Under the pieces are notes generated by a model that saw only the letters and a list, made by a program, of their open reading frames with translations, was not told the DNA's origin and did no database searches. A DNA stretch of 64,000 nucleotides from the IMG/VR virus record IMGVR_UViG_3300042301_002363, positions 24,098 to 88,097 of that record, one strand, 5' to 3'. A program made the position numbers and the translations under genes. Origin of the DNA: a virus. Below, in pieces: positions 1-64,000 of this stretch; within the stretch, counting starts at the first letter, position 1; each line of letters begins with the position of its first letter.

Positions 1-3000
1 TTTTATATTTTGCATCGCAATGATGTCACCTTCAGAAACTGTTCTTCCTGTATTGCGTACTTCTGTTTCAATTATTTTTCTAAACTCTTCTTCATTGATA
101 TTAGCTGGAAGTAAAAGTTTTGACTGAACAGAATGTTTCGCTTTGTCTTTAACACCACTTGTTTCAACCTGCAAATACTTTGCACTGTTTGGAACATTAA
201 GCGCTGCCATTTTAAAGTTAATGTATCCATCTTCTGTTTTTTCTGAGAAGAATACATCTACTGGTAGAAGTGTAGCGTTTTTAGATGCTGTAGTATCCAT
301 CAACTGATCAATTTGGAAAAGTTCCATTGAGTTGAGAATGTTGTGCATCATTTGGCGATGTGGCATTGGCCTATAATAGGAGTGTATATCTCTATACAAA
401 TTCTGGATGTCAATATCTATTTTGGTTATTTGATTTTTGGCATCAGGCATTTCTGCTGCTAATTCACGATCCTTACGTAAATCATAAACAGACATGTATA
501 ATCCATGCAGCTCATCATATGTACGAGCAGTTGCTTCATCAATTGATTCTTCTCCTTGTGGTATGATATCAAGAATACTTACATCTGTTCTGTCAATATA
601 ACTTTCAGATTGTTTATGGTAAACATTGCGATCTGCTGTAATTGTTTTCTTAGCATTGTTGACTACCTTCATTGACTCAAGATATCGTGTTTCATCTTGA
701 GTAAGTGCTCTGTAATGTTTAGCAACTAAGATGTACAAACCACGATCATCTAGCCTACCTAGTGTATCATGCATATCAATCTGGTGCATTAATGATGAAA
801 TACTTTGACCATCAAAGATTTCACGCATCATGTCTGCCCATTTTACAACACGCCCATTAATATTTTCAACAGTATTACCTTTTGCTTTTTCAAAACCCTC
901 CAGTAATTCCTCACGAATATTTTGATTAGGAATTGTAAAGTCACTTTCAATTTGTTCTGCATCAAAGTATGGTCCAAATTGAGGAAACTCTTCATGGATA
1001 AAAGCTGTAATAGTATTCATGTATGCAACTTTGTGACTTCCATTTTTCATATTGGATCCACTTGCCACAATTTTCTTTAGACGTTTTACATAATCTTGAG
1101 CGTTCTTTACGTTCAATGCCATGTCACCATCCATTAACTGATTTAAATAAAGTCCATTTCTCCAGTTATTCATGAACATATCAAACAACAATTTCTCAAT
1201 TGGTTCAATTGCTGATGCTTCATTAGTACCATATGGTGTTCCATATGCATCTATAAGAGATTGTTTAGCAAAACCTTCTTTAAGAGATGTTGGTAACATA
1301 CTTGAAGAATAATACTGAGATGGCAACAATGCTGCAACAGCTGGTCTTATTTCAGCCTTCTTATCTTTCTCATTAATAGGAAGTGTCTCTATTAAACCAA
1401 GTGTTTCAAGTTTTTCCAAATATGTTTGAAACTCTTTCTGTGCATAATCATTTAATGCTGATAACAAATCAGACATGTCTATCTCTTCAAATGCAACTTG
1501 TTTTTTGGCCAAGTCAATTAAATCATCTCTCAGAGATTGGTTATTTGGATCATCAAAGAAATCTTCTAACATGTTGAACCTGTAAGCTCTCAAACTTGAG
1601 TCATCAACATTTGCTGTTACATTATCATCTTCTAATACAGCATTATATTTGTTTATTAACTCATTGCTTTTGCCATTTTCAAAATTAGCTTTCAAGTCAA
1701 GTCTACGATTCCACTCGCGAGATGCTCTATTGTATTCTTGATTTACAATAGAAACAAGATCCTCAACTATCTTAAGATACTTTCCTTGATAAAGCAATTG
1801 ACCTTTGTCATTAGTTTGTTTTGCTTCTTTTGAAGTAAATGGCTGGTATATAGCAGATATTAAAAAGTTTGTAGATGTAGCCTCTAACTGATGGAATGAT
1901 CTTAAGTATGTAGATATTTCATTACCTCCTTTGTCACGCAATACTTTTTTATCCATAAACGCTAATACCTGCAGCATGTGCAAAGATCTTTCGTCAACAG
2001 ATTTAAAGGTTTGTCCTTTTTTAGTGACATCCCCAATACGTTGTTGTACGCCACCAAACATTGCTACAGTAAAGTTGTCTAAGAACAACTGCATTTTTAC
2101 GCTGTCTGCATTAACTTCTCCTTTTAAAATTGGACCAAGTAATGCATTGTCTTCCATGAATGATCTTAATGTAGTTTCAAAATATGGATCATCAGCCAAT
2201 GCTTCTTCTAATGTCATTGTGTTCAAACGCTGACCAAGTAGTAATAATGGATTGTATTTTGTAAAACGATAGATTGGTTTACCCTCAGCATTTTTTACAA
2301 CACTTGGTATTTCTGTTGGATCATACTTCACAACATATGCAGATGCCTTTTTAAGAATAGTAAGCAATCGTTTTGCATCTTTATTTTTAGATTTCTCATC
2401 ATCTAGTATATTTCTAATACCACTATTTGGTTTACCACTTTCAAGATAAGATGCGTCTAAAACAATCTTCAAACTTCTGAAAAAGTCTTTTTCTAAATAC
2501 TGCTCTTGTCGTACAAAGTCTTCATTGACATCATAAAACTTTTGCAGTCTTATATCAACATCAAGATTGATATTATTTTCAACCTTGTTAATTCCCATCA
2601 ATGATAATCGCACTAATGATTTTGGAACTCTCATTCCAATTGTAATCATAGCATTGTGGATTTCATCAGTAAGCTTTTGTAAACGCATTGTTTGACCAAC
2701 CATTCCATCAAGAATATCTGGTGCGTTCATAAAGTTTGTGGCAAAGTTTTTAAGATATTGAACTGCCTCTTTAAACTCATCAGTGTTTGCATCTGTTGAA
2801 TGCTTCTTAATGAATCCTGAAATAATATCATTACGTTTTTTAGTAACGTCTGCATCAACAACCTTGTCAAATACTCTAAAGTTTACAGACTCAGAACGTA
2901 ATAATTCTTCGCCAGAAGTGATGTCTTCCATGTTAACCTTACGTGGAGTAGATACATTGAACATCACATTATTCAACTCAACACCATGTAATACTTCTAC

Positions 3001-6000
3001 AATAAGATTTAGTAATTGCTTATTGGTTTGTGCAACACCATTTGAGTCTGCTTTTGTACGTGTTTGTATTTCATTGAATATTGTCTGAAGATCTTTACCC
3101 ACTTGATCGTATCCATCTTCAATCATTTGTTCTGACATTACACCAATGCTATCAATGATGTTTTTTGGATTAATGCCAGCTGTTATTTTCAAAAGTGTAG
3201 GGAATAACACTTGTCCATCAATCATACGTGGAAAGTATATTCCATTCTTTTTATCAAACTGATCACTTCTAAGAGTAGAAAAGAATCTTCTTATTTGAGC
3301 TACATAAGAATCCATGCGATTATATTCTGCCATTCCAGAATCAAAGTCATTGCTTTCTAATTCTTCTTGTGCTGATACGCGTTCATCATCTTGTACCTCA
3401 GTTGCAGTTTCACCATTAAATGTGTTTTCTACTTCCTCTGAATCTAACGTAAACTCATCATTTTCTCTTAGTATCTGTACACTGTTAGCTTTGGTATACT
3501 TGTCTTTTACCAATCGTTTCAATGTTTCAAAAGAGTACTGACCCATAGTGTTGTCTATAACTTCACCATTAATTAGTCTTATCTTATTTACGTTAGCCTT
3601 ACTGTCATACTTTGAATCACCAGTAAGGTTAATATCATTTACATTTAAACCCTTCATTCTTGCACCAAGAATAAATCTGTAAGATGATATCAATGGTCCA
3701 TAATCTTTTTCAATCTGCTCTCTTGCTGCAGGATTTTGCGCAACAAGTTTTTCCATACTATAAACCTCACTTAGAATTTTATCTGCAGCACGTTGGAATT
3801 TAGTTTCAAAAGTATCTGACTGAACTGCATCTTGAAATATAACACCAACCATCATGTCAATCAATTGGTTTTGTTCAGAAACACTAAGTGTAGAATTTTT
3901 CTTTTCTACGTTACCTTGTTCATTTGTATTATACTTTACAAGTCCATCAATTAATTCATATGCAACTTGACCATTGTACATGTCAGATTTAATAGTTGCT
4001 GTTTTGTAGTATCCAGTTTTCACACGGTCATACACAGCTTCTATCTGAGTTCTATTTTTGACAAAGAAGTTAAGTAACTTTTTAAGCATGTCAAAGAATA
4101 TTTGCAATGCTGTTTTAGGTTTTCCTTTTCTTTCTTTGCTCATGTATTTTTGAAAGCCATCAGCAAGTATTTCTTCTGCTACTAACTCAGCAAGCACATC
4201 ATAGTTTGTAATAGATAAATTTCTTACTCTTGCAAACTCTTTCAATGATAGTGATGTAAAGTTGTCAGAATGCTTTGGGTCATCCATTATTTGTTTGACT
4301 AACACCTTACGTTCTGAATCTGTTAAAAGATATCTAAAGACACCATGAAATGCTTCATGGTAGATTGTACCTTTACCAGTAATAGTATCATTTAGGTAAA
4401 TGATTTTGTCTTTAAACATTCCTAAAACTGTACCATCAATTTTAGCCAGATTGATCATATCCTTTAATGAACTTGTATCAAGTCCAAACTGAGGTAAGTT
4501 TTCAGCAAGCCATTGTGATTCTGTTAATATATCTTGTTCAGTAGCAACTTCAATACCTGTACCTTCAGCAATAGAGAATGGAACATCATCATCAGTAAAG
4601 TCAATTACATCATTGTCTTCATCGTTTTGATTTTCATCAGTAACATCTTCTTCTGTTTCTGTAGTATCATTCAGGATAATTGGCGTACTGCTAACATTAT
4701 CTGGTGTAATTTTTACAGAAGAATTTTCTTTGTCAGCAACCTCATCTACAATAGCTTTTTCTTCTGAAGTCTGATCAAGATTTTCAGAAGTTTGATCAGC
4801 CATTGATACATTAACAGGAGACTTTGCAACAAGATTAAATGATCTACGACCAGTAGATTCATACACTTTTACATTTTTCATGGATCTGTTGTACGAACTT
4901 CTAGCATCGCTTTGAGTAGATAATGGTGAATTAATTTTCAAAACACGTACGCCTTCATCATTTTCTCTTGAGAATAAATCTTCTATTTGGAAATTTGTAT
5001 ATGGAGCAAAGTCTTCATTAAGCGCATCTAAAAATTCACCATATACATTATCAGGATTTGCCTTAATATATTTGGTAACAGAGTCTAGAACTGTTGCAGT
5101 AAACTTCTCTTGTGCAATAGATACTTGCTGTGCAAGATTTTTAACATTTAGAGATGCTGTTGGTAATTTTGCTAATTCAAAAACTGTTGTATAAAATTGC
5201 ACCAAATCATCTGCCTTGGATAAATCTAATTTTGATAATGCAATGTTTTCTGATTTTACTATACCAACAAGAGGTCCTTCAGTAAGTGCTTTTGATAATA
5301 ACATAATTTCCTTTTCAGGAATTATAAAATTATACGCGTACTTAGAGTTATCAGACTTAAGAATGATGTTACCATAACGAGAATCTTTTGAACCTCTGTA
5401 TGGGCGTATCTCTACTTGCAACGCTCTTCCATTTTTAATGGTAGATGTTGCAAAGTCAATAGTCAATTGTGGTTCTGCTTTTCCTGGCATTCTTACAGGA
5501 TCAAACTGATACATTGTCTTCTGCATTGCTCTTATGTTTGCAGATTTATTTATATTAGTTGGATCAATGATTGTTGCCATGGTTGTGATAAACTTTGCAA
5601 AAAACTCAGGGTTTTGCAATTGGTATACCTGATCAACAATAGCATAAGAGATTTCACCAGTAGATGGAAACTTCAATACAAAATGCATTGTTTTTGTCAC
5701 ACGAGTCAATGGTTGATTTGTTTTCATCAACTCAATCAATCGTGCATCCTCTTCTTGAAATAATGTTTTTACTTTTTCATTTAGATTCAGTACATCCTCA
5801 ATGTATGTTTTTTCAGTAAGCATTTTGACTTCTCCACCAGGCAGTGTTACTTTAATTCTTTCATTAGCTGATAAGAAAGTAGAACTGACATAGTTGATTG
5901 TAGCAAATTTTGGATCAAAGGTTTTGTAAAAGTAAAAAGGCAGTTTGCGTTCTTCTTCAGATACAGCATCTCCTTTTGCATCAATTTGCACTACTGTTAC

Positions 6001-7530
6001 TGTTTGACTAAATTGAGGATTCTTTTCTACAAGTTCTTTAAGAGTTGTTTTTACAGGTTGTGAAGAACGCGTATTGGTAAAATCATACATCTGCAAAAAG
6101 TCATCAGTGACATCAATTGATGTTCCTGTATTAAAAGCTTCTTCAATTTTATTGGATATCTTGTCTTTGAACTCTTGATACAATTTTTGAGAAGCAACAA
6201 TAGAAAGGATGTCAGAATTATTTAAGTCCTGTACATTGTTTCCTGCTTTCTTAACTGACATATCCTGAAGCATTTTCAAATGTCCAGGATTTGTAAGATC
6301 AAGTTTTTCTGTAGAGTTGTCACTTGACACAAATACAAAGTTGTCCATAGAGTATATGTAAAACTTTTTACCTGTTGCAAGTATCTCACCTACCAACGCA
6401 AAATCTTGTTCACTTGCTTTTGGTCTTGATACAGTAAGCACTTTGCCATTTGGATTAGACTGAAGATATGCAACCTGAGTTGAATTCTCAAAAGTTTCAT
6501 AATCTCTTTTTGCAAGAGCTGCATATTCTGTTTCTGTTGCTGCGAGTTCTTTTAATCTTTGAACACGCATATCACCAAAGTCACTTAGCTTAACAGCAGT
6601 AATTTTAATACCTGATGATGGTGATGACATCTTACTTAGTTCTGTAAGGATACTAACATGGTCTTCAGGATTAATTGCATCTACTGTTAAACCAGACGCA
6701 AAGAAATCTTCTTTGAATACTTGCTTGCCATCATTTGAATCAGACCAGTCTGCAGGTCTTGCTGATTTTCTTGCGATAATATTTATAGGATCAATTTCTG
6801 TAAGTGTTCCATCGCTTTCAATCTTGTTAAGCATACCATCATATTCAATGGCTTCAATCATAGAACCATCCTTTAATGTGACAAGAACGTTATCTAATTG
6901 AATAGTCTCTGCAACAGAATCAATAGGAATATAACTTGACTTAGGCTGCAAACTGTCAATGTAATCATCTATTGCAGAATACAATACCTGTTTGTATGAG
7001 TTATCTGCTTTAGATAAATCACCAATTACTTCTTTTAATTGACCACGTATTTGATCAATGGCATCTGTCTTATCTTCTATTGTATCAAATTTATAAGTTG
7101 ATACATAGTTCTTTAATAACTGAAGAACACCTCCAGCTTTTGTTAAGTCTTGAAGAGTGATTAATGATTGCTTACCTAACTCTTCAATTGCTTTTGATAT
7201 ACCATCATAAGTTTGAGGTCTTGGTTTTTTCAAATCAAAAAGCGTAAAAGCATTTGATAAATACTTAGCTGTATCATCAAACATGGAGTCTGTTCCAAGA
7301 TTGATAATATCCAGTCCTTTACCAATATTATACTTCTCTTGATTTAAACCAGAAAGCCCATTGTAGATATGGGCCATATTGTGCAGAGCTAATTTCTTTT
7401 GCTCTTCTGTCAAATTTGCACTTAGAATAAATCTTGCTGCGTTATCATAGTTAGTGTAAACACTTGGACTTAACCTAATTAAGTTTTCTACTACAGGTAT
7501 ATATTGTTCAGTAGTTAAAGCACATCCCAT
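1..7530 (-). CDS. Giant virion protein, partial (C-terminus beyond left edge); possible virion RNA polymerase polyprotein
   Basis: An open frame runs without a stop from an ATG at 7530 to base 1, giving 2510 residues and no end. It begins MGCALTTEQYIPVV, 12 nt below the stop of the 1859-residue gene. Visible features are a mostly helical, charged composition, a very acidic stretch around residues 965-990, and a zincin-type HEAFH motif at residues 1058-1062 in the context KGTIYHEAFHGVF. In crAss-like phages the last gene of the virion block is a giant protein that includes the virion RNA polymerase, with a catalytic DFDxD-type motif; I find no such motif in these 2510 residues, so any polymerase core would lie past the window. 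Position and size fit that family. I infer a virion-packaged, ejected protein. The frame is certain; the polymerase assignment is a guess from position. Confidence 0.8.
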   Translation of the reverse strand, partial: MGCALTTEQYIPVVENLIRLSPSVYTNYDNAARFILSANLTEEQKKLALHNMAHIYNGLSGLNQEKYNIGKGLDIINLGTDSMFDDTAKYLSNAFTLFDLKKPRPQTYDGISKAIEELGKQSLITLQDLTKAGGVLQLLKNYVSTYKFDTIEDKTDAIDQIRGQLKEVIGDLSKADNSYKQVLYSAIDDYIDSLQPKSSYIPIDSVAETIQLDNVLVTLKDGSMIEAIEYDGMLNKIESDGTLTEIDPINIIARKSARPADWSDSNDGKQVFKEDFFASGLTVDAINPEDHVSILTELSKMSSPSSGIKITAVKLSDFGDMRVQRLKELAATETEYAALAKRDYETFENSTQVAYLQSNPNGKVLTVSRPKASEQDFALVGEILATGKKFYIYSMDNFVFVSSDNSTEKLDLTNPGHLKMLQDMSVKKAGNNVQDLNNSDILSIVASQKLYQEFKDKISNKIEEAFNTGTSIDVTDDFLQMYDFTNTRSSQPVKTTLKELVEKNPQFSQTVTVVQIDAKGDAVSEEERKLPFYFYKTFDPKFATINYVSSTFLSANERIKVTLPGGEVKMLTEKTYIEDVLNLNEKVKTLFQEEDARLIELMKTNQPLTRVTKTMHFVLKFPSTGEISYAIVDQVYQLQNPEFFAKFITTMATIIDPTNINKSANIRAMQKTMYQFDPVRMPGKAEPQLTIDFATSTIKNGRALQVEIRPYRGSKDSRYGNIILKSDNSKYAYNFIIPEKEIMLLSKALTEGPLVGIVKSENIALSKLDLSKADDLVQFYTTVFELAKLPTASLNVKNLAQQVSIAQEKFTATVLDSVTKYIKANPDNVYGEFLDALNEDFAPYTNFQIEDLFSRENDEGVRVLKINSPLSTQSDARSSYNRSMKNVKVYESTGRRSFNLVAKSPVNVSMADQTSENLDQTSEEKAIVDEVADKENSSVKITPDNVSSTPIILNDTTETEEDVTDENQNDEDNDVIDFTDDDVPFSIAEGTGIEVATEQDILTESQWLAENLPQFGLDTSSLKDMINLAKIDGTVLGMFKDKIIYLNDTITGKGTIYHEAFHGVFRYLLTDSERKVLVKQIMDDPKHSDNFTSLSLKEFARVRNLSITNYDVLAELVAEEILADGFQKYMSKERKGKPKTALQIFFDMLKKLLNFFVKNRTQIEAVYDRVKTGYYKTATIKSDMYNGQVAYELIDGLVKYNTNEQGNVEKKNSTLSVSEQNQLIDMMVGVIFQDAVQSDTFETKFQRAADKILSEVYSMEKLVAQNPAAREQIEKDYGPLISSYRFILGARMKGLNVNDINLTGDSKYDSKANVNKIRLINGEVIDNTMGQYSFETLKRLVKDKYTKANSVQILRENDEFTLDSEEVENTFNGETATEVQDDERVSAQEELESNDFDSGMAEYNRMDSYVAQIRRFFSTLRSDQFDKKNGIYFPRMIDGQVLFPTLLKITAGINPKNIIDSIGVMSEQMIEDGYDQVGKDLQTIFNEIQTRTKADSNGVAQTNKQLLNLIVEVLHGVELNNVMFNVSTPRKVNMEDITSGEELLRSESVNFRVFDKVVDADVTKKRNDIISGFIKKHSTDANTDEFKEAVQYLKNFATNFMNAPDILDGMVGQTMRLQKLTDEIHNAMITIGMRVPKSLVRLSLMGINKVENNINLDVDIRLQKFYDVNEDFVRQEQYLEKDFFRSLKIVLDASYLESGKPNSGIRNILDDEKSKNKDAKRLLTILKKASAYVVKYDPTEIPSVVKNAEGKPIYRFTKYNPLLLLGQRLNTMTLEEALADDPYFETTLRSFMEDNALLGPILKGEVNADSVKMQLFLDNFTVAMFGGVQQRIGDVTKKGQTFKSVDERSLHMLQVLAFMDKKVLRDKGGNEISTYLRSFHQLEATSTNFLISAIYQPFTSKEAKQTNDKGQLLYQGKYLKIVEDLVSIVNQEYNRASREWNRRLDLKANFENGKSNELINKYNAVLEDDNVTANVDDSSLRAYRFNMLEDFFDDPNNQSLRDDLIDLAKKQVAFEEIDMSDLLSALNDYAQKEFQTYLEKLETLGLIETLPINEKDKKAEIRPAVAALLPSQYYSSSMLPTSLKEGFAKQSLIDAYGTPYGTNEASAIEPIEKLLFDMFMNNWRNGLYLNQLMDGDMALNVKNAQDYVKRLKKIVASGSNMKNGSHKVAYMNTITAFIHEEFPQFGPYFDAEQIESDFTIPNQNIREELLEGFEKAKGNTVENINGRVVKWADMMREIFDGQSISSLMHQIDMHDTLGRLDDRGLYILVAKHYRALTQDETRYLESMKVVNNAKKTITADRNVYHKQSESYIDRTDVSILDIIPQGEESIDEATARTYDELHGLYMSVYDLRKDRELAAEMPDAKNQITKIDIDIQNLYRDIHSYYRPMPHRQMMHNILNSMELFQIDQLMDTTASKNATLLPVDVFFSEKTEDGYINFKMAALNVPNSAKYLQVETSGVKDKAKHSVQSKLLLPANINEEEFRKIIETEVRNTGRTVSEGDIIAMQNIK

Positions 7531-7542
7531 TTCTTTAAGTAT

Positions 7543-10500
7543 TTATTTAAAACAAGAATTTATCTTTCTCAATTGATCCAAAATTGATTCTTCAGAGACA
7601 GTATCCTCCTTAACAAATTTACCAATTTTTTCTGAGATTTTTGCTAATTCTCTTCTAGTATCTTCCACAGTTTGAGTTGCTTTTTCTATTGCATCATCAT
7701 ATTCAGCAATAAGCGTATTCAACTTTTCTACTAATGCAGGATTAGATGCAAGATTTCTTTGACTGACAAGATCTTTTCTTTCTTGTTGATAGTCTGGTAT
7801 AATAGCAGTTTCATAGTCATTGATTACAAATTCCAATGACTCAATGCGACTTTGTGTTCTTTTGTCTATTACAGGTTTGTTTGTAGTAATTGATTTTTGA
7901 ATTGCATCTCTAATTTCATTTAAGACTCTTTCTGTTTCTGCAGGTGTAGTAGAATTAGGGTATTTGATTTCTGCTACAAGTTTTGCAAAAACAGTTTCAT
8001 CAAAACCTTCTGGAACTTTAACATTCACTTTTGTAGAACCACCATCTCTTCCAAATAAATCTTTGCCCTCAATGATTACACCAAGCACTCCATTGTTGAT
8101 ATAGTAATTAGTCTTACCATATCGTTTTAACTTGTTAAGTTCTTGAGATTCATCACCCATTTTTATAGATGTATCATCATTGATAAGTCTTTCGTTACCA
8201 TTTTTTGTAGTAGATTCTACATTCAAATTTAAAACTACATCAACTGCTGATGTTTGTGCAGACATGCTTTCAAGTCTGTCAAACAAATCTTGAACTGATT
8301 GCATTGGTAATGCAGGTCCACCTACAAATCCAGATGTTGTATCTTCAAATAGATTTAATTGTTCTTGCTCTTGACGAGCTGCTTTTTTTCTTTTCTGTTT
8401 GATTTTGTCAAGAGGCACACCTGTCAGTATGGATTCTTTTATATCATCAAGATTACGTTTACCTTGTGGTATCTTGTAATACTCTTCTAATGTTTGAATG
8501 GTAGTTTCATTTGCTTTGTTATAAGCACGCAAAGATATTTGACCTCTACGCACCATTTGATCTACCTTATAGGTTGGATCTTCAAATGCTGTTAAATCAC
8601 CCAAATGTAATCTTGTCCAATCAATATCTGTTCTTGCGTTGTTAAGTTCATTTGCAAGATCATTTGCTTTATCTTCAGATTCAATTTTCTCATCAGTAAG
8701 AGTTATTCCATTTCTGGAAACAACGTCATACCCTTCTTCTGGATCTCCTTCAACAACAAATGGCTCTTGCTCATTCTCTGCTTTGTTTGTACCATCTTTA
8801 CCAGTACCATTAAGTTTTTCAAGTATTTCCAACTGTGCTTGTGCTGCTGCATCAGCTGCATCTATTGTTGATTGGCTTACAGGATTGTCTAATGGATCTT
8901 TTGTTTCATCAAGTGTTCCTTCTGGTTGTTCAAATACTTGAGGAACTTCTTCCTCTTGTGCTTCTTGAACAGGTGCATTTTCTTCCTCTGATCTCAAACG
9001 TTCATCTTCTATAATAGATTGAATATCAGATATTTCAGCAGCCTTTGCAGTCATAATTTCAACCTCACGTGGAGTTAAATCAATACCTTCAAGATCGCGT
9101 CTTGCAATACTTTCTAATGTAATATCATCAACTTGTTGATTCTGTTTAAAGTTTTCATATACAGTATCAGAAATTACTTCAATAGGTGTATTGTTAAAGT
9201 GTTCTATAACATCATCATTGGTGATGAGATTTCGCTCCATTGCCAAATTCAACACTTCATTTTCTGGCATTGCATCAAGTTGTGCCATTTCAAATTCGCC
9301 ACTATTAACAAGAGCTTCTTTTGCCAAAGTTACTTTTGAACCATCCTCTACACCTCCATTTGCATTTTCATCAAAGTTTAAAGTTGATACAATAGAATCC
9401 ACTTCATCTTTGTTAGCATTATATACTTCACTTTGTCTGTCAGTTAATTGAACCTTTTGAGCAATTCTACGTGCAATAAGTGCAAGTGTATATCTTGGAA
9501 CTTTTTTGGTTTTTTGAAACTCTTCATACTGCATGTCATTGATGTCACCTGTAACATCCTGAGTTGCATATGAGTCAAGCATTTCAGCAATCTTGTCAGA
9601 AATTAAATCATTAAGTTTTTTAATGTTTTCCTGTGCAAACTTTGCATTTTGTAAACCTGTGTTTTCATCAATACTAACAAGAACAAGATTTTTATAGTAG
9701 TCACTACTTGTAACAGCAGTAGATAGTTCCTCATATAGTTTAGCAGCAAGTTGTAATTTTTCTACAACATCTTCTAAATCTGAGTTGGTAGCTACACTTA
9801 AAATTATATCTCTTAATCTGTTATTTAAATTATCTACGAACTCAAGGATTTCATATTTGAATCTACCATCTTGAATGTTTGTAAGCGTTTGACGATAGTA
9901 CTCTGGATTAAACAGCAAGTCCATTGCCTGTGTGTAATCTTTTGAATCTTGATCTAAACGCATGAAATCTACAACCTTATCAAGTGCATCACGTAATGAT
10001 TGTTCTGATAATTTATCTGATATCCCAAATTCTTTATTGCGCAGATTGATAAATTCTCTAAATGTTTCTGCTATGTCTTTATGATCTAAAGAGTAGACAG
10101 TGGTATTTTCATCAATAAGGTTCCCATTCTCATCATAGTATTTAATAGAATTGATTGGAACTCCAACAAATGTGTTATAGATTTTTTCTTTTTGTTCTAC
10201 AACTTCTCCTGTTTCAGAATCTTGTCTCATCGCAATAGTATCACGATCATCCCAAAATTCCATCCACTTATCATATAATTCTAATAAGCGTTTCTTATCT
10301 TTTATTTTTGCTTGTACTTGTTCTTTTTGCGCAGGTGTCATCTCTGTTGACTCTAAACTTTCTTCAAGAAGTTTAATATCTGCAAGCATGTTACCTGATT
10401 CAGCTTTGAAATTTTCAGGATTAGCAAGAACACGTAATGCATACTCAGATGAGTTAGACATTCCAGGAATTGCCAAAAGATCTTGAGAAACTTTTTGTGC

Positions 10501-13122
10501 GCGCTCAGAAGCACGCGTTGCTTTCATAGCGTTAAGTGCTACAATACGAATTGCTTCTTCTTGAGCATTATGCATTATGATTGCAGTCATTTGTTCTTTG
10601 GATCCTTTTTCATACATTAAAGGATCTGGTATATTGCGCACCTTTCTGCGTATACCATCAACAGTGTCAGAATATTTTTTAACGTCTTTGGCCATTGCCT
10701 CAGTCATCTCAGCAGCAGAATTATATTTTGTGTCTGAAAGTTTAATTCCAAACGCAGCCTCAAACTCTTCATTACTCATAGTTTTACCCATTTCACGAAG
10801 TGCTTGTTGGAATGTAAGGATAGTACCAGAACGATTAGCTGCAAGCGCAGCACCAAGTACTGAATTATCCTGAGCATTTTGCCATTCATACTGATGACCT
10901 TTTGCTGCTGCTTCTGTTTGTGCTAAAGTTGAATCAACTTGGTTTGTAAAGTTTACAACATTATCTTCAAATTTCTTACCTGACATCTGAGCCATGACAT
11001 CATTTTGTAAATTGATATCACGTTTCAATTGCTCACGCATTTTTACATATGGATTTTCAGCAGGATTATCTTTGTACGCTCTTTCTGTTGCTTTTTCATT
11101 TATGTAACTTGTCATTTTGCCAACAGTGTGAGTAACAGGTCGTATCATAGATCCTGTTAATGCACCTTGTAAAAATGTTCTAAGTCCTTGTTTTGTAAAC
11201 TGCTCATCTAGACCTTTATTAAAAGCTTCGCCCAATGTGTATTTAGTACCATTGTACTGTCCAGCATAATAGTATTTCCAACCAGCTCCAGACATTTCTT
11301 GAAGGTTCTCTTGAATACCTTCAGTAACCTCAAACCTAAGCAAGTCCTTAGCAAAAGCTTTACCTACTTCAAATGCTGCTTGCTTTCTTCCAAAATCTTT
11401 AGCAATCTTTCCTGCTAAACCATACGTACCAAAGAAACCTTTTTCATAAGTCTTGCCAAGAAGCTTAGTTGATTTCCACATTTTATTTACACCAAGTGTT
11501 TTTTCAACACCTTCTTCTAAAATTTCTTTTGTCCATTTATTTGCTCCAATAAAGCGATTGAATAAAGTACCAAATTGCAATCTGTTTGTGACTAGTAACA
11601 GGTTAAGATTTGTATTATAATTTGCACTTGCTGATCTCATTGCAAGATCTTGCATTTTAGTAAAGTCTTCAGCAGATGGATTTTTACCTTCATTATCAGA
11701 ACGATACTGTTCAACCATCATATCTAATGTTGAACCATAAGATGTAACAGCCTCAAAGTTTGCTTCTGTAGAAGACATGTTAAACTCTTGAGCCATACGT
11801 CTCACACCTTGTAATCCAATTCCTGTAAGCTTGCCTGCACTTAATCCACCTTTAGCACCTGCTACAACCTTTTCACCATAGCGTATTCCTGTACCTAGTA
11901 TAGGCGTACCTTTTGCAAAATTAGCAGCAAGTTCTCCAAATGATTTAGATTTGATAATGTTACGCATGTTTAGTGTGTAAATATCAAATACTTCTTTCAT
12001 TGATGAACGTAATGCTTCAGATCCCACCTTACCAGCATTGGTTATATTTTTTGCTTGATTAGCTTTCTGAGTAACCTTACCAGCTGCTGATAATGCGTCA
12101 GTAGATTGGTTAGCAAATTGATATGCCCCCTTACCCATATCAGCAACAAAATCAGTAAATCTAAAAGCAGTAGATTTTAAAGTTTGCCTTAAACCAGTTT
12201 TTGCTCCTGCCATTGCTGCTTCTTTAGCACCAACACGTGCAGCTGTTGCACCAAAAGATACAGCACCACCACCGCCAGTTACAGCTGTTAGCACTGCATC
12301 AGCAACAAGTTCCAATCCTAATCCTGCAAATGTACCTAATGCAAAACCAGCATTACCTACAAACTCAGATACTGAACGTTTACTAAATATATCATCTTCT
12401 TCTTCTGGTGGTACAAACGTATAGTTACGCATTGATTCTTTGTACTCTTCAAAATTGGCATCTATCATTTCACCCTCAGTATACTTGAGTTTGTCCCAGT
12501 CCCAATTCCAAATTGCTTCACCTATCCTTCCATAGGATGCAAAGTAATCTGTAAAAGTATTACCAAATCTTGTGGCAAAACTGTCAAAGCCTTTGCCTAA
12601 TGCGGATCCCCAAGTTTCTGCTTCAATATAACCCTTCTGCTTTTCAGGATTGAAGTAGTTAAACCCTTGAGGATCAAAGTCATCTTGATATCTAAACATA
12701 TCAATATCCTGTCCTGCATACCTTGTCTTAGGTCCTACAATAGGATTGATCTTTTCACTTAAAGTTTTTGGTTGAAATCTTTCTACAAATATCTCATTAG
12801 CATTTGAATCAATTACTTGATTCATTGCACTCATAAAATCACTTGGCTGAGGTGTTGGCTGTGTTGATATATTTGGTTTTGCAGGAGCAGAAGGTTGTCC
12901 AAAATTATTTGCACCATCTCCTGGTCCAGGAGCTACAATGTTATTAATATTAAAGGATGGCGCAGATGCTTCAGACGTAGCTTGTATTTCTGCTGCGCCC
13001 ATATCTAATGCATCTTCTACTGATAAGTTTTGTGACAAACTTGTTTCAGCACCCATGCTTGCTTCAGCATTAGCAGCCATTTCTGCTAATTGCTGTGTTC
13101 CCATTTCTAGTTCCTCTGCCAT
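7543..13122 (-). CDS. Giant crAss-like virion (cargo) protein, 1859 aa
   Basis: The N-terminus (about residues 1-110) is Ala/Pro/Ser-rich and probably disordered. It is followed by an aromatic segment containing YAGQDIDMFRYQDDF and DWDKLKYTEGEMIDANFEEY, which resembles a family conserved in crAss-like phages immediately upstream of the giant polymerase gene. Residues about 262-300 form a Gly/Ala-rich hydrophobic stretch (FVGNAGFALGTFAGLGLEL onward) that could insert into a membrane. The remainder is charged and helical, with probable coiled coils in the C-terminal third and an acidic Glu-rich linker near residues 1365-1400. It begins 2 nt below the stop of the 891-residue gene, so the two are probably translated together. 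I infer an internal virion protein delivered with the DNA. No enzymatic motif was recognised. Confidence 0.8.
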   Translation of the reverse strand: MAEELEMGTQQLAEMAANAEASMGAETSLSQNLSVEDALDMGAAEIQATSEASAPSFNINNIVAPGPGDGANNFGQPSAPAKPNISTQPTPQPSDFMSAMNQVIDSNANEIFVERFQPKTLSEKINPIVGPKTRYAGQDIDMFRYQDDFDPQGFNYFNPEKQKGYIEAETWGSALGKGFDSFATRFGNTFTDYFASYGRIGEAIWNWDWDKLKYTEGEMIDANFEEYKESMRNYTFVPPEEEDDIFSKRSVSEFVGNAGFALGTFAGLGLELVADAVLTAVTGGGGAVSFGATAARVGAKEAAMAGAKTGLRQTLKSTAFRFTDFVADMGKGAYQFANQSTDALSAAGKVTQKANQAKNITNAGKVGSEALRSSMKEVFDIYTLNMRNIIKSKSFGELAANFAKGTPILGTGIRYGEKVVAGAKGGLSAGKLTGIGLQGVRRMAQEFNMSSTEANFEAVTSYGSTLDMMVEQYRSDNEGKNPSAEDFTKMQDLAMRSASANYNTNLNLLLVTNRLQFGTLFNRFIGANKWTKEILEEGVEKTLGVNKMWKSTKLLGKTYEKGFFGTYGLAGKIAKDFGRKQAAFEVGKAFAKDLLRFEVTEGIQENLQEMSGAGWKYYYAGQYNGTKYTLGEAFNKGLDEQFTKQGLRTFLQGALTGSMIRPVTHTVGKMTSYINEKATERAYKDNPAENPYVKMREQLKRDINLQNDVMAQMSGKKFEDNVVNFTNQVDSTLAQTEAAAKGHQYEWQNAQDNSVLGAALAANRSGTILTFQQALREMGKTMSNEEFEAAFGIKLSDTKYNSAAEMTEAMAKDVKKYSDTVDGIRRKVRNIPDPLMYEKGSKEQMTAIIMHNAQEEAIRIVALNAMKATRASERAQKVSQDLLAIPGMSNSSEYALRVLANPENFKAESGNMLADIKLLEESLESTEMTPAQKEQVQAKIKDKKRLLELYDKWMEFWDDRDTIAMRQDSETGEVVEQKEKIYNTFVGVPINSIKYYDENGNLIDENTTVYSLDHKDIAETFREFINLRNKEFGISDKLSEQSLRDALDKVVDFMRLDQDSKDYTQAMDLLFNPEYYRQTLTNIQDGRFKYEILEFVDNLNNRLRDIILSVATNSDLEDVVEKLQLAAKLYEELSTAVTSSDYYKNLVLVSIDENTGLQNAKFAQENIKKLNDLISDKIAEMLDSYATQDVTGDINDMQYEEFQKTKKVPRYTLALIARRIAQKVQLTDRQSEVYNANKDEVDSIVSTLNFDENANGGVEDGSKVTLAKEALVNSGEFEMAQLDAMPENEVLNLAMERNLITNDDVIEHFNNTPIEVISDTVYENFKQNQQVDDITLESIARRDLEGIDLTPREVEIMTAKAAEISDIQSIIEDERLRSEEENAPVQEAQEEEVPQVFEQPEGTLDETKDPLDNPVSQSTIDAADAAAQAQLEILEKLNGTGKDGTNKAENEQEPFVVEGDPEEGYDVVSRNGITLTDEKIESEDKANDLANELNNARTDIDWTRLHLGDLTAFEDPTYKVDQMVRRGQISLRAYNKANETTIQTLEEYYKIPQGKRNLDDIKESILTGVPLDKIKQKRKKAARQEQEQLNLFEDTTSGFVGGPALPMQSVQDLFDRLESMSAQTSAVDVVLNLNVESTTKNGNERLINDDTSIKMGDESQELNKLKRYGKTNYYINNGVLGVIIEGKDLFGRDGGSTKVNVKVPEGFDETVFAKLVAEIKYPNSTTPAETERVLNEIRDAIQKSITTNKPVIDKRTQSRIESLEFVINDYETAIIPDYQQERKDLVSQRNLASNPALVEKLNTLIAEYDDAIEKATQTVEDTRRELAKISEKIGKFVKEDTVSEESILDQLRKINSCFK

Positions 13123-13124
13123 TA

Positions 13125-15800
13125 TTATTCTATTGTAGGATATTGTAATAAATCTTGCGTACTAAACTGTTCTTCCCAAATTGACGTTGCGTTTTGGAAG
13201 TTGGTCCATGTTGTATTAACCATTTCAGATATTTGCATAAACTGAGAAGGATCATTTGGATCAACTTGAAAGAATCTACTTGTACCTTCTTTTACACCTT
13301 TCTGTGGATTTAACATTGTAAAGTCAATATTTACACCATACTGTCCATTATTATTTCTTACGCCTGCTGCAGTAAAATCAAACCCAGTTGCTGTCATACT
13401 TGCTGGAGCTTGAACTCTTGCCATTGGATTTCTAGAAAAGTCTTCCATGATACCATAAGAATCAGCAACAATAGAGTTATTAGGAAGATAATTTTTAAAA
13501 CGTGTTAGTGGACTATTCTGTATATATGAGTATGGTAATTTTACACGTATTGTTTCACCTGCTTGCAGTTTCATAGATTTTGCTTCACCGCTATCTGGAT
13601 TAACTTTTAAATCTACATAAACACTTTTACCACCAGGATCAAAACTTGCCAAGAAACTTTCACCAAATAATTTTACTTGACTAGCATAAGGCAAATTACC
13701 AATAAGTGATGGATCAATCTTTTCACCATTTGATCTTGTAATAACAATGTTTTTATCTGCTTTATTAAAAAACTGATACAACTCTTCTGGTTGAGGTTTG
13801 GTCATGCTATATGTTGAACCTATAGGATTTGCACGACTACTAAACTCAGAACCAACAACTGTGCTTAAATGTTTACGCTTTGCTTCTGACAAACCAGATA
13901 AGTCAAATATAGGAGTACCATCAGCAAGTCGCGATACAATTTTAGCACCTGCGTAATCTGATTTAACTTTTCCTGATCTAAAATCATATACTTTAGATGC
14001 TACTTCTCTATAACTTTTATCAAGTTCTTTTTGTTCTTGCAATATACCTTTCATTGATGTAATTGTACCTTCAAAGGATTGAGCATATTTTCTACCTTCA
14101 GACTGTTTACCATTATCTGAATACCATTGTAAAACTTCAGTTGCTTTATTATAAGTATTTGATGCAAGAGTTTGTATTAAAGCATTAGCACTTGACGCAT
14201 TATTGACCTCAATACCACGTCTGTAACCTACAAGACTTCCATATTCTTTTAATAATTGTGTATCTTGTGCAGTTAGTTTTGCGCCATTACCTTGAGCAAT
14301 TCCTTGAACTTTTGATAGCACTTGATAATATTTAGAATGGTCTCTATTTTTGCCAATAACCATATTCATTAAACCATTCTGTGCACCAAATGCATTATTA
14401 AATAGTTCAGTTTTATTTTTAGAATTTGCTGTTCCAAGAACGTCTACACCTGTACTACCTGTACCAACATAATCACCAACATAAGTTTCAGTAGGAAGTT
14501 TGCCTTCTGCTTTGAGTTTCATCATTTCAATCTCATTGGCATTTTGCATTTTCGCAATTTCCATTTGTTGGTTTTGTTGAAAATGTCTTTCGTTTTGTGC
14601 AAGAGTAGCAGCATGTCTTGCATTGGCTGCAGCTCTATCAAAATCAGCAATTACTTTTTGATCTGGCTTTACATCCACCTCAGCAGTAGCTTGAGCAGTA
14701 CTCACACCCCATACTGTAGCAGCGTTTTTCTTAGCTTGTCCAGAAAGTATTCCATACAAATTAGAGACAGTATAATTTTCAGGATCCTCTTCTATTTTTT
14801 TGATTTCGCCTTCTGATTGAGTTTTAGATGAATTTAAATCATAACGTAATTGCAAAAGTTTTTCATACTTTTGAAGCACATCTGCTCTACCAGATGGAAT
14901 ACCTTGAGGATACAAATCTTTTATTGTCTGAATTTGTTGTTCAACACTTGTTAAATTGGTAGCAGTTTCTTCAACGTCAACCTGCTGAGACTTCATGTAA
15001 TCAGCAGACAAACTTTTTGCAACTTGTTGCGTAGCTTGCTCTCTTGATACTCCTTGACTTATTAAGTCACGTATTTGATTTTCAGCTGTCACACGTCCAA
15101 TAACTCCAAACTGTCTATCAAAACGATTACCCATAGTCATTGCAGCCCAGTTACTAAAAGGAACTTCAGCATACTTACCATTGGTATATGTCATTATATA
15201 TCCTTTTCCATCAGGATTAGCAAACTTTACTTGAAGTTTTGCTTCTTTTGCTGCACCTGATAAATATTCATTGATATCTTCAAATGGTGTAAAGTCACGT
15301 GGTTGTACAGATGTTATAGATCCATCGCCACGTTTTGCCTGACGCAAGTCATCTTCAGCAAACATCAAGTCAAGTTTTGCATAGTCACTATATTGAGCGC
15401 GCACTTTTGCGTCAGTACTATTTTTATAACTATCCATTAATGCTTTTTGATTACCCTCATACTTAGTAAAGTACATATCATACGCAATCTCTTTGTCATC
15501 TGTAATTGGATCCAACAATGATTGTGCACGCATAACATTTGATGGATCAGATAAATCTAATGCAGAAACATTACGAAGACTTCCTTGAATTTTTTCAAAC
15601 ATGTCTTGTCTAAATTTCTGATTGTCACCATTTGTCAGTGGACTATTTAATACAGAATTGTATAAACTCTTAACTTGATTAAATCCTTTATCAAAACGTG
15701 CTTGAGTCACACCATAAACCTGAGATAAAAAAGACCAATCAGGAGACCATGGTTTTATCTCTGCTATTGGGTTTGCATCACCTGGAACAAAATTTGCCAT
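13125..15800 (-). CDS. Large crAss-like virion protein, 891 aa
   Basis: It starts MANFVPGDANPIAEIKPW at an ATG 10 nt below the 1652-residue gene. The N-terminal half is helical; residues about 370-430 form a long amphipathic, Gln/Ala/Met-rich helix (AANARHAATLAQNE onward) likely to be a coiled coil. The C-terminal 250 residues look beta-rich with many Asn, Gly and Ser. The N-terminal pattern (PDWSFLSQVYGVTQARFDKG) is one I associate with structural proteins of crAss-like and other Bacteroidota phages. No catalytic residues or Cys motifs are evident. It lies between two other giant virion genes in a tightly packed block, so the most economical reading is a structural or ejected cargo protein. 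The exact role is unknown. Confidence 0.75.
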   Translation of the reverse strand: MANFVPGDANPIAEIKPWSPDWSFLSQVYGVTQARFDKGFNQVKSLYNSVLNSPLTNGDNQKFRQDMFEKIQGSLRNVSALDLSDPSNVMRAQSLLDPITDDKEIAYDMYFTKYEGNQKALMDSYKNSTDAKVRAQYSDYAKLDLMFAEDDLRQAKRGDGSITSVQPRDFTPFEDINEYLSGAAKEAKLQVKFANPDGKGYIMTYTNGKYAEVPFSNWAAMTMGNRFDRQFGVIGRVTAENQIRDLISQGVSREQATQQVAKSLSADYMKSQQVDVEETATNLTSVEQQIQTIKDLYPQGIPSGRADVLQKYEKLLQLRYDLNSSKTQSEGEIKKIEEDPENYTVSNLYGILSGQAKKNAATVWGVSTAQATAEVDVKPDQKVIADFDRAAANARHAATLAQNERHFQQNQQMEIAKMQNANEIEMMKLKAEGKLPTETYVGDYVGTGSTGVDVLGTANSKNKTELFNNAFGAQNGLMNMVIGKNRDHSKYYQVLSKVQGIAQGNGAKLTAQDTQLLKEYGSLVGYRRGIEVNNASSANALIQTLASNTYNKATEVLQWYSDNGKQSEGRKYAQSFEGTITSMKGILQEQKELDKSYREVASKVYDFRSGKVKSDYAGAKIVSRLADGTPIFDLSGLSEAKRKHLSTVVGSEFSSRANPIGSTYSMTKPQPEELYQFFNKADKNIVITRSNGEKIDPSLIGNLPYASQVKLFGESFLASFDPGGKSVYVDLKVNPDSGEAKSMKLQAGETIRVKLPYSYIQNSPLTRFKNYLPNNSIVADSYGIMEDFSRNPMARVQAPASMTATGFDFTAAGVRNNNGQYGVNIDFTMLNPQKGVKEGTSRFFQVDPNDPSQFMQISEMVNTTWTNFQNATSIWEEQFSTQDLLQYPTIE

Positions 15801-15810
15801 AACCTTTTAA

Positions 15811-18800
15811 TTAATAATTATCATCAAAAAACATACCTCCAAATTCCATAGCGCCTGGTGCTGTATACATTGTTCCCCCAAACCTTTGAATAAAGTTTTG
15901 ACCGTACATTTGTTGTTGTGTTTTTGTTTGTGCATTTGCTTTATTTAAATTCTGAGAAATACAAGCCTTTTGCATATTAGACGCATACTCTTCTTTAGCA
16001 TCTTGATCCATTGTTGTATCATTTTTAACTTGGGCCATTGCATCAGAATATGCTTTTGAACAATCTGCTTGTGTTGCTGCTGCACCTGAAGAGACTGAGG
16101 TATCAACAGATGATAATGGATCTTTACCATAACCTGACCATGCAAATGTAGGTTGAAGACGTTGTGCATGCCATGCATTTGGATACATAACTCTTAAAGC
16201 ATTATCTTTTTGTACATTGCCAAATCCTTGACCAAAAAGCATTGCACCTTGTGCATCTTTCTTATTACGTTGTGCAGCTAATTCCTCTTGATATGTTGCA
16301 CCTTCTGTATCAAACTTACCACGTAATAATGTGTTTTTGTAATCAACATCAGTATTAAGTTGACCAATTGTTTGAAGATATGGATTAACAATCTTAGTTG
16401 TGTTGCCTTCTTCAACATCAGCAATGTCTCTTGACAATTGTTCATACCCTTGATTTGCACCTGCAGCAAATGCTGTTTGTGCATCCATAGTATTCATTGC
16501 CAAATCCTGACTTTGTTTTACCAATCCTGTAGTACCAGCAATTCTAGTAATAGGATTAATTGTATCATATCCACTATAGGCAGCATTCATCTGTCTTAAC
16601 ACAGGTGGTGTGTTAGGAATTATTTGACGCTCATTAGCCATATAGTTTACAATGTCTGGAGCAAACCATGTTTGAGGCTGAGGTATACCACCTGGAGGTT
16701 TTTTAGGTGGTGGAGGTGTGCCACAATTTTTAGTTGCGTCATCAGCAGTTTCATACTGAGTAGCTTTAGTAACAGTTTTACCATTCACCTCACCACTTGG
16801 CGCAACAGGTTGTTCACCTTCTTTGTAAGAAACTGTTTTAGTTTCTTTTGTACCATCAGAATACTCAACACAGTAATATGTGCTTTTTTCACCTGGAACT
16901 TCTGGTGGTGGCGGTGGTTTAAGGTTATAACCAAGTCTTTCCTCTAACGTTGTGTTAGTACTAAATCTATCAATACCAGATACTTTACCTTGAATGCCAA
17001 ATACAGTTTCATCAGCTACACCAGTTTGTTGATGACTAGCTAATCCTTGAAAGTCTGGGTTATTCATAAGAGCACGTCTATAAGAAATATATGTACCCTG
17101 TCCTAGTTCATTTTTAGAAAAATCAATATCACTAAGGTTTACCTTGCCATCTTTTGACTGATTATCTTTAATGATTTGTCTGGCTTCTGCGTTTACGTAA
17201 TTACCTTGATAGTCACCATGAGTAGCATCTGATTTTACAGCAACATTCTGGCCAGCTACAAAGTTAGGATCTGACCATGGACCTGTCCCTGATGTTCTAT
17301 CCCCATAACCAAACGCTGCCATTCTTGCATTGTTTTCTTCAAATTGCATCATTGTATTAATGATTGCTTCAGGATTTTGTGCAAGTGCTTTTACATCTGT
17401 GCCATATAAGTCTGAAAACTTCTTTCTTGTATCTTTTTCTTTACCAGTATACATTCGCAGTTCTGGATCTGCAACATCTGCTTGATACTGACCTACAATT
17501 GCATCTCTAAATTTACTATTTAATCGTATTTGATTATTTGCATTTTTAAAGTCAATGTATGCTTGTGTATTACCATTCCATCTTGAGTCAACTTCCTTTT
17601 TCTCAGAAGCATTAAGATTATCTGCTGTTATCCAATCATAAGAACTACGAGTTATTTCTGCACCTGCAGGAATAGATTCTTTAGTTGTATTGTTTCTTCT
17701 AAGAATAATATTACCAGTTGCTTGGTCTTCTAAAACCTGAACTTCAGTATCACCACTTTTACTTTTGTAAGTTAATGTATACGCATTCATTGGTTTACCA
17801 CCATTTCTATTTGGATCAGTTACAACTTTTACTTCACTCTTAACTGGATCTCCTGAACCTGATACTGTCCCAGCATTATTGTATTTAGGTAAAACAGAAC
17901 CTCCTCTGTCATAACGCAGTTTACCATTTTCATTAATAAGACCACCATACTTAAAGACTTTATCTCCAATGGTTATATTAGAACCAAGTGTTGGCATTGT
18001 ACCACCAAATTTCATACCCCCAGAAGATCCAAAAATATTATCAAGATCCTGATCTGTAAATCCACCTTCATATTTTGGTTTTGAAGGTGCTGGTTGTGAT
18101 TGTTTTCCTACTGGAGTTACAGTGCCAGGTTTTTGTTCTGTATTCTTTTTTACAGGAATTACAGTTTGTGGATTAATTTTATTTTCTTGCTCTAGCATTT
18201 GAATAGCATCCATTGGTGCTTTGGCTGCAGGAAGTGCAACTTTCTTACCTTCTTTTGTAGAAGCTGCTACATTCAATGCGTCAACCCAAACTTGGTTTGA
18301 TACTTCTAATTGAGCACCATCTTGTGTTTCTTCAAACCAAACCATTTGACCATCAATATTTTTACCCATTGTAAATATTGAGTTTGGCGCAGCTTTAAGT
18401 TTATATGGTTGAGCATAACCTTTTGAATCTTTTGCACTGTTAGATGGATTTTGTACTTGACTTATTGCTCTAACATTGTCAGCTATTTCTGGTGCATTAT
18501 AATTTAAAAAACCTTGTCTTTCATTTGTATGTGTCAACCCTTTATTACCCAAAGGTGCAATTGTTGCAACAGTAGTACCTTTTATTTTGTCATGACCTTT
18601 TGTAATTTCATCATATATTTCAAAATAAGTTTTGTATCTAGGTCCACCAAACCATGAATCAGTTCCCTCAACAACATCATTTTGATCAAGATTCATTCCT
18701 AGTATTTCTGTTTCGTTAAACAAAAAGTCAGTAGGATAACCATAACGATACATTACCTCCTCATCTTGAATTACGTTTCCTATACCTGGTCCAGGTAGCC

Positions 18801-20769
18801 AACTGTTTTCTGCTTCAAACTTTGAAGAGTTTACATTTTTTTTCCAACTTTTATGACCTGGGCTTTCTAAGTATTCCTTATAGCGTTTGTATTTAGCAGA
18901 AAGATCAGCATACTGTTTTTTAGTTTTTACATCTACTGCTTCTCTAGCTTTTTTATCAAAATCAGCTATCAAATCATCTGCTTTTGACAGCATTGTTTCT
19001 GTTTGATAATACTTTTGTATTTTAGTTTTTTCCTTTTCATTTAAAATTTTATAAGCTTGCTCATACAATATGTCATACATATCATCAACCTTATCTTGAT
19101 CTGTAAAAGGCAACCAACCTAAACTCCAATCTACATCAATGTTTTTTATATCATCAGCTGCAGCTATCATTTGCTGAGGGTCATTTGACAAAAGTGCTTT
19201 GTAAAATGTATCCCCTGCTACAAATTGACCTGAACCAGAGTTCATATATTCTTTAAGAGCATCTTTGCTACCAAATCCTGGGATAGTATTTCCTAATGCT
19301 TTTTCTTTTTGATACTTATCAGCATAACTTTCAAAACCTTCTGCTTTAGCTTCCTCTTCTCTTTTTGCTTTTGCTTTTTGCTCACTTGAAAGTGTGCCAT
19401 ACTTTTTATCTGTGTCATACACAAGATCCTCTTCTGCTTGACGTTCATCTGTAAACTTGCCAGTAGCAGGATCTAATCCCAAAAAGTATTTATTAAGATC
19501 TTTCAGTAACGCTTGTTCTTCAGTTGTTGCATTGCCTTCTAATACCTTTTTTGTGAGTGTACCTGCTTGGCTTGCTTTTTCGTAGTAACCTTCTTTTTTG
19601 CGTTTTTCTTCAATAAGTCTTGTTTGTTCTGCTTTTGACTTTTCATATGCAGTAGGACCATTGTCAATTATCTTAAAAGATTTGTCAAAAAGTTCTTGAG
19701 CTTTTTGATCTGCTGCAGTAGGTTTTTTCTTAGGCGCTGCTGTTACTGGTGGAGATTGCCATTGTTGAGCATTACTTTGAAATGCTTCGTATGGTATATT
19801 ATAAATTTGTTTTACATTTTTAAAAGTAGGAGTGACACATTCTCCAATAGATGAATTATAAACATAACCAGGTTTACATGCAGCTGGTGCATAACTATTA
19901 CCATAAACAGTTCTGTTTAACATGTCAAACCATGATTCACCACCTTCAGGAAATTTAGGTTTCATACTTCCACCATATCTTCCTTGCATTTGATTAGCAA
20001 TATCTTCAGGTGCTACAGCAGGACCTTCAGGTAACATACCTTGCATTGCATCCTCATCTTCTGACATAGGTATTCCCTGTCCTTCCATTGGAGGCATCAT
20101 TCCTTGTTGTGGCATTCCCATACCTTGCTGAGGTTCCTGTGGCGCAAACTGTTGTGCCATTTGATTAGGGTCAATACCCATTGTGGAAAGAACCTCTTCA
20201 GCAATAGCAGGAATTCCATCAGGAAATCCTTTCATTGATTCTTGAATGAAAGCAAGTAAACCAAGTTTCTGTTTGTTCTTTTTAAGCATTTCAGCTGCAG
20301 AACGTTTTGCTAATGGATCTGAAGTTTCATCTTTTAAAATCTCAACATACATGTTGATATCATATTTCCTAGAAATTTCAGCAGGTGTGTATCCTTGTTT
20401 TCTTGGAGGAAGATTAAATATTTTTTCAATTACTTCTGGATCTTTTATTGTAAGATTCTTTGTGTCTGAGTAAATAAATGAACCTTCAGGTATATTGACA
20501 GGTACGCCACCTTCAGTATGTCTTTTTCCTTTAAAGTGCATAAGCTCCATAGTGCCATCTTTATTGACATCGCCAATAACAGATTCACCACCTTCAACTT
20601 CTATATTTGCTTGATCTCTTGGAATAGCACCCATTGTATCATTTACAGAAACAGATTCAGGAGACGTTTGCATTCCTCTTGAATTTCTAACAAGACCATA
20701 TCCATCTTGTTGTCCTGTGCTTTTATATGTTCCACCTTCTGGAGATGTTTTTATGCGTACCTTAAACAT
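15811..20769 (-). CDS. Giant virion protein with GG-motifs, 1652 aa
   Basis: The N-terminal 230 residues carry a pattern I recognise from Bacteroidota phage virion proteins: GKRHTEGGVPVNIPEGSFIY, then GYTPAEISRKYDINMY, then KGFPDGIP. Next comes a Met/Gln/Pro-rich linker, a Cys pair in CKPGYVYNSSIGEC near residue 296, a Lys/Glu-rich coiled-coil region (about 340-640), a central region with KFGGT and KYGGL (about 920-950), and Pro-rich linkers (KPPPPPEVPG near 1285; TPPPPKKPPGG near 1365). It ends with RFGGT and EFGGM close to the C-terminus. A promoter match, a 26-codon leader ORF and a hairpin precede it. The role is inferred to be virion cargo or tail-associated; no enzyme motif is recognised. 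The domain boundaries are rough. Confidence 0.8.
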   Translation of the reverse strand: MFKVRIKTSPEGGTYKSTGQQDGYGLVRNSRGMQTSPESVSVNDTMGAIPRDQANIEVEGGESVIGDVNKDGTMELMHFKGKRHTEGGVPVNIPEGSFIYSDTKNLTIKDPEVIEKIFNLPPRKQGYTPAEISRKYDINMYVEILKDETSDPLAKRSAAEMLKKNKQKLGLLAFIQESMKGFPDGIPAIAEEVLSTMGIDPNQMAQQFAPQEPQQGMGMPQQGMMPPMEGQGIPMSEDEDAMQGMLPEGPAVAPEDIANQMQGRYGGSMKPKFPEGGESWFDMLNRTVYGNSYAPAACKPGYVYNSSIGECVTPTFKNVKQIYNIPYEAFQSNAQQWQSPPVTAAPKKKPTAADQKAQELFDKSFKIIDNGPTAYEKSKAEQTRLIEEKRKKEGYYEKASQAGTLTKKVLEGNATTEEQALLKDLNKYFLGLDPATGKFTDERQAEEDLVYDTDKKYGTLSSEQKAKAKREEEAKAEGFESYADKYQKEKALGNTIPGFGSKDALKEYMNSGSGQFVAGDTFYKALLSNDPQQMIAAADDIKNIDVDWSLGWLPFTDQDKVDDMYDILYEQAYKILNEKEKTKIQKYYQTETMLSKADDLIADFDKKAREAVDVKTKKQYADLSAKYKRYKEYLESPGHKSWKKNVNSSKFEAENSWLPGPGIGNVIQDEEVMYRYGYPTDFLFNETEILGMNLDQNDVVEGTDSWFGGPRYKTYFEIYDEITKGHDKIKGTTVATIAPLGNKGLTHTNERQGFLNYNAPEIADNVRAISQVQNPSNSAKDSKGYAQPYKLKAAPNSIFTMGKNIDGQMVWFEETQDGAQLEVSNQVWVDALNVAASTKEGKKVALPAAKAPMDAIQMLEQENKINPQTVIPVKKNTEQKPGTVTPVGKQSQPAPSKPKYEGGFTDQDLDNIFGSSGGMKFGGTMPTLGSNITIGDKVFKYGGLINENGKLRYDRGGSVLPKYNNAGTVSGSGDPVKSEVKVVTDPNRNGGKPMNAYTLTYKSKSGDTEVQVLEDQATGNIILRRNNTTKESIPAGAEITRSSYDWITADNLNASEKKEVDSRWNGNTQAYIDFKNANNQIRLNSKFRDAIVGQYQADVADPELRMYTGKEKDTRKKFSDLYGTDVKALAQNPEAIINTMMQFEENNARMAAFGYGDRTSGTGPWSDPNFVAGQNVAVKSDATHGDYQGNYVNAEARQIIKDNQSKDGKVNLSDIDFSKNELGQGTYISYRRALMNNPDFQGLASHQQTGVADETVFGIQGKVSGIDRFSTNTTLEERLGYNLKPPPPPEVPGEKSTYYCVEYSDGTKETKTVSYKEGEQPVAPSGEVNGKTVTKATQYETADDATKNCGTPPPPKKPPGGIPQPQTWFAPDIVNYMANERQIIPNTPPVLRQMNAAYSGYDTINPITRIAGTTGLVKQSQDLAMNTMDAQTAFAAGANQGYEQLSRDIADVEEGNTTKIVNPYLQTIGQLNTDVDYKNTLLRGKFDTEGATYQEELAAQRNKKDAQGAMLFGQGFGNVQKDNALRVMYPNAWHAQRLQPTFAWSGYGKDPLSSVDTSVSSGAAATQADCSKAYSDAMAQVKNDTTMDQDAKEEYASNMQKACISQNLNKANAQTKTQQQMYGQNFIQRFGGTMYTAPGAMEFGGMFFDDNY

Positions 20770-20772
20770 ATT

Positions 20773-20853
20773 TTAAAATTTTAAAAAGGGATATGTCTTA
20801 CCACATCCCTCATTAGAAGTTACAAAATTATTCTGATTTATCCTATCCTCCAT
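20773..20853 (-). CDS. Possible 26-codon leader ORF overlapping a terminator-like hairpin
   Basis: ATG at 20853 opens a 26-residue frame (MEDRINQNNF, then VTSNEGCGKTYPFLKF) ending in TAA at 20773, leaving 3 nt before the ATG of the 1652-residue gene. The hairpin at 20788-20809 and its U-rich tail lie inside the frame, and a consensus promoter lies just upstream. This is the geometry of a leader peptide or attenuator, or of translational coupling. It is very short, AT-rich and unsupported by any homology I know, so chance is a serious alternative. Confidence 0.3.
   Translation of the reverse strand: MEDRINQNNFVTSNEGCGKTYPFLKF
20788..20809 (-). terminator. Hairpin plus U-tract between 906- and 1652-residue genes
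   Basis: On the minus strand, GGGATGTG pairs with CATATCCC (one G-T pair) around a short loop, followed by TTTTTAAAATTTT. It follows the 906-residue gene, so it could terminate that transcript. It also lies downstream of the promoter at 20858-20888 and upstream of the 1652-residue gene, so it may act as an attenuator. Confidence 0.55.
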
Positions 20854-20857
20854 AATA

Positions 20858-20888
20858 CAAATGTAGGAATTCTAATCTAAAAATTCAA
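20858..20888 (-). promoter_or_regulatory. Bacteroidota-type promoter for the 1652-residue gene
   Basis: The minus strand reads TTG (20888-20886), 20 nt, then TACATTTG (20865-20858), matching the Bacteroidota pattern TTG-N19/20-TAnnTTTG. The -33 part overlaps the end of the 906-residue gene. A second -7-like match, TAATTTTG, sits at 20830-20823 without a -33 element. The predicted leader is about 80 nt and contains the short ORF and hairpin. Confidence 0.5.
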
Positions 20889-23592
20889 CCTCGCCACCCA
20901 TCTGTATAATGGCTTGCAATTCTTGTGGAGAAATCATATATGTTCCACCCCTTCTATAATTTTTGGTTCCTCCAAATTTAGAAAGTGTAGTACCCCAATC
21001 TTGTGTATGACCAAGGTCTGCAACATATTGATTGGCTCCTGGTCCAGCATTCAAATTCCAAGTACCATAACTTCCTTGAGTATTGATTGCATTATTAGCC
21101 ATCATAGTATTACCAGCTTGTTTCTGACGTTTCTTTAAGTCTTTAACTGCTCTTCTTTCTGCCCATTGTGCTGTGGCATCCTCCATCATATTGAGACCTT
21201 GAAGTGTATTACTTGCTACTTGAAATCCTAATGGATCTCCACGTTGAGTAGTATACTCTTTTGTGTCAGTCATGTTAGCATTAGGATTAGCACTCAATGC
21301 ATTATTAGTATTGTCTGTAGTATTAATTGCTCCATTTGTCCCTGGTGCAGATGCGTTTGCAGGATTATTAAAGTTTGAAACATAAGTGTTATAAGCATCC
21401 CAATCATTTCTATTTAATGGGAATGGTCTACCTGTTTTAGTTGCCCATTCTTGCTGAGAGTATGCAACTGTTTCAGTATCAAGCGCACCACCCCCAACAT
21501 ACATTGGCATTGTGATATTTAACTTACGTCTATTATCTACAAATGGATTCCACTCGCCACCATCTCTTTTGTTCTCATCATTAATTGGTCCTGACAAATT
21601 GCTAACCATTGAAGGTGCAGCTACAGGCGCTCCTCCAGCATTAGGATCAACAGGTGCAACTGGATTCTTTTTAGGAACATTAGGATTATAGTTAGGTGCA
21701 GATGGATTATCTGATTGTAAGTCTCCATTGACTGAACCATTTGGTGGTTGATTCACGTTCAATTGACTATTCATATAGTCAAGTTTAGGATTACCTGTTG
21801 ATGTATTTTCTGGTACAGTTGATGTTGTTGGTTGTACAGGTCCACTTGGCGTGGCTGCAGGCTGCTGAGCATTTCTTAGCGCTCTTCTCTCATCACCTTT
21901 ACTGTTATAAAAGAATACATTACCCTTATCATCATAAACACGAGATTCATCACCAGCCATTCCTTTAGCAATACCTAATCCTGCACCTCCAGCAACTGCT
22001 GCTGCACCCATTAAAAACTTAAGTCCAGGACCAAATCCACCAGTAATAGGTGCAAACCTTGGATCAGCAAATGAATTACTTACTGCCATTGCTCTTGTTG
22101 CCCAATTGGAATCAATGTTTGCAATTTTATTTTTGTCAGACATTACAATGTATGGGCTATTAGTAGTTCTTGGATCTACAGGCATTGTACCAGATGGATT
22201 ATTAGCTGCTCCAGTTTTCCATTGGTCATATGACAACTGAGGTGCAGCACCAGTATTACTAGCATTAGTTGCAGAATATTGATTTACATAATTCTGGTAT
22301 GCAGCTGGACTAGTTTTCATTTCGTTATACATTTGATCCTGAGCAGGATTCTGAGAAATAAATTCCTCATACGATTGCATTGGTGCTCTATTCATGCTAG
22401 GATCAACTTTACCACTATTATAAAAGTCTACAACTTGTGTTTGATATTCTTGTTGTGCTTGACCTGCACCAAATATTTTTAAGCAATCACCATCAGGACC
22501 TTTGTAGTATCCAATTGGACATCCATCCTCAGTTCCTCCTGCACCATATTGCTTCATTCCACCATTGACAAATTTATTAAGTCCACCAAAGCGTGCATAT
22601 CCTTGAGTAGCGGGAACTTGTGGTTGTGGATTAGTTGTATTTTGAAAAGATTGAAAAAAGTTATTTCCTGGATTTGCCATCTGATCATTGCGAATACCAG
22701 AATACAAGTTGCCAATAGCTTGCTGTGATGCCTGTTTTTGTGCAACACGATTGGCATCATAATTTGCTAGTCTATTTGCATAATAACCAGCTTCTGCACT
22801 ATTTCTAGTATCAGCTGCTTGTGCAGATGCAACTACATTTTGATTATACTGATCCATTCCTGCTTTTGCACCTTGTGGTCCAGCAACTTCATTGCCACCA
22901 AATATTTTCATTCCACCAGCACCTTGTTGTGCAGTGTTTGCTGTAACAGCAGTAGGCATACACGTTGCAGTCATTTCATTCCATTCGTATCCATCAGGAC
23001 ATGAATTACCACCTGCACCATATCTACGTAACTTTTTCATAGAACCACCATATCTTGCTTGCATTGCCATTTCTTGATCTGACATTTGTTGTTGATCAGA
23101 ACCTTGAGCCATTGCCATTTGAGACTGATCCATGCCAGTTTGTGGTCCAGCTTGTTGCCCCATTCCCATTGGATCTTGGTTGTTAAGGATTCCCATTTGT
23201 TGTTGCAATGCCATTTGCTGCTGTTGTTGCAACTGTTGCTGTTGAGCCTTTTCATTTACATAGTCTCCTTCTTGAGCAAGTTTCATGTATTCCTCTTTGG
23301 CAACAGTTAATAATTCTTCAGCTTGTTCGCGCTTTACTCCAGAATCAATTAATGTCTTTTTAAGAATACGTTCACTTGTTCCTTTGTTCAACTGTTCTAA
23401 GAGAAAAGTCATAAGTTGTTTTGCAGTTGCATCTAATGGATTAGGTGGACGCATTTGTTGTTGTTGCATTTGACCCATGTCTGCAACAGCTGATTGATTT
23501 TGCTGCATCATGTCTCCACCATCAGCATAACGTACTTTGCCACCACACTTGTAGCATTGGCCTCCAGTCATATATTCTAACATGTTATTCAT
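20872..23592 (-). CDS. Gln/Asn-rich virion protein with CYKCGG and CPxGY motifs, 906 aa
   Basis: The start codon overlaps the previous stop in ATGA. The N-terminus has a Cys pair in QCYKCGGKVRYADGG (C13, C16). Residues about 25-165 are extremely Gln/Met-rich with runs of Q, and contain a short folded segment (LMTFLLEQLNKGTSERI onward). RYGGSMKKLRRYGAGG comes next, followed at once by CPDGYEWNEMTATC, then RFGGLNKFVNGG, and a second Cys pair in CPIGYYKGPDGDC. Residues about 525-550 (FLMGAAAVAGGAGLGIAKG) could cross a membrane. The rest is Asn/Pro/Gly-rich and low complexity, ending with KFGGTKNYRRGGTY. It is the least globular of the giant proteins. A flexible ejected or internal virion protein is inferred; there is no recognised enzyme domain. 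Confidence 0.75.
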   Translation of the reverse strand: MNNMLEYMTGGQCYKCGGKVRYADGGDMMQQNQSAVADMGQMQQQQMRPPNPLDATAKQLMTFLLEQLNKGTSERILKKTLIDSGVKREQAEELLTVAKEEYMKLAQEGDYVNEKAQQQQLQQQQQMALQQQMGILNNQDPMGMGQQAGPQTGMDQSQMAMAQGSDQQQMSDQEMAMQARYGGSMKKLRRYGAGGNSCPDGYEWNEMTATCMPTAVTANTAQQGAGGMKIFGGNEVAGPQGAKAGMDQYNQNVVASAQAADTRNSAEAGYYANRLANYDANRVAQKQASQQAIGNLYSGIRNDQMANPGNNFFQSFQNTTNPQPQVPATQGYARFGGLNKFVNGGMKQYGAGGTEDGCPIGYYKGPDGDCLKIFGAGQAQQEYQTQVVDFYNSGKVDPSMNRAPMQSYEEFISQNPAQDQMYNEMKTSPAAYQNYVNQYSATNASNTGAAPQLSYDQWKTGAANNPSGTMPVDPRTTNSPYIVMSDKNKIANIDSNWATRAMAVSNSFADPRFAPITGGFGPGLKFLMGAAAVAGGAGLGIAKGMAGDESRVYDDKGNVFFYNSKGDERRALRNAQQPAATPSGPVQPTTSTVPENTSTGNPKLDYMNSQLNVNQPPNGSVNGDLQSDNPSAPNYNPNVPKKNPVAPVDPNAGGAPVAAPSMVSNLSGPINDENKRDGGEWNPFVDNRRKLNITMPMYVGGGALDTETVAYSQQEWATKTGRPFPLNRNDWDAYNTYVSNFNNPANASAPGTNGAINTTDNTNNALSANPNANMTDTKEYTTQRGDPLGFQVASNTLQGLNMMEDATAQWAERRAVKDLKKRQKQAGNTMMANNAINTQGSYGTWNLNAGPGANQYVADLGHTQDWGTTLSKFGGTKNYRRGGTYMISPQELQAIIQMGGEVEFLD

Positions 23593-26500
23593 TTTCTGAT
23601 AAATTTACTTAATTTTTTTATACTACCACCATATCTATTATTAGTAGTTTGCTGTTCTTCACCATTGTTCATCATTGTACCAGCAGCTCCTCCAACACCA
23701 ATTGTAATTGCAACTTGAGGTAAAATTTGAATCAATGATTTTTTAGTCTCATATGTTGCTTCTGGTTTAAAATGTTTATTCAGATTACCAAAGCCACTAT
23801 CTAAATAATATTGATAAAGTTCATCATCTCCTATCCTTTCCATTTCTTTGATTTGCTTTATAGCATCATCCATATTGATATTTTTTTCTTTCATTATTTG
23901 ATTTGCAAAATTAAATCTAGCCTTTTGCAACTCTGAATGAAGTTCTCCTGGACTACTTAACCATGATTGATAATCATAATCTTTTTCCACTGTTCCATCT
24001 GCTTTTGTTACTTCTTTAGCAGGTAAAGGATTTAGCATTGCTTCATTATATGTCTCAGCTAATATGTTATCTGAATGACCAGTATAATATCCAGCATCTT
24101 GATCATATTTCTGAATAAGATTTATCCAACTATCATACATAGGTTGTATATCATGACCAATCTCATGAGCATTAACTCCTGCAACTTGATAAAGAGAAGT
24201 TGGACTTTGATAACTTCTATCTATTAGTCTAGCTGTTCCATCAGAAGTTGGATCAACATAACTATATGTACCTTCAGGTTCTATCCAATTGTATTTTGGT
24301 TTAAACCATGGGTTAAATGTATTATTTTTCCAAGTCAATGGGTTTGTAATTTGAAATGGATTTGTTTGTTCATAATAACCAGGTTTTGTCACATTAAACT
24401 TTTGTTTAGGTTTTGCTAAAAAATAAGATTGTACAGGTTTAGATGCAAGTGTTATTGTGCTATTGCCAGTTCTAACTCCACCTAAAGTTGGATAATTTTT
24501 TAACAAGTAGTCTTGGTCATCAAATGATAAATTTGAGAAATTTTTTGCTGTAGGATCAACATCTACAAGTGTTGTCCTTTTAGCATCAAATAATGGATTC
24601 CACATACTTACTTTTGTACCACCAAGATCTATTGGCGGTGTACCTATCATTTCTCTATTAAAACCATGCATATATTGAGGCATAGGTCTACCAGCTAATG
24701 TGTGCAATTCACCAATTTTACCTCTAAAATCTGGATCCATGTTGGCTTCCATTTCATCATACAACTTGAAACTATCATCATATAATTGTTGTTCTTGTTG
24801 TGCTAATTTTAAACCACGGTTATATGCTAACTTTACAGTTGGATCTTCTTGTGATATCGCTTTATCAAAATAACCACTTGAATGCATTTCTTGTTTGAGC
24901 GCATCAAGATCGTCATATTTTTGAGTAAGAGCAGTGGCATCATTTCCTGCAAATCTACCAAATGCCTCACTTGGTTTTAAGAATGGTTTATTATAAGTTC
25001 TAAATGTATCCAACGCTGTATAAAGATCTTTTATTTCAGTATCACCTAATCCTTTTACATCTCTTAAATAATTATCAAGTATAGATCTTTCTGCATATAT
25101 ATTCCAATTATAATATTTATTTTGTTTAAGTGATACAAGATCATTATGATTGGTCGTTAACTTAGTACTTAAATCTTCATATTTTAAAGGATCTTTAAAC
25201 ATCCATTTTTGTGAGAAGTCTGTGGCTTGATCAAATACTCTTTGTTGAGCTTGTTCAACTGTTTCTCCAGGAAGAAAACCTTCTTCCCCAAAAGTGTTTA
25301 GTTTTCCTAAGCGTTGTTGATCTTGAATTAAATTTGGATATCTTTTTAAATATGCATCATACTCATCTTTGCCAGATAATCTAGTAAATTCATACTTGTC
25401 ATAATCTTTAGTAGGATCTAATGAAAGAGGTGGATTTTGAGAACTATTGATTCCATTTGTGTTTTGCAAATTAAAACCTTGCTTCAAGCTAGGAACAGAA
25501 AGTTGTGACTGCAAACCATTTGAAAGTTGCAATGCTTGGTTTGAAAATGCTGGCAAACTTGTAGTACCACTTCCTAGAAATTTGGTAAGTGGAGTTTGAT
25601 TTGCAAGTTGCATTGCTTGTGACTCTCCTAATTGAGGAGCTGTTTGTCTTAAAAATTTATATTCTCCAAGATTATTTGCACCTGTAAATCTATTCAACCT
25701 GCTTGTAAATCCAGGAAACATTTCTGTAGTATTAGCCAGATTAGTGTTACCTGCTAATAAATTTGAACCTGATGGAGTTTTAGCAAGAAGACTATATGAG
25801 CCTGGTGTTTTCAATATTGCATTTGCGCCTGGTGTTCTTAAAGCATTAAGTGCTCTGTATGAACCAACTAATGGTTTAACTGCAGGCAAAAGACCAAGAG
25901 CTGAAAAAGCTGTGTTTTTCCATGCTTCATCTGTATCGCCTTTTTGAAATGCGTCATATGCTTGTTCAGCAAATCCTTGTGGTTTTAATGTTTCATATGC
26001 TCCATATGCTCCTAATGCATTACCTACTGTCAATCCTGGTAATGTTGAGAATGGTGCGTATGCCATGGCTGAACTTAATGCTCCTACAGTAAAAGGAGCT
26101 GCAGCAATCACACCTGGTGCATAGAATAATGGATGTTTATAAAACTCTTCCATATTATCACCAAGCATTGCTTTGTTATATTTATCTGCTTCTTCTTGTG
26201 TCATGTATACTGTTTGTCCAGCCATTTCATCTGGAGTTACAGTTTTTGTACGAAGTTCGCCAGTCATTGGATCAACTCCTCCAGTTGGTACTTGAAATGA
26301 GTATTGATAGAACTGTCCAGAAGGATTACCAAAAGCATCCTTTTTATTTGGATCAGTGACAAACATTTTATTTGGTCTCCAAGAATCTTCACTTGCTATT
26401 TGTACAGCAACTCTTCCATCTTTCCATCTTTTTTCTGCTTCTCCTAACGTAGGAGAATATTTTTGACCAAATGCTTGTGGAGTCAAAGATGTGTAATCTT

Positions 26501-28025
26501 TAAGTTTATTCATTGACTGCACATCAAGTTGAGATGGTTCAGTTATCAATGCTTTGTATGAATCATCTGAATCTAATCTTACCAATTGATTTGATTTAGG
26601 CATCCATCCCCATTTACCTGTTCTAAGTTTATAAAGGATTTGCGCACCATAGTCAGGACTATTGCTGTAATTAGGAGAAACAATATCAATATTAGCACCA
26701 TGACTATCAATAAAGTCTCTATCTTTTGCCAATGTGATTATATCATTATCATTCCATCTATTAACTATATCTAGATCTTGTCCTTGCTCATATGGTTTTT
26801 CATATTCATCGCTGTAAGCAACAAAAGATTTTGCCCATTTCTCTACCTCATTAAAATCTTGATTATACAATTTTTCCAAAGATTCTCTTGATTGACCAAG
26901 ACCTTTTTTATTAACCAAGTAGTCAATAGCAGCATCTCTACTCATACCTTTTTTCATAAGGTCAAGCAAGAAGTTTTTGGTTTGATAAGCATGATACTGA
27001 TCAGCTTGATCCATGATAGTACCAAATGATTCTTTTATGCTTTCTGCTGTACCAACACCAAGTTTGTTTACAATTTCACCTGTTCTTAAACCATTATCCC
27101 ATATTCTAGATTGTATTTCTGTTGCTGGATATAATTCAACAATATTATCTTTAACATTTACAAAATATCCTTGTTGTTTCAATTCTTCTAGATAGTCAGG
27201 ATTAGCATTTATTCTGCTATCATATTCATATTTTGGTATTGTTTCAAATGGTTCTAGTGCATCATGCTTACCTTTTTTGTCAAAATCTTCTTTTCGTTTT
27301 GTCAACTTATCTTGCCATTGTTGCGCAGCCCACTCTTGGTTTTTCAATTGTAACGCTTCTCTTTCAGCTTTTAAGTCGCTCAAAGTTTGGTCTAACTTTG
27401 CCATTCCTGCAGACCAATCCACATCTTCTTGTGTTACAATAGGATATGTTGCTTCTTGTCTTGCCCATTTTTCCTCTTGTGTCAATTCGTCTCCAGGTAA
27501 TTCAAAACCTTGACCTGGTTGATTTATAACCAATGGTACTTTAGTTTTCCAATCCTCATTTGTATTTACTTCTCCAGTAATAGGATCTATCATATGGGTT
27601 GTGTTCCAAATATCATCCAAATATCCTGGTTGTCCATAGTCAGGTCCCATGCTTTTTTTCTTTCTTCTTTTTCCAAAAAGACCACCTTCATCAAATTGTG
27701 GAACTTGTTGTGAGAACTTTTTACTTTGCATTACTTGCAAAAAGTTAGGTTCTTTTCTAAGTTTCTCAATAACAATTTGCTCCATGTTTAATGGACCTCC
27801 AACTCTTTGACTATTTTCTTTTGACAAGTAGTATTCATACAACTCAGGAAAATGCTTATCTATATTACCAGAGTTAATTAAAGATTGTGCTAGTTTTTTT
27901 TGACGTCTAGCAATAGATAAAAATTCACCACCATCTGGATATTTTTTTAAACTAGAGTTTTTCTTTCTTGAACTTGAGAATTCAGAAAGCTTATCAAACA
28001 TCCTTTTTTGACTATACTTTGCCAT
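23589..28025 (-). CDS. Giant virion protein with HEIGH metallopeptidase-like motif, 1478 aa
   Basis: I prefer the ATG at 28025 over a TTG one codon upstream. The N-terminus is basic, with KKYPDGGEF and QFDEGGLFGKRRKKK. A hydrophobic Ala/Gly/Pro segment (about 635-680, APGVIAAAPFTVGALSSAM) may insert into membranes. Near the C-terminus, VNAHEIGHDIQPMYDSW places an HExxH-D signature at about residues 1287-1292, typical of zinc metallopeptidases (zincins); a downstream Glu in ILAETYNEAM could be the third ligand. The protein ends with RYGGSIKKLSKFIRK. I infer a cargo protein with a possible protease domain that could act on the host envelope or on virion proteins. The motif is seen; activity is unproven. 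Confidence 0.75.
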   Translation of the reverse strand: MAKYSQKRMFDKLSEFSSSRKKNSSLKKYPDGGEFLSIARRQKKLAQSLINSGNIDKHFPELYEYYLSKENSQRVGGPLNMEQIVIEKLRKEPNFLQVMQSKKFSQQVPQFDEGGLFGKRRKKKSMGPDYGQPGYLDDIWNTTHMIDPITGEVNTNEDWKTKVPLVINQPGQGFELPGDELTQEEKWARQEATYPIVTQEDVDWSAGMAKLDQTLSDLKAEREALQLKNQEWAAQQWQDKLTKRKEDFDKKGKHDALEPFETIPKYEYDSRINANPDYLEELKQQGYFVNVKDNIVELYPATEIQSRIWDNGLRTGEIVNKLGVGTAESIKESFGTIMDQADQYHAYQTKNFLLDLMKKGMSRDAAIDYLVNKKGLGQSRESLEKLYNQDFNEVEKWAKSFVAYSDEYEKPYEQGQDLDIVNRWNDNDIITLAKDRDFIDSHGANIDIVSPNYSNSPDYGAQILYKLRTGKWGWMPKSNQLVRLDSDDSYKALITEPSQLDVQSMNKLKDYTSLTPQAFGQKYSPTLGEAEKRWKDGRVAVQIASEDSWRPNKMFVTDPNKKDAFGNPSGQFYQYSFQVPTGGVDPMTGELRTKTVTPDEMAGQTVYMTQEEADKYNKAMLGDNMEEFYKHPLFYAPGVIAAAPFTVGALSSAMAYAPFSTLPGLTVGNALGAYGAYETLKPQGFAEQAYDAFQKGDTDEAWKNTAFSALGLLPAVKPLVGSYRALNALRTPGANAILKTPGSYSLLAKTPSGSNLLAGNTNLANTTEMFPGFTSRLNRFTGANNLGEYKFLRQTAPQLGESQAMQLANQTPLTKFLGSGTTSLPAFSNQALQLSNGLQSQLSVPSLKQGFNLQNTNGINSSQNPPLSLDPTKDYDKYEFTRLSGKDEYDAYLKRYPNLIQDQQRLGKLNTFGEEGFLPGETVEQAQQRVFDQATDFSQKWMFKDPLKYEDLSTKLTTNHNDLVSLKQNKYYNWNIYAERSILDNYLRDVKGLGDTEIKDLYTALDTFRTYNKPFLKPSEAFGRFAGNDATALTQKYDDLDALKQEMHSSGYFDKAISQEDPTVKLAYNRGLKLAQQEQQLYDDSFKLYDEMEANMDPDFRGKIGELHTLAGRPMPQYMHGFNREMIGTPPIDLGGTKVSMWNPLFDAKRTTLVDVDPTAKNFSNLSFDDQDYLLKNYPTLGGVRTGNSTITLASKPVQSYFLAKPKQKFNVTKPGYYEQTNPFQITNPLTWKNNTFNPWFKPKYNWIEPEGTYSYVDPTSDGTARLIDRSYQSPTSLYQVAGVNAHEIGHDIQPMYDSWINLIQKYDQDAGYYTGHSDNILAETYNEAMLNPLPAKEVTKADGTVEKDYDYQSWLSSPGELHSELQKARFNFANQIMKEKNINMDDAIKQIKEMERIGDDELYQYYLDSGFGNLNKHFKPEATYETKKSLIQILPQVAITIGVGGAAGTMMNNGEEQQTTNNRYGGSIKKLSKFIRK

Positions 28026-28034
28026 CAATTAAAT

Positions 28035-30380
28035 TTAAAAAAACTTACGCAATTTTCCTATATTTCCTCCATATTTAGCCATCTGTATATCAGATCCTGA
28101 TACATCATTTTTACCTTCTCCAGAACTAGCAAGAAGGTTAAACAGATTTGCCAAAGATTTGTTATCCTTAGAAAGTCTATACAACCTGTAAATATCATCA
28201 ATATAGTTAGGATTATTTCTATCTGTATATCCTTTTTGTACAGCTTCTTCCATCATTTGTTTAACTCTTTCTTCTGTAATAACATCTGTTGGTTGAAGGT
28301 TAAATAATTGTCTTGCTACATTTATGTTTGAATGAATATTATCTTCTTTTGGTGTAGTTGAATAATAATAGTCTTCCTCCATTTGTGCTATGGTTTCATC
28401 ATCTTTTGGATTAATCTTTCCTTCTTTGATTCCTCTATCAATGATATCATCAAATGACATTAAGTTATCCTCAATAGTTCCTGAATAAAACTGTTGATAC
28501 TTTTTGTTCTCAAAGAATGGTTCATTTAGATACGTAGTCCATTCATGATCTAATGTTGCAGCATAATCAAGAGGTTTACCTAACTCATCCTTTCTTACAT
28601 AAATCTGTGCTGGATTTCCATCAGCAGCTTTCACATATTGACCTACAGCACTAGGATCACCAAGCTCATCTTTATATACAATTGGTGGAAGTTCTGAACC
28701 TCCTTCATTTGGAACAAATTGATTTTGCATTTGTGGAATCACAGTATTCATAAGATCAACATGTTTCTGTACTTCATTTGGATATTTTGGATCAGTAATC
28801 GCTTTAAGGTATTCAGGATCAGTAAGAATTTCTGGACGTTTTTGATACCAGTTTTTCATATATGTTTCTGTATCCATTGGATTAGGAAGTTCAACTCCCA
28901 TTGGTACGCATGTTTGATGCACATCACTCCATTCATGATTTTCTGGACAATCACCTGGACCCATCATTCCACCCATTGCTTTTCTACGCAACTTACGTTC
29001 TTGCTCTATCATCTCGCGCGTAGGCTTTCTACCAGAACCTTTGTTAGCTCTTATGTTATCCCAAAGACCTCTTTGTGAATATGACCCATCAGCACGTTTA
29101 ATCATCTCACCACCTTTTCTGTAATTGCCATTCATAAATGCAGGAGACACTTCTTTGTAGTGTTCTGCAAAGTATCTAGCATCTGCTGGATTATCAAACT
29201 GCATTGCTTCATTTGAAGACGCATCGTAATCACCTAGCATCAACTGACCATTTTGGTTTTGTATTTGTGGTACAGCGTAATTGTCCATACTTGCCATATA
29301 ATGTGTACCAACTTGACCATTATCAAACATATATGGATTATCAACAGGTGCTACCATTCTTTGAGCTGCTGGATTACCAAATTCATTTGCATAAGCTAAT
29401 CTTGATTTCATCATTGCATTGGTAGAGTCTTGCAAGTGTTGTGGTAATGGCACATCATATTGGCCTTCATATTCTTTATAGTCTTTTACAACTTGTCCTT
29501 GTGGTGTATTTTCTCTCCAATTTCTGTACTCATTCAAAGTATCCTGCATTAATTGGTAATCAGTTAATGTCCAACTTGCTGGATTTCCTATTTCTGCTTC
29601 AACACTTTTTATATATTGTTTCCATTCTTCAGGAGAATTTGGCACACCCATTCCTAGTTCACCACCTGTTTCCCAGGTAGCTTTTGCGTATGCTCTAAAG
29701 TATGGGTTCTTTTTAAGATTGCCTGCATGTCTTGCGTAAAAAGCATCTTTACCATTCTTTGATTTGCTACGTTCACCCATATTTGGATCGCCAAAATATT
29801 TTTTAGTACCATCAGGTCCAGTTACAACATGCGTTTTTCCTTTACGATCATTAGATTTTCTTACAGTGTATCCACCTTTACCATATTGTGGCATATCAAA
29901 ATCACCACCATACTGCATGTTGTTAAGAATTTTATTCTGAACATATTCTGGTAAAGCATTAAAACCTGGATTGTTGATTGTACCTCCTTCTTCTTTAGCA
30001 AAGTTTCTGGCAAAGTTTGCTTTCTTTATCATTGCTGACGAATAGTTATCTTTATTTGCCAATATATGTGCAGCTGCTTCTTGTATGCCCATACCCATGC
30101 GCGTAGCTTGAGCTTTGAATGTTCCTTTTTTAGCAGGATCTAGATGTATACCACCACGCTTTGCTTGTTGATATGCTTGCTCCATGCTCATCTCTTCTTG
30201 AGGAGGCATTTGTTGTTGCATACCTGGTACAAATTGACCAAGTTCTTGAGCTTGATTCTGCATCAATGCTTGTTTCAGTTGATCTTTTAGAGACTTTTCT
30301 TGTTGCACTTGAGCTTGTCTTTTACCAAAGTTGGCTAACACATCAGCTATTGTGAACTTGTTAGGGTTACTTGAATTCAT
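28035..30380 (-). CDS. Virion protein with packaging-like basic domains and degenerate HE motif, 781 aa
   Basis: ATG overlaps the stop of the hub gene (TAATG). Two patterns recur in unrelated large-virus and phage virion proteins: HLDPAKKGTFKAQATRMGMG followed by a YSSAMIKKANFARNFAK helix (residues about 76-130), and GKTHVVTGPDGTKKYFGDPN followed by a basic AFYARHAGNLKKNPYFRAY segment (about 180-235). A Cys pair lies in CPENHEWSDVHQTC (about 483). Near residue 613, LDHEWTTYLNEP resembles a zincin helix but lacks the second His. The C-terminus is AKYGGNIGKLRKFF. The role in the virion is inferred from position and from these shared patterns; the biochemical function is unknown. Confidence 0.75.
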   Translation of the reverse strand: MNSSNPNKFTIADVLANFGKRQAQVQQEKSLKDQLKQALMQNQAQELGQFVPGMQQQMPPQEEMSMEQAYQQAKRGGIHLDPAKKGTFKAQATRMGMGIQEAAAHILANKDNYSSAMIKKANFARNFAKEEGGTINNPGFNALPEYVQNKILNNMQYGGDFDMPQYGKGGYTVRKSNDRKGKTHVVTGPDGTKKYFGDPNMGERSKSKNGKDAFYARHAGNLKKNPYFRAYAKATWETGGELGMGVPNSPEEWKQYIKSVEAEIGNPASWTLTDYQLMQDTLNEYRNWRENTPQGQVVKDYKEYEGQYDVPLPQHLQDSTNAMMKSRLAYANEFGNPAAQRMVAPVDNPYMFDNGQVGTHYMASMDNYAVPQIQNQNGQLMLGDYDASSNEAMQFDNPADARYFAEHYKEVSPAFMNGNYRKGGEMIKRADGSYSQRGLWDNIRANKGSGRKPTREMIEQERKLRRKAMGGMMGPGDCPENHEWSDVHQTCVPMGVELPNPMDTETYMKNWYQKRPEILTDPEYLKAITDPKYPNEVQKHVDLMNTVIPQMQNQFVPNEGGSELPPIVYKDELGDPSAVGQYVKAADGNPAQIYVRKDELGKPLDYAATLDHEWTTYLNEPFFENKKYQQFYSGTIEDNLMSFDDIIDRGIKEGKINPKDDETIAQMEEDYYYSTTPKEDNIHSNINVARQLFNLQPTDVITEERVKQMMEEAVQKGYTDRNNPNYIDDIYRLYRLSKDNKSLANLFNLLASSGEGKNDVSGSDIQMAKYGGNIGKLRKFF

Positions 30381-33300
30381 TATCTTGGACTATTTAAATT
30401 TTTAACGTTTGTAAGTTTAAGGATCATTTTGTTATCACCACTTATGTTCCTTCTTAAAATTACTCTATTACCATAATGTCTGAACTTTTTATGTTCAAGT
30501 GGTGATTTGTTGTAATCCACATAATCAGGATTGATATACTTTTTACAACCTGCACATTCAGTAATCCACATTGGAAGTTTTGTGCCAGAAAACTCTCCTC
30601 TGTCATTAGTAATATCCCAGAATGTATTGAATCTATACTTGTTCTCTTCTTTAGAGAAAAGTATTTCAATATAATCAGCACCTATTACAGGATTTGCTAA
30701 TATGTCAAGAGGATTGCTTTTTTGCTTAATCCTCATTCTGAGAACACCTGATATCTGTTCTGAATTATAAATGATAGCTCTATCAAAGTTTTCATCTAAA
30801 ACATGGAAGTAATCCTTACCATCATTGTAAAACTTATACACATCAAGATAGTATTCAAAACTTCTGAGAGTTGTAATCTGATTTGGTGTTACAATTGGGT
30901 ATTCAATTTCCCAAGGGTAATTTGTACCATAGTAATTACAAAAACTATCCCATCTATTGTTATGCTTCCATATCTGATTGTTGTTGATTGTATAAAAGTT
31001 TTGATATGATGGCATCATTAGTGATGGCAACCAGTCATGGAAGCTAATCCACATTTTTGATTTTGGATCATAACTTACTGTCCAATTACAAGGTTCAAAA
31101 CATAATGGATCATCAAATGCACATGGACATCTTTGAACAATTGCGTTTAATGTTATATGTATTTCGCATAACTTTTGATCTCCGCTTGCATTTTCCACAA
31201 GTATATTGTAGGTTGTATTACCTGCTGGTGTTACTGTAAGGCTGCCATTTAATGGTATTGGTCCAATGCCATTATTCATTACAACTGAAACAGCATTTAT
31301 AGTAGACCATGTCAATGTAACTGATTGGCCATAATCTACATTTATTGCTGATGCTCCAAGTTGACAATCAGGACAAGGATTGCCTGGTAATACTTCTGTT
31401 ATTTGACAAAGTGGTATTTCACAAGATCCTTCAATCTGAGTACTTCCATCAGGACATGTATATTGACCAGACGAATTTGGTACTGGAATTTCTTGACCAA
31501 TAAAATCTCTTGTTGAAAATATGATAAATGGTTCTAAGTCTGCTGGAGTTGGTCCACAATTGGTAGGAGCTGTTGTAAATGGAGTCAGCAATGTGCTTGC
31601 TTGCAACTGTGCTAAAGTCATATCATATACTTCTCCTGCAAATGCAGCATCAAGGTCATGATTTCTTCCACACAATCTTATTGTTCTTGTACCTGCAGGA
31701 AGAGTTACAGGAAATACATGCCAGTGATTAAAAGGTCTCATTACGCCACTATCCTCACCACCAGCTGAATCACGTGCAGATAAGTATACCCATAAGTTAC
31801 CATCAACATATATCTTTACTTCATTGTCACCTGCAATCCCAACTAAATATTGTTTTGTTTGAGGAACATCAAAACAAAAAGAATAACACACGTCAACATC
31901 TTCAGGAAGTGTACCACCAGCTGGCCATACACCTGCAATATTCAATCTTCCTCTTGTTGCTCCTCCACATGCACCACCATCTGAGTTCCATAAACCATTT
32001 TGAACATTTACCAAAGGAGTAACAGGAGCACCAATACCATTCATTCCTCTTACTTGGTATGTACTTTGACTTCCAACTCCTTTTAATGGTTTTATTTCAG
32101 TTGTAATATCTGGATATAATCTAATACCAAATTTATTGTAAGCTGCTACGTTTTGAGCTGCCTCAACTGTAAATGTTGGTCCTGTATATTCAGCAGGAGC
32201 TGTAGATGTTATTACACATTCACCATTAATAATTTCTGCTTCAGGAGGACATCCTTTACATTCTGGAATTACTGGTGGATCATAAGGAATATCTGATGGT
32301 ATTATCTCACCACATATATAATATGGTACACCATTTGGATCATCAAATAATAAATCATCTCTCAATGGTCTATAATCCTTTTTTGAGAAATAGAGTAACT
32401 CATATGTTGAGTCATAAATAGCTTGTACTCCAATTCCTGCTACAGGATTATCATATAATGGATAGTTTGGATATACATCAAGCATCTTTGATGGCAAGTT
32501 ATCAGCAAACCAAAACTTTAATCCAGTTCTTGATATTTCCTCTAAACCAGAACCATTAGACACAAAGATTTTACCAATGTCTTGAGATACAAAGAATAAA
32601 CCATAAGGTGTGTTTATTGCAGCTCTTGATGAGATTGAAGCCCCATAAGAAAGCGCATCATCTGCGTTAACAAGACTCTGAAAGTTTTGTTGAAATAAAC
32701 CACTATCACCAATTGATACTTTTGTTCCAGCTGTAGTTTGTAATTGATCCTGACCTACAAACGTTGTTGGTTCAGCATCCTCAAACAAAATAATACAACC
32801 TGTTGCATTCAATGGTTTTATGATGTTTATTTTACCATAGAAATCTTTGTAGTTAAGTGGTAGATAATTTCTCCAGTTGTCTCTTCTAAGTCCTGACCTT
32901 TGTTGTAATGAGTACACACTTCTTCGTGGGTAGTATTCAAAACATGATGAATACAGTTGTGGGTCATAGTCACGTGGTAAGATTTGTCCCCAGTTTGCGA
33001 GGTTGTTAAATAACTTGGAACTACTAAGTGATAAGTCATATTTGTAATATGTTGGTTTAGTAATAATATCAGATCTAAACATTGTACTAATGTCATTGAA
33101 AGAAAAGCCATATACATCATAAAACTTTTGGAAATCCTCAAGTCCATAGTCTCTATATGCCATGTTTAATTCTGACTCTGTAAAGTAATCGCGTACACCA
33201 TTGTAAAATAAATAAAACCAGTTGTTTCTTCTTACCAATCTTAGAGTAGAACCATCACCTGGTGCATCTAATCTATAATTATCTGAAGGTGTGGTTGCAT

Positions 33301-36223
33301 CCCATTGTGGTAAAATTTCACTAGGAAAGTTCCAAGAAAATGTCAAATCAAAATCTGATGAATCAAAGTTTGCATAGTTTGCCCAGTACCTTGGCGCAGG
33401 TCCATTTACATAATTTCTGTAATCCCATTCAGTACCATCTAATTCACCTAGCATCCATGTGTTAAAAAAGTAGTATGGATTCTTTTCTGTATATCTGTTG
33501 ATATATACATCCCCACCAAAAATGGCAGAGGTAGAATATGTTAATCCTACTGCTGGTGTTGTTTCGTATACACAAGAATCTGTTGGTATTTGCACAATCC
33601 CATATAATTGACCATACTGATTTTGATAGTCAACTTTAATTGCGCCATAGTACTGACAAATATTAGATATAAATTCACCATATGGATCCTTATATGTAAT
33701 TCCATTTACAACACCATCTAAGTCTCTAACTCTTTTTTTAGAGTTATCTGATGATGATGGATTTGGTAAATCTTTTGTCAACTTTAAACATAAAAATTTA
33801 GTTCTGTTTAGGTTGTTGATTCTATAAGTATTATCAAAATCCTGTACATGCATTCCAATGTACTTGATCATATTATTCTGTATCTTTCTTCTATAGCATT
33901 TTGGATATGCAGCAGGAACACTTGAATTGTTTACGTTTGTATAATTTGAATAGAAACCATGACTATTGTACTGAAGAGCATAATCTCTATAGTTAGCCAT
34001 ATTACGTATCAAATCTAATACAACGCTCATTCCTTTTGGAACCCAGAAACTTAATTGTAGAATTAACTGTACAATACCTGCAATAGTACCAAGCAAGTTA
34101 CCTTGACCACCTGCAGAAATTGCTGACAAAATACCACCACTAATTAAATCTGCAATTGTTGTCGCTGGAGCTGATTCACGTGTTGCGTCTGCGTATATAC
34201 CACCACTACCCACAGCTAATGGAAAGTTACCACCCTTAATTGTGGATTTTCCTACAGCTTCAATAAGTGCAATACCTACTCCAACACCTAACGCTAATGT
34301 AAATGCGTTATCAGTAAGCAGCTTGAATCTTGGATGTTTATATGGTAATTGATAGTTACCTGTTGAAATTCCTTTTTCCTCAGTGTAGATCTTTATGTAA
34401 TTTGTTCCAAATGCTGGTCTTTCAAAATGAATCTCAGGAGAATGGAATGCAAGATAATTCTTTTTGTACTTGTTAAGTTTTGAAGCATCTTCCCAATTTT
34501 CCTCATTTTCATTGTTATCTAAGATTGTGTAATCATCAGATAAGAATGGATCAGGTCTTAAGTCATTATAAGGATAGTTTTCAAATAAACCTTTTCTATT
34601 ACCAATAGAACCATTTACATTGAACTCAACCATATTAGAGAACAATCCTTTTGTAATAATAGACTTGTTGTTCTCTCTTGAACCTCTTAGTATTTCATAT
34701 CCAACAATATCAGGAATTGGATTGCCATTTGCATCAACAGGTGGTTCTATATTAGAGAATTCAACACCAAGTACTATAATTCTACTACCACCTTGATTAT
34801 GAATATGCGTGGTCTCATTAGATGGCATTTTGTGATGACGTATAGGTTCATAACACAGATCACCCCATACTTCAGGATTAGTTGGATATCTTTCTGTTGA
34901 TTCCCAATATGCCATATTTCCTCTTGCTACTACAATACCTCCATCCTTTTCTGTTCCAGATGAAGGAGCATACGTAGATGTATCATAAACTTGCCATGCT
35001 TCTATTTCAGTTGGATCCACCACATCGTTGGTTGTAATATTTACCAAATCAGATGGTATTGCAGCTCTTCCTGGTATATGATATGATGCTGTTCTATTAC
35101 CTGTATTGTATATCCATCTGATAAAGAATGAATATACTTCATCACGCATGTAACCAACAATATTACCACCATTCCAATAATAATTAACATCATACTCAAC
35201 AGCTACCCAGTTGGTAAGTATTTTATTTGCTTGAAGTTGGTAGTTAATATATGGTTGTGTGCTAACGCCACTTCTGATAAGATATCCATTTACTGCAGCC
35301 ATTTTTTCACTGCGTTCATATACAACATTTCTAAGTGGTATATAAGAAAGTGGAACAGTTTCTAAACTACCTTGTATAATATCAAGTACTACTGTCTTTT
35401 GATTAATATTGTAGTATCCTATCTTTTTTGCAATTGCTTGTTGTGTGACAACAGAGATAATAACAAGTTCATACTCATTATATTCCTCATCAAGATCAGT
35501 AAGATCTATTTGGATACTTCCACCTTGCCCACTATCTTGCCATAATCCTTGTGGCACACTTGGCATTGAATATTCAGTAAGGCGTATGCCATCTTCTGAA
35601 TATGCAATTACTGCCATATAACTTCCATTATTTAACTGTCCAGCACCTAGCGCTTTTCTAATAGATACACATGGTTGTTGGATTAAAGGATGCAAACGAA
35701 TTTTGTCACAATCAAGTCTATCTGTGCATATCTCACCATCACATGGATTTTCACTTACTGGCTCACATATGTAAGGAACATTGTTAATGTTCATTGTTCT
35801 ATCAGGATTTAGATTATCCTGCCAGTATCCTGAAAAAGTACAGTCATAGTTTTCTTTAACAAATGCTGTTATAAGATGAGTAGTCTTAAAGTTTAAGCAG
35901 TCATCATTTATGACTGTTGTATAACTACACTTAGACTCATCAAATATTCCAATTTCTGAACCAATATTATTTGTTGAAAATATCAACCATTCAGTCTCTC
36001 TAATAAAAGCATATCCAATAATTGTATAAGGTGCTTCAGTGCAATATCTATTTGATGGCTCATTGCCTATAGAACCAGATTCTCCATAGTGAGAATTATT
36101 TATTGCATTAATAGCATTGTACCAAAGACCATCTGACATATAAATGTCAGTATTGTCTTTATTCATTCCTTTATTAAAGGACTGAGTCTTTGCGCCAGAT
36201 GTATTTTGGATTCCTTCAGCCAT
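30380..36223 (-). CDS. crAss-like tail stabilisation / hub protein with inserted adhesin-like module, 1947 aa
   Basis: The N-terminus (SFNKGMNKDNTDIYMSDGLW) and the overall beta-rich, Trp/Tyr/Asn-rich composition match the stabilisation/tail-hub family that follows the ring proteins in crAss-like phages. A hydrophobic block lies at about 635-740. Residues about 1328-1700 look foreign to the core: a Cys mini-motif (CPPEAEIINGEC), a roughly 210-residue beta-sandwich-like domain shared with the fibre gene at 40681-42045, a second Cys mini-motif (CPDGSTQIEGSC), and an Ig-like domain (VDYGQSVTLTWSTINAV). Conserved core sequence resumes with YDPKSKMWISFHDWLPS (about 1714). The protein probably closes the tail barrel; the insertion is inferred to be surface-exposed and to bind host structures. 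Confidence 0.8.
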   Translation of the reverse strand: MAEGIQNTSGAKTQSFNKGMNKDNTDIYMSDGLWYNAINAINNSHYGESGSIGNEPSNRYCTEAPYTIIGYAFIRETEWLIFSTNNIGSEIGIFDESKCSYTTVINDDCLNFKTTHLITAFVKENYDCTFSGYWQDNLNPDRTMNINNVPYICEPVSENPCDGEICTDRLDCDKIRLHPLIQQPCVSIRKALGAGQLNNGSYMAVIAYSEDGIRLTEYSMPSVPQGLWQDSGQGGSIQIDLTDLDEEYNEYELVIISVVTQQAIAKKIGYYNINQKTVVLDIIQGSLETVPLSYIPLRNVVYERSEKMAAVNGYLIRSGVSTQPYINYQLQANKILTNWVAVEYDVNYYWNGGNIVGYMRDEVYSFFIRWIYNTGNRTASYHIPGRAAIPSDLVNITTNDVVDPTEIEAWQVYDTSTYAPSSGTEKDGGIVVARGNMAYWESTERYPTNPEVWGDLCYEPIRHHKMPSNETTHIHNQGGSRIIVLGVEFSNIEPPVDANGNPIPDIVGYEILRGSRENNKSIITKGLFSNMVEFNVNGSIGNRKGLFENYPYNDLRPDPFLSDDYTILDNNENEENWEDASKLNKYKKNYLAFHSPEIHFERPAFGTNYIKIYTEEKGISTGNYQLPYKHPRFKLLTDNAFTLALGVGVGIALIEAVGKSTIKGGNFPLAVGSGGIYADATRESAPATTIADLISGGILSAISAGGQGNLLGTIAGIVQLILQLSFWVPKGMSVVLDLIRNMANYRDYALQYNSHGFYSNYTNVNNSSVPAAYPKCYRRKIQNNMIKYIGMHVQDFDNTYRINNLNRTKFLCLKLTKDLPNPSSSDNSKKRVRDLDGVVNGITYKDPYGEFISNICQYYGAIKVDYQNQYGQLYGIVQIPTDSCVYETTPAVGLTYSTSAIFGGDVYINRYTEKNPYYFFNTWMLGELDGTEWDYRNYVNGPAPRYWANYANFDSSDFDLTFSWNFPSEILPQWDATTPSDNYRLDAPGDGSTLRLVRRNNWFYLFYNGVRDYFTESELNMAYRDYGLEDFQKFYDVYGFSFNDISTMFRSDIITKPTYYKYDLSLSSSKLFNNLANWGQILPRDYDPQLYSSCFEYYPRRSVYSLQQRSGLRRDNWRNYLPLNYKDFYGKINIIKPLNATGCIILFEDAEPTTFVGQDQLQTTAGTKVSIGDSGLFQQNFQSLVNADDALSYGASISSRAAINTPYGLFFVSQDIGKIFVSNGSGLEEISRTGLKFWFADNLPSKMLDVYPNYPLYDNPVAGIGVQAIYDSTYELLYFSKKDYRPLRDDLLFDDPNGVPYYICGEIIPSDIPYDPPVIPECKGCPPEAEIINGECVITSTAPAEYTGPTFTVEAAQNVAAYNKFGIRLYPDITTEIKPLKGVGSQSTYQVRGMNGIGAPVTPLVNVQNGLWNSDGGACGGATRGRLNIAGVWPAGGTLPEDVDVCYSFCFDVPQTKQYLVGIAGDNEVKIYVDGNLWVYLSARDSAGGEDSGVMRPFNHWHVFPVTLPAGTRTIRLCGRNHDLDAAFAGEVYDMTLAQLQASTLLTPFTTAPTNCGPTPADLEPFIIFSTRDFIGQEIPVPNSSGQYTCPDGSTQIEGSCEIPLCQITEVLPGNPCPDCQLGASAINVDYGQSVTLTWSTINAVSVVMNNGIGPIPLNGSLTVTPAGNTTYNILVENASGDQKLCEIHITLNAIVQRCPCAFDDPLCFEPCNWTVSYDPKSKMWISFHDWLPSLMMPSYQNFYTINNNQIWKHNNRWDSFCNYYGTNYPWEIEYPIVTPNQITTLRSFEYYLDVYKFYNDGKDYFHVLDENFDRAIIYNSEQISGVLRMRIKQKSNPLDILANPVIGADYIEILFSKEENKYRFNTFWDITNDRGEFSGTKLPMWITECAGCKKYINPDYVDYNKSPLEHKKFRHYGNRVILRRNISGDNKMILKLTNVKNLNSPR

Positions 36224-36228
36224 TGCTT

Positions 36229-37398
36229 TTAAGTATAATATGGATGATAAGGCATGTGATTCTTGAACATGTCATAGTACTTGTGATACTGTGCTCTTTT
36301 ATTTGTCTCCCAAACTTGTTTCATCTCACCAAAGTCAGGAGTATTAATAAATCCTAATGCTTTGTTTCGTGCTTCACGCAATTTGCCAGACATAAGTTGC
36401 ATCAACTGCACTGTGTTCTCACCTGCCTGAGCAAGATTTTCATAGATTCTTTCTTTCAATGCGTACTCATAATACTCATCTGCATATGGATGACTTAGTA
36501 CCATAAGTTCTCCTTTGTCAGTTTCCATTACACTTTCATACATGACAAGGACTTCACCTTCTTTAAAGTTTGTTTCTAAGAATCCATTCTTTAAGAATAC
36601 ATTGTAATAGTTGCGAGAATTTACATCAACACAATCTGCAGAAACTGAATTGTTTTTTACAATGCCAAGTCTAAATAAATTTTTAAACTTTCTAGTTCTA
36701 CCATTACATCTATCTACAACAATAGGACAACCTCCTTCTGATGTAAGAGATGTTTCATGACATGGATTAGGGTCAACTATACAAGGGTTAGGTGGAATAG
36801 GACATGGGTCTGGAGGACATGTTGCATCACATGACGATTTAGAACCCATTATTGTAACTACAACTCCACTGTAAGTCGTGGTATAATTGGAAACCAACTG
36901 TATTGTATCTTGATCAATAACAATAATCTCCAAGTTTAATAAAGTATGATTTGCAGCAAGTGCTTGTACAATCACATAATTAGTTCCTAAGTTATGTGTA
37001 ACTGTATTTATGCCTGGTGCAATTGTCAATACTTGAGTACATTGCTCTACCATATTTCTATAGATTTCAAATTCTGCTTGATATATACCATCTGCTACAC
37101 CTTGTTGATATGTTTTATAAGACCAAAGTGGTGGAGTTTCTGTTTCAATGGAACCTGTGCATAATAACGCATGATTCAATACAGCAAAGTCAGATGGTAA
37201 TTTTGCACGATAGTTTGATACTTCTAACATTTTTGTGCGATTTGGATTTATCTTTAATCCTAAATCATAATTTACACGCTGAACAACTTTGATAAGTGTT
37301 TGATCATCTATCATTCCTTCAAGATCATACGTTCTTATATCAATCTTGACACTGTCAAGAAGCTCATCAAATGTTCTATATTTAAGTTCTGCTTTCAT
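36229..37398 (-). CDS. Tail ring / P22 gp4-like connector protein, 389 aa
   Basis: MKAELKYRTFDELLDSVKID with a following helical domain, and a C-terminal helical region (HPYADEYYEYALKERIYEN), match the tail ring or tail-tubular protein that sits directly before the stabilisation gene in crAss-like phages. Such proteins stack under the portal. The centre (residues about 190-235) holds a Cys/Pro-rich insert (CDATCPPDPCPIPPNPC) unusual for a connector and similar in style to this phage's fibre N-termini. It starts 3 nt below the stop of the neighbouring ring protein and ends 5 nt before the hub gene's start, consistent with one translation unit. Confidence 0.75.
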   Translation of the reverse strand: MKAELKYRTFDELLDSVKIDIRTYDLEGMIDDQTLIKVVQRVNYDLGLKINPNRTKMLEVSNYRAKLPSDFAVLNHALLCTGSIETETPPLWSYKTYQQGVADGIYQAEFEIYRNMVEQCTQVLTIAPGINTVTHNLGTNYVIVQALAANHTLLNLEIIVIDQDTIQLVSNYTTTYSGVVVTIMGSKSSCDATCPPDPCPIPPNPCIVDPNPCHETSLTSEGGCPIVVDRCNGRTRKFKNLFRLGIVKNNSVSADCVDVNSRNYYNVFLKNGFLETNFKEGEVLVMYESVMETDKGELMVLSHPYADEYYEYALKERIYENLAQAGENTVQLMQLMSGKLREARNKALGFINTPDFGEMKQVWETNKRAQYHKYYDMFKNHMPYHPYYT

Positions 37399-37401
37399 TT
37401 A

Positions 37402-38070
37402 TTAAGATGTTGCACTTGTTGCTGATTGACCTGGATCTGATGGGATTTGAATCATCACACCTAAATCACGCATAACTAGTTGTTCAATTTCTGAGAATAA
37501 AAACTCTGGCACATTTATCTTTTGATTTACAATTGCCAAACAATCATCCTGTGTGTCACAAGTTAACTTTGATATGTCAGCTTCAAACACACCTTCAATT
37601 CTTATTGCATCCCAATCTAAATTAGGAAAGTATAAGTAACCATTTAAATACCAGTAGTATTTTTTAGTGTTGTATTTGAATGTGCTTTGTTTTGATATTT
37701 GTTGAAACGTAGATGGAAAAGTTGCTAATAATTGATGTGATAAATCTAAAGATGTTACTGCTCTTAATAAAGGACCATAATATCCTTCAATCATTCGTGG
37801 TAGTTTGTCTTTAGTTCTTTTAAAATAACAACCTGTATCTACGCCATAACATTGTGCTTCTGCTTTATCTACAGTAATTAATTCAATAAAGTTTAGTGTT
37901 TGAAATACACTGTTAAACTTCATTATGCGATTTAGATTATCCTGACGATGCATGAAAAAACGTGCATGTTTCATGATCATAGAATACAAATATCTATTTG
38001 TGATATTTGCATCTTGCTTTACAGATTTAATCTGGTTACGCACTCTTGATATAGCTTCTCCAATTGTCAT
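37402..38070 (-). CDS. crAss-like ring/connector structural protein, 222 aa
   Basis: I choose the ATG at 38070 (MTIGEAISRVRNQIK), 1 nt after the stop of the IHF-like gene, rather than a TTG 12 nt upstream that would overlap it. The conserved pattern ISRVRNQIKSVKQDA, RQDNLNRIMKFNSVFQTL and FIELITVDKAEAQC matches a roughly 220-residue ring/structural family of crAss-like phages found next to the IHF-like gene. The C-terminus is short and Ser/Ala-rich. It is probably one of the stacked rings linking portal and tail barrel. The exact ring cannot be assigned from sequence alone. Confidence 0.75.
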   Translation of the reverse strand: MTIGEAISRVRNQIKSVKQDANITNRYLYSMIMKHARFFMHRQDNLNRIMKFNSVFQTLNFIELITVDKAEAQCYGVDTGCYFKRTKDKLPRMIEGYYGPLLRAVTSLDLSHQLLATFPSTFQQISKQSTFKYNTKKYYWYLNGYLYFPNLDWDAIRIEGVFEADISKLTCDTQDDCLAIVNQKINVPEFLFSEIEQLVMRDLGVMIQIPSDPGQSATSATS

Positions 38071-38071
38071 T

Positions 38072-38650
38072 TTAAAATTCAAATTCGTTATATGTCTTCA
38101 AACTTTCTTTAGCATCTTCATTGCGTTCAATGTTATATAATCTGCTTCTATAAAGACTACTAATTTTCATGCGAGGATCTACCTGTATATAAGAATTCCA
38201 TTTCTTAGGGTATTCTTTTGCAACAGTTCTTTTAAACTCCCTTACACCAGTAAAGCCCCACAATTCATTATTTTTGAATTTGTATCTACTAGCAAAAGTT
38301 GTGAAAAAGATTTTTGCCAAATAGTCATCGCTTTCATAGTTCTTATGCTGTATCACTTTACCATAATCAGCAGATGTCTTAAAGTCTACGTTTTTACTTT
38401 TCTTACGTGGACAAGAACCTATAAATAGATGACCAAGCTGACTTGGTATTTCAACACCATCTCTTTTCTCTATCACTGTATTCCAAACTTCATTATTGAA
38501 TTCTAGAATAATGCTTTTAATTTGTTTTTCTGTTAGGTATTTTGCTGCAAAAACTTCAGACTGTATATGGTCCACCATTTCTTTAACAACAGTTTTCTTT
38601 GTTGTCTTTCTAAATCTTGGTCCTTTTACGTCTGGCATACAATTTTTCAT
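38072..38650 (-). CDS. IHF/HU-like DNA-binding protein, 192 aa
   Basis: A basic N-terminus (RFRKTTKKTVVKEMVDHI) precedes a helical hairpin and the beta-turn pattern EKRDGVEIPSQLGHLFIGSC, which resembles the DNA-binding arm region of HU/IHF proteins. It continues with WGFTGVREFKRTVAKEYPKK. A protein of this kind lies between fibre and ring genes in many crAss-like phages and is called an IHF subunit there; it is longer than bacterial HU (about 90 residues). It may bend or condense the phage DNA, or be packaged. A strong Bacteroidota-type promoter and a terminator lie immediately upstream, so it opens a tail sub-operon. Confidence 0.65.
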   Translation of the reverse strand: MKNCMPDVKGPRFRKTTKKTVVKEMVDHIQSEVFAAKYLTEKQIKSIILEFNNEVWNTVIEKRDGVEIPSQLGHLFIGSCPRKKSKNVDFKTSADYGKVIQHKNYESDDYLAKIFFTTFASRYKFKNNELWGFTGVREFKRTVAKEYPKKWNSYIQVDPRMKISSLYRSRLYNIERNEDAKESLKTYNEFEF

Positions 38651-38692
38651 AACAGATCCTCATTAAAATATAGGCAAAATAATTGGTTTTAA

Positions 38693-38723
38693 CAAATGTA
38701 ATCAAAAAACAAAACCCTCACAA
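38693..38723 (-). promoter_or_regulatory. Bacteroidota-type promoter before the IHF-like/tail genes
   Basis: The minus strand has TTG (38723-38721), 20 nt, then TACATTTG (38700-38693), an exact fit to TTG-N19/20-TAnnTTTG. The predicted start is about 35-40 nt upstream of the IHF-like ATG. The -33 element lies within the terminator hairpin of the preceding gene, so termination and reinitiation are packed together. Confidence 0.6.
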
Positions 38724-38733
38724 GATGCAAGGG
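38703..38733 (-). terminator. Intrinsic terminator after the 629-residue fibre gene
   Basis: Minus-strand CCCTTGC pairs with GTGAGGG (two G-T pairs) around a 5-nt loop, followed by TTTTGTTTTTTG. It lies 25 nt after the stop of the fibre gene. It should separate the fibre cluster from the ring/hub cluster. Confidence 0.6.
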
Positions 38734-38758
38734 ATTTGTCTAGTATCTCAGAAGTCTG

Positions 38759-40648
38759 TTAACTGCCTATTATTTTTACAAATGCAGGTTTGCTATCTGC
38801 AGCACCAGATATGGATATAATATCAAGAGATCCTGCACTTGTATTATACACATAATCAATGCCATTGGCTAATACCAGATATGGAAATGCTCCATTTTTT
38901 GGCACATATATGGTAATTGATGCAAATGCACCAAATCCATGTGTTATTGTAATTAGACCATTTAGTGGGGCTAACGTAACACTGAAAACATTTGCGTCTA
39001 ATCCATCTATTGTAACATCTGTAGCTGTTGATGATAACGTAATTCCTGTTCCTGCTTTTAATCCTTTTGTTGCCAAACTAGGACCATTTCCATCATTTAC
39101 TAATGATTCATGCGCTGTTGTACCAGCATCTGCTAAAACAACACCTGATCCAGAATCAGCATTTATAATTGTTATCTCGTCTGTTGCAGAATCTGTTGTT
39201 ATAGAAATACCTGCACCTGCCACAAACGTCAAAGTATCATTGTTACTATCTGCTACTACTGTAGGCTGTGTCGCAACTGCAATATTTTTAAAAATAAATT
39301 GCGATGACCCAAGATCACTGTTTGTAATTGTGAGTTCATCAGTTGCTGGATTTGTTGTAACCGCAATACCTGTTCCAGACACAACTGTCAAAGTATCGTT
39401 ATTAGTATCTGCTACAATAGTTGGTTGTGTTGCTACTGCAACATTTTTAAATATATTCTGAGCTGAACCTGGATCAGTATTAGTCACAGTGTAAGTTGTT
39501 TGAGCACCTACTACATTAGGATTAACTTGAATCCCTGCTCCAGCTGCAACTACAAAGGTTTGAGTACTTGTTGGAATAAAATCTAAGAAATTTTCAAATG
39601 CTATTTTTACTTGCTGACAACCATCCACATACGTAATTGTAAACGTTGAACTATTATTTGGATAACACCATGCACCTGTTGTAGCAGCTATCCATGGAGC
39701 ATCAAAAATAATATTTGAAATTGGTGCAGCGTTATTATATTTTGTATCAATTAAATCAGAGTTCAACCATACTAAATTTCCAATAACCTCAGCATTGTAA
39801 AGATTACCATCATTGTCTTTATATGCGTTTGATATAAAGTCTCCATCTGTTTCATTACAGTCAATTGGTCTTACCAATCTTACTTTGTATCCAAATCTAT
39901 ACGAACCAGGATTATATGGTGAAATTGTATCTGATAAATAATCAACTCCATAAGCATACGCAGTAGCAGTATTATCGTTACCTGACCAATACACAGTACC
40001 TTGCCCATTATTTGTAGCAAAAAATCCTGTTGATCCATTTCTGACAACAGTTGGAGAAACACCTAATCCTGAACTATTAGTTGCACCACTATTTGGTAAT
40101 GACCAACATGTAGTTGATTTTATTTTTCCTCCTGCGTGATTTAACCAAGGAGTTTGTGTAGCAGCAGGATCTAGCGCTAATGCTAATGCGTACCAGTCAT
40201 TATTATTTGGAACTCGCCAAGTATTTATCTGATTATCTAGAGGATTGATATTAACAATACCACCAGCAGTTCTTCCATCACCAGCAGTTCCTACGTTTAA
40301 TGTGTACCAGTTATAAAGTTTTCCTACATGCGCGCACGTAGCAGTAGAATCAGTACATAATACAATGTAGTCAGGATTATCTATTTCTATTACTGCAGGA
40401 ATTGAACAACATGCTCCAAGACATATGTAATCCACAATTGCTTCCAATGCTTCTACAAGAGATGAGTTTGTTGGAATTATAGGAGAATCCTTGCATGTTA
40501 TTGCAGGTCCTGTATATACAACGCATTGTGCATTGATTATTTCAGTACATGGTTGTGGATCTAGACATACTGGAGGTGGTGTAATACATGGTTCAGGTAT
40601 TGCTGGTCCACATCCACATCCTTGACAGTTATTATTATAAGTTCCCAT
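38759..40648 (-). CDS. Fibre/decoration protein with FISUMP-like (C-type-lectin-like) domain and tandem repeats, 629 aa
   Basis: The N-terminus is Cys/Pro-rich (NNCQGCGCGPAIPEPC) and shares CVVYTGPAITC with the anchors of the two fibres upstream. Residues about 108-262 match the C-terminal half of the FISUMP family: GKLYNWYTLNV, WRVPNNNDWYALALAL, TVYWSGNDN and RFGYKVRLVRP. Residues about 270-335 match the N-terminal half of the same family (DNDGNLYNAEVIGNLVWLNS, WIAATTGAWCYPNN), so the order appears permuted. Residues about 345-500 carry two to three copies of a 53-residue repeat (FKNIAVATQPTVVADSNNDT), typical of trimeric fibre shafts; a small beta-rich C-terminus follows. I infer a surface fibre that binds host glycans or proteins. 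Confidence 0.7.
   Translation of the reverse strand: MGTYNNNCQGCGCGPAIPEPCITPPPVCLDPQPCTEIINAQCVVYTGPAITCKDSPIIPTNSSLVEALEAIVDYICLGACCSIPAVIEIDNPDYIVLCTDSTATCAHVGKLYNWYTLNVGTAGDGRTAGGIVNINPLDNQINTWRVPNNNDWYALALALDPAATQTPWLNHAGGKIKSTTCWSLPNSGATNSSGLGVSPTVVRNGSTGFFATNNGQGTVYWSGNDNTATAYAYGVDYLSDTISPYNPGSYRFGYKVRLVRPIDCNETDGDFISNAYKDNDGNLYNAEVIGNLVWLNSDLIDTKYNNAAPISNIIFDAPWIAATTGAWCYPNNSSTFTITYVDGCQQVKIAFENFLDFIPTSTQTFVVAAGAGIQVNPNVVGAQTTYTVTNTDPGSAQNIFKNVAVATQPTIVADTNNDTLTVVSGTGIAVTTNPATDELTITNSDLGSSQFIFKNIAVATQPTVVADSNNDTLTFVAGAGISITTDSATDEITIINADSGSGVVLADAGTTAHESLVNDGNGPSLATKGLKAGTGITLSSTATDVTIDGLDANVFSVTLAPLNGLITITHGFGAFASITIYVPKNGAFPYLVLANGIDYVYNTSAGSLDIISISGAADSKPAFVKIIGS
39170..39470 (-). 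repeat. Tandem 159-nt coding repeat in fibre shaft
   Basis: Two well-preserved copies, offset by 159 nt (53 codons), encode FKN(I/V)AVATQPT(V/I)VAD and the following TNPATDELTI / TDSATDEITI segments. A weaker third unit lies upstream in the protein. The DNA copies differ at many third positions, so the duplication is not recent. Repeats of this type build trimeric beta-structured fibre shafts. Confidence 0.65.
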
Positions 40649-40680
40649 ATTTATTTTTTAATTTATTTACAATCATTTAT

Positions 40681-42045
40681 TTACACTTCAGTATATGTTA
40701 CATCCATAGTCAGATTATCACATGGACATCCAAGTTCTGAAAGCACCTCTGGTCTTACTACTAGTTTTACTCGCATGTCCCCATTATCAGTATAGTCCCC
40801 CCAACTTTGGTTTGCATTTAAATCATCTACTAATTCTGTAATATTAACAGGTAATCCCATAGGTCCTGAAGGTACATAGTATCCTATCTGTATTTCATTA
40901 CAATAAAAAGTTACTAAATTAACAGGATAAAATGCTATATAATTTGAATATACTATACAAGCTTCAGGTAAAATTCCATTACAAGGTACTATTTCATGCA
41001 ATATGCATGATGGTACTCCCAGACATCCATCTAATGTATATCCATCAGGACAAGTCCATGTTATAGTTTCACCAGGTGCACCTATCACCAATGGTGGTGT
41101 AGACACTAAACTTGCTGATGAAAATAAAATATATGGTTCTAGGTCAGCAACTGTCATTGTTGGATCTGCCATTAGCGTCATTAAATCAGCTTCACTGATA
41201 TCATATATTTCTGCACCAAATGATGCAGGTGTTCCAAAATCCATTCCTGACAACTGCAATGTATGCAAACCAGCAGGTAAAGTAATTGGAAACATATGCC
41301 AAATCTTAAATGAATTTGGTTTACCAGAACTTGTTGGACTTCCTGTTGGACTATTAGATCCCCATATGTTTACAAGATTAAAGTTTGTGACACCACCATT
41401 AAAGGTTGTTGATGTTATTCCTGCTTTAATTTGATTATCACCAGCAATGGCAAAAATGTAAGTTTTTGTAGTGCTTATGTCAATGCAAAACTCAACGTCT
41501 AACCATTGATTGGCAGGATATCCTGTAGCCCATATTCCAACTGCATTTAATCTTCCATCAACATTATTTGCTGCTGCGTTTGTAAATACAGTATTACCTA
41601 TTACTGATGTAGATTGTATTGTGATTAATGATCCTGTTCCAGAATTCTCAAAAACTTGATAACCATTTGCACAGGTTGTACATATTGTGTCATTTTGCCA
41701 TCCATTTAATGGGAATATTTTTGTGCTAATATCTTCATATAACCTTGCACCAAAATTTCCATAGGCTGCACTATCACCTCCTCCAACAATGTTGTATATA
41801 GTTGCACCATCATCAGGTGTTGCTGCAATTACATCATATCTTTCACATTTTCTGATTATAGGATTATATATAAATCCTTCTGGACATTCACAGCAAATAA
41901 TTTCACACCAGTTTGCACCATCCCAATATTTAGTTGTACAGTTCCATGGATCAATCTCTTTCCATTGTGCAAGTGTTTTAACACGAACACTGCAGTTGCA
42001 GACATCAACCCAGTTTATACCATCAAATATCTTATACTTGTTCAT
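40681..42045 (-). CDS. Cys-rich fibre/adhesin protein sharing a domain with the hub protein, 454 aa
   Basis: The ATG at 42045 is 2 nt after the previous stop; a TTG ten codons upstream would overlap that gene. The N-terminus has two related units, KIFDGINWVDVCNC and KYWDGANWCEIICC, then the mini-motif CPEGFIYNPIIRKC. Residues about 85-315 are a beta-sandwich-like domain (NFGARLYEDISTKI, IAGDNQIKAG, HMFPITLPAGLHTLQLSG) that is clearly homologous to residues about 1364-1575 of the hub protein. CPDGYTLDGC follows, then a C-terminal beta domain with VPCNGILPEAC. It lies in the fibre cluster. I infer a surface adhesin or decoration; the domain resembles PA14/lectin-type folds only in general pattern. 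Confidence 0.7.
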   Translation of the reverse strand: MNKYKIFDGINWVDVCNCSVRVKTLAQWKEIDPWNCTTKYWDGANWCEIICCECPEGFIYNPIIRKCERYDVIAATPDDGATIYNIVGGGDSAAYGNFGARLYEDISTKIFPLNGWQNDTICTTCANGYQVFENSGTGSLITIQSTSVIGNTVFTNAAANNVDGRLNAVGIWATGYPANQWLDVEFCIDISTTKTYIFAIAGDNQIKAGITSTTFNGGVTNFNLVNIWGSNSPTGSPTSSGKPNSFKIWHMFPITLPAGLHTLQLSGMDFGTPASFGAEIYDISEADLMTLMADPTMTVADLEPYILFSSASLVSTPPLVIGAPGETITWTCPDGYTLDGCLGVPSCILHEIVPCNGILPEACIVYSNYIAFYPVNLVTFYCNEIQIGYYVPSGPMGLPVNITELVDDLNANQSWGDYTDNGDMRVKLVVRPEVLSELGCPCDNLTMDVTYTEV

Positions 42046-42047
42046 AG

Positions 42048-42749
42048 TTACAGTGGTGTGCAAGGCTGAATCCAAAGATCACCTGGTCTTATTGTGTTAT
42101 TAACTCCAATATAATTTACTCCAAATCCTTCAATAGAACCATAGATGCTATCAAAATCAGATTGTGTTGGTTCAATTGTTTGTACAAAAACAGCAACTCC
42201 TCTACCTGACTTACCCTCAGCTCCTGAATTTCCAGGTAAACCTTGTATTCCTGGAGGGCCAATTGGTCCAGGAGTACCAGTAGCTCCAGTAGCCCCAGGT
42301 GTACCAGCACATCCATTACATGCAAAACTAGTACTTATAAGAGTATCAGATATGCCATCAAAATAATCTATTTGAACACCACCACATGGACAATGTCTAC
42401 TTCCTGAAAGTACTGTAGATACCTTTATATAATTACCATTTATACCTGCTGCTCCATTTGTACCTCTTACACCTGGAGGGCCAGGTAGTAATTGTATATT
42501 GCATATTTGGTCTATGACAAGTTGAAACAATTCTGAGAAATCAGTTGGTGGACATGAAATATCATTAAAACAAGAAATGTCATATCTGGTAGGATCAAGC
42601 ATTACTAACGTATCACAAAACTTAATAGCAAGTTTGTACAATACTTCAGTTATTGTATCACCATTACACAGTTTCAAACATGGAATATCTGGACCTTCCC
42701 AGATCACACAGTTTGAAGAAGTTTTTATACATCCATCTTTGCTTTTCAT
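42048..42749 (-). CDS. Collagen-like head/tail fibre, 233 aa
   Basis: The N-terminus (CVIWEGPDIPCLKLCNGDT) is the same anchor module as in the next fibre upstream. Collagen-type Gly-X-Y repeats occur at about residues 91-105 (LPGPPGVRGTNGAAG) and again at about 142-182 (GTPGATGATGTPGPIGPPG and onward), separated by a short Cys-containing segment with CPCGG and CNGC. A small globular C-terminus ends in DLWIQPCTPL. Gly-X-Y repeats in phage fibres form trimeric shafts. It starts 10 nt below the 529-residue fibre, and its stop is 2 nt before the next ATG. I infer a trimeric fibre attached to the capsid or tail through the Cys-rich anchor. Confidence 0.75.
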   Translation of the reverse strand: MKSKDGCIKTSSNCVIWEGPDIPCLKLCNGDTITEVLYKLAIKFCDTLVMLDPTRYDISCFNDISCPPTDFSELFQLVIDQICNIQLLPGPPGVRGTNGAAGINGNYIKVSTVLSGSRHCPCGGVQIDYFDGISDTLISTSFACNGCAGTPGATGATGTPGPIGPPGIQGLPGNSGAEGKSGRGVAVFVQTIEPTQSDFDSIYGSIEGFGVNYIGVNNTIRPGDLWIQPCTPL

Positions 42750-42759
42750 ATCTAATTTT

Positions 42760-44349
42760 TTAACATGTTCCTAAACTTGTTAATGTCGTATCTAACCCTA
42801 TTGTACTTGGTAAAGGAGCACCTCCTGCCAATTCTGCACTAACAAGACAAAGAACACTTCTTGTTGCATTTATACATCCTTCACCTGGGCAATAAATCAA
42901 CCCACTTGAGAAGAACATAGTAGTTCCAAAAGATTGACCATTTGGAATAGTTATTACAAGATCTGTTTCTACTACTGGATCTGAACTACAAGCGACATAC
43001 TCAATTCGTATTGTAACCTCTATTGCTGTTCCAGTATTTATTAACGCAGCTCCTAAGCTATCTAATAAATCAACTCTTAGTGTTGTTTGTGTAGGATTAA
43101 ATGGTGTAATCACTGGTCCTATTGGATTAGTACAATTTTGTGGTTTACCAACAACTGAAGTACTTCTATAGAATAATTTTCCAACATATGGTAAATCTAC
43201 TAATACACCAGTTGTTTCAACAGGACCAGATGTACCACAATCATAAATTGCAGAAACATTAATAACATATTCTACATCTGGATCAAGACCAGGACTTACA
43301 ATTGTATAACTCAATGGTGATGGTCCAACAGTAGTAGTTATTAATGGAACTCCTCCTCCTACATAGAATACTTCAATTTTGTAACCAACAGGTGGTTGTG
43401 ATCCAGTAGTCACTGGAGCAACCCATGTTATAGTTCCACCTGTAGTGCTTGTAGATGTTATTGCCACAGACACTGGTGGAATGGTTATACAAGGAATTGC
43501 AGGTGTTGTTGACATACAATCGTTTAGTTGACAAACAACCAACCAAAGATTTGTCATTGATTGCGCTGCTGTACTAGGATTAGTAATCCAACCTGCTATG
43601 TCACCATAAGTACCATCACCACATGGTAACGGTGTTGCTTCGTCAATACAAATTGTATTGAACATTTCTTGCCATTGTGTTAAAGTACCTAGTATTGATA
43701 AGTAACTACACAATGCTTGCTCCATGTTAGAGAATGCAGTTTCAATTGCTAATGTTTGTCCAGGAGCAGTTCCACTTAAACATTGAGTAGTAACATTAAT
43801 TATAGGTGGTACAGAACTACCTCCACCACCATTGTCAATGATATTCTGAATAATTTGTAATTGAGTATTTATTGAGTTTAGTACTGACTCAATACTTCCT
43901 ATGCTAAGGAGTATATCACAAATCTTTTGAGCAAGATACTCAACATACTCAACTATTGGCAATGCTGTAACAAGATCACCAGTTTCAGGATCAATGTATC
44001 GCAAACAACTTGGTAATTGAGCAATAATGATTGGAGTAGGTGGTACTGGTGGATCAACAGGTGGTAAACAAACTTGTGAGATTATTAACTGCAATGTTTC
44101 AAGTAATGTATCAGGTGGACATTGACCTGTTTCCAAAAGACACTCAAAATCAAGAGTAGATACATCTAGTATATTTTCAGTTATATCGCAAAGAACTTTT
44201 GCCATTTCGTAAATGACTATATCAATTGTATCTCCTCTACATAAATCTATGCATGGAATATCTGGTCCATCCCACGTTACGCAAGATGCAGAAACAGGCA
44301 TACAACCTGACTTTCTGTATTTATCAATATTTGATGGTAATGCTTTCAT
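42760..44349 (-). CDS. Fibre/decoration protein with fibronectin type III domain, 529 aa
   Basis: The N-terminus (about residues 10-60) holds the anchor CVTWDGPDIPCIDLCRGDT, followed by Cys- and Pro-rich segments (CPPDTLLETLQLIISQVCLP). A helical trimer-like region surrounds SVLNSINTQLQIIQNIIDNG. Residues about 285-385 fit a fibronectin III domain (TGGTITWVAPVTTG, PVGYKIEVFYVGG, LDPDVEYVINVSAIYDCG). The C-terminal 140 residues form another beta domain ending SLGTC. Such modular proteins decorate crAss-like capsids or tails. It follows the small Cys gene without overlap. Confidence 0.7.
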   Translation of the reverse strand: MKALPSNIDKYRKSGCMPVSASCVTWDGPDIPCIDLCRGDTIDIVIYEMAKVLCDITENILDVSTLDFECLLETGQCPPDTLLETLQLIISQVCLPPVDPPVPPTPIIIAQLPSCLRYIDPETGDLVTALPIVEYVEYLAQKICDILLSIGSIESVLNSINTQLQIIQNIIDNGGGGSSVPPIINVTTQCLSGTAPGQTLAIETAFSNMEQALCSYLSILGTLTQWQEMFNTICIDEATPLPCGDGTYGDIAGWITNPSTAAQSMTNLWLVVCQLNDCMSTTPAIPCITIPPVSVAITSTSTTGGTITWVAPVTTGSQPPVGYKIEVFYVGGGVPLITTTVGPSPLSYTIVSPGLDPDVEYVINVSAIYDCGTSGPVETTGVLVDLPYVGKLFYRSTSVVGKPQNCTNPIGPVITPFNPTQTTLRVDLLDSLGAALINTGTAIEVTIRIEYVACSSDPVVETDLVITIPNGQSFGTTMFFSSGLIYCPGEGCINATRSVLCLVSAELAGGAPLPSTIGLDTTLTSLGTC

Positions 44350-44577
44350 TTATAACGTGTTAATGTATTCTGTTACAGTATTATATCCACAACAACTATT
44401 ATCAGCAGGAAGTCCACAATTCTGACGTTCTAATCCTCTTTCATATATGTTTTTCATTTCATATGCCAAATCAGGATCCAATCGCTTCTTACATCCTTCA
44501 ATGCCAAAGCGACTATTGTTAAACTCTTGAAATAAAGAGTCAGCAAACAATTCATTTATGTAAACTTGTGTATCCAT
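44350..44577 (-). CDS. Small hypothetical protein, 75 aa
   Basis: The ATG overlaps the stop of the zinc-ribbon gene by one base (TAATG), and its stop directly abuts the FN3 fibre start, which supports a real gene. The N-terminus is acidic and helical (YINELFADSLFQEFNNSRFG); four Cys are spread across the second half (EGCKKRL, QNCGLP, NSCCGYN). The size and location suggest a small chaperone, adaptor or minor virion protein of the fibre cluster. No family is recognised. Confidence 0.6.
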   Translation of the reverse strand: MDTQVYINELFADSLFQEFNNSRFGIEGCKKRLDPDLAYEMKNIYERGLERQNCGLPADNSCCGYNTVTEYINTL

Positions 44578-44762
44578 TATTGTTTAGGATAATAGTTATG
44601 TGGTATGTCCCATACATATGGTCCATTATTTTCGTCTGTTGCGTTTGGTCTCAATGATTTCTCATATACTGCAATACAGTTTGAGCATACTGATTTACCA
44701 TCTGACGCAATTCTTTGTTGGCAACTACATGATAGTTTAGTTCCGCAATGTGTGCATTTCAT
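44577..44762 (-). CDS. Small zinc-ribbon protein, 61 aa
   Basis: CTHCGTKLSCSC at the N-terminus and CSNC about 20 residues later form a classic four-Cys zinc-ribbon layout (CxxC...CxxC, with extra Cys at CSC). The tail is Pro/Tyr-rich (WDIPHNYYPKQ). It starts 18 nt after the upstream gene's stop and overlaps the next gene by one base. Zinc ribbons this small usually bind nucleic acid or a protein partner; the role here is unknown. Confidence 0.6.
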   Translation of the reverse strand: MKCTHCGTKLSCSCQQRIASDGKSVCSNCIAVYEKSLRPNATDENNGPYVWDIPHNYYPKQ

Positions 44763-44780
44763 ATTCTTCTGTTTTTAAGG

Positions 44781-45338
44781 TTATCTACACGTAATACAAC
44801 AACCCATGATATACTTGTCCAAAAGTCTGTTGGCATATGACAACATTTCAACTCCTTGCTGTGGTGCATGACAGTATTCTGCCTTTGCTTTAGCTGCATC
44901 AATAAGCATTTTGATATATCTTAGGTCATCTAATTTTTGTCTCTCCTCTGAGCTTGGTTCACATTCTTGCAAATGTAATTTGCAAATTTCTCCATAGTAC
45001 CTGTTTGTAACAGAAGTTGTTCTCAAATGATAGTACTTAACATACATTTGCTCATTAGGAGAAATACTATATCTAATAGTATAAAGACCATCATGTAATG
45101 GTGATCCTGGAGGACAGTCAATTCCTAAATCTGTGGCATCAAATACTGCACAAAAATTTGGAGTAAGTCCTAATGTTATATAGACAGGCTGATTAGTTCC
45201 TGGAATAGTAATGTCTAATTGTTGACATTCTATTGGTAATATTGCTGGATCAGCATAGATTGATGTATCAACAACTCTAATGATATTCTCACAAGCTGTC
45301 TCAGGTACATCTAACTGTAATATGTGTGTTATTGCCAT
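44781..45338 (-). CDS. Hypothetical structural protein with Cys C-terminus, 185 aa
   Basis: I prefer ATG 45338 (MAITHILQLDVPETACEN) over a TTG nine codons upstream. The N-terminal half is beta-rich (QLDITIPGTNQPVYITLG; LYTIRYSISPNEQMYVKYYH); the second half is helical (SSEERQKLDDLRYIKML) and ends in KYIMGCCITCR. This arrangement, a beta domain followed by a helical tail, resembles a conserved crAss-like protein near the fibre genes, but I cannot name it. A strong terminator lies about 70 nt upstream, so this gene probably begins the fibre transcription unit. Confidence 0.6.
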   Translation of the reverse strand: MAITHILQLDVPETACENIIRVVDTSIYADPAILPIECQQLDITIPGTNQPVYITLGLTPNFCAVFDATDLGIDCPPGSPLHDGLYTIRYSISPNEQMYVKYYHLRTTSVTNRYYGEICKLHLQECEPSSEERQKLDDLRYIKMLIDAAKAKAEYCHAPQQGVEMLSYANRLLDKYIMGCCITCR

Positions 45339-45395
45339 AGTTGCAGATTTTAAATACCGCTTCAATAAAATTTAAGAAATTTTTCTGAAAGATAC

Positions 45396-45430
45396 AACAA
45401 AAAAGAAAAAGAAGAGCGCAATGCCCTTCT
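45396..45430 (-). terminator. Strong intrinsic terminator after the 506-residue structural gene
   Basis: Minus-strand AGAAGGGC pairs with GCTCTTCT (one G-T pair) around a 5-nt loop, followed by TTTTCTTTTTTG. It lies 30 nt after the stop of the 506-residue gene and is the clearest terminator in the late module. It should define the end of the capsid transcription unit. Confidence 0.75.
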
Positions 45431-45459
45431 TTTCCTCTTTATAATAGTCAGGTATGCTA

Positions 45460-46980
45460 TTACGCAACAACCTGTAGGACAACGCCTGACTGAGCAGAAG
45501 TTAACCAAGTATTCCACCAAGTTTGGAATGTTGTTAAACTTGTAGCAGTTGCACCAGCAGCTGTTGTAAAGTTAGGAACAACAATCTTAACTAAGTATTG
45601 GTCATTATCATGCACACTAGTTGGGTTATTCTTACGTGGAATGCTGTGTAGTAAATAGTAAACACTATATCTGTTACCTCGTACGATTTCTGGTCCACCA
45701 GAGTTACTTGTACCAAGAGTAGTGTCATTCAATACTTCACGTAAACGTGGATCAGCATACCAAGGTTCTTGTTGGTAACGTTTAGCAAGAATTAGTTCAC
45801 GAACCAATGTCTCACCAAATCCTTTACCTTGTTTTGCTTCTTGAATTTCAGTAATTACTAAACAAGAAACTGAACAAGTATCACCACCAAGGTCATTAGA
45901 GTTGTTTGCGTAAGCAGCTACAGAAGCATAAAGCAAGATTGGCTCAGTTTCAAAATGATCTTGTGGATTAAATGAACAGTCACCAAATACTGTATCTACG
46001 TATGCACCAATGATATCAAGACAAGAACTAACAGTGTTTGCAGCAGCTCCAGTTGCAGGAACGTAAGTTGCAGTTGTAGTTGTACGATATACATTAATTG
46101 CAGTACCAGCAGGAATTGTTGCAGGTAAAATAAATGGAGTTCCATTTTGATTAACAAGTGGAACAGTAGTTGCACCTGCAACATATGTAGGTCCTACATA
46201 TGCAGAGTATCCAGCAATTTTAATCTTGTTGTTGACTTGAATTGCAGTAGCACCAGAACCAGCTGATACAACAGTAAGTGTTGATGTACCAATAGTACCA
46301 GAAGCAGTTGTAGCCAATGCAGTTTTAACATAGACCAAAGCTGCAACAAATTGGTTCAAGAATGGAGTAGAGTTGTTACCAGAAGAAACACTATTAATTT
46401 GGTCAGCCCATTGTAATAATACAACTGTAGGGTCAACTAAATCAGGAGTAGTTGCTGATACAACATTTGTACAACATCCAGAGTATGCACTAAGTGTTTG
46501 ATACAAGTTGTGATTCAAGAAACGTAATGCTGGAGAACCTTTGATGTCCAAACGTAAGTCATACATTGTATCACAAGTAAGACCACAGTTGATTTGACAA
46601 ATTTCAAGAACTTCGTTTACTGGAGCTGCAGGATCTGTTCTGTAGAACGAACTTACAAACTTAGCATTGATGCCTTTTGATTTTACAGACTCTTTGTAAC
46701 CTCCATGGAAAGGACCAATCTTGTCCAATGAATGGAAACTACCTTGTGCCAAGTACACTTGAGAATAAGCATTCGCAGTTGTAGCTGGTCCATAAGTAGG
46801 AGCAACAGCAGGGTCAATAGGTACGTTTGTCAACGCGTTAACAATAGCAACTTGACCTGCATTAATAGCCAAGGTTGTTGCTGGAGTAGCACCACCACTA
46901 GGGAATGGTACTGGAGTTACACCACCCGCTGGGTGAGTTGCAACTAGCATTTTCTGAAATGCATGTGGAAAATAAGCCAT
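45460..46980 (-). CDS. Major-type structural protein, 506 aa
   Basis: MAYFPHAFQKMLVATHPAGG opens a protein with a small-residue-rich beta domain, a conserved core (YDLRLDIKGSPALRFLNHNL, followed by several Cys), a Thr/Ala/Val/Gly-rich insert at about 230-320, and a conserved C-terminal part (EIQEAKQGKGFGETLVRELI, RYSVYYLLHSIPRKNNP). The last pattern is one I associate with structural proteins near the connector genes in crAss-like phages. Codon use appears biased toward efficient codons, like the major capsid gene, and a strong terminator follows, so it may be abundant. Whether it is a tail-tube, capsid-auxiliary or other major component cannot be decided here. Confidence 0.65.
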   Translation of the reverse strand: MAYFPHAFQKMLVATHPAGGVTPVPFPSGGATPATTLAINAGQVAIVNALTNVPIDPAVAPTYGPATTANAYSQVYLAQGSFHSLDKIGPFHGGYKESVKSKGINAKFVSSFYRTDPAAPVNEVLEICQINCGLTCDTMYDLRLDIKGSPALRFLNHNLYQTLSAYSGCCTNVVSATTPDLVDPTVVLLQWADQINSVSSGNNSTPFLNQFVAALVYVKTALATTASGTIGTSTLTVVSAGSGATAIQVNNKIKIAGYSAYVGPTYVAGATTVPLVNQNGTPFILPATIPAGTAINVYRTTTTATYVPATGAAANTVSSCLDIIGAYVDTVFGDCSFNPQDHFETEPILLYASVAAYANNSNDLGGDTCSVSCLVITEIQEAKQGKGFGETLVRELILAKRYQQEPWYADPRLREVLNDTTLGTSNSGGPEIVRGNRYSVYYLLHSIPRKNNPTSVHDNDQYLVKIVVPNFTTAAGATATSLTTFQTWWNTWLTSAQSGVVLQVVA

Positions 46981-47023
46981 AACAAATAGATTTAAAAATT
47001 AAACAAAAAAAACAATTAACAAT

Positions 47024-47503
47024 TTATTTTAAAAACTTGAGTTTATACTTTGCTGAGTTCAATGCAGATTTGACATTGTCAAGATCGTTTACTATTTCGC
47101 TATAAGGCATCATAGCTTGTAGTTCATTTACTTCAGAAGTAAGCTCTCGTATATAAGATAATGCATCTTCAACAGAATTGCAAACTTTTTTTGAATATTC
47201 TTCTTCATGAGAACATTCAACAATTCTTTCTACTGCACCTTGATACCCTTCAATAAGAGTATCTGCATGATCAGGTAATGCTTCATACAAATCTCCAAGA
47301 GCTTTGTGTGCAGCAAAAGAACCTAGGTCTTTTACTTTAAGATGTAACTTGTGAAAACATGATGCAGCATCCATAAGTTTATAACCTAATTTTGCCACCT
47401 CTTCATCAAGAGGGTTTTCAGAACTACGATAAGTTTCTTTATCAATAGCTGCTGTAATCAAAGGGCGTCTTTTTAATGAGTATCCACCAGTAAAATCATC
47501 CAT
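47024..47503 (-). CDS. Helical hypothetical protein, 159 aa
   Basis: The protein is almost entirely helical: SSENPLDEEVAKLGYKLMDA, HKLHLKVKDLGSFAAHKALG and a C-terminal coiled-coil-like NELQAMMPYSEIVNDLDNVK. There is no motif of known function. It starts 12 nt below the 233-residue connector gene and precedes the 506-residue structural gene after a 43-nt AT-rich gap. The position between connector and structural genes suggests a virion or assembly role, perhaps a chaperone; this is inference from context only. Confidence 0.6.
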   Translation of the reverse strand: MDDFTGGYSLKRRPLITAAIDKETYRSSENPLDEEVAKLGYKLMDAASCFHKLHLKVKDLGSFAAHKALGDLYEALPDHADTLIEGYQGAVERIVECSHEEEYSKKVCNSVEDALSYIRELTSEVNELQAMMPYSEIVNDLDNVKSALNSAKYKLKFLK

Positions 47504-47515
47504 AATATTTTATAT

Positions 47516-48217
47516 TTATTCGTTTGTAGTTTGACTTTGTTGTGCTCGTTGCATTTGATTGAATGATTCAATATCTCCTGCCAATATTGCAACAGCACCA
47601 TCAATGAGTAGTTCTGTAACATCATCTTTAAATTCAGATGTTATATCAACTGCAGATGCTACTCCAGTTGATATATCAATGCATCCAAGAAACTGAATAG
47701 GACGTGGTTTTCTATAATATGTTAAAACCGCATCATCAAGTTCAAATTCATTGTTAGTATAAATGCGAATTTTATTACTTTGCATTGTACAGAATGTTTC
47801 TTCCCACTCATAACTTGGCTTTTTAAACTCATCTGATAACAAGTTGTCAACGTCAGCTGTTTCATCAAGATATACTGTTAAAGCACGTGGAGGACAGCAG
47901 TCTTTAATTCCTTTGATTGACATCCTTTTAAAGTACAAGTAATCATCTGGAATTAATTCTGTCTCATAATAAAGATCACGCTTAGCTATTATGATATTGT
48001 CAGAAAGCAATATGTTTTGGACATCATCAATCTGCATCTTAGAGGATTCATCATACTCAGGATGTGTAGGTGATACGTGAATTTGTCTACGCACCCATTC
48101 TAACTGAGCTTTGTTAAAAGCCTCAACTATCTGCCAACATTCAATGTTGTCATAGTCAAATGAAGCGAGTTTATTCAAACGCTCATAAATCTTTATTCTG
48201 AGTAGATTGTTATCCAT
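47516..48217 (-). CDS. Head-tail connector/ring protein, 233 aa
   Basis: The N-terminal helices (IYERLNKLASFDYDNIECWQ, IVEAFNKAQLEWVRRQI) and the beta segment IRIYTNNEFELDDAVLTYYR followed by KPRPI match a connector family that follows the capsid genes in crAss-like phages. A small beta region with CCPPRALTVYLDETADVD is central, and the C-terminus is Gln-rich. Start and upstream stop share one base (TAATG), implying coupled translation with the 338-residue gene. It probably joins portal and tail. Confidence 0.65.
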   Translation of the reverse strand: MDNNLLRIKIYERLNKLASFDYDNIECWQIVEAFNKAQLEWVRRQIHVSPTHPEYDESSKMQIDDVQNILLSDNIIIAKRDLYYETELIPDDYLYFKRMSIKGIKDCCPPRALTVYLDETADVDNLLSDEFKKPSYEWEETFCTMQSNKIRIYTNNEFELDDAVLTYYRKPRPIQFLGCIDISTGVASAVDITSEFKDDVTELLIDGAVAILAGDIESFNQMQRAQQSQTTNE

Positions 48218-49233
48218 TAGCTATTCCAGTGTGATTCAACATTACGTATTACATCCATCAATATTTCTTCATTGAGAGGATTTTTTAAATACTCAACAAT
48301 TTCAGATGGAGTTTTTCCAAGCATTGCTCCACTCTTCATGTGATAGATGTTTCCATCACCACGTGTTGCAATTACTTTATAGAAGTTAGCATCTTTTACA
48401 ATAGCTCTTAGTTTTAGTGTCTCCATATCTAAAGCACTGATTTCTAAGAACTTAGATGCTGTTTTCTTTTTATCTTTATCAACAGACTCACCATTGATGT
48501 ATTTGTCCATATTATCATATAGTACATCATTTGGAGTAGACTTTCTATATTGTGTAGAGTTTCCATCAATAACCTTACAAACCAAATACAACTTGTTAGC
48601 GTTTTTGTCATAAAGTTTTTGAAGTTCAGAAAGCGCTTTGTTACGTAATTTCTTAACTTCTGTCTTGATAGACACAGTCTCTTCATATCTATCCAAGTAG
48701 AACTTGTGTGTTACACTTGTTCTTGCTTGATCTAAAGATCTTGCAACCAATGAAAAACCACCTGCTTCAATAGCACGCAATTTAATTAAATCATATGGGT
48801 CAAGTGTAGGATCAAGAAATACAGGATCATTACCCATTCTCAATATAATCTTTTCCCAAAAGTCAGAGTTGTCTGGTTTTAGTAGTCTTACCTTATTCCA
48901 AAACTCTTCATCTTTTGGATCAATTACATTAGATGCTAATTCTTTTTCTAACTGAGCAACAGTTGATCTAATTTCTTTAATTGCTGCAGATCGTTCTTCT
49001 TCTGGTAATGACTTTAACTCAGGTGCAAATTCATTAAGACCAGTTACATATCTTTTAATACCATTGTACTCAAGACATGCTACTACTTCTTCATGTACTA
49101 CTCCTTCAAATACTGCCATTTCCCATTTCTCTAATCCCATGTTTGAGATAGAAGAATTTACATAAGGTTTAATTGACACAGTGCTAGTTCGCTTCTGTGC
49201 CCTGTCCTTTTCAACTACTGTAATGTTTTCCAT
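48217..49233 (-). CDS. crAss-like structural/assembly protein, 338 aa
   Basis: The protein is charged and largely helical. It has an N-terminal segment (SSISNMGLEKWEMAVFEGVV), a run of acidic helices (EFWNKVRLLKPDNSDFWEKI), a Lys/Glu-rich coiled coil (VSIKTEVKKLRNKALSELQK) and a C-terminal domain (GDGNIYHMKSGAMLGKTPSE). I associate this layout with a conserved protein two or three genes after the major capsid gene in crAss-like phages. The role is likely capsid auxiliary or assembly, but this is inferred from position. It is preceded by a 178-nt gap containing several strong hairpins. Confidence 0.6.
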   Translation of the reverse strand: MENITVVEKDRAQKRTSTVSIKPYVNSSISNMGLEKWEMAVFEGVVHEEVVACLEYNGIKRYVTGLNEFAPELKSLPEEERSAAIKEIRSTVAQLEKELASNVIDPKDEEFWNKVRLLKPDNSDFWEKIILRMGNDPVFLDPTLDPYDLIKLRAIEAGGFSLVARSLDQARTSVTHKFYLDRYEETVSIKTEVKKLRNKALSELQKLYDKNANKLYLVCKVIDGNSTQYRKSTPNDVLYDNMDKYINGESVDKDKKKTASKFLEISALDMETLKLRAIVKDANFYKVIATRGDGNIYHMKSGAMLGKTPSEIVEYLKNPLNEEILMDVIRNVESHWNS

Positions 49234-49301
49234 TTTTAAATTGTTTTAATAGTGTTTTTCTTTCTTCTTAGCAACATTGGTTTCGCATTTCTGCTACTTA
49301 G

Positions 49302-49391
49302 CTTCTGAGCCACGTCAAGGCTGTTACTTTTCAGAAGTACCAGGAAGATTTGTGGTCTTCCTGGCGTGCTTCCATCAGATTCACATCTGAT
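49302..49391 (-). ncRNA. Three-hairpin structured intergenic element
   Basis: Three consecutive inverted repeats fill the gap between the 76-residue gene and the 338-residue gene: CTTCTGA/TCAGAAG (49302-49308 with 49331-49337, plus inner GCC/GGC), a perfect CCAGGAAGA/TCTTCCTGG (49340-49348 with 49356-49364, 7-nt loop) and a perfect ATCAGAT/ATCTGAT (49374-49380 with 49385-49391, 4-nt loop). None is followed by a good U-tract on the minus strand. Possible roles are RNA processing, mRNA stabilisation of the capsid transcript, attenuation, or an independent small RNA. Confidence 0.45.
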
Positions 49392-49411
49392 ATTGAGGAG
49401 GTGGAGCGTCT

Positions 49412-49642
49412 TTATTTACGTTTTCTTGCAAGTGTCATAGTTGACTTCTTTGCTGCAACAGACCCACCTTTTTTAAAGTTACGTGTTTCACCACGAGTTG
49501 TATTGGTGTTTGAATTATCTACACCACTAGGTGCTGGTTTAGGTCCAGACCCAACCATGCTTGGTGTCATTTTTCTTCCTGTTGATGCATTGAATCCTGT
49601 GCTACTACCACCAGCATTCATACGTTTAAGTTGCTTTGCCAT
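49412..49642 (-). CDS. Small basic Gly/Ser-rich protein, 76 aa
   Basis: It is strongly basic (MAKQLKRMNAGGSS at the start, LARKRK at the end) with a disordered Ser/Gly/Pro/Asn middle and the motif FKKGGSVAAKKS, reminiscent of the [KR][YF]xGG motif in the giant virion proteins. It starts 24 nt after the major capsid gene stops, so it is probably transcribed with it. Small basic proteins beside capsid genes can bind DNA inside the head or decorate capsids. No family is identified. Confidence 0.6.
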   Translation of the reverse strand: MAKQLKRMNAGGSSTGFNASTGRKMTPSMVGSGPKPAPSGVDNSNTNTTRGETRNFKKGGSVAAKKSTMTLARKRK

Positions 49643-49666
49643 TGTATATTGGTTTAAATATTACAA

Positions 49667-51295
49667 TTAGAATGATCCTCCAGTCACTGGATTTCTCATA
49701 ACAATCTTCAACACTTTAGTTGGATCTTTAACCCAAATAGATGGCATTGTTTGAGACATCATGACACGGTATCCATTGAAGTTTCCAGAAGACTGGAATC
49801 CTTGTGAACGTCCCATGTAGTCCATAGTACCATTTTGGTAGAACCATTTCAACTCACTATCCCATTTTAATTTCAACAAGAAGATGTTGTCATTTGTATT
49901 GTCAGTGATGTCAAAGATGATAAAGTTGTAAGAAGATAATGGGAAACCATCAATGATTGGGTTTTCAATATCATTTGTGTGAACGTTGTCAAACGCTGGA
50001 TTCAATACAAACTTCACATTTGCCAAGAAAGGAATTGTGTAGCTAGTGAATGCAAATCCAAAGTTCAAGTCCATTGCGTTGTTACCAGAGATAGCACCTA
50101 CACCAGACTGATCCATGTTGACAGTAAGACCTGTACCAAACGCCTCTTTTTTGATTTGTTGGTTGATCATTTTCATACCTGCCATACCTGTTTGTACGAT
50201 CAAGTTACGTTGTGGATCTGGTCCTTTGAATTCAACTTTACCATTGAAGAAGTTGAAGATCTCAGAGCGGAACAAGTCAAGAGTAAATCCTGATTTGTTG
50301 TAGATACGCTTGTAAGAGTTATCCAACTGTGCCCAAAGTCCAACAGACAATCTCATATCATCTGGACCATCTTGCTTGATGCGACCACCTTGTCCCCACA
50401 TTAAGTAAGTCTCAATGTCAGTTGCAATCTTAGTCAAGTGTGCAGCTTCCATTTTAGTCAAGAATGAACGAGTCAATGAACCATTGTCATATGCTTTCTT
50501 GATATACTCTTTACCCATTACAGCTAACATTTGGTCAATGTTTGCAATAGAAGGATCTAAGTTTTTATCAAATGTACGCCAGATTTCAGTTACAGGAACA
50601 GAACCATCAGCATTCAAACCACCTTTCATCATCATCTCTGCGCGAGAAGATACTGAATAGTGAACGTGAGCTTCAGCACCACCAACAAAGTTGTAGTACT
50701 CACGGAAACCATTTGACAATTCACCAATGTCAGAGAAACGCTCACCATACTCACCACGTGCAGAACCTTTTCTAAAGAATTTAGTTCCTGGCTTCAAGTA
50801 CTTGTGATCTAAAAATGCACTGTTGTTATTGTTTACAAGTTGAACAGTGTAGATGAAACCATCTGCAGAAGGAAGAATATCATCAGCAACGATGTACATC
50901 TCCAAACCTTTGTACTTATCATAAGTGATGATATCACCATGACCAAATACACGTCTGTTCAATTTGATTTTGAAGTTAGTACCATCTTGACCAAGAACCG
51001 CAGAAAGTGGTTCAATATCTTCAGTAATGTAAGGAAGATCTTGTACAATTGGTGTTTGCCATTTGTACTCACCACGTGGTGTGTCCACCATGATAGTGTT
51101 CTTCCCACCAAATGAAGACATTTGGTAAAGAGGCATTTCTACTTTTTGAGACATTGCCCAAAGATCAACAGGACCTAAATCCATAGGTTCTGCAGACTTC
51201 AGCATGTTTACGAGGTGGTATGAGTCAATGTGAGACGAAACTTTGTAGTTTGTATCTCGCAAAAACAGACCATTGTTTAAAACTGGTGTTGCCAT
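49667..51295 (-). CDS. Major capsid protein (HK97-fold, crAss-like), 542 aa
   Basis: The sequence from MATPVLNNGLFLRDTNYKVS through DLWAMSQKVEMPLYQMSSFG, FRKGSARGEYGERFSDIGEL, AEAHVHYSVSSRAEMMMKGG and GYRVMMSQTMPSIWVKDPTK matches the crAss-like major capsid family, and the length of about 500-540 residues is typical. It sits downstream of terminase, portal and a scaffold-like gene, the canonical order. It forms the icosahedral shell; the HK97 fold is known for this family rather than visible here. Codon use looks more biased than in neighbouring genes, fitting very high expression. Confidence 0.9.
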   Translation of the reverse strand: MATPVLNNGLFLRDTNYKVSSHIDSYHLVNMLKSAEPMDLGPVDLWAMSQKVEMPLYQMSSFGGKNTIMVDTPRGEYKWQTPIVQDLPYITEDIEPLSAVLGQDGTNFKIKLNRRVFGHGDIITYDKYKGLEMYIVADDILPSADGFIYTVQLVNNNNSAFLDHKYLKPGTKFFRKGSARGEYGERFSDIGELSNGFREYYNFVGGAEAHVHYSVSSRAEMMMKGGLNADGSVPVTEIWRTFDKNLDPSIANIDQMLAVMGKEYIKKAYDNGSLTRSFLTKMEAAHLTKIATDIETYLMWGQGGRIKQDGPDDMRLSVGLWAQLDNSYKRIYNKSGFTLDLFRSEIFNFFNGKVEFKGPDPQRNLIVQTGMAGMKMINQQIKKEAFGTGLTVNMDQSGVGAISGNNAMDLNFGFAFTSYTIPFLANVKFVLNPAFDNVHTNDIENPIIDGFPLSSYNFIIFDITDNTNDNIFLLKLKWDSELKWFYQNGTMDYMGRSQGFQSSGNFNGYRVMMSQTMPSIWVKDPTKVLKIVMRNPVTGGSF

Positions 51296-51330
51296 TTTGT
51301 TTGTTATTTAGAGTTAAAAATTAAAATACG

Positions 51331-52557
51331 TTATCTATTACTAAAAATGTTACGTGGTTTTTTCAAAGATGACCTTGAGCTTGTTGTTTCCCTTTCTTCT
51401 GGAACTGTTGAAGACAATTTTCTTGCTTCTTCAGTTTTAAGTTTCTTTACAGTATCCTGTGTTGCTTGATTTCTTCCTTGTTTTCTAATCTGTTCTTTGT
51501 AATCATCTGGATCTGACAATAACCACAATGTTTCAGCGATAAGGTCATATCTTGGACTATTACTAAACTGATATTCTTCAAGCAACCTTCCTAAAAGATT
51601 TGTTTGTTTTCCTTGTAAACTTTGATACTTCAATGTTGTCAATTCTTCCCATAAGAATTTTTGACGTTTGTTATCAACCTTTACACCATTTAAATCTCCA
51701 GGCTTTAAAGTATTGTATATGTTTTCCATATACGCTTCTTTTTGCTGTTGTTGTTGCATTTTAAACTGCTCTTGTTGTTGCAGTTTAGCTTGCAAAACTT
51801 GCGTTTGCATGTCATCTAATTTTGGTTTAAACTGATTAGCACGTTTTGAAATTGTACCACTATTGACCCATTCTTCAATTTGGTCTTCAATCAACGCTTG
51901 ATCACCACTTCCAAAATTAGTTGCGTATAGGTATTGACGAACAATCATTTCCTGATGTTCATCATTTGAAGGATCTAATGAACGTTGTTCTTCAACTTGA
52001 GCTAATGCTCTGAACAACCCTTTCATATCCTTACCACCCTTAGCAACATACTCTGCAGCATACTGTAATTCTTCAGGCAAAGCTTCAAAGAACTCTTTTG
52101 GAGTCTGCTCACGTATTGCTCGCTCCTTTTCTTCTAAATTGGCTTGGATTAATTCTTTCCAATCCTTTATAGAATAATCTTCCATTGGTTTGTCATCATC
52201 AAAACCCATTAGAACGCCTTCGTCCATTAGTTTTGAGAATGTTTCTACCATTCCACTTTTATCAATCTTTTTACGACCAAGTTTTGTTGCATCATCAGAG
52301 TCTTCAAATTCACCATCAAGTTCTGATAGTGCAGAATCTAACTCTTCTTTAGTTACTCTTGGCGTGTCTGAATCTTCAGCACCATCCAAAAACCCTAAGT
52401 CAGTTGGTTCAGGTTTTGAGAAAACTGTTTTTACTTCGTCTTCTTCTGATGTAACCACGCTGTCTGCCCCTGGTAGAGGTAAAAAGTCATCAATGTTTTC
52501 AATCGTAACTGAACTCACGTCTTGAGTATCAGTGTTTGGTTTGTTTGTGTTTTCCAT
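51331..52557 (-). CDS. Acidic scaffold-like head protein, 408 aa
   Basis: The N-terminal 120 residues are very acidic and disordered (SALSELDGEFEDSDDATKLG). A helical centre follows (EEKERAIREQTPKEFFEALP), then a Gln-rich coiled coil (TQVLQAKLQQQEQFKMQQQQ) and a basic Ser/Arg-rich C-terminus (TSSRSSLKKPRNIFSNR). The basic tail resembles the C-terminus of the terminase (SSLMRKPRNPFKNM). An acidic helical protein between portal and capsid genes is the usual place and composition of a scaffold. The crAss-like group has a conserved gene here, but its role is not demonstrated by sequence. Confidence 0.6.
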   Translation of the reverse strand: MENTNKPNTDTQDVSSVTIENIDDFLPLPGADSVVTSEEDEVKTVFSKPEPTDLGFLDGAEDSDTPRVTKEELDSALSELDGEFEDSDDATKLGRKKIDKSGMVETFSKLMDEGVLMGFDDDKPMEDYSIKDWKELIQANLEEKERAIREQTPKEFFEALPEELQYAAEYVAKGGKDMKGLFRALAQVEEQRSLDPSNDEHQEMIVRQYLYATNFGSGDQALIEDQIEEWVNSGTISKRANQFKPKLDDMQTQVLQAKLQQQEQFKMQQQQQKEAYMENIYNTLKPGDLNGVKVDNKRQKFLWEELTTLKYQSLQGKQTNLLGRLLEEYQFSNSPRYDLIAETLWLLSDPDDYKEQIRKQGRNQATQDTVKKLKTEEARKLSSTVPEERETTSSRSSLKKPRNIFSNR

Positions 52558-52605
52558 GCTTTCTGTTTTATGTGGATTCTTCTTCTTTCTTCAATATTAA
52601 GTTAG

Positions 52606-52635
52606 CAAATAAACTTCAAAAATTTAAACTGACAA
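52606..52635 (-). promoter_or_regulatory. Near-consensus Bacteroidota promoter before scaffold/capsid genes
   Basis: The minus strand has TTG (52635-52633), 19 nt, then TTTATTTG (52613-52606), one mismatch from TAnnTTTG. The -33 element falls in the 5' arm-proximal part of the stem-loop at 52629-52661. It could give the capsid genes their own strong promoter. Confidence 0.4.
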
Positions 52636-52661
52636 TGACTAGTAAATAAAGTTTTTGTCAG
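52629..52661 (-). terminator. Stem-loop after portal gene
   Basis: A perfect 7-bp inverted repeat, CTGACAA/TTGTCAG, with a 19-nt loop is followed on the minus strand by TTTAAATTTTT. The long loop makes it a weak terminator candidate. It lies between the portal stop and the scaffold-like gene. Confidence 0.4.
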
Positions 52662-52673
52662 TATATGGCTAAA

Positions 52674-55403
52674 CTATTTTTTCTTGTCATATTTATTTTT
52701 GTTGACCATTGCAATTTGTAATTGTTTGTCTGCAATATTCTCACGAGTTTGCATCTCCTGACGTTGTAAATCACTCTGTGCTTGATTTTCTATCATCTTG
52801 TTAATTTCACGTGTTTCAGACATTTGTTGATCGCGTTCTTTTAATCTACGCTTATCTAAATATTCAAGTGTATCTATGTAATCAGTTTGTTGATTTAAGT
52901 TTTGATCTTTCATACCAGTAAATCCTGCAGCACGTATTTCAGCAACCTGAATTTCAGCATCTCTATCAAGTTGAGCTTGCTCTGCTTTAAATCTAAGTTC
53001 AGCCTCTTGACGTTTGTTTTCACCTTCCTGACGCATTTTCTCAGACTCTGATTGAGATTGAGCTTGTTGTTGTTGCTGAGCTTGTACTTTCTCTTCAACA
53101 CCTTTAAGTGTATGCGTTATTTCTGCAAGTGAATCTGCTTTAATCAAGTTACCTAAGTCATATATAGAAGCTCCAGATGTATTATTATTAAGAGCAAGTT
53201 GTCTAATCTGCTCCATAATCTGTCTTTGGTTTACTTTGGTAGAAATAAAAATGTTTAACTCTCTTGCCAAAAGCTCTGTACCATTCATTTCAAAATTAAC
53301 TTTCTCATCCATAGTTGTCATATACTGCAACCTTAGACTTGGCTTATTAGAATGATAGTACTGTGCTAAGTCTGTACGCATTTGGTGAACACGTGGCATA
53401 AGATATTCTGAGTGCTGTACAAAGTACATTTCTGTTTGAGAATAACTTTGATTAATTGCTTGTTCAATACCTTGTGCTGTTTCTTGTGAACTTACTGCAC
53501 CCATGCGCTGAGGTGAAATACCAATTGTCTCAAAGCATTGTTGCTTAAAGTGATTTGCCAATTGAATTCTGCTCATCAACCTATTTGTTTGCTCAAGATT
53601 GAGCACTTGATAATGTTGGAAATTAAGAGCATTTTCTGTGTTAGTGATAGATGTGTCCAATGGTAAAATACCAAAGTTCTTCATTGCAACATAAGCTTTG
53701 CCAAAATTACCATGGCCCCAATCTTCACCAGCAGAATGTCGTGGCAATGCGTTCTGATCTAACAATATAACTGTACCTAATTCATCAATAAGGATATCTG
53801 CAATCTGATTGTTTACAAGATTATAGCCAATTTGATATGGTTTCATTTTATCTACAAGAGAACGTGACTTAGTATTTCTATCTGAAAATACAGCTCCCTC
53901 CACAGGCAACTTGCAACCATATAATGTAAAGTCACCTTTAAATTGGAACTTGATTGGTGCAACATTTAAGTAGATAGGAGAAAAGTTTAAATTGTCTGTG
54001 TTACCATAGAATGTAGGTCTGTTAGGTCCAATCTTTACACCACCCCATGTTTGGTTAATCCATATCCAATCAATGTGTTCACCCATAATCAAAGTATCTC
54101 TTGATTTTTTCTTGATGACAGCAGTGTCATAGATTGGTTTTTCAGTAACGTTATAGTTCTCATCTACAATCATATCTATAAGCATACCTTGCTCATCAAT
54201 ACGTGTTAAGTGTCCAACCATTCTCTGAGACTTCCAATAAGTTGTAGTTACACGTAATAGACCTGTATTATCAAAGTCTAATAAGTCTTCAGATTCAGTT
54301 AATATCCTTAAAATAATATCATCACCATATGCATTTGTAGTATCGCGATATGATGTAAATTGACGCATGCCTAATGATGGACCATCAACATTCCATTCGT
54401 GCGAGCGCGTAGCATCATAAAAAGAGCCATCATTTTGTACACCAGGAAGAATATATCCTGCAGATTTTACTGGATAAATGGCCTCAAGACTTTTAAGTTG
54501 CTCACCATTCATCATGTACCCATACTTGTCTATTACATCAGCAGGTGTCATAAGATCAATCTTACCTGCCCAATTAGACTGAGAGATGTATCTTGCTCCT
54601 GGTGATTTATGGTAGAATGTAATAACAGGATTCCAGACTTCTACTTCATAATCATCCTCTAACATGTTAAAATGCCAAAACTCTCTATCAGCAATAAGAC
54701 TATCTCTAAACGCTAACGTCTCAAGTTCTTTCATGTTAAAACGCTCAGTATCAACGTTATGCTGATGCGATGCCCACTCTTCAACCATTGACTTGTAGTT
54801 CTTTTTAAAAAACTCTTCAATTTCTGGTAAAGTTTTTATTGCTTCAGGAGACATCATTTGCTGTGCTTGTTGTTGCTGCTCTTGATTGTTTGGGTCTAAT
54901 CCCATTGAGTCAACCTTCATCTTCATTTTCAACTCTGCACTAGACAACAATGTTTCTTCAACCATTGCTCTTTTTTGCTCAAGCATTTCATTGTAAGATG
55001 TGTCATCAACTGATCTGTACATGATTTTGTCATTGCGTTTAGCAAATTCACCAACCATTACATTAACCACATTTGGTATGATAGGGAAAAACTTTAACTC
55101 AAATGCTGAGGTGTCTTCTTTTGTGAGAACATCAACCAATTCAGCCATATCATTATCTTCCTCAACTATGTAATCAGTCTTGTCAATAATACCAGTTGCT
55201 AACTTGTAGTTCTTTAATAAGCGCCTTGCATTTCTGCGTATCTGTTTCATACCTTGCATTTCATACCAATCCAGGTTCCAAGCACCCCATGCGTCATCTT
55301 TCTCTTTTGAACGTAGAAATTGCACAGGTTGGGTAAACGTACCCATCTTGTTATAATCAGCTTTTGCGCCATTCTTTAGCTGCAGTGCATTAAATACTTG
55401 CAT
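52674..55403 (-). CDS. Portal protein (crAss-like), 909 aa
   Basis: It lies 1 nt downstream of the terminase stop and upstream of scaffold and capsid genes, as in crAss-like phages, and its length is typical of their portals. The core has FFPIIPNVVNVMVGEFAKRN, EVEVWNPVITFYHKSPGARY, GKIDLMTPADVIDKYGYMMN, and GISPQRMGAVSSQETAQGIE near residue 640. The C-terminal 140 residues are a long Gln/Glu/Lys-rich coiled coil (QAQQQQQAQSQSESEKMRQE) ending NKYDKKK, possibly the barrel or an assembly tether. It forms the dodecameric DNA channel at one capsid vertex. Confidence 0.85.
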   Translation of the reverse strand: MQVFNALQLKNGAKADYNKMGTFTQPVQFLRSKEKDDAWGAWNLDWYEMQGMKQIRRNARRLLKNYKLATGIIDKTDYIVEEDNDMAELVDVLTKEDTSAFELKFFPIIPNVVNVMVGEFAKRNDKIMYRSVDDTSYNEMLEQKRAMVEETLLSSAELKMKMKVDSMGLDPNNQEQQQQAQQMMSPEAIKTLPEIEEFFKKNYKSMVEEWASHQHNVDTERFNMKELETLAFRDSLIADREFWHFNMLEDDYEVEVWNPVITFYHKSPGARYISQSNWAGKIDLMTPADVIDKYGYMMNGEQLKSLEAIYPVKSAGYILPGVQNDGSFYDATRSHEWNVDGPSLGMRQFTSYRDTTNAYGDDIILRILTESEDLLDFDNTGLLRVTTTYWKSQRMVGHLTRIDEQGMLIDMIVDENYNVTEKPIYDTAVIKKKSRDTLIMGEHIDWIWINQTWGGVKIGPNRPTFYGNTDNLNFSPIYLNVAPIKFQFKGDFTLYGCKLPVEGAVFSDRNTKSRSLVDKMKPYQIGYNLVNNQIADILIDELGTVILLDQNALPRHSAGEDWGHGNFGKAYVAMKNFGILPLDTSITNTENALNFQHYQVLNLEQTNRLMSRIQLANHFKQQCFETIGISPQRMGAVSSQETAQGIEQAINQSYSQTEMYFVQHSEYLMPRVHQMRTDLAQYYHSNKPSLRLQYMTTMDEKVNFEMNGTELLARELNIFISTKVNQRQIMEQIRQLALNNNTSGASIYDLGNLIKADSLAEITHTLKGVEEKVQAQQQQQAQSQSESEKMRQEGENKRQEAELRFKAEQAQLDRDAEIQVAEIRAAGFTGMKDQNLNQQTDYIDTLEYLDKRRLKERDQQMSETREINKMIENQAQSDLQRQEMQTRENIADKQLQIAMVNKNKYDKKK

Positions 55404-55404
55404 A

Positions 55405-57609
55405 TCATCTCATGTTTTTAAATGGGTTCCTAGGTTTCCTCATAAGGCTACTTTCTGAACTATGTTCAGTATTTCCAATATGACGAAAGGGACTCATAAA
55501 TAAGTTAGTATTTTTATTTGTATTTTGCAAACTCTGTGGATCTTCATGATCTGTACGTTTTGCAAATCCTCTATTTGACTCTTGAACTCTTGCAAATGCA
55601 ACTAAAGCGCAGAACGCTACCAAGCGGTCAACGTTAAGTCCATCTCTATAAGCCTGCATTTCTTTAAGTAACATTAAATCAGGTATTCTCTCAACACCAT
55701 ATGTTACTTTGGTTATTGTACCATCTGGTTTAGTTTCAACATCTATTTCTTCTTCTAAGAATTGTATAGCATAAGATACAAGATTGGCTTTGAACAATGT
55801 ACCAGTATTACGCCATCCATACTCCTGATAAACATTATTATTACTGCCTAATTCTTTTAAGAACATAATCTGATTCTTGGGTACTAAATACTTTTGCTTA
55901 CGCCTTGATATCATGTACTGTATAAACAAGTGTACGTTATTTTCTACTAAAGTCCATGCATTGTAGTACTCAATGATAAGTTCAAGTCTTTCATGCGTTT
56001 TTCTCAAGTCATCAAAACGTCCACACCACGCTGCCACAATTCTATCACTTTCAACATATGATTCAATAGAACCATCTTTCTTATGGACAGTGACTTCTTG
56101 TGCAGTTTTGTATACAAAGATGGAACACAATGATTCTGATGTTGTTGTCTTACCCTCAGATACAGGGTCAATAGAAGCATAGTAGGTTCCAAACTTAGGA
56201 TTTTCTATTGGCTTGTCGTAGATAATAATAGCACCTTCTTTATTCTCTGTTTTAGGTGATATTGGAAATTCCATTATTGGTAACTTGCGTGTAAATTTCT
56301 GGACAATCTTGTCATCTTCCCACACTAAATCTACAAACTCCATTGGGTACTCCTTGTCTTCTATACGTCTAATTTGTTGTGAAACCAGATGTTCAGGAAA
56401 TCTTGCATCTTTTCTGTAATCAAAAGCCTCTTTGATATTAATAGGTTTCTGAGAAATACGAAGTCTATAGTCTTCTGGTTTTAGTTTCTTTTTCCAGTCT
56501 TCGCGCTCAAGAAGAATCATTTCCAATGCCTTCTCAACCTGAGAATTACCATAATCATCTATGCATGGAAGCATTGACCATTGTTCTGGAATAAACAAAC
56601 CACATAGTCCTTTTGTACCATTCTCATCTAACAAGTTTGTTTCAACAGCAAGTATGTCTTTTGAGTCTGGATTTAAGATTAGTTCTTTCAGTGGTTCACA
56701 CTGATCCAAATCACCCACAGATCCTGCTACTACAAACATACCTGTATACATCATACCTGACTTCATGGCAGGTAGTAAGTACTCAAGTGTTGTGCTCATC
56801 TTAGGAGCAATCCCTGCCTCCTCATGAAAGAATAATGTACATGGACCCCCTACACCATTTGTTGGATCTTTCTCAAGTACCAATCCAAATATAACTGACT
56901 TCAGTCCAATATCTACTTTTCTACCTCCTTGTGTAACCTCAGCTTTTTGTTCCCAGTTAAGAACCTTATCTGGATTACAAGGACGATACCATGCTGTGTG
57001 CTTGTTTAGGAAGTTGCGATACTCTTCAAGAAAACGCCATGTACCTTTCTCATTGATATAATCCTTAAGTGATCCTGCCATTTTAGATACAGAACCCTCC
57101 TCAAAATAAAATAGGTTAATAATTTTACCAGAATGGTAATATGAAGATGCAATCTGACGTTTCTTAAGTATTGCTGCGTGTTTGTTTTTTAGTTGAGCTA
57201 ACTCTTCATAAAGAGCCATGTGATACTGTGCGTCACGCACATCAGCAAATGTAAACCTATTTACCTCTTTATTGTAGATAGGTAAGAAGTTTAGCCACAT
57301 ATAATAATCACGTGGCAAATACCATGTTTTACCTTTGTTCTTAAATATAACTCCTCTTCTACATTTCTCCTTTTCTGTATCCCAGTAATGTATGAAATCT
57401 TTAGAACGCTCAGGTGCTAAACAGTATAACCTATTCTTATTGAACTTTCTAGCTTCTGCATTAAACATAATTGAACACTCGTCAAAGTCATACTTTCCTG
57501 GCTCTTTGAATATGTCTTCAAGAAACTCAGCAAGGTCATCTTTAGTCTCAAACGCAGTGTATCCCCACTGTTCAAGCTCATAATCATATGTTGGTATATC
57601 TCTAAACAT
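55405..57609 (-). CDS. terL: Terminase large subunit, 734 aa
   Basis: ATG 57609 (MFRDIPTYDYELEQWG) is chosen over a TTG seven codons upstream that overlaps the preceding gene. An ATPase-like region lies at about residues 148-165 (LKKRQIASSYYHSGK), where a canonical GK[ST] P-loop is absent, as happens in divergent large terminases. A Walker B candidate is CTLFFHEEAG (about 260-268). The nuclease domain has YYASIDPVSEG (about 473-483), a central LVENNVHLFIQYMISR, and a C-terminal acidic site in YRDGLNVDRLVAFCALVAFA. It drives DNA packaging into proheads at the portal and cuts the concatemer. The basic RKPRNPFKNM tail is shared in style with the scaffold-like protein. Confidence 0.85.
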   Translation of the reverse strand: MFRDIPTYDYELEQWGYTAFETKDDLAEFLEDIFKEPGKYDFDECSIMFNAEARKFNKNRLYCLAPERSKDFIHYWDTEKEKCRRGVIFKNKGKTWYLPRDYYMWLNFLPIYNKEVNRFTFADVRDAQYHMALYEELAQLKNKHAAILKKRQIASSYYHSGKIINLFYFEEGSVSKMAGSLKDYINEKGTWRFLEEYRNFLNKHTAWYRPCNPDKVLNWEQKAEVTQGGRKVDIGLKSVIFGLVLEKDPTNGVGGPCTLFFHEEAGIAPKMSTTLEYLLPAMKSGMMYTGMFVVAGSVGDLDQCEPLKELILNPDSKDILAVETNLLDENGTKGLCGLFIPEQWSMLPCIDDYGNSQVEKALEMILLEREDWKKKLKPEDYRLRISQKPINIKEAFDYRKDARFPEHLVSQQIRRIEDKEYPMEFVDLVWEDDKIVQKFTRKLPIMEFPISPKTENKEGAIIIYDKPIENPKFGTYYASIDPVSEGKTTTSESLCSIFVYKTAQEVTVHKKDGSIESYVESDRIVAAWCGRFDDLRKTHERLELIIEYYNAWTLVENNVHLFIQYMISRRKQKYLVPKNQIMFLKELGSNNNVYQEYGWRNTGTLFKANLVSYAIQFLEEEIDVETKPDGTITKVTYGVERIPDLMLLKEMQAYRDGLNVDRLVAFCALVAFARVQESNRGFAKRTDHEDPQSLQNTNKNTNLFMSPFRHIGNTEHSSESSLMRKPRNPFKNMR

Positions 57610-57610
57610 A

Positions 57611-57805
57611 TTAAAACTTTGGTCTGTCAACTAGTAAAGTTACTGTTCTTCTGTCAGATAAGTTCCAAGAAACATTTTTAACTACAAAGTTTTCTGCTCC
57701 TATCTCTACCCAATCACCTCTTGATGGAACACAAGGTAATTCTCTTTGTATCAGTTTTCCTTCTGATATATGTTCAACTTTTACTATAAACATGAACTGT
57801 TCCAT
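57611..57805 (-). CDS. Small conserved-looking beta protein before terminase, 64 aa
   Basis: ATG 57805 lies 4 nt after the stop of the 171-residue gene, and the stop is 1 nt before the terminase ATG, so it fits perfectly in the operon. A longer in-frame extension (to 58174) would run antiphase through the 171-residue gene and is rejected. The product is beta-rich: MEQFMFIVKVEHISEGKL, LPCVPSRGDWVEIGAENFVV, SDRRTVTLLVDRPKF. I recognise no named family. Genes of this size often precede terminase in crAss-like phages. Confidence 0.7.
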   Translation of the reverse strand: MEQFMFIVKVEHISEGKLIQRELPCVPSRGDWVEIGAENFVVKNVSWNLSDRRTVTLLVDRPKF

Positions 57806-57809
57806 CTTT

Positions 57810-58325
57810 CTAGAATTGGTCGTATGCAAGATTTTGTCCTCCCCTAACTTGACTTTTTTGTTCTTCCATAAGGTCTTTATACGCTCCTTTGTACGAGCCA
57901 CGTATCTGCTCAAACTTTGCTGCAGCATTGACCAGCGGTGTGATATTGCCATCACGACCATGGTGTATTGGGGTATGTTCCATATATGTAGCAAGACGAT
58001 CCAACATAGATTTGATACCCATGTAAGCCCTGTATGAAGGTGTCTCATAAAGCTTTTTGCAAAATGCAAGTGCAATAATAACATCTTCATCCTCAGTAGA
58101 AAACTCTGCTTGCAGCTGAGTAAGTATAAGCTCTTCTTTTTCATGCTCTCTAACGTCAAAAAATGGATTAACATCTGGATTAGGACATGACATATAAAAT
58201 AGGTATTGGTAAACTTTCATGTATTCCTCTGGATAGATATCCATTATATCTTTAAGAGCTTTCAATGCGTAGCAATGTTCTGTAGGAACAAGCACTCCAT
58301 TTTGTATGTCAAATAACTTAATCAT
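57810..58325 (-). CDS. crAss-like conserved protein upstream of terminase, 171 aa
   Basis: It overlaps the nuclease stop by 8 nt and runs through the longer antiphase ORF discarded above. The protein is helical: VPTEHCYALKALKDIMDIYP, DEDVIIALAFCKKLYETPSY, and IKSMLDRLATYMEHTPIHHG, followed by DGNITPLVNAAAKFEQIRGS. I associate this layout with a conserved family directly upstream of terminase in crAss-like phages. It may be a packaging accessory such as a small terminase-like subunit, but no DNA-binding motif is visible, so this stays open. Confidence 0.65.
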   Translation of the reverse strand: MIKLFDIQNGVLVPTEHCYALKALKDIMDIYPEEYMKVYQYLFYMSCPNPDVNPFFDVREHEKEELILTQLQAEFSTEDEDVIIALAFCKKLYETPSYRAYMGIKSMLDRLATYMEHTPIHHGRDGNITPLVNAAAKFEQIRGSYKGAYKDLMEEQKSQVRGGQNLAYDQF

Positions 58326-59169
58326 TATTTTTATTTTTTGAGAAGTTTAATAACGCATCTTTATTCTCTTTTGCCCATTGAAATATGGCCAAAACCTCTT
58401 CTTTAAGATATGGCAAGTTATACTGAATAACTTCTTTTACAATAGGATCCCCTTGTTCAGTGCGACTAACAATAGGATATCCATATTGATCTTCACCATC
58501 AGTCTCAAAAATAATATGATGCAAAATTAAATCTCCTGGTTTTAGTGTAGGGTTATGCTTTTGTATCATGTACATATATGCAGATAACTGCAGTGCATAA
58601 TGATAATAGTTACAATCATCCAAATGAGATACAGGATGATTCATCTTTTGCGAAATGCCTTCCCAGTTCACATATGATTGTGTTTTGATTTCTTTATTTG
58701 TCTTGTAGTCTGTAATGTGTATTAAGCCATGTGCAATCTCAACCAAATCTGATTGACCACACACACCAACAGATCTTAAATACACAAGATGCTCAGGATA
58801 TATACCATGTAAAAGTTTCTGAGAAGATGCTACTTTATATCCTTTTTCATTGACGATAGGTTTAATAACCTGCAATGTAGCCTCATGACGATTAATGGTA
58901 TCACAACTTGTGATGTCATGTTCTCTTTGGTCATGATACCAGGTTCCTAAATCAGTAGCACGTTTGGCTTCAGCTTTCCATATTTCTCTTATTTTTTCAG
59001 GAGTTAAACCTTGCCATTTCTTACTGCTCTTAGAACTCTTCTTTGCAATAGCTTTAGCATCAAATGGCTGCTTAAAATAACTAATCAAAGTTGTCACACT
59101 AATCCAATCAATATTATCGTTTGGATCAATTGACTTATACTTATGGTTTTCTGGTTCAAATGATAACAT
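58318..59169 (-). CDS. PD-(D/E)XK nuclease, 283 aa
   Basis: The active-site pattern is visible: GTWYHDQREHD (about residue 77), a strand GVCGQSDLVEIAHGLIHITD (about 133-152) giving the first Asp, then DYKTNKEIK as the (D/E)xK core, and a trailing helix YHYALQLSAYMYM with the conserved Gln. This matches RecB/Cas4-type PD-(D/E)XK exonuclease-like domains of about 250-300 residues. The N-terminus (MLSFEPENHKYKSIDPN) is typical of phage members. In crAss-like phages such a nuclease lies near terminase and may process replicated DNA before packaging. Zinc or iron-sulphur cysteines seen in some relatives are absent. Confidence 0.75.
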   Translation of the reverse strand: MLSFEPENHKYKSIDPNDNIDWISVTTLISYFKQPFDAKAIAKKSSKSSKKWQGLTPEKIREIWKAEAKRATDLGTWYHDQREHDITSCDTINRHEATLQVIKPIVNEKGYKVASSQKLLHGIYPEHLVYLRSVGVCGQSDLVEIAHGLIHITDYKTNKEIKTQSYVNWEGISQKMNHPVSHLDDCNYYHYALQLSAYMYMIQKHNPTLKPGDLILHHIIFETDGEDQYGYPIVSRTEQGDPIVKEVIQYNLPYLKEEVLAIFQWAKENKDALLNFSKNKNND

Positions 59170-59171
59170 AA

Positions 59172-59477
59172 TTAATCCTTTATACTGTTAATAATAGCAT
59201 CCTCTTCATCCTCAGAGGTGATAGCATTCCATTTGCCTTTTGGGCATGATGAAGATAATGATCTTGTCTTAAATGACAACTTGCAACCACAATCACCACA
59301 ACAAGGTTGTGTACCTGCCATATAACACTTAGTACCAACTCTATCTATAAGCTCACAACTTTCACAAATTGACATTCTTGAAGATGCTATTTCTTCAATA
59401 TGCTCTTGTTTAAAGATACTGTTTTTTACTCCTTCCAGTATCCTACCCTTTTCTTTCCACAGTTTTATCAGACTCAT
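59172..59477 (-). CDS. Cys-rich zinc-binding protein, 101 aa
   Basis: Cysteine pairs in SICESCELIDRVGTKCYMAG, QPCCGDCGCKLSF and SSSCPKGKW indicate one or two zinc sites. The C-terminus is acidic (TSEDEEDAIINSIKD). It overlaps the IHF-like gene by 35 nt and ends 2 nt before the nuclease ATG. A nucleic-acid or protein-binding adaptor is a reasonable inference. A similar Cys-rich small protein is common near crAss-like terminase modules. Confidence 0.6.
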   Translation of the reverse strand: MSLIKLWKEKGRILEGVKNSIFKQEHIEEIASSRMSICESCELIDRVGTKCYMAGTQPCCGDCGCKLSFKTRSLSSSCPKGKWNAITSEDEEDAIINSIKD

Positions 59478-59892
59478 GTTTATTCGTTTTGTAAAGTTTT
59501 TTTTCTTCTTCTTTGTTCTTCTTTTTTTCGTTAAGCAAATCTAACTCATCTACAATATTCTGAAACATATTAACATCATTTTTTAGTGACATCAATGATG
59601 AGTATTCGCTAAGTGTAGGTTCCTCTATATCTTCAAACTTTTTCAAGGCCTGCTGATAAATATTAAGTTTTTCCTCAAGTTTGGACCTCTTAATATAAAA
59701 AGTGCCTAACCCATCAATTGTAATTTGTGCATGAGCTAATTTGCTTAACTTCTTCTGAATAGCATTGTAATAGCACTGTACTATTTCATCTACAGTTTCA
59801 GAAGATAGTTTTAACCTTTCTGCTACCTTTTCAGAAAGCTGTTTACGTTTAATTGGTCGCAAGTGCAAGAAATTTATAGTCCAACATGACAT
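59443..59892 (-). CDS. HU/IHF-like DNA-binding protein, 149 aa
   Basis: Residues about 15-75 fit an HU/IHF domain: KRKQLSEKVAERLKLSSETV, IVQCYYNAIQKKLSKLAHAQ, then the beta-arm start ITIDGLGTFYIKRSK. A C-terminal Lys/Glu-rich helical tail of about 65 residues (DELDLLNEKKKNKEEEKK) is additional to normal HU length. The chosen ATG overlaps the upstream gene by 44 nt; no later in-frame ATG precedes the domain. Two IHF-like proteins in one phage are characteristic of crAss-like genomes. It may bend DNA for packaging or transcription. Confidence 0.65.
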   Translation of the reverse strand: MSCWTINFLHLRPIKRKQLSEKVAERLKLSSETVDEIVQCYYNAIQKKLSKLAHAQITIDGLGTFYIKRSKLEEKLNIYQQALKKFEDIEEPTLSEYSSLMSLKNDVNMFQNIVDELDLLNEKKKNKEEEKKLYKTNKHESDKTVERKG

Positions 59893-60238
59893 TACCAGAC
59901 TTTAGAACAGGCACTGACATTGCAATCTCAATAGTCTTTTTGTAACTATCAGACTTCTTTATCATACCTCGCTTCTCAAGCTTAGTCAATTTGTTACGTA
60001 TATTCTGCGATCTTACACCAAACTCTTCAGGAGCAATCTCAGGGTATGTTTTCTTTACAGCATTATTACAAAACTTTGTAAGTTCCACAGGTCCTTCAAG
60101 CGCCAAAAGCGTAAGCAATTCTAAATCAGTATCAATAAGGTTCTCTTTCTTAAAGAATACAAACTCAGTTATGACCTGATATTTAACCAGGTCATAATGA
60201 GTCAATCTGTATTTCTTTTCTACCTTATTTACTTCCAT
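59849..60238 (-). CDS. Winged-helix-like protein, 129 aa
   Basis: The helical pattern ELLTLLALEGPVELTKFCNN, followed by GVRSQNIRNKLTKLEKRGMI and KKSDSYKKTIEIAM, resembles a winged helix: a helix-turn-helix with a basic recognition helix, then a beta-wing. The C-terminus VLKSGNVMLDYKFLALATN is hydrophobic. It ends inside the IHF-like gene (44-nt overlap). A conserved protein of this size sits here in crAss-like phages. DNA binding, perhaps in late transcription or packaging, is inferred only. Confidence 0.55.
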   Translation of the reverse strand: MEVNKVEKKYRLTHYDLVKYQVITEFVFFKKENLIDTDLELLTLLALEGPVELTKFCNNAVKKTYPEIAPEEFGVRSQNIRNKLTKLEKRGMIKKSDSYKKTIEIAMSVPVLKSGNVMLDYKFLALATN

Positions 60239-60254
60239 TCTTCTGTATATTTTG

Positions 60255-60584
60255 TTAATTGAAAGTAGTAATCACCTTGACAACGTTCATTTGTGCATTG
60301 ATGATTTCACCAATAGCATGATTCATTAAGAACTCTCTATTTGCTGTAAGAGTTCCATGAGCACTACTATCCTCACGATGCTTTTCAATTATATCAATCA
60401 AATATGCACACGCACGTTTTACTGTATCCACTTCACTATTTGCTGATGGATTAAAGCTTAAACCTACCAATTGTTCTCCACGACTAACCTCTGAGATTTT
60501 GTCCATGTCAATAAGTTCTTCATTGACAATGGTTGGCTTATTCAATAATTCTTCCTTCTGTTCTGTTGTCAGTTTATTTTCCAT
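60255..60584 (-). CDS. Probable Acb2/Tad1-type cyclic-nucleotide sponge, 109 aa
   Basis: I choose ATG 60584 (MENKLTTEQKEELLNK), 11 nt inside the GroES-like gene; an ATG at 60617 would overlap it by 44 nt. The core VGLSFNPSANSEVDTVKRAC, then AYLIDIIEKH, and the later helix NHAIGEIINAQMNVVKVIT follow the SFNPSxNxxVDxxK...LID...A.M..VK pattern I know from the Acb2/Tad1 hairpin family. These small phage proteins bind cyclic oligonucleotide or cADPR-type signals and block CBASS and Thoeris defence. The match is from memory of the pattern, not a search. Its position among late genes is unusual for an anti-defence gene. Confidence 0.5.
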   Translation of the reverse strand: MENKLTTEQKEELLNKPTIVNEELIDMDKISEVSRGEQLVGLSFNPSANSEVDTVKRACAYLIDIIEKHREDSSAHGTLTANREFLMNHAIGEIINAQMNVVKVITTFN

Positions 60585-60927
60585 TTTCTTCAAATTTACG
60601 TTCAAGTTTACTTGCATTGATATCTCTTCTTCTTTCAGGATTTAAAACCTCATCCCAAATGATTGCGATTTCAAACTCATTAATCATCAGTTTTGCATCC
60701 TCACCAATCATAATTCTTTCAGCTGATGATAATGATGACACTGACACATAGACTTTGTCTCCTGGTTTAAATACAGTAACATCTGTACCTACAGCATAGA
60801 CCTCAAGATTTGTCCACTCTTGAATCATATCCATTTCAAGTTGCCTCTCTACTTCAGGAGTTAATTCAATGATTGACTCTTTCTTTCTTGGTGTGGTCAA
60901 TAGCACACGTTTACCTAATAATTTCAT
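60574..60927 (-). CDS. GroES-like co-chaperonin, 117 aa
   Basis: The pattern LLGKRVLLTTPRKKESIIEL at the start, then TNLEVYAVGTDVTVFKPGDK with VYV, and finally KLMINEFEIAIIWDE fits the GroES beta-barrel order: an opening strand with a mobile loop, the AVG...GD.V centre, and the closing E.EI.II strand. Phage co-chaperonins such as T4 gp31 replace host GroES to help fold the major capsid protein. The C-terminal extension (RRRDINASKLERKFEENGK) is additional. Location at the head of the packaging/capsid module suits this role. Sequence similarity is modest. Confidence 0.55.
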   Translation of the reverse strand: MKLLGKRVLLTTPRKKESIIELTPEVERQLEMDMIQEWTNLEVYAVGTDVTVFKPGDKVYVSVSSLSSAERIMIGEDAKLMINEFEIAIIWDEVLNPERRRDINASKLERKFEENGK

Positions 60928-60938
60928 GATTTAAACTT

Positions 60939-61178
60939 TTAAGATTTAGTTTCTGGTTGATCGTCTTCATCATCCTCCTCCTCATTACGCATGATTTCAT
61001 TTCCTGCAGTCTTGATGTTTGCAATCATGACAACATGCTGTAGTCTCTCAGACTCGTAGCGTACTGCGCGAGCTTGTTGCTCTGCTAAGTCTGCTCTAAG
61101 AGTAGCCAGTTCAATTTGGTCTTTGTACCAAGCAACTGCTTCTTCTCTTGTAACTTGTTTTTCTTTTTCTTCTTCCAT
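60939..61178 (-). CDS. Small coiled-coil protein, 79 aa; first late-module gene
   Basis: A single long helix (VTREEAVAWYKDQIELATLR, then ADLAEQQARAVRYESERLQH) with an acidic tail (NEEEDDEDDQPETKS). It starts 18-20 nt below the predicted promoter at 61201-61208 and is the first gene of the minus module. The helical, charged design suggests an adaptor or scaffold-like helper. There is no family assignment. Confidence 0.6.
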   Translation of the reverse strand: MEEEKEKQVTREEAVAWYKDQIELATLRADLAEQQARAVRYESERLQHVVMIANIKTAGNEIMRNEEEDDEDDQPETKS

Positions 61179-61200
61179 GATTATGTTATTTAAGTTTCTA

Positions 61201-61208
61201 CAAATATA
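61201..61208 (-). promoter_or_regulatory. Minus-strand -7 element (TATATTTG) for the late module
   Basis: CAAATATA on the plus strand reads TATATTTG on the minus strand, matching TAnnTTTG. At the right distance upstream there is only a TTT-like -33 element. The predicted leader is short (about 18 nt). It forms a divergent pair with the plus-strand element at 61242-61249. Confidence 0.45.
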
Positions 61209-61241
61209 TACTTAAAAGTTTAAATTAAAATCATTTATTAT

Positions 61242-61249
61242 TAAATTTG
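61242..61249 (+). promoter_or_regulatory. Plus-strand -7 element (TAAATTTG) for the early arm
   Basis: TAAATTTG matches TAnnTTTG, 14 nt before the ATG at 61264, with TTT 20 nt upstream in place of TTG. The transcript would be nearly leaderless. Together with the opposite element it marks the switch between gene modules. Confidence 0.45.
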
Positions 61250-61263
61250 TCAAAACACTTATC

Positions 61264-61758
61264 ATGTACGTATCAAGAGATTTAGAATGGACAGTGCTTC
61301 AAGAGTTCTGTGAGAAATTAGAAACACTGGATACACATCCACATGACACCTTGGTAGTAGTGGTAAGTCCTGATTATAGTGCTACAGTAGGTATGCATGT
61401 AGCTCACCACTTAAGCAAAGATGGGGAGATGCTAAACCTTACATATCTAGAAGTACCATATCCTGATGAGGACATGAATACATACAGATCAGAGTTTCTA
61501 AACCAGCTCAATCCATATGGTATAAGAAACTACCAAGGATATAAAAACGTACTGCTATTAGAAGCTGGCGTAATCACTGGCAAAAACTACACCTGGATCA
61601 CTCAGTGCTTAGAGACAGCAGCCATTAAATACTACACAGCTGCACTCTTTGAAAACATAGACAGCATATACAAATCTGACATAGTAGGAAGATACTATTC
61701 TGAGAAGCTGCACGAACTAGAGTTTTATTGGGAGAAACCTAATAACCACTGGTCATAG
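61264..61758 (+). CDS. Possible phosphoribosyltransferase-fold protein, 164 aa
   Basis: It has an alternating beta/alpha layout: DTLVVVVSPDYSATVGMHVA, LNLTYLEVPYP, and YKNVLLLEAGVITGKNYTWI. The last resembles the PRPP loop of phosphoribosyltransferases (VLLVDDVxTTGxT), but the acidic pair is replaced (EAG), so catalysis is doubtful. A C-terminal helical/aromatic region (RYYSEKLHELEFYWEKPNNH) follows. It is the first plus-strand gene, divergent from the late module, and the only one here with the AT-rich composition of the late genes. A nucleotide-related or signalling protein is a speculation. Confidence 0.45.
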   Translation: MYVSRDLEWTVLQEFCEKLETLDTHPHDTLVVVVSPDYSATVGMHVAHHLSKDGEMLNLTYLEVPYPDEDMNTYRSEFLNQLNPYGIRNYQGYKNVLLLEAGVITGKNYTWITQCLETAAIKYYTAALFENIDSIYKSDIVGRYYSEKLHELEFYWEKPNNHWS

Positions 61759-61824
61759 GAAATCAAAAAAAAATTTTTGGTATTTTGAAAATCACTTGAG
61801 TGTGAGAACACAGAGAGTGTCTAT

Positions 61825-61872
61825 GTAGCACCGCCCCCCAGCATGGCGCAGCTACGTCACCCCCCATGACGT
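61825..61872. promoter_or_regulatory. Adjacent inverted repeats with C6 tracts
   Basis: GTAGC (61825-61829) pairs with GCTAC (61851-61855) around a C-rich loop with inner GCC/GGC. It overlaps a perfect ACGTCA-CCCCCCA-TGACGT inverted repeat at 61854-61872. It could be an operator or a structured leader for the small gene at 61895. Function unknown. Confidence 0.4.
61854..61872 (+). repeat. ACGTCACCCCCCA element, copy 1
   Basis: Copy 1 reads ACGTCACCCCCCATGACGT. Related copies occur at 62102-62119 (ACTTCAACCCCCAAATGA) and 63459-63476 (ACGTCACCCCCCAATGAG). All lie in gaps 22 to 90 nt upstream of plus-strand start codons. C6 tracts are striking in this AT-rich genome. Confidence 0.45.
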
Positions 61873-61894
61873 TCAGGACACAAACGTTCACACA

Positions 61895-61996
61895 ATGACA
61901 CAAACTTTCATCATTGGAGGAATGGTCATTCGTGCATTCTCTCTGCAAGAGGCATACGCTATCTACAGAGAGTACTGCATGAATGCAAATGGATAG
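61895..61996 (+). CDS. Small ORF, 33 aa
   Basis: The frame encodes MTQTFIIGGMVIRAFSLQEA, then YAIYREYCMNANG. It is amphipathic and helical in its second half, with codon choice like the neighbouring plus-strand genes. A GGAGG sequence occurs inside the frame, not upstream, so the real start might be the internal Met at residue 10. It lies 22 nt after the ACGTCACCCCCCA repeat. Homology is unknown and chance cannot be excluded. Confidence 0.35.
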   Translation: MTQTFIIGGMVIRAFSLQEAYAIYREYCMNANG

Positions 61997-62028
61997 GTGG
62001 GATACCTGTCGCCTCGCAGCCAGAGCCA

Positions 62029-62052
62029 CAGGGAGAGTACTATCTCTCTCTG
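62029..62052 (+). terminator. Hairpin after the 33-residue ORF
   Basis: CAGGGAGAG pairs with CTCTCTCTG (one G-T pair) around a 6-nt loop. Only TGTATCTCTATTT follows, so termination would be weak. It could alternatively be an mRNA processing or stability element. Confidence 0.35.
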
Positions 62053-62101
62053 TGTATCTCTATTTAAGCTGTTGTCCTACACACAATTGCATTCAAGGGT
62101 T

Positions 62102-62119
62102 ACTTCAACCCCCAAATGA
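62102..62119 (+). repeat. ACGTCACCCCCCA element, diverged copy 2
   Basis: ACTTCAACCCCCAAATGA shares the order ACnTCA-C5/6-A-TGA with copies 1 and 3. It lies on the 3' side of a GGGTT/AACCC hairpin (62097-62111) and about 87 nt before the 164-residue gene at 62206. Confidence 0.35.
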
Positions 62120-62130
62120 TACAGGCATAA

Positions 62131-62157
62131 GCACTATGGCCTTGAGAATTATAGTGC
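62131..62157. promoter_or_regulatory. Perfect 7-bp inverted repeat upstream of 62206 gene
   Basis: GCACTAT (62131-62137) and ATAGTGC (62151-62157) are perfect complements separated by 13 nt, about one helical turn between arms, which suits a dimeric repressor site. It also contains an 11-codon frame beginning ATG at 62135. Operator function is inferred. Confidence 0.35.
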
Positions 62158-62205
62158 ACAATTTAATTTAGAACCTTTTGGTGCTTAGGTAACCATCCCA
62201 CGATT

Positions 62206-62700
62206 ATGGCAAATTCAGTTGCTATCAAAAAGAACGACAAAGGTGCGTTCGTTAATGTGTATTCCTCTAACGCAGAGTTTGGATACATAGTGCTTGAGTC
62301 TAACTCTATCTCCACTGTTGGTGGTTGGATTAGAGAGTCCAAGCGCACAACCCTCATCAGAGGTACTGTGCAACTCCTTGAGAAATACCTTTCTCTATCT
62401 ACTGGTGGATTGCTACCAGGACGCATTGCAGTGCGCGAATATCTTGAGGATGCTATTCCTGCAGATATTGCTGCAAAGGAGTTGCGCGATGATGTCACGT
62501 TGGAGGAGGCGCTTAAGCCATACTTCAAGCGTGCAGGGCAGGATGGTGTTATTCTATCTAAGGATGGAAAGCGCATCGTTCGCTTCACTGAGTATGACCC
62601 AAGTGGTTCTATTCAGGACATCACGCTCTCTCACGACAATGTGGCAGAGGTGAGTGCGTCTAAGGCGCAAGGTGCTAACAAGGAAGATGCACCGTTCTAA
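62206..62700 (+). CDS. Unknown 164-residue protein, paralogue 1 (ssDNA-binding-like candidate)
   Basis: The beta-rich N-terminus (KGAFVNVYSSNAEFGYIVLE, then GGWIRESKRTTLIRGT) is followed by LLPGRIAVREYLEDAIPADI and a conserved FKRAGQDGVILSKDGKRIVR segment ending RFTEYD. The gene at 63506 encodes a clear paralogue with the same order of motifs. An OB-fold single-stranded-DNA-binding role is conceivable from the beta-barrel-like pattern with exposed Trp, Tyr and Arg, and from the early/replication context, but I cannot confirm it. A hairpin follows the stop. Composition is markedly more GC-rich than the late genes. Confidence 0.6.
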   Translation: MANSVAIKKNDKGAFVNVYSSNAEFGYIVLESNSISTVGGWIRESKRTTLIRGTVQLLEKYLSLSTGGLLPGRIAVREYLEDAIPADIAAKELRDDVTLEEALKPYFKRAGQDGVILSKDGKRIVRFTEYDPSGSIQDITLSHDNVAEVSASKAQGANKEDAPF

Positions 62701-62711
62701 ACAGTCTTCCA

Positions 62712-62747
62712 AGAGAGGCACGTCTATCACGCAGGCGTGTCTCTCTT
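62712..62747 (+). terminator. Hairpin after the 62206 gene
   Basis: AAGAGAGGCACG pairs with CGTGTCTCTCTT (one G-T pair) around a 13-nt loop, directly after the stop. The U-tract is short (TTTAAATT), so it is a terminator candidate or an mRNA-stabilising stem. Confidence 0.5.
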
Positions 62748-62792
62748 TAAATTAAGTGCGTGACAGTTATTAATGCTTTAAAAACAATTCCC

Positions 62793-63134
62793 ATGAAAGC
62801 ATCAAATTACAATTTCCAGTGGCTTGAATCTCAACCTCTTCACAGCTGGATGAAAAAGAATCGTGTTGAAACACTACACGTTGAAGAGATTGAGGGTATA
62901 AGATTTGCAGTGTCCAAATGTGGATGGCAAATCTTAATGGCATCTACAGTGCCAGGTCTCTGTGGCGATATGCAGGTTGCACTTGTAACCAATAAGCGTC
63001 ACAAGATGTTTCCAGGTGAGTATGCCATCATCACTTGGGCGCCTTATGCAAATAGGCGTAAAGCGTGTAAGAAAAGCTACACGTGCACAAGAGTGAAGAA
63101 TTATGTTGAACGTGATTACTCTCTCTCAGCATGA
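62793..63134 (+). CDS. Hypothetical protein, 113 aa
   Basis: I choose ATG 62793 (MKASNYNFQWLESQPLHSWM) over a GTG 33 nt upstream. Mixed alpha/beta sequence with IEGIRFAVSKCGWQILMAST and a basic C-terminal part (NRRKACKKSYTCTRVKNYVE) with two Cys. The stop overlaps the next start (ATGA), indicating coupled translation with the small membrane protein. Its basic tail could bind nucleic acid. No family is recognised. Confidence 0.55.
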   Translation: MKASNYNFQWLESQPLHSWMKKNRVETLHVEEIEGIRFAVSKCGWQILMASTVPGLCGDMQVALVTNKRHKMFPGEYAIITWAPYANRRKACKKSYTCTRVKNYVERDYSLSA

Positions 63135-63283
63135 AAAAGCAAATCTTACTTTACCTCTGGGCAGTGGTCTGCTTGGGGGTATTCAGTGGGGTGTTGATGA
63201 GCTTTGGTTCTCACATCCTTCCTGCAATTGGATTCATGTGCGTCTTCTGGGCGTGCATGCTCATGCCAATGCTCGCTGATTAG
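63131..63283 (+). CDS. Small membrane protein, 50 aa
   Basis: MKKQILLYLWAVVCLGVFSG opens a hydrophobic helix, and a second one (LPAIGFMCVFWACMLMPML) follows after a short GSH turn, giving two predicted membrane spans or a signal anchor plus one span. It overlaps the upstream gene by 4 nt. A strong hairpin follows 15 nt after the stop. Two-span peptides of this size in phage early regions include superinfection exclusion or holin-like proteins; the true role here is unknown. Confidence 0.55.
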   Translation: MKKQILLYLWAVVCLGVFSGVLMSFGSHILPAIGFMCVFWACMLMPMLAD

Positions 63284-63298
63284 ACGTCATCCACCTAT

Positions 63299-63338
63299 GG
63301 GGAAAAGCTGTACACACGTTGTGCAGTTTTTTGTCCCC
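63299..63338 (+). terminator. Strong, probably bidirectional terminator
   Basis: CTGTACA pairs with TGTGCAG (one G-T pair) around a 5-nt loop, and the flanks GGGGAAAAG and TTTTTTGTCCCC extend the pairing. The T6 tract serves the plus strand and the A-tract the minus strand. It lies right after the small membrane protein gene. Confidence 0.7.
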
Positions 63339-63339
63339 A

Positions 63340-63357
63340 GGGTGGGTAAGGGGGAGG
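63340..63357 (+). other. G-rich tract, possible G-quadruplex
   Basis: GGGTGGGTAAGGGGGAGG gives three runs of three or more G plus a final GG in a plus-strand gap. In a largely AT-rich genome this is conspicuous. It could form a two- or three-tetrad quadruplex or simply be a protein-binding tract. Confidence 0.3.
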
Positions 63358-63398
63358 ACGCGTGTCAACATACGATACGCAGCAGTTTTTTCCCCAAG

Positions 63399-63431
63399 GT
63401 GTACTCATACTGCAACCACCCTTGAGTACAC
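63399..63431. promoter_or_regulatory. Perfect 9-bp inverted repeat upstream of second paralogue
   Basis: GTGTACTCA (63399-63407) and TGAGTACAC (63423-63431) are perfect complements with a 15-nt spacer, preceded by TTTTTTCCCC. It may be an operator for the gene at 63506 or a transcript hairpin; there is no U-tract after it, which argues against a terminator. Confidence 0.4.
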
Positions 63432-63458
63432 GTGGAGTAGAATACTGATCTGTCCAAT

Positions 63459-63476
63459 ACGTCACCCCCCAATGAG
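63459..63476 (+). repeat. ACGTCACCCCCCA element, copy 3
   Basis: ACGTCACCCCCCAATGAG is nearly identical to copy 1 over its first 13 bases. It lies about 30 nt before the ATG of the second paralogue, next to an ATTAATTTAAAAC stretch that resembles the leader of the first paralogue (AATTTAATTTAGAAC). Confidence 0.45.
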
Positions 63477-63505
63477 TTCAAGTATTAATTTAAAACTCTT
63501 GATGT

Positions 63506-64000
63506 ATGAGTAATGTAAGAATCGTCCCTGGAAAGAAGGGAACAGTCGTGACAGCGTACGAATCAAACGCTGATTTTGGTTATGTGCAATTAGAGCAAAG
63601 TGCTATTGTACAAACAGGAGGTTGGATACGCGAAGTTAAGCGTACGTGTCTTTTGCGCGGTAAAACTGCAACCCTTGAAGCTTTTGTAGGCGCAAGTAAA
63701 GGTTTGCAATTACCTGGCAAGTTGGTTGCGCTTGAGTACCTTGAGTCTCAAGTACCTGCTGACATTGCGAAGGAGTATCTTCGTGATGATGTTTCCTATG
63801 AGGAAGCAATTGACTCATATCTTAAGCGCGCAGGTGCTGATGGTGTGGCGTTGACTGCAGGAGGCGAGCGTATCTTGCGCTTTACCAAGTATGATGCTGC
63901 TGATCAGATGCATGATGTACGTGTTATGCACGATAATCAGGCTGAAGTTAGCGCTGAGAAGAACTTGGCAAGCAACAGAGGCATGTTGCCTGGTGGTGAA
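63506..64000 (+). CDS. Unknown 164-residue-family protein, paralogue 2 (C-terminus beyond right edge)
   Basis: ATG 63506 opens a frame of 165 codons that runs off the window: MSNVRIVPGKKGTVVTAYES, DFGYVQLEQSAIVQTGGWIR, LPGKLVALEYLESQVPADIA, LKRAGADGVALTAGG, RILRFTKYDAADQMHDVRVM. It aligns along its whole length with the protein at 62206, at roughly half identity by eye. ATG at 63502 in another frame stops after three codons. The function is unknown; single-stranded-DNA binding is one possibility. Tandem paralogues suggest duplication and divergence in the early module. Confidence 0.65.
   Translation, partial: MSNVRIVPGKKGTVVTAYESNADFGYVQLEQSAIVQTGGWIREVKRTCLLRGKTATLEAFVGASKGLQLPGKLVALEYLESQVPADIAKEYLRDDVSYEEAIDSYLKRAGADGVALTAGGERILRFTKYDAADQMHDVRVMHDNQAEVSAEKNLASNRGMLPGGE

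Follow-up and report, generated by a model that had tools for sequence, protein, structure and literature searches.

An inserted PA14-like head in the muzzle of a crAss-like phage, a likely exchangeable receptor-binding module in a propeller loop

Here, we analysed a stretch of 64,000 nucleotides (the window; positions 24,098 to 88,097 of IMG/VR virus record IMGVR_UViG_3300042301_002363), in which the minus strand encodes a large tail-tip protein with a long insertion, a tail ring protein and a fibre-like protein. Homologues are designated below by L numbers. The features that bear on the insertion are as follows.

30380..36223 (-): muzzle (tail-tip gatekeeper, crAss001 gp44-like), 1947 aa; assigned from gene order, hhalign, Foldseek and the annotation of the csAssE-Sib homologue
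30383..31087 (-): conserved C-terminal propeller part of the muzzle, residues 1713-1947, which starts NWTVSYDPK at 1713 and holds site C
31088..31129 (-): Cys-rich hub segment CPCAFDDPLCFEPC, residues 1699-1712, outside the insert; shared with L027, whose site is empty
31130..32311 (-): insert at site B, residues 1305-1698, 394 aa; limits set by comparison with L027, which lacks it
31130..31405 (-): Ig-like domain, residues 1607-1698, the proposed stalk; AlphaFold2 pLDDT about 90, all beta, found alone in L057
31406..31462 (-): Cys mini-motif 2 (YTCPDGSTQIEGSCEIPLC), residues 1588-1606, brackets the head on its downstream side; read from the sequence and conserved in the head alignment
31463..32215 (-): PA14-like beta-sandwich head, residues 1337-1587; PF07691 in relatives, BFVD matches
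32216..32260 (-): Cys mini-motif 1 (CKGCPPEAEIINGEC), residues 1322-1336, brackets the head on its upstream side; CPxG...C
36229..37398 (-): tail ring protein 1, upstream neighbour of the muzzle; PF24228 (CrAss_Ring_1), 27.4 bits against a cut-off of 27
40681..42075 (-): 464-aa fibre-like protein; its PA14-like head, homologous to that of the muzzle, is flanked by the same Cys mini-motifs; phmmer E 6e-36

The fibre region of the window also encodes a 629-aa protein with a Fib_succ_major domain (38759-40648(-); PF09603, E 2.4e-15), a collagen-like fibre protein (42048-42749(-)) and a 529-aa protein with an FN3 domain (42760-44349(-); PF00041, E 1.9e-6).

The large ORF directly follows the ring protein 1 gene, as in the gp43-gp44 order of crAss001, and its homologue in csAssE-Sib carries the annotation 'Muzzle protein'. 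In hhalign comparisons, the muzzle alignment matched both the N-terminal part of gp44 (E 6e-5 over gp44 residues 5-395, probability 65%) and its propeller part (E 1e-5 over residues 1025-1310, 82%). The AlphaFold model of residues 1050-1947 matched 7qol_P, a chain of the solved crAss001 tail with a seven-bladed propeller, in Foldseek (E 1.9e-5, prob 1.00), with a low TM-score for a C-terminal fragment that contains only part of the propeller. Taken together, the gene order, the gp44 sequence matches and the 7QOL fold match therefore identify the protein as a muzzle of the crAss001 gp44 family. Sequence searches of the PDB with the insert and with the muzzle profile gave no significant match; the link to 7QOL rests on structure. 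The crAss001 muzzle is a hexameric gatekeeper that sits at the tail tip and holds the gate (PMC10172136, Bayfield 2023).

A first-pass annotation had read this protein as a tail hub interrupted at about residues 1328-1700 by an adhesin-like module. The insertion is real, but its limits, set against the empty site of an IMG/VR homologue (L027, 62% identical) that has only the short loop YYFCGTKTVPGGGGTQPGKCPCEYTDPRCFEPC between the same anchors, are residues 1305-1698, with a start about 23 residues earlier. Likewise, two Cys mini-motifs do lie in the insert (1322-1336 and 1588-1606), whereas the last Cys-rich string, CPCAFDDPLCFEPC, belongs to the hub, because L027, which lacks the insert, has a counterpart of it, CPCEYTDPRCFEPC; YDPKSKMWISFHDWLPS is at muzzle residue 1718. 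The CPxG...C bracket is common to L067, L108, the 464-aa fibre-like protein and inserts at a second site, site C.

In the structural model (mean pLDDT 76), the insert is mostly beta with few helices, the Ig-like part scoring near 90 and most of the head 60-90. Its Foldseek matches comprise GH2 enzymes, by way of their accessory domains of the sugar-binding beta-sandwich and Ig types, the PA14 proteins 3ac0 and Epa1 (4afa), the latter an adhesin, as well as CBM6 and CBM74, all with TM-scores that are low (0.1-0.25), partly because the model consists of several domains. The matches in BFVD are PA14-domain and virion structural proteins of cyanophages, the best (E 4e-11) being a PA14 protein. Of the Pfam families, PF07691 (PA14) was matched most often in a set of 44 heads (21 of them, best E 1.2e-4). 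The window head itself scores 12.4 bits against this family, far below the Pfam gathering cut-off of 24, and we therefore call it PA14-like: the viral match and the relatives argue for a PA14-type fold, but the TM-score is about 0.2. Residues 1607-1698 yield a confident all-beta model with Ig proteins among the structure matches, and no Pfam family was called there.

The position of the insert was compared in an alignment of 89 non-redundant muzzles, a sample that speaks only for the near neighbourhood of the window protein in the family (the 80 nearest among 554 confirmed relatives, together with those of a first scan). At least 90% of these proteins have a residue in each of 1440 columns, and insertions, counted when at least 60 aa above the median, occur at three places only: after residue 159 (5 muzzles), at residues 1302-1702 (25 muzzles; site B) and after residue 1748 (11 muzzles; site C, near position 30980). 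With the core almost gap-free and large insertions restricted to three places, the pattern goes beyond chance, and the earlier description of the segment as an insertion is borne out by the fact that most of the 89 lack it. The site B loop ranges from about 10 to over 450 residues. Site C is empty in the window phage and holds 140-552 aa in 11 of the 89 homologues. A more distant muzzle, L200, carries about 420 aa with a PA14-like head near residues 97-107, in an N-terminal loop, and those of phi4:1 (L202) and csAssE-Sib (L205) carry about 389 and 576 aa, respectively, near window residue 430, outside sites B and C. Judged by position, the latter two belong to the IG2/crass region, for which insertions were described in the crAss001 study (PMC10172136). 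Sites B and C align to about gp44 residues 1196-1201 and 1235, from which we infer that both are hairpin loops, of the sixth and the seventh blade, respectively; the blade count and the faces were read from strand order, and strand parity would place site C on the face opposite to that of site B. Since the published insertions sit in the crass and IG2 regions, these propeller loops are additional insertion places.

The content of the loops is varied. At site B, a PA14-like head followed by an Ig-like domain is found in the window phage, L044, L046 and L048, and a PA14-like head alone in L066, L034, L067, L098 and L108. Other relatives carry vWA with Ig-like (L045, 81% identical; L058; L047 with two Ig-like domains), FN3-like with vWA and Ig-like (L049, L050, L006), another vWA type with Ig-like (L053, L056), Ig-like alone (L057, 77% identical) or some 120 aa of unrelated sequence (L084, L086, L096), the FN3 and Ig assignments in inserts being read from sequence, without Pfam calls. 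Site C holds mostly vWA, in one case another domain (L111), and PA14-like heads in L148, L154 and L160. The vWA family (PF00092) exceeds the Pfam cut-off in L004-L007 (35-53 bits versus 23.8) and gives weaker matches in L053 and in site C inserts (L104, E 0.009); the metal-binding MIDAS motif D-x-[ST]-x-[ST] is kept in most vWA inserts, that of L045 among them, and absent in L062, L032 and L112. In L105, which is 87% identical to L104, the site C vWA is cleanly absent and the flanking stalk is kept.

A separate observation concerns L062/L008 and L032, in which the muzzle is split into two ORFs inside the site B segment, an arrangement shared by two separate contigs. Two or three tandem TAA codons are followed, a few codons on, by a new ATG in the same frame, and stop-codon recoding was rejected on this ground.

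When these states are mapped onto a tree of the core from which the insert columns were removed, head type at site B changed at least 11 times and the content of site C at least 5 times. Within the clade of the window phage, heads differ between phages whose cores are 77-89% identical to that of the window. Thus, what had been taken for one inserted module is a real insertion but is one of several alternative occupants of a site of exchange and no singular event.

Exchange extends to other genes. As the first-pass annotation had proposed, the muzzle head is homologous to a part of a fibre-like protein of the same phage, the 464-aa protein (phmmer E=6e-36, 31% identity over 288 aa), so that the two domains are not unrelated. 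In the head tree, muzzle heads fall in separate groups among the heads of other genes, and the AU test rejects a single muzzle clade (p=6e-48). The head of the window muzzle clusters with those of fibre-region proteins of about 1000 aa from other phages (for example, L132-L139; 44-52% identity), and the genes of some head proteins of this size lie upstream of a muzzle gene, at a distance of about 4-5 kb. The head of the 464-aa protein is only 35% identical to the window head and belongs to a different supported group; within-genome duplication from this gene was rejected by the head tree. The suggested movement of the head between virion proteins therefore stands, but its source was not the phage's own 464-aa protein. 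The fibre regions of L046 and L057 also encode a PA14-like head, which the L057 muzzle lacks. More generally, PA14-like heads recur at site C, in the N-terminal loop and in fibre-region genes. Exchange of heads between genes is well supported, and the nesting of muzzle heads within those of other genes hints at fibre to muzzle as the direction of transfer. From the vWA tree, which is weak, no movement between sites B and C can be demonstrated. In a fibre-region gene of L150 and L143, the PA14-like head is followed by a segment with the vWA-like motif INIWFDNSGSM, for which Pfam made no call.

The head also changes faster than the core. In comparisons of the window with L044, L046 and L048, dN is 0.19, 0.26 and 0.34 in the head and 0.04, 0.06 and 0.17 in the N-terminal core, that is, 2-5 times higher in the head at similar dS (0.78-1.4 in both, near saturation). 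Head dN/dS stays under 1 (about 0.2-0.33), which gives no direct sign of positive selection.

Cultured phages show different sequence at site B as well. The muzzle gp042 (2289 aa) of Cellulophaga phage phi4:1, which is grown on Cellulophaga baltica in the laboratory, was found by MS/MS in virions and has 312 aa at this site, and FpV4 (L203) and Fpv1 (L206), which infect Flavobacterium psychrophilum, have 308 and 140 unrelated residues, respectively. No vWA was called by Pfam in the FpV4 or phi4:1 inserts, a DRSGS motif in FpV4 being suggestive only. The muzzles of FpV4 and Fpv1 are 48% identical in amino acids, and the flanks are 85-98% identical in DNA, as if the whole muzzle gene had been replaced.

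crAss-like phages are very abundant, the basis of their host choice is largely unknown, and attention has been given to fibres and spikes. We consider it likely that the insert described here is an exchangeable adhesin or receptor-binding head, held on a short stalk in a loop of the muzzle propeller and exchanged by recombination. Judged from sequence and models, a receptor-binding role would fit the fold, the tail-tip location of the protein and the faster change of the head; from these, we infer surface display, ligand binding, an effect on host range and, possibly, a trigger function. Mounted on the beta-propeller loop of a muzzle that is hexameric as in crAss001, the head on its Ig-like stalk would be present in six copies per tail tip, the Ig-like domain and the Cys mini-motifs holding it away from the muzzle body. 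The probable ligand of the PA14-like head is a glycan or some other structure on the surface of the bacterial host, and binding would dock the tail tip to the host surface, as fold, place, module exchange and rate suggest; more speculatively, docking could help to trigger opening of the muzzle gate. Relatives would replace the head, by recombination, with vWA, FN3-like plus vWA or other modules, from a pool that would also serve fibre-region genes. The wider proposal, in which several fixed docking loops of the muzzle take heads from a shared pool, partly from fibre genes, and the gate is itself a receptor binder that determines host range, seems to us evenly balanced.

Many muzzles are without any insert, and the module is thus dispensable for infection in general. 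This would also be expected if the modules were passive decorations that provide stability, spacing or weak non-specific stickiness at a tolerant loop and play no role in host choice, a reading that accommodates, too, the acceptance of about 10 to over 450 residues and even of a split gene (L008/L062, L032) as well as the head dN/dS below 1. A tolerant loop should, however, gather more random sequence, whereas a few ligand-binding fold types are reused repeatedly (PA14-like, FN3-like, Ig-like and vWA with conserved MIDAS), the PA14-like one in fibre-region genes as well, so that we regard passive decoration as unlikely. A sensor role, in which the modules mainly open the gate after fibre binding and are not primary binders, appears less probable still: the muzzle does hold the gate (PMC10172136) and the insert is in the same propeller, but insert-free muzzles must open too, and sequence does not separate sensing from binding.

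The many Foldseek matches to glycoside hydrolases (GH2, GH3, GH31) could point to an enzyme module, a depolymerase or glycosidase that clears surface polysaccharide. Yet the 394 aa are mostly beta in the model and leave no room for catalytic barrels, the matches, as we read the fold, fit accessory domains, and Pfam finds no catalytic family in the insert; such a module is very improbable. Finally, the window comes from a metagenomic virus record, which raises the prospect of an assembly artefact or a chimeric contig. Against this, the frames are free of stops in dozens of contigs, the near relatives L002 and L003 have the same insert, and the cultured phi4:1, FpV4 and Fpv1 have different sequence at the same site, which reduces the chance of an artefact almost to nothing.

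An exchangeable receptor-binding head, hence, is the reading that we favour. Because relatives carry different modules or none at the same spot, crAss-like phages probably swap the parts that first touch the bacterial host. If this is true, the part that opens the virion also joins in host recognition, and changes at one loop could track host range. The idea of head swapping can be tested now, because cultured phages differ in sequence at site B.

Muzzle insertions are known in general, and the open-access literature contains, as far as we found, no prior report of vWA or PA14-like heads in muzzles, of fixed propeller-loop sites or of module traffic between muzzle and fibre genes. The window protein resembles crAss001 gp44 (PDB 7QOL) in its position after ring protein 1, in the similarity of the N-terminal and propeller parts and in the 7qol_P fold match, and the family is like gp44 and its relatives also in that insertions, previously reported in the crass and IG2 regions, are a source of muzzle length variation (PMC10172136). 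Unlike in gp44, however, which has only a few residues there, sites B and C are propeller loops that take inserts, and, unlike the reported insertions, these inserts are recognisable heads (PA14-like, vWA, FN3-like, Ig-like) swapped among relatives. The PA14-domain virion proteins of cyanophages likewise place a PA14-type beta-sandwich, often with FN3 or Ig, in a virion protein, but they are other structural or fibre proteins, whereas the head described here sits in a loop of the muzzle, the gatekeeper at the tail tip. In bacterial RTX adhesins, too, a ligand-binding module is inserted into a host domain, the ligand-binding domains emerging from split domains (PMC12077191); these are, however, bacterial surface proteins with a scaffold unrelated to the muzzle. 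The Ig-like and DGR-diversified lectin tail fibres of crAss-like phages also combine Ig-like spacers with a ligand-binding head on the tail (PMC12386605). In contrast to those fibres, the change observed here consists in the exchange of whole modules, and it takes place in the muzzle.
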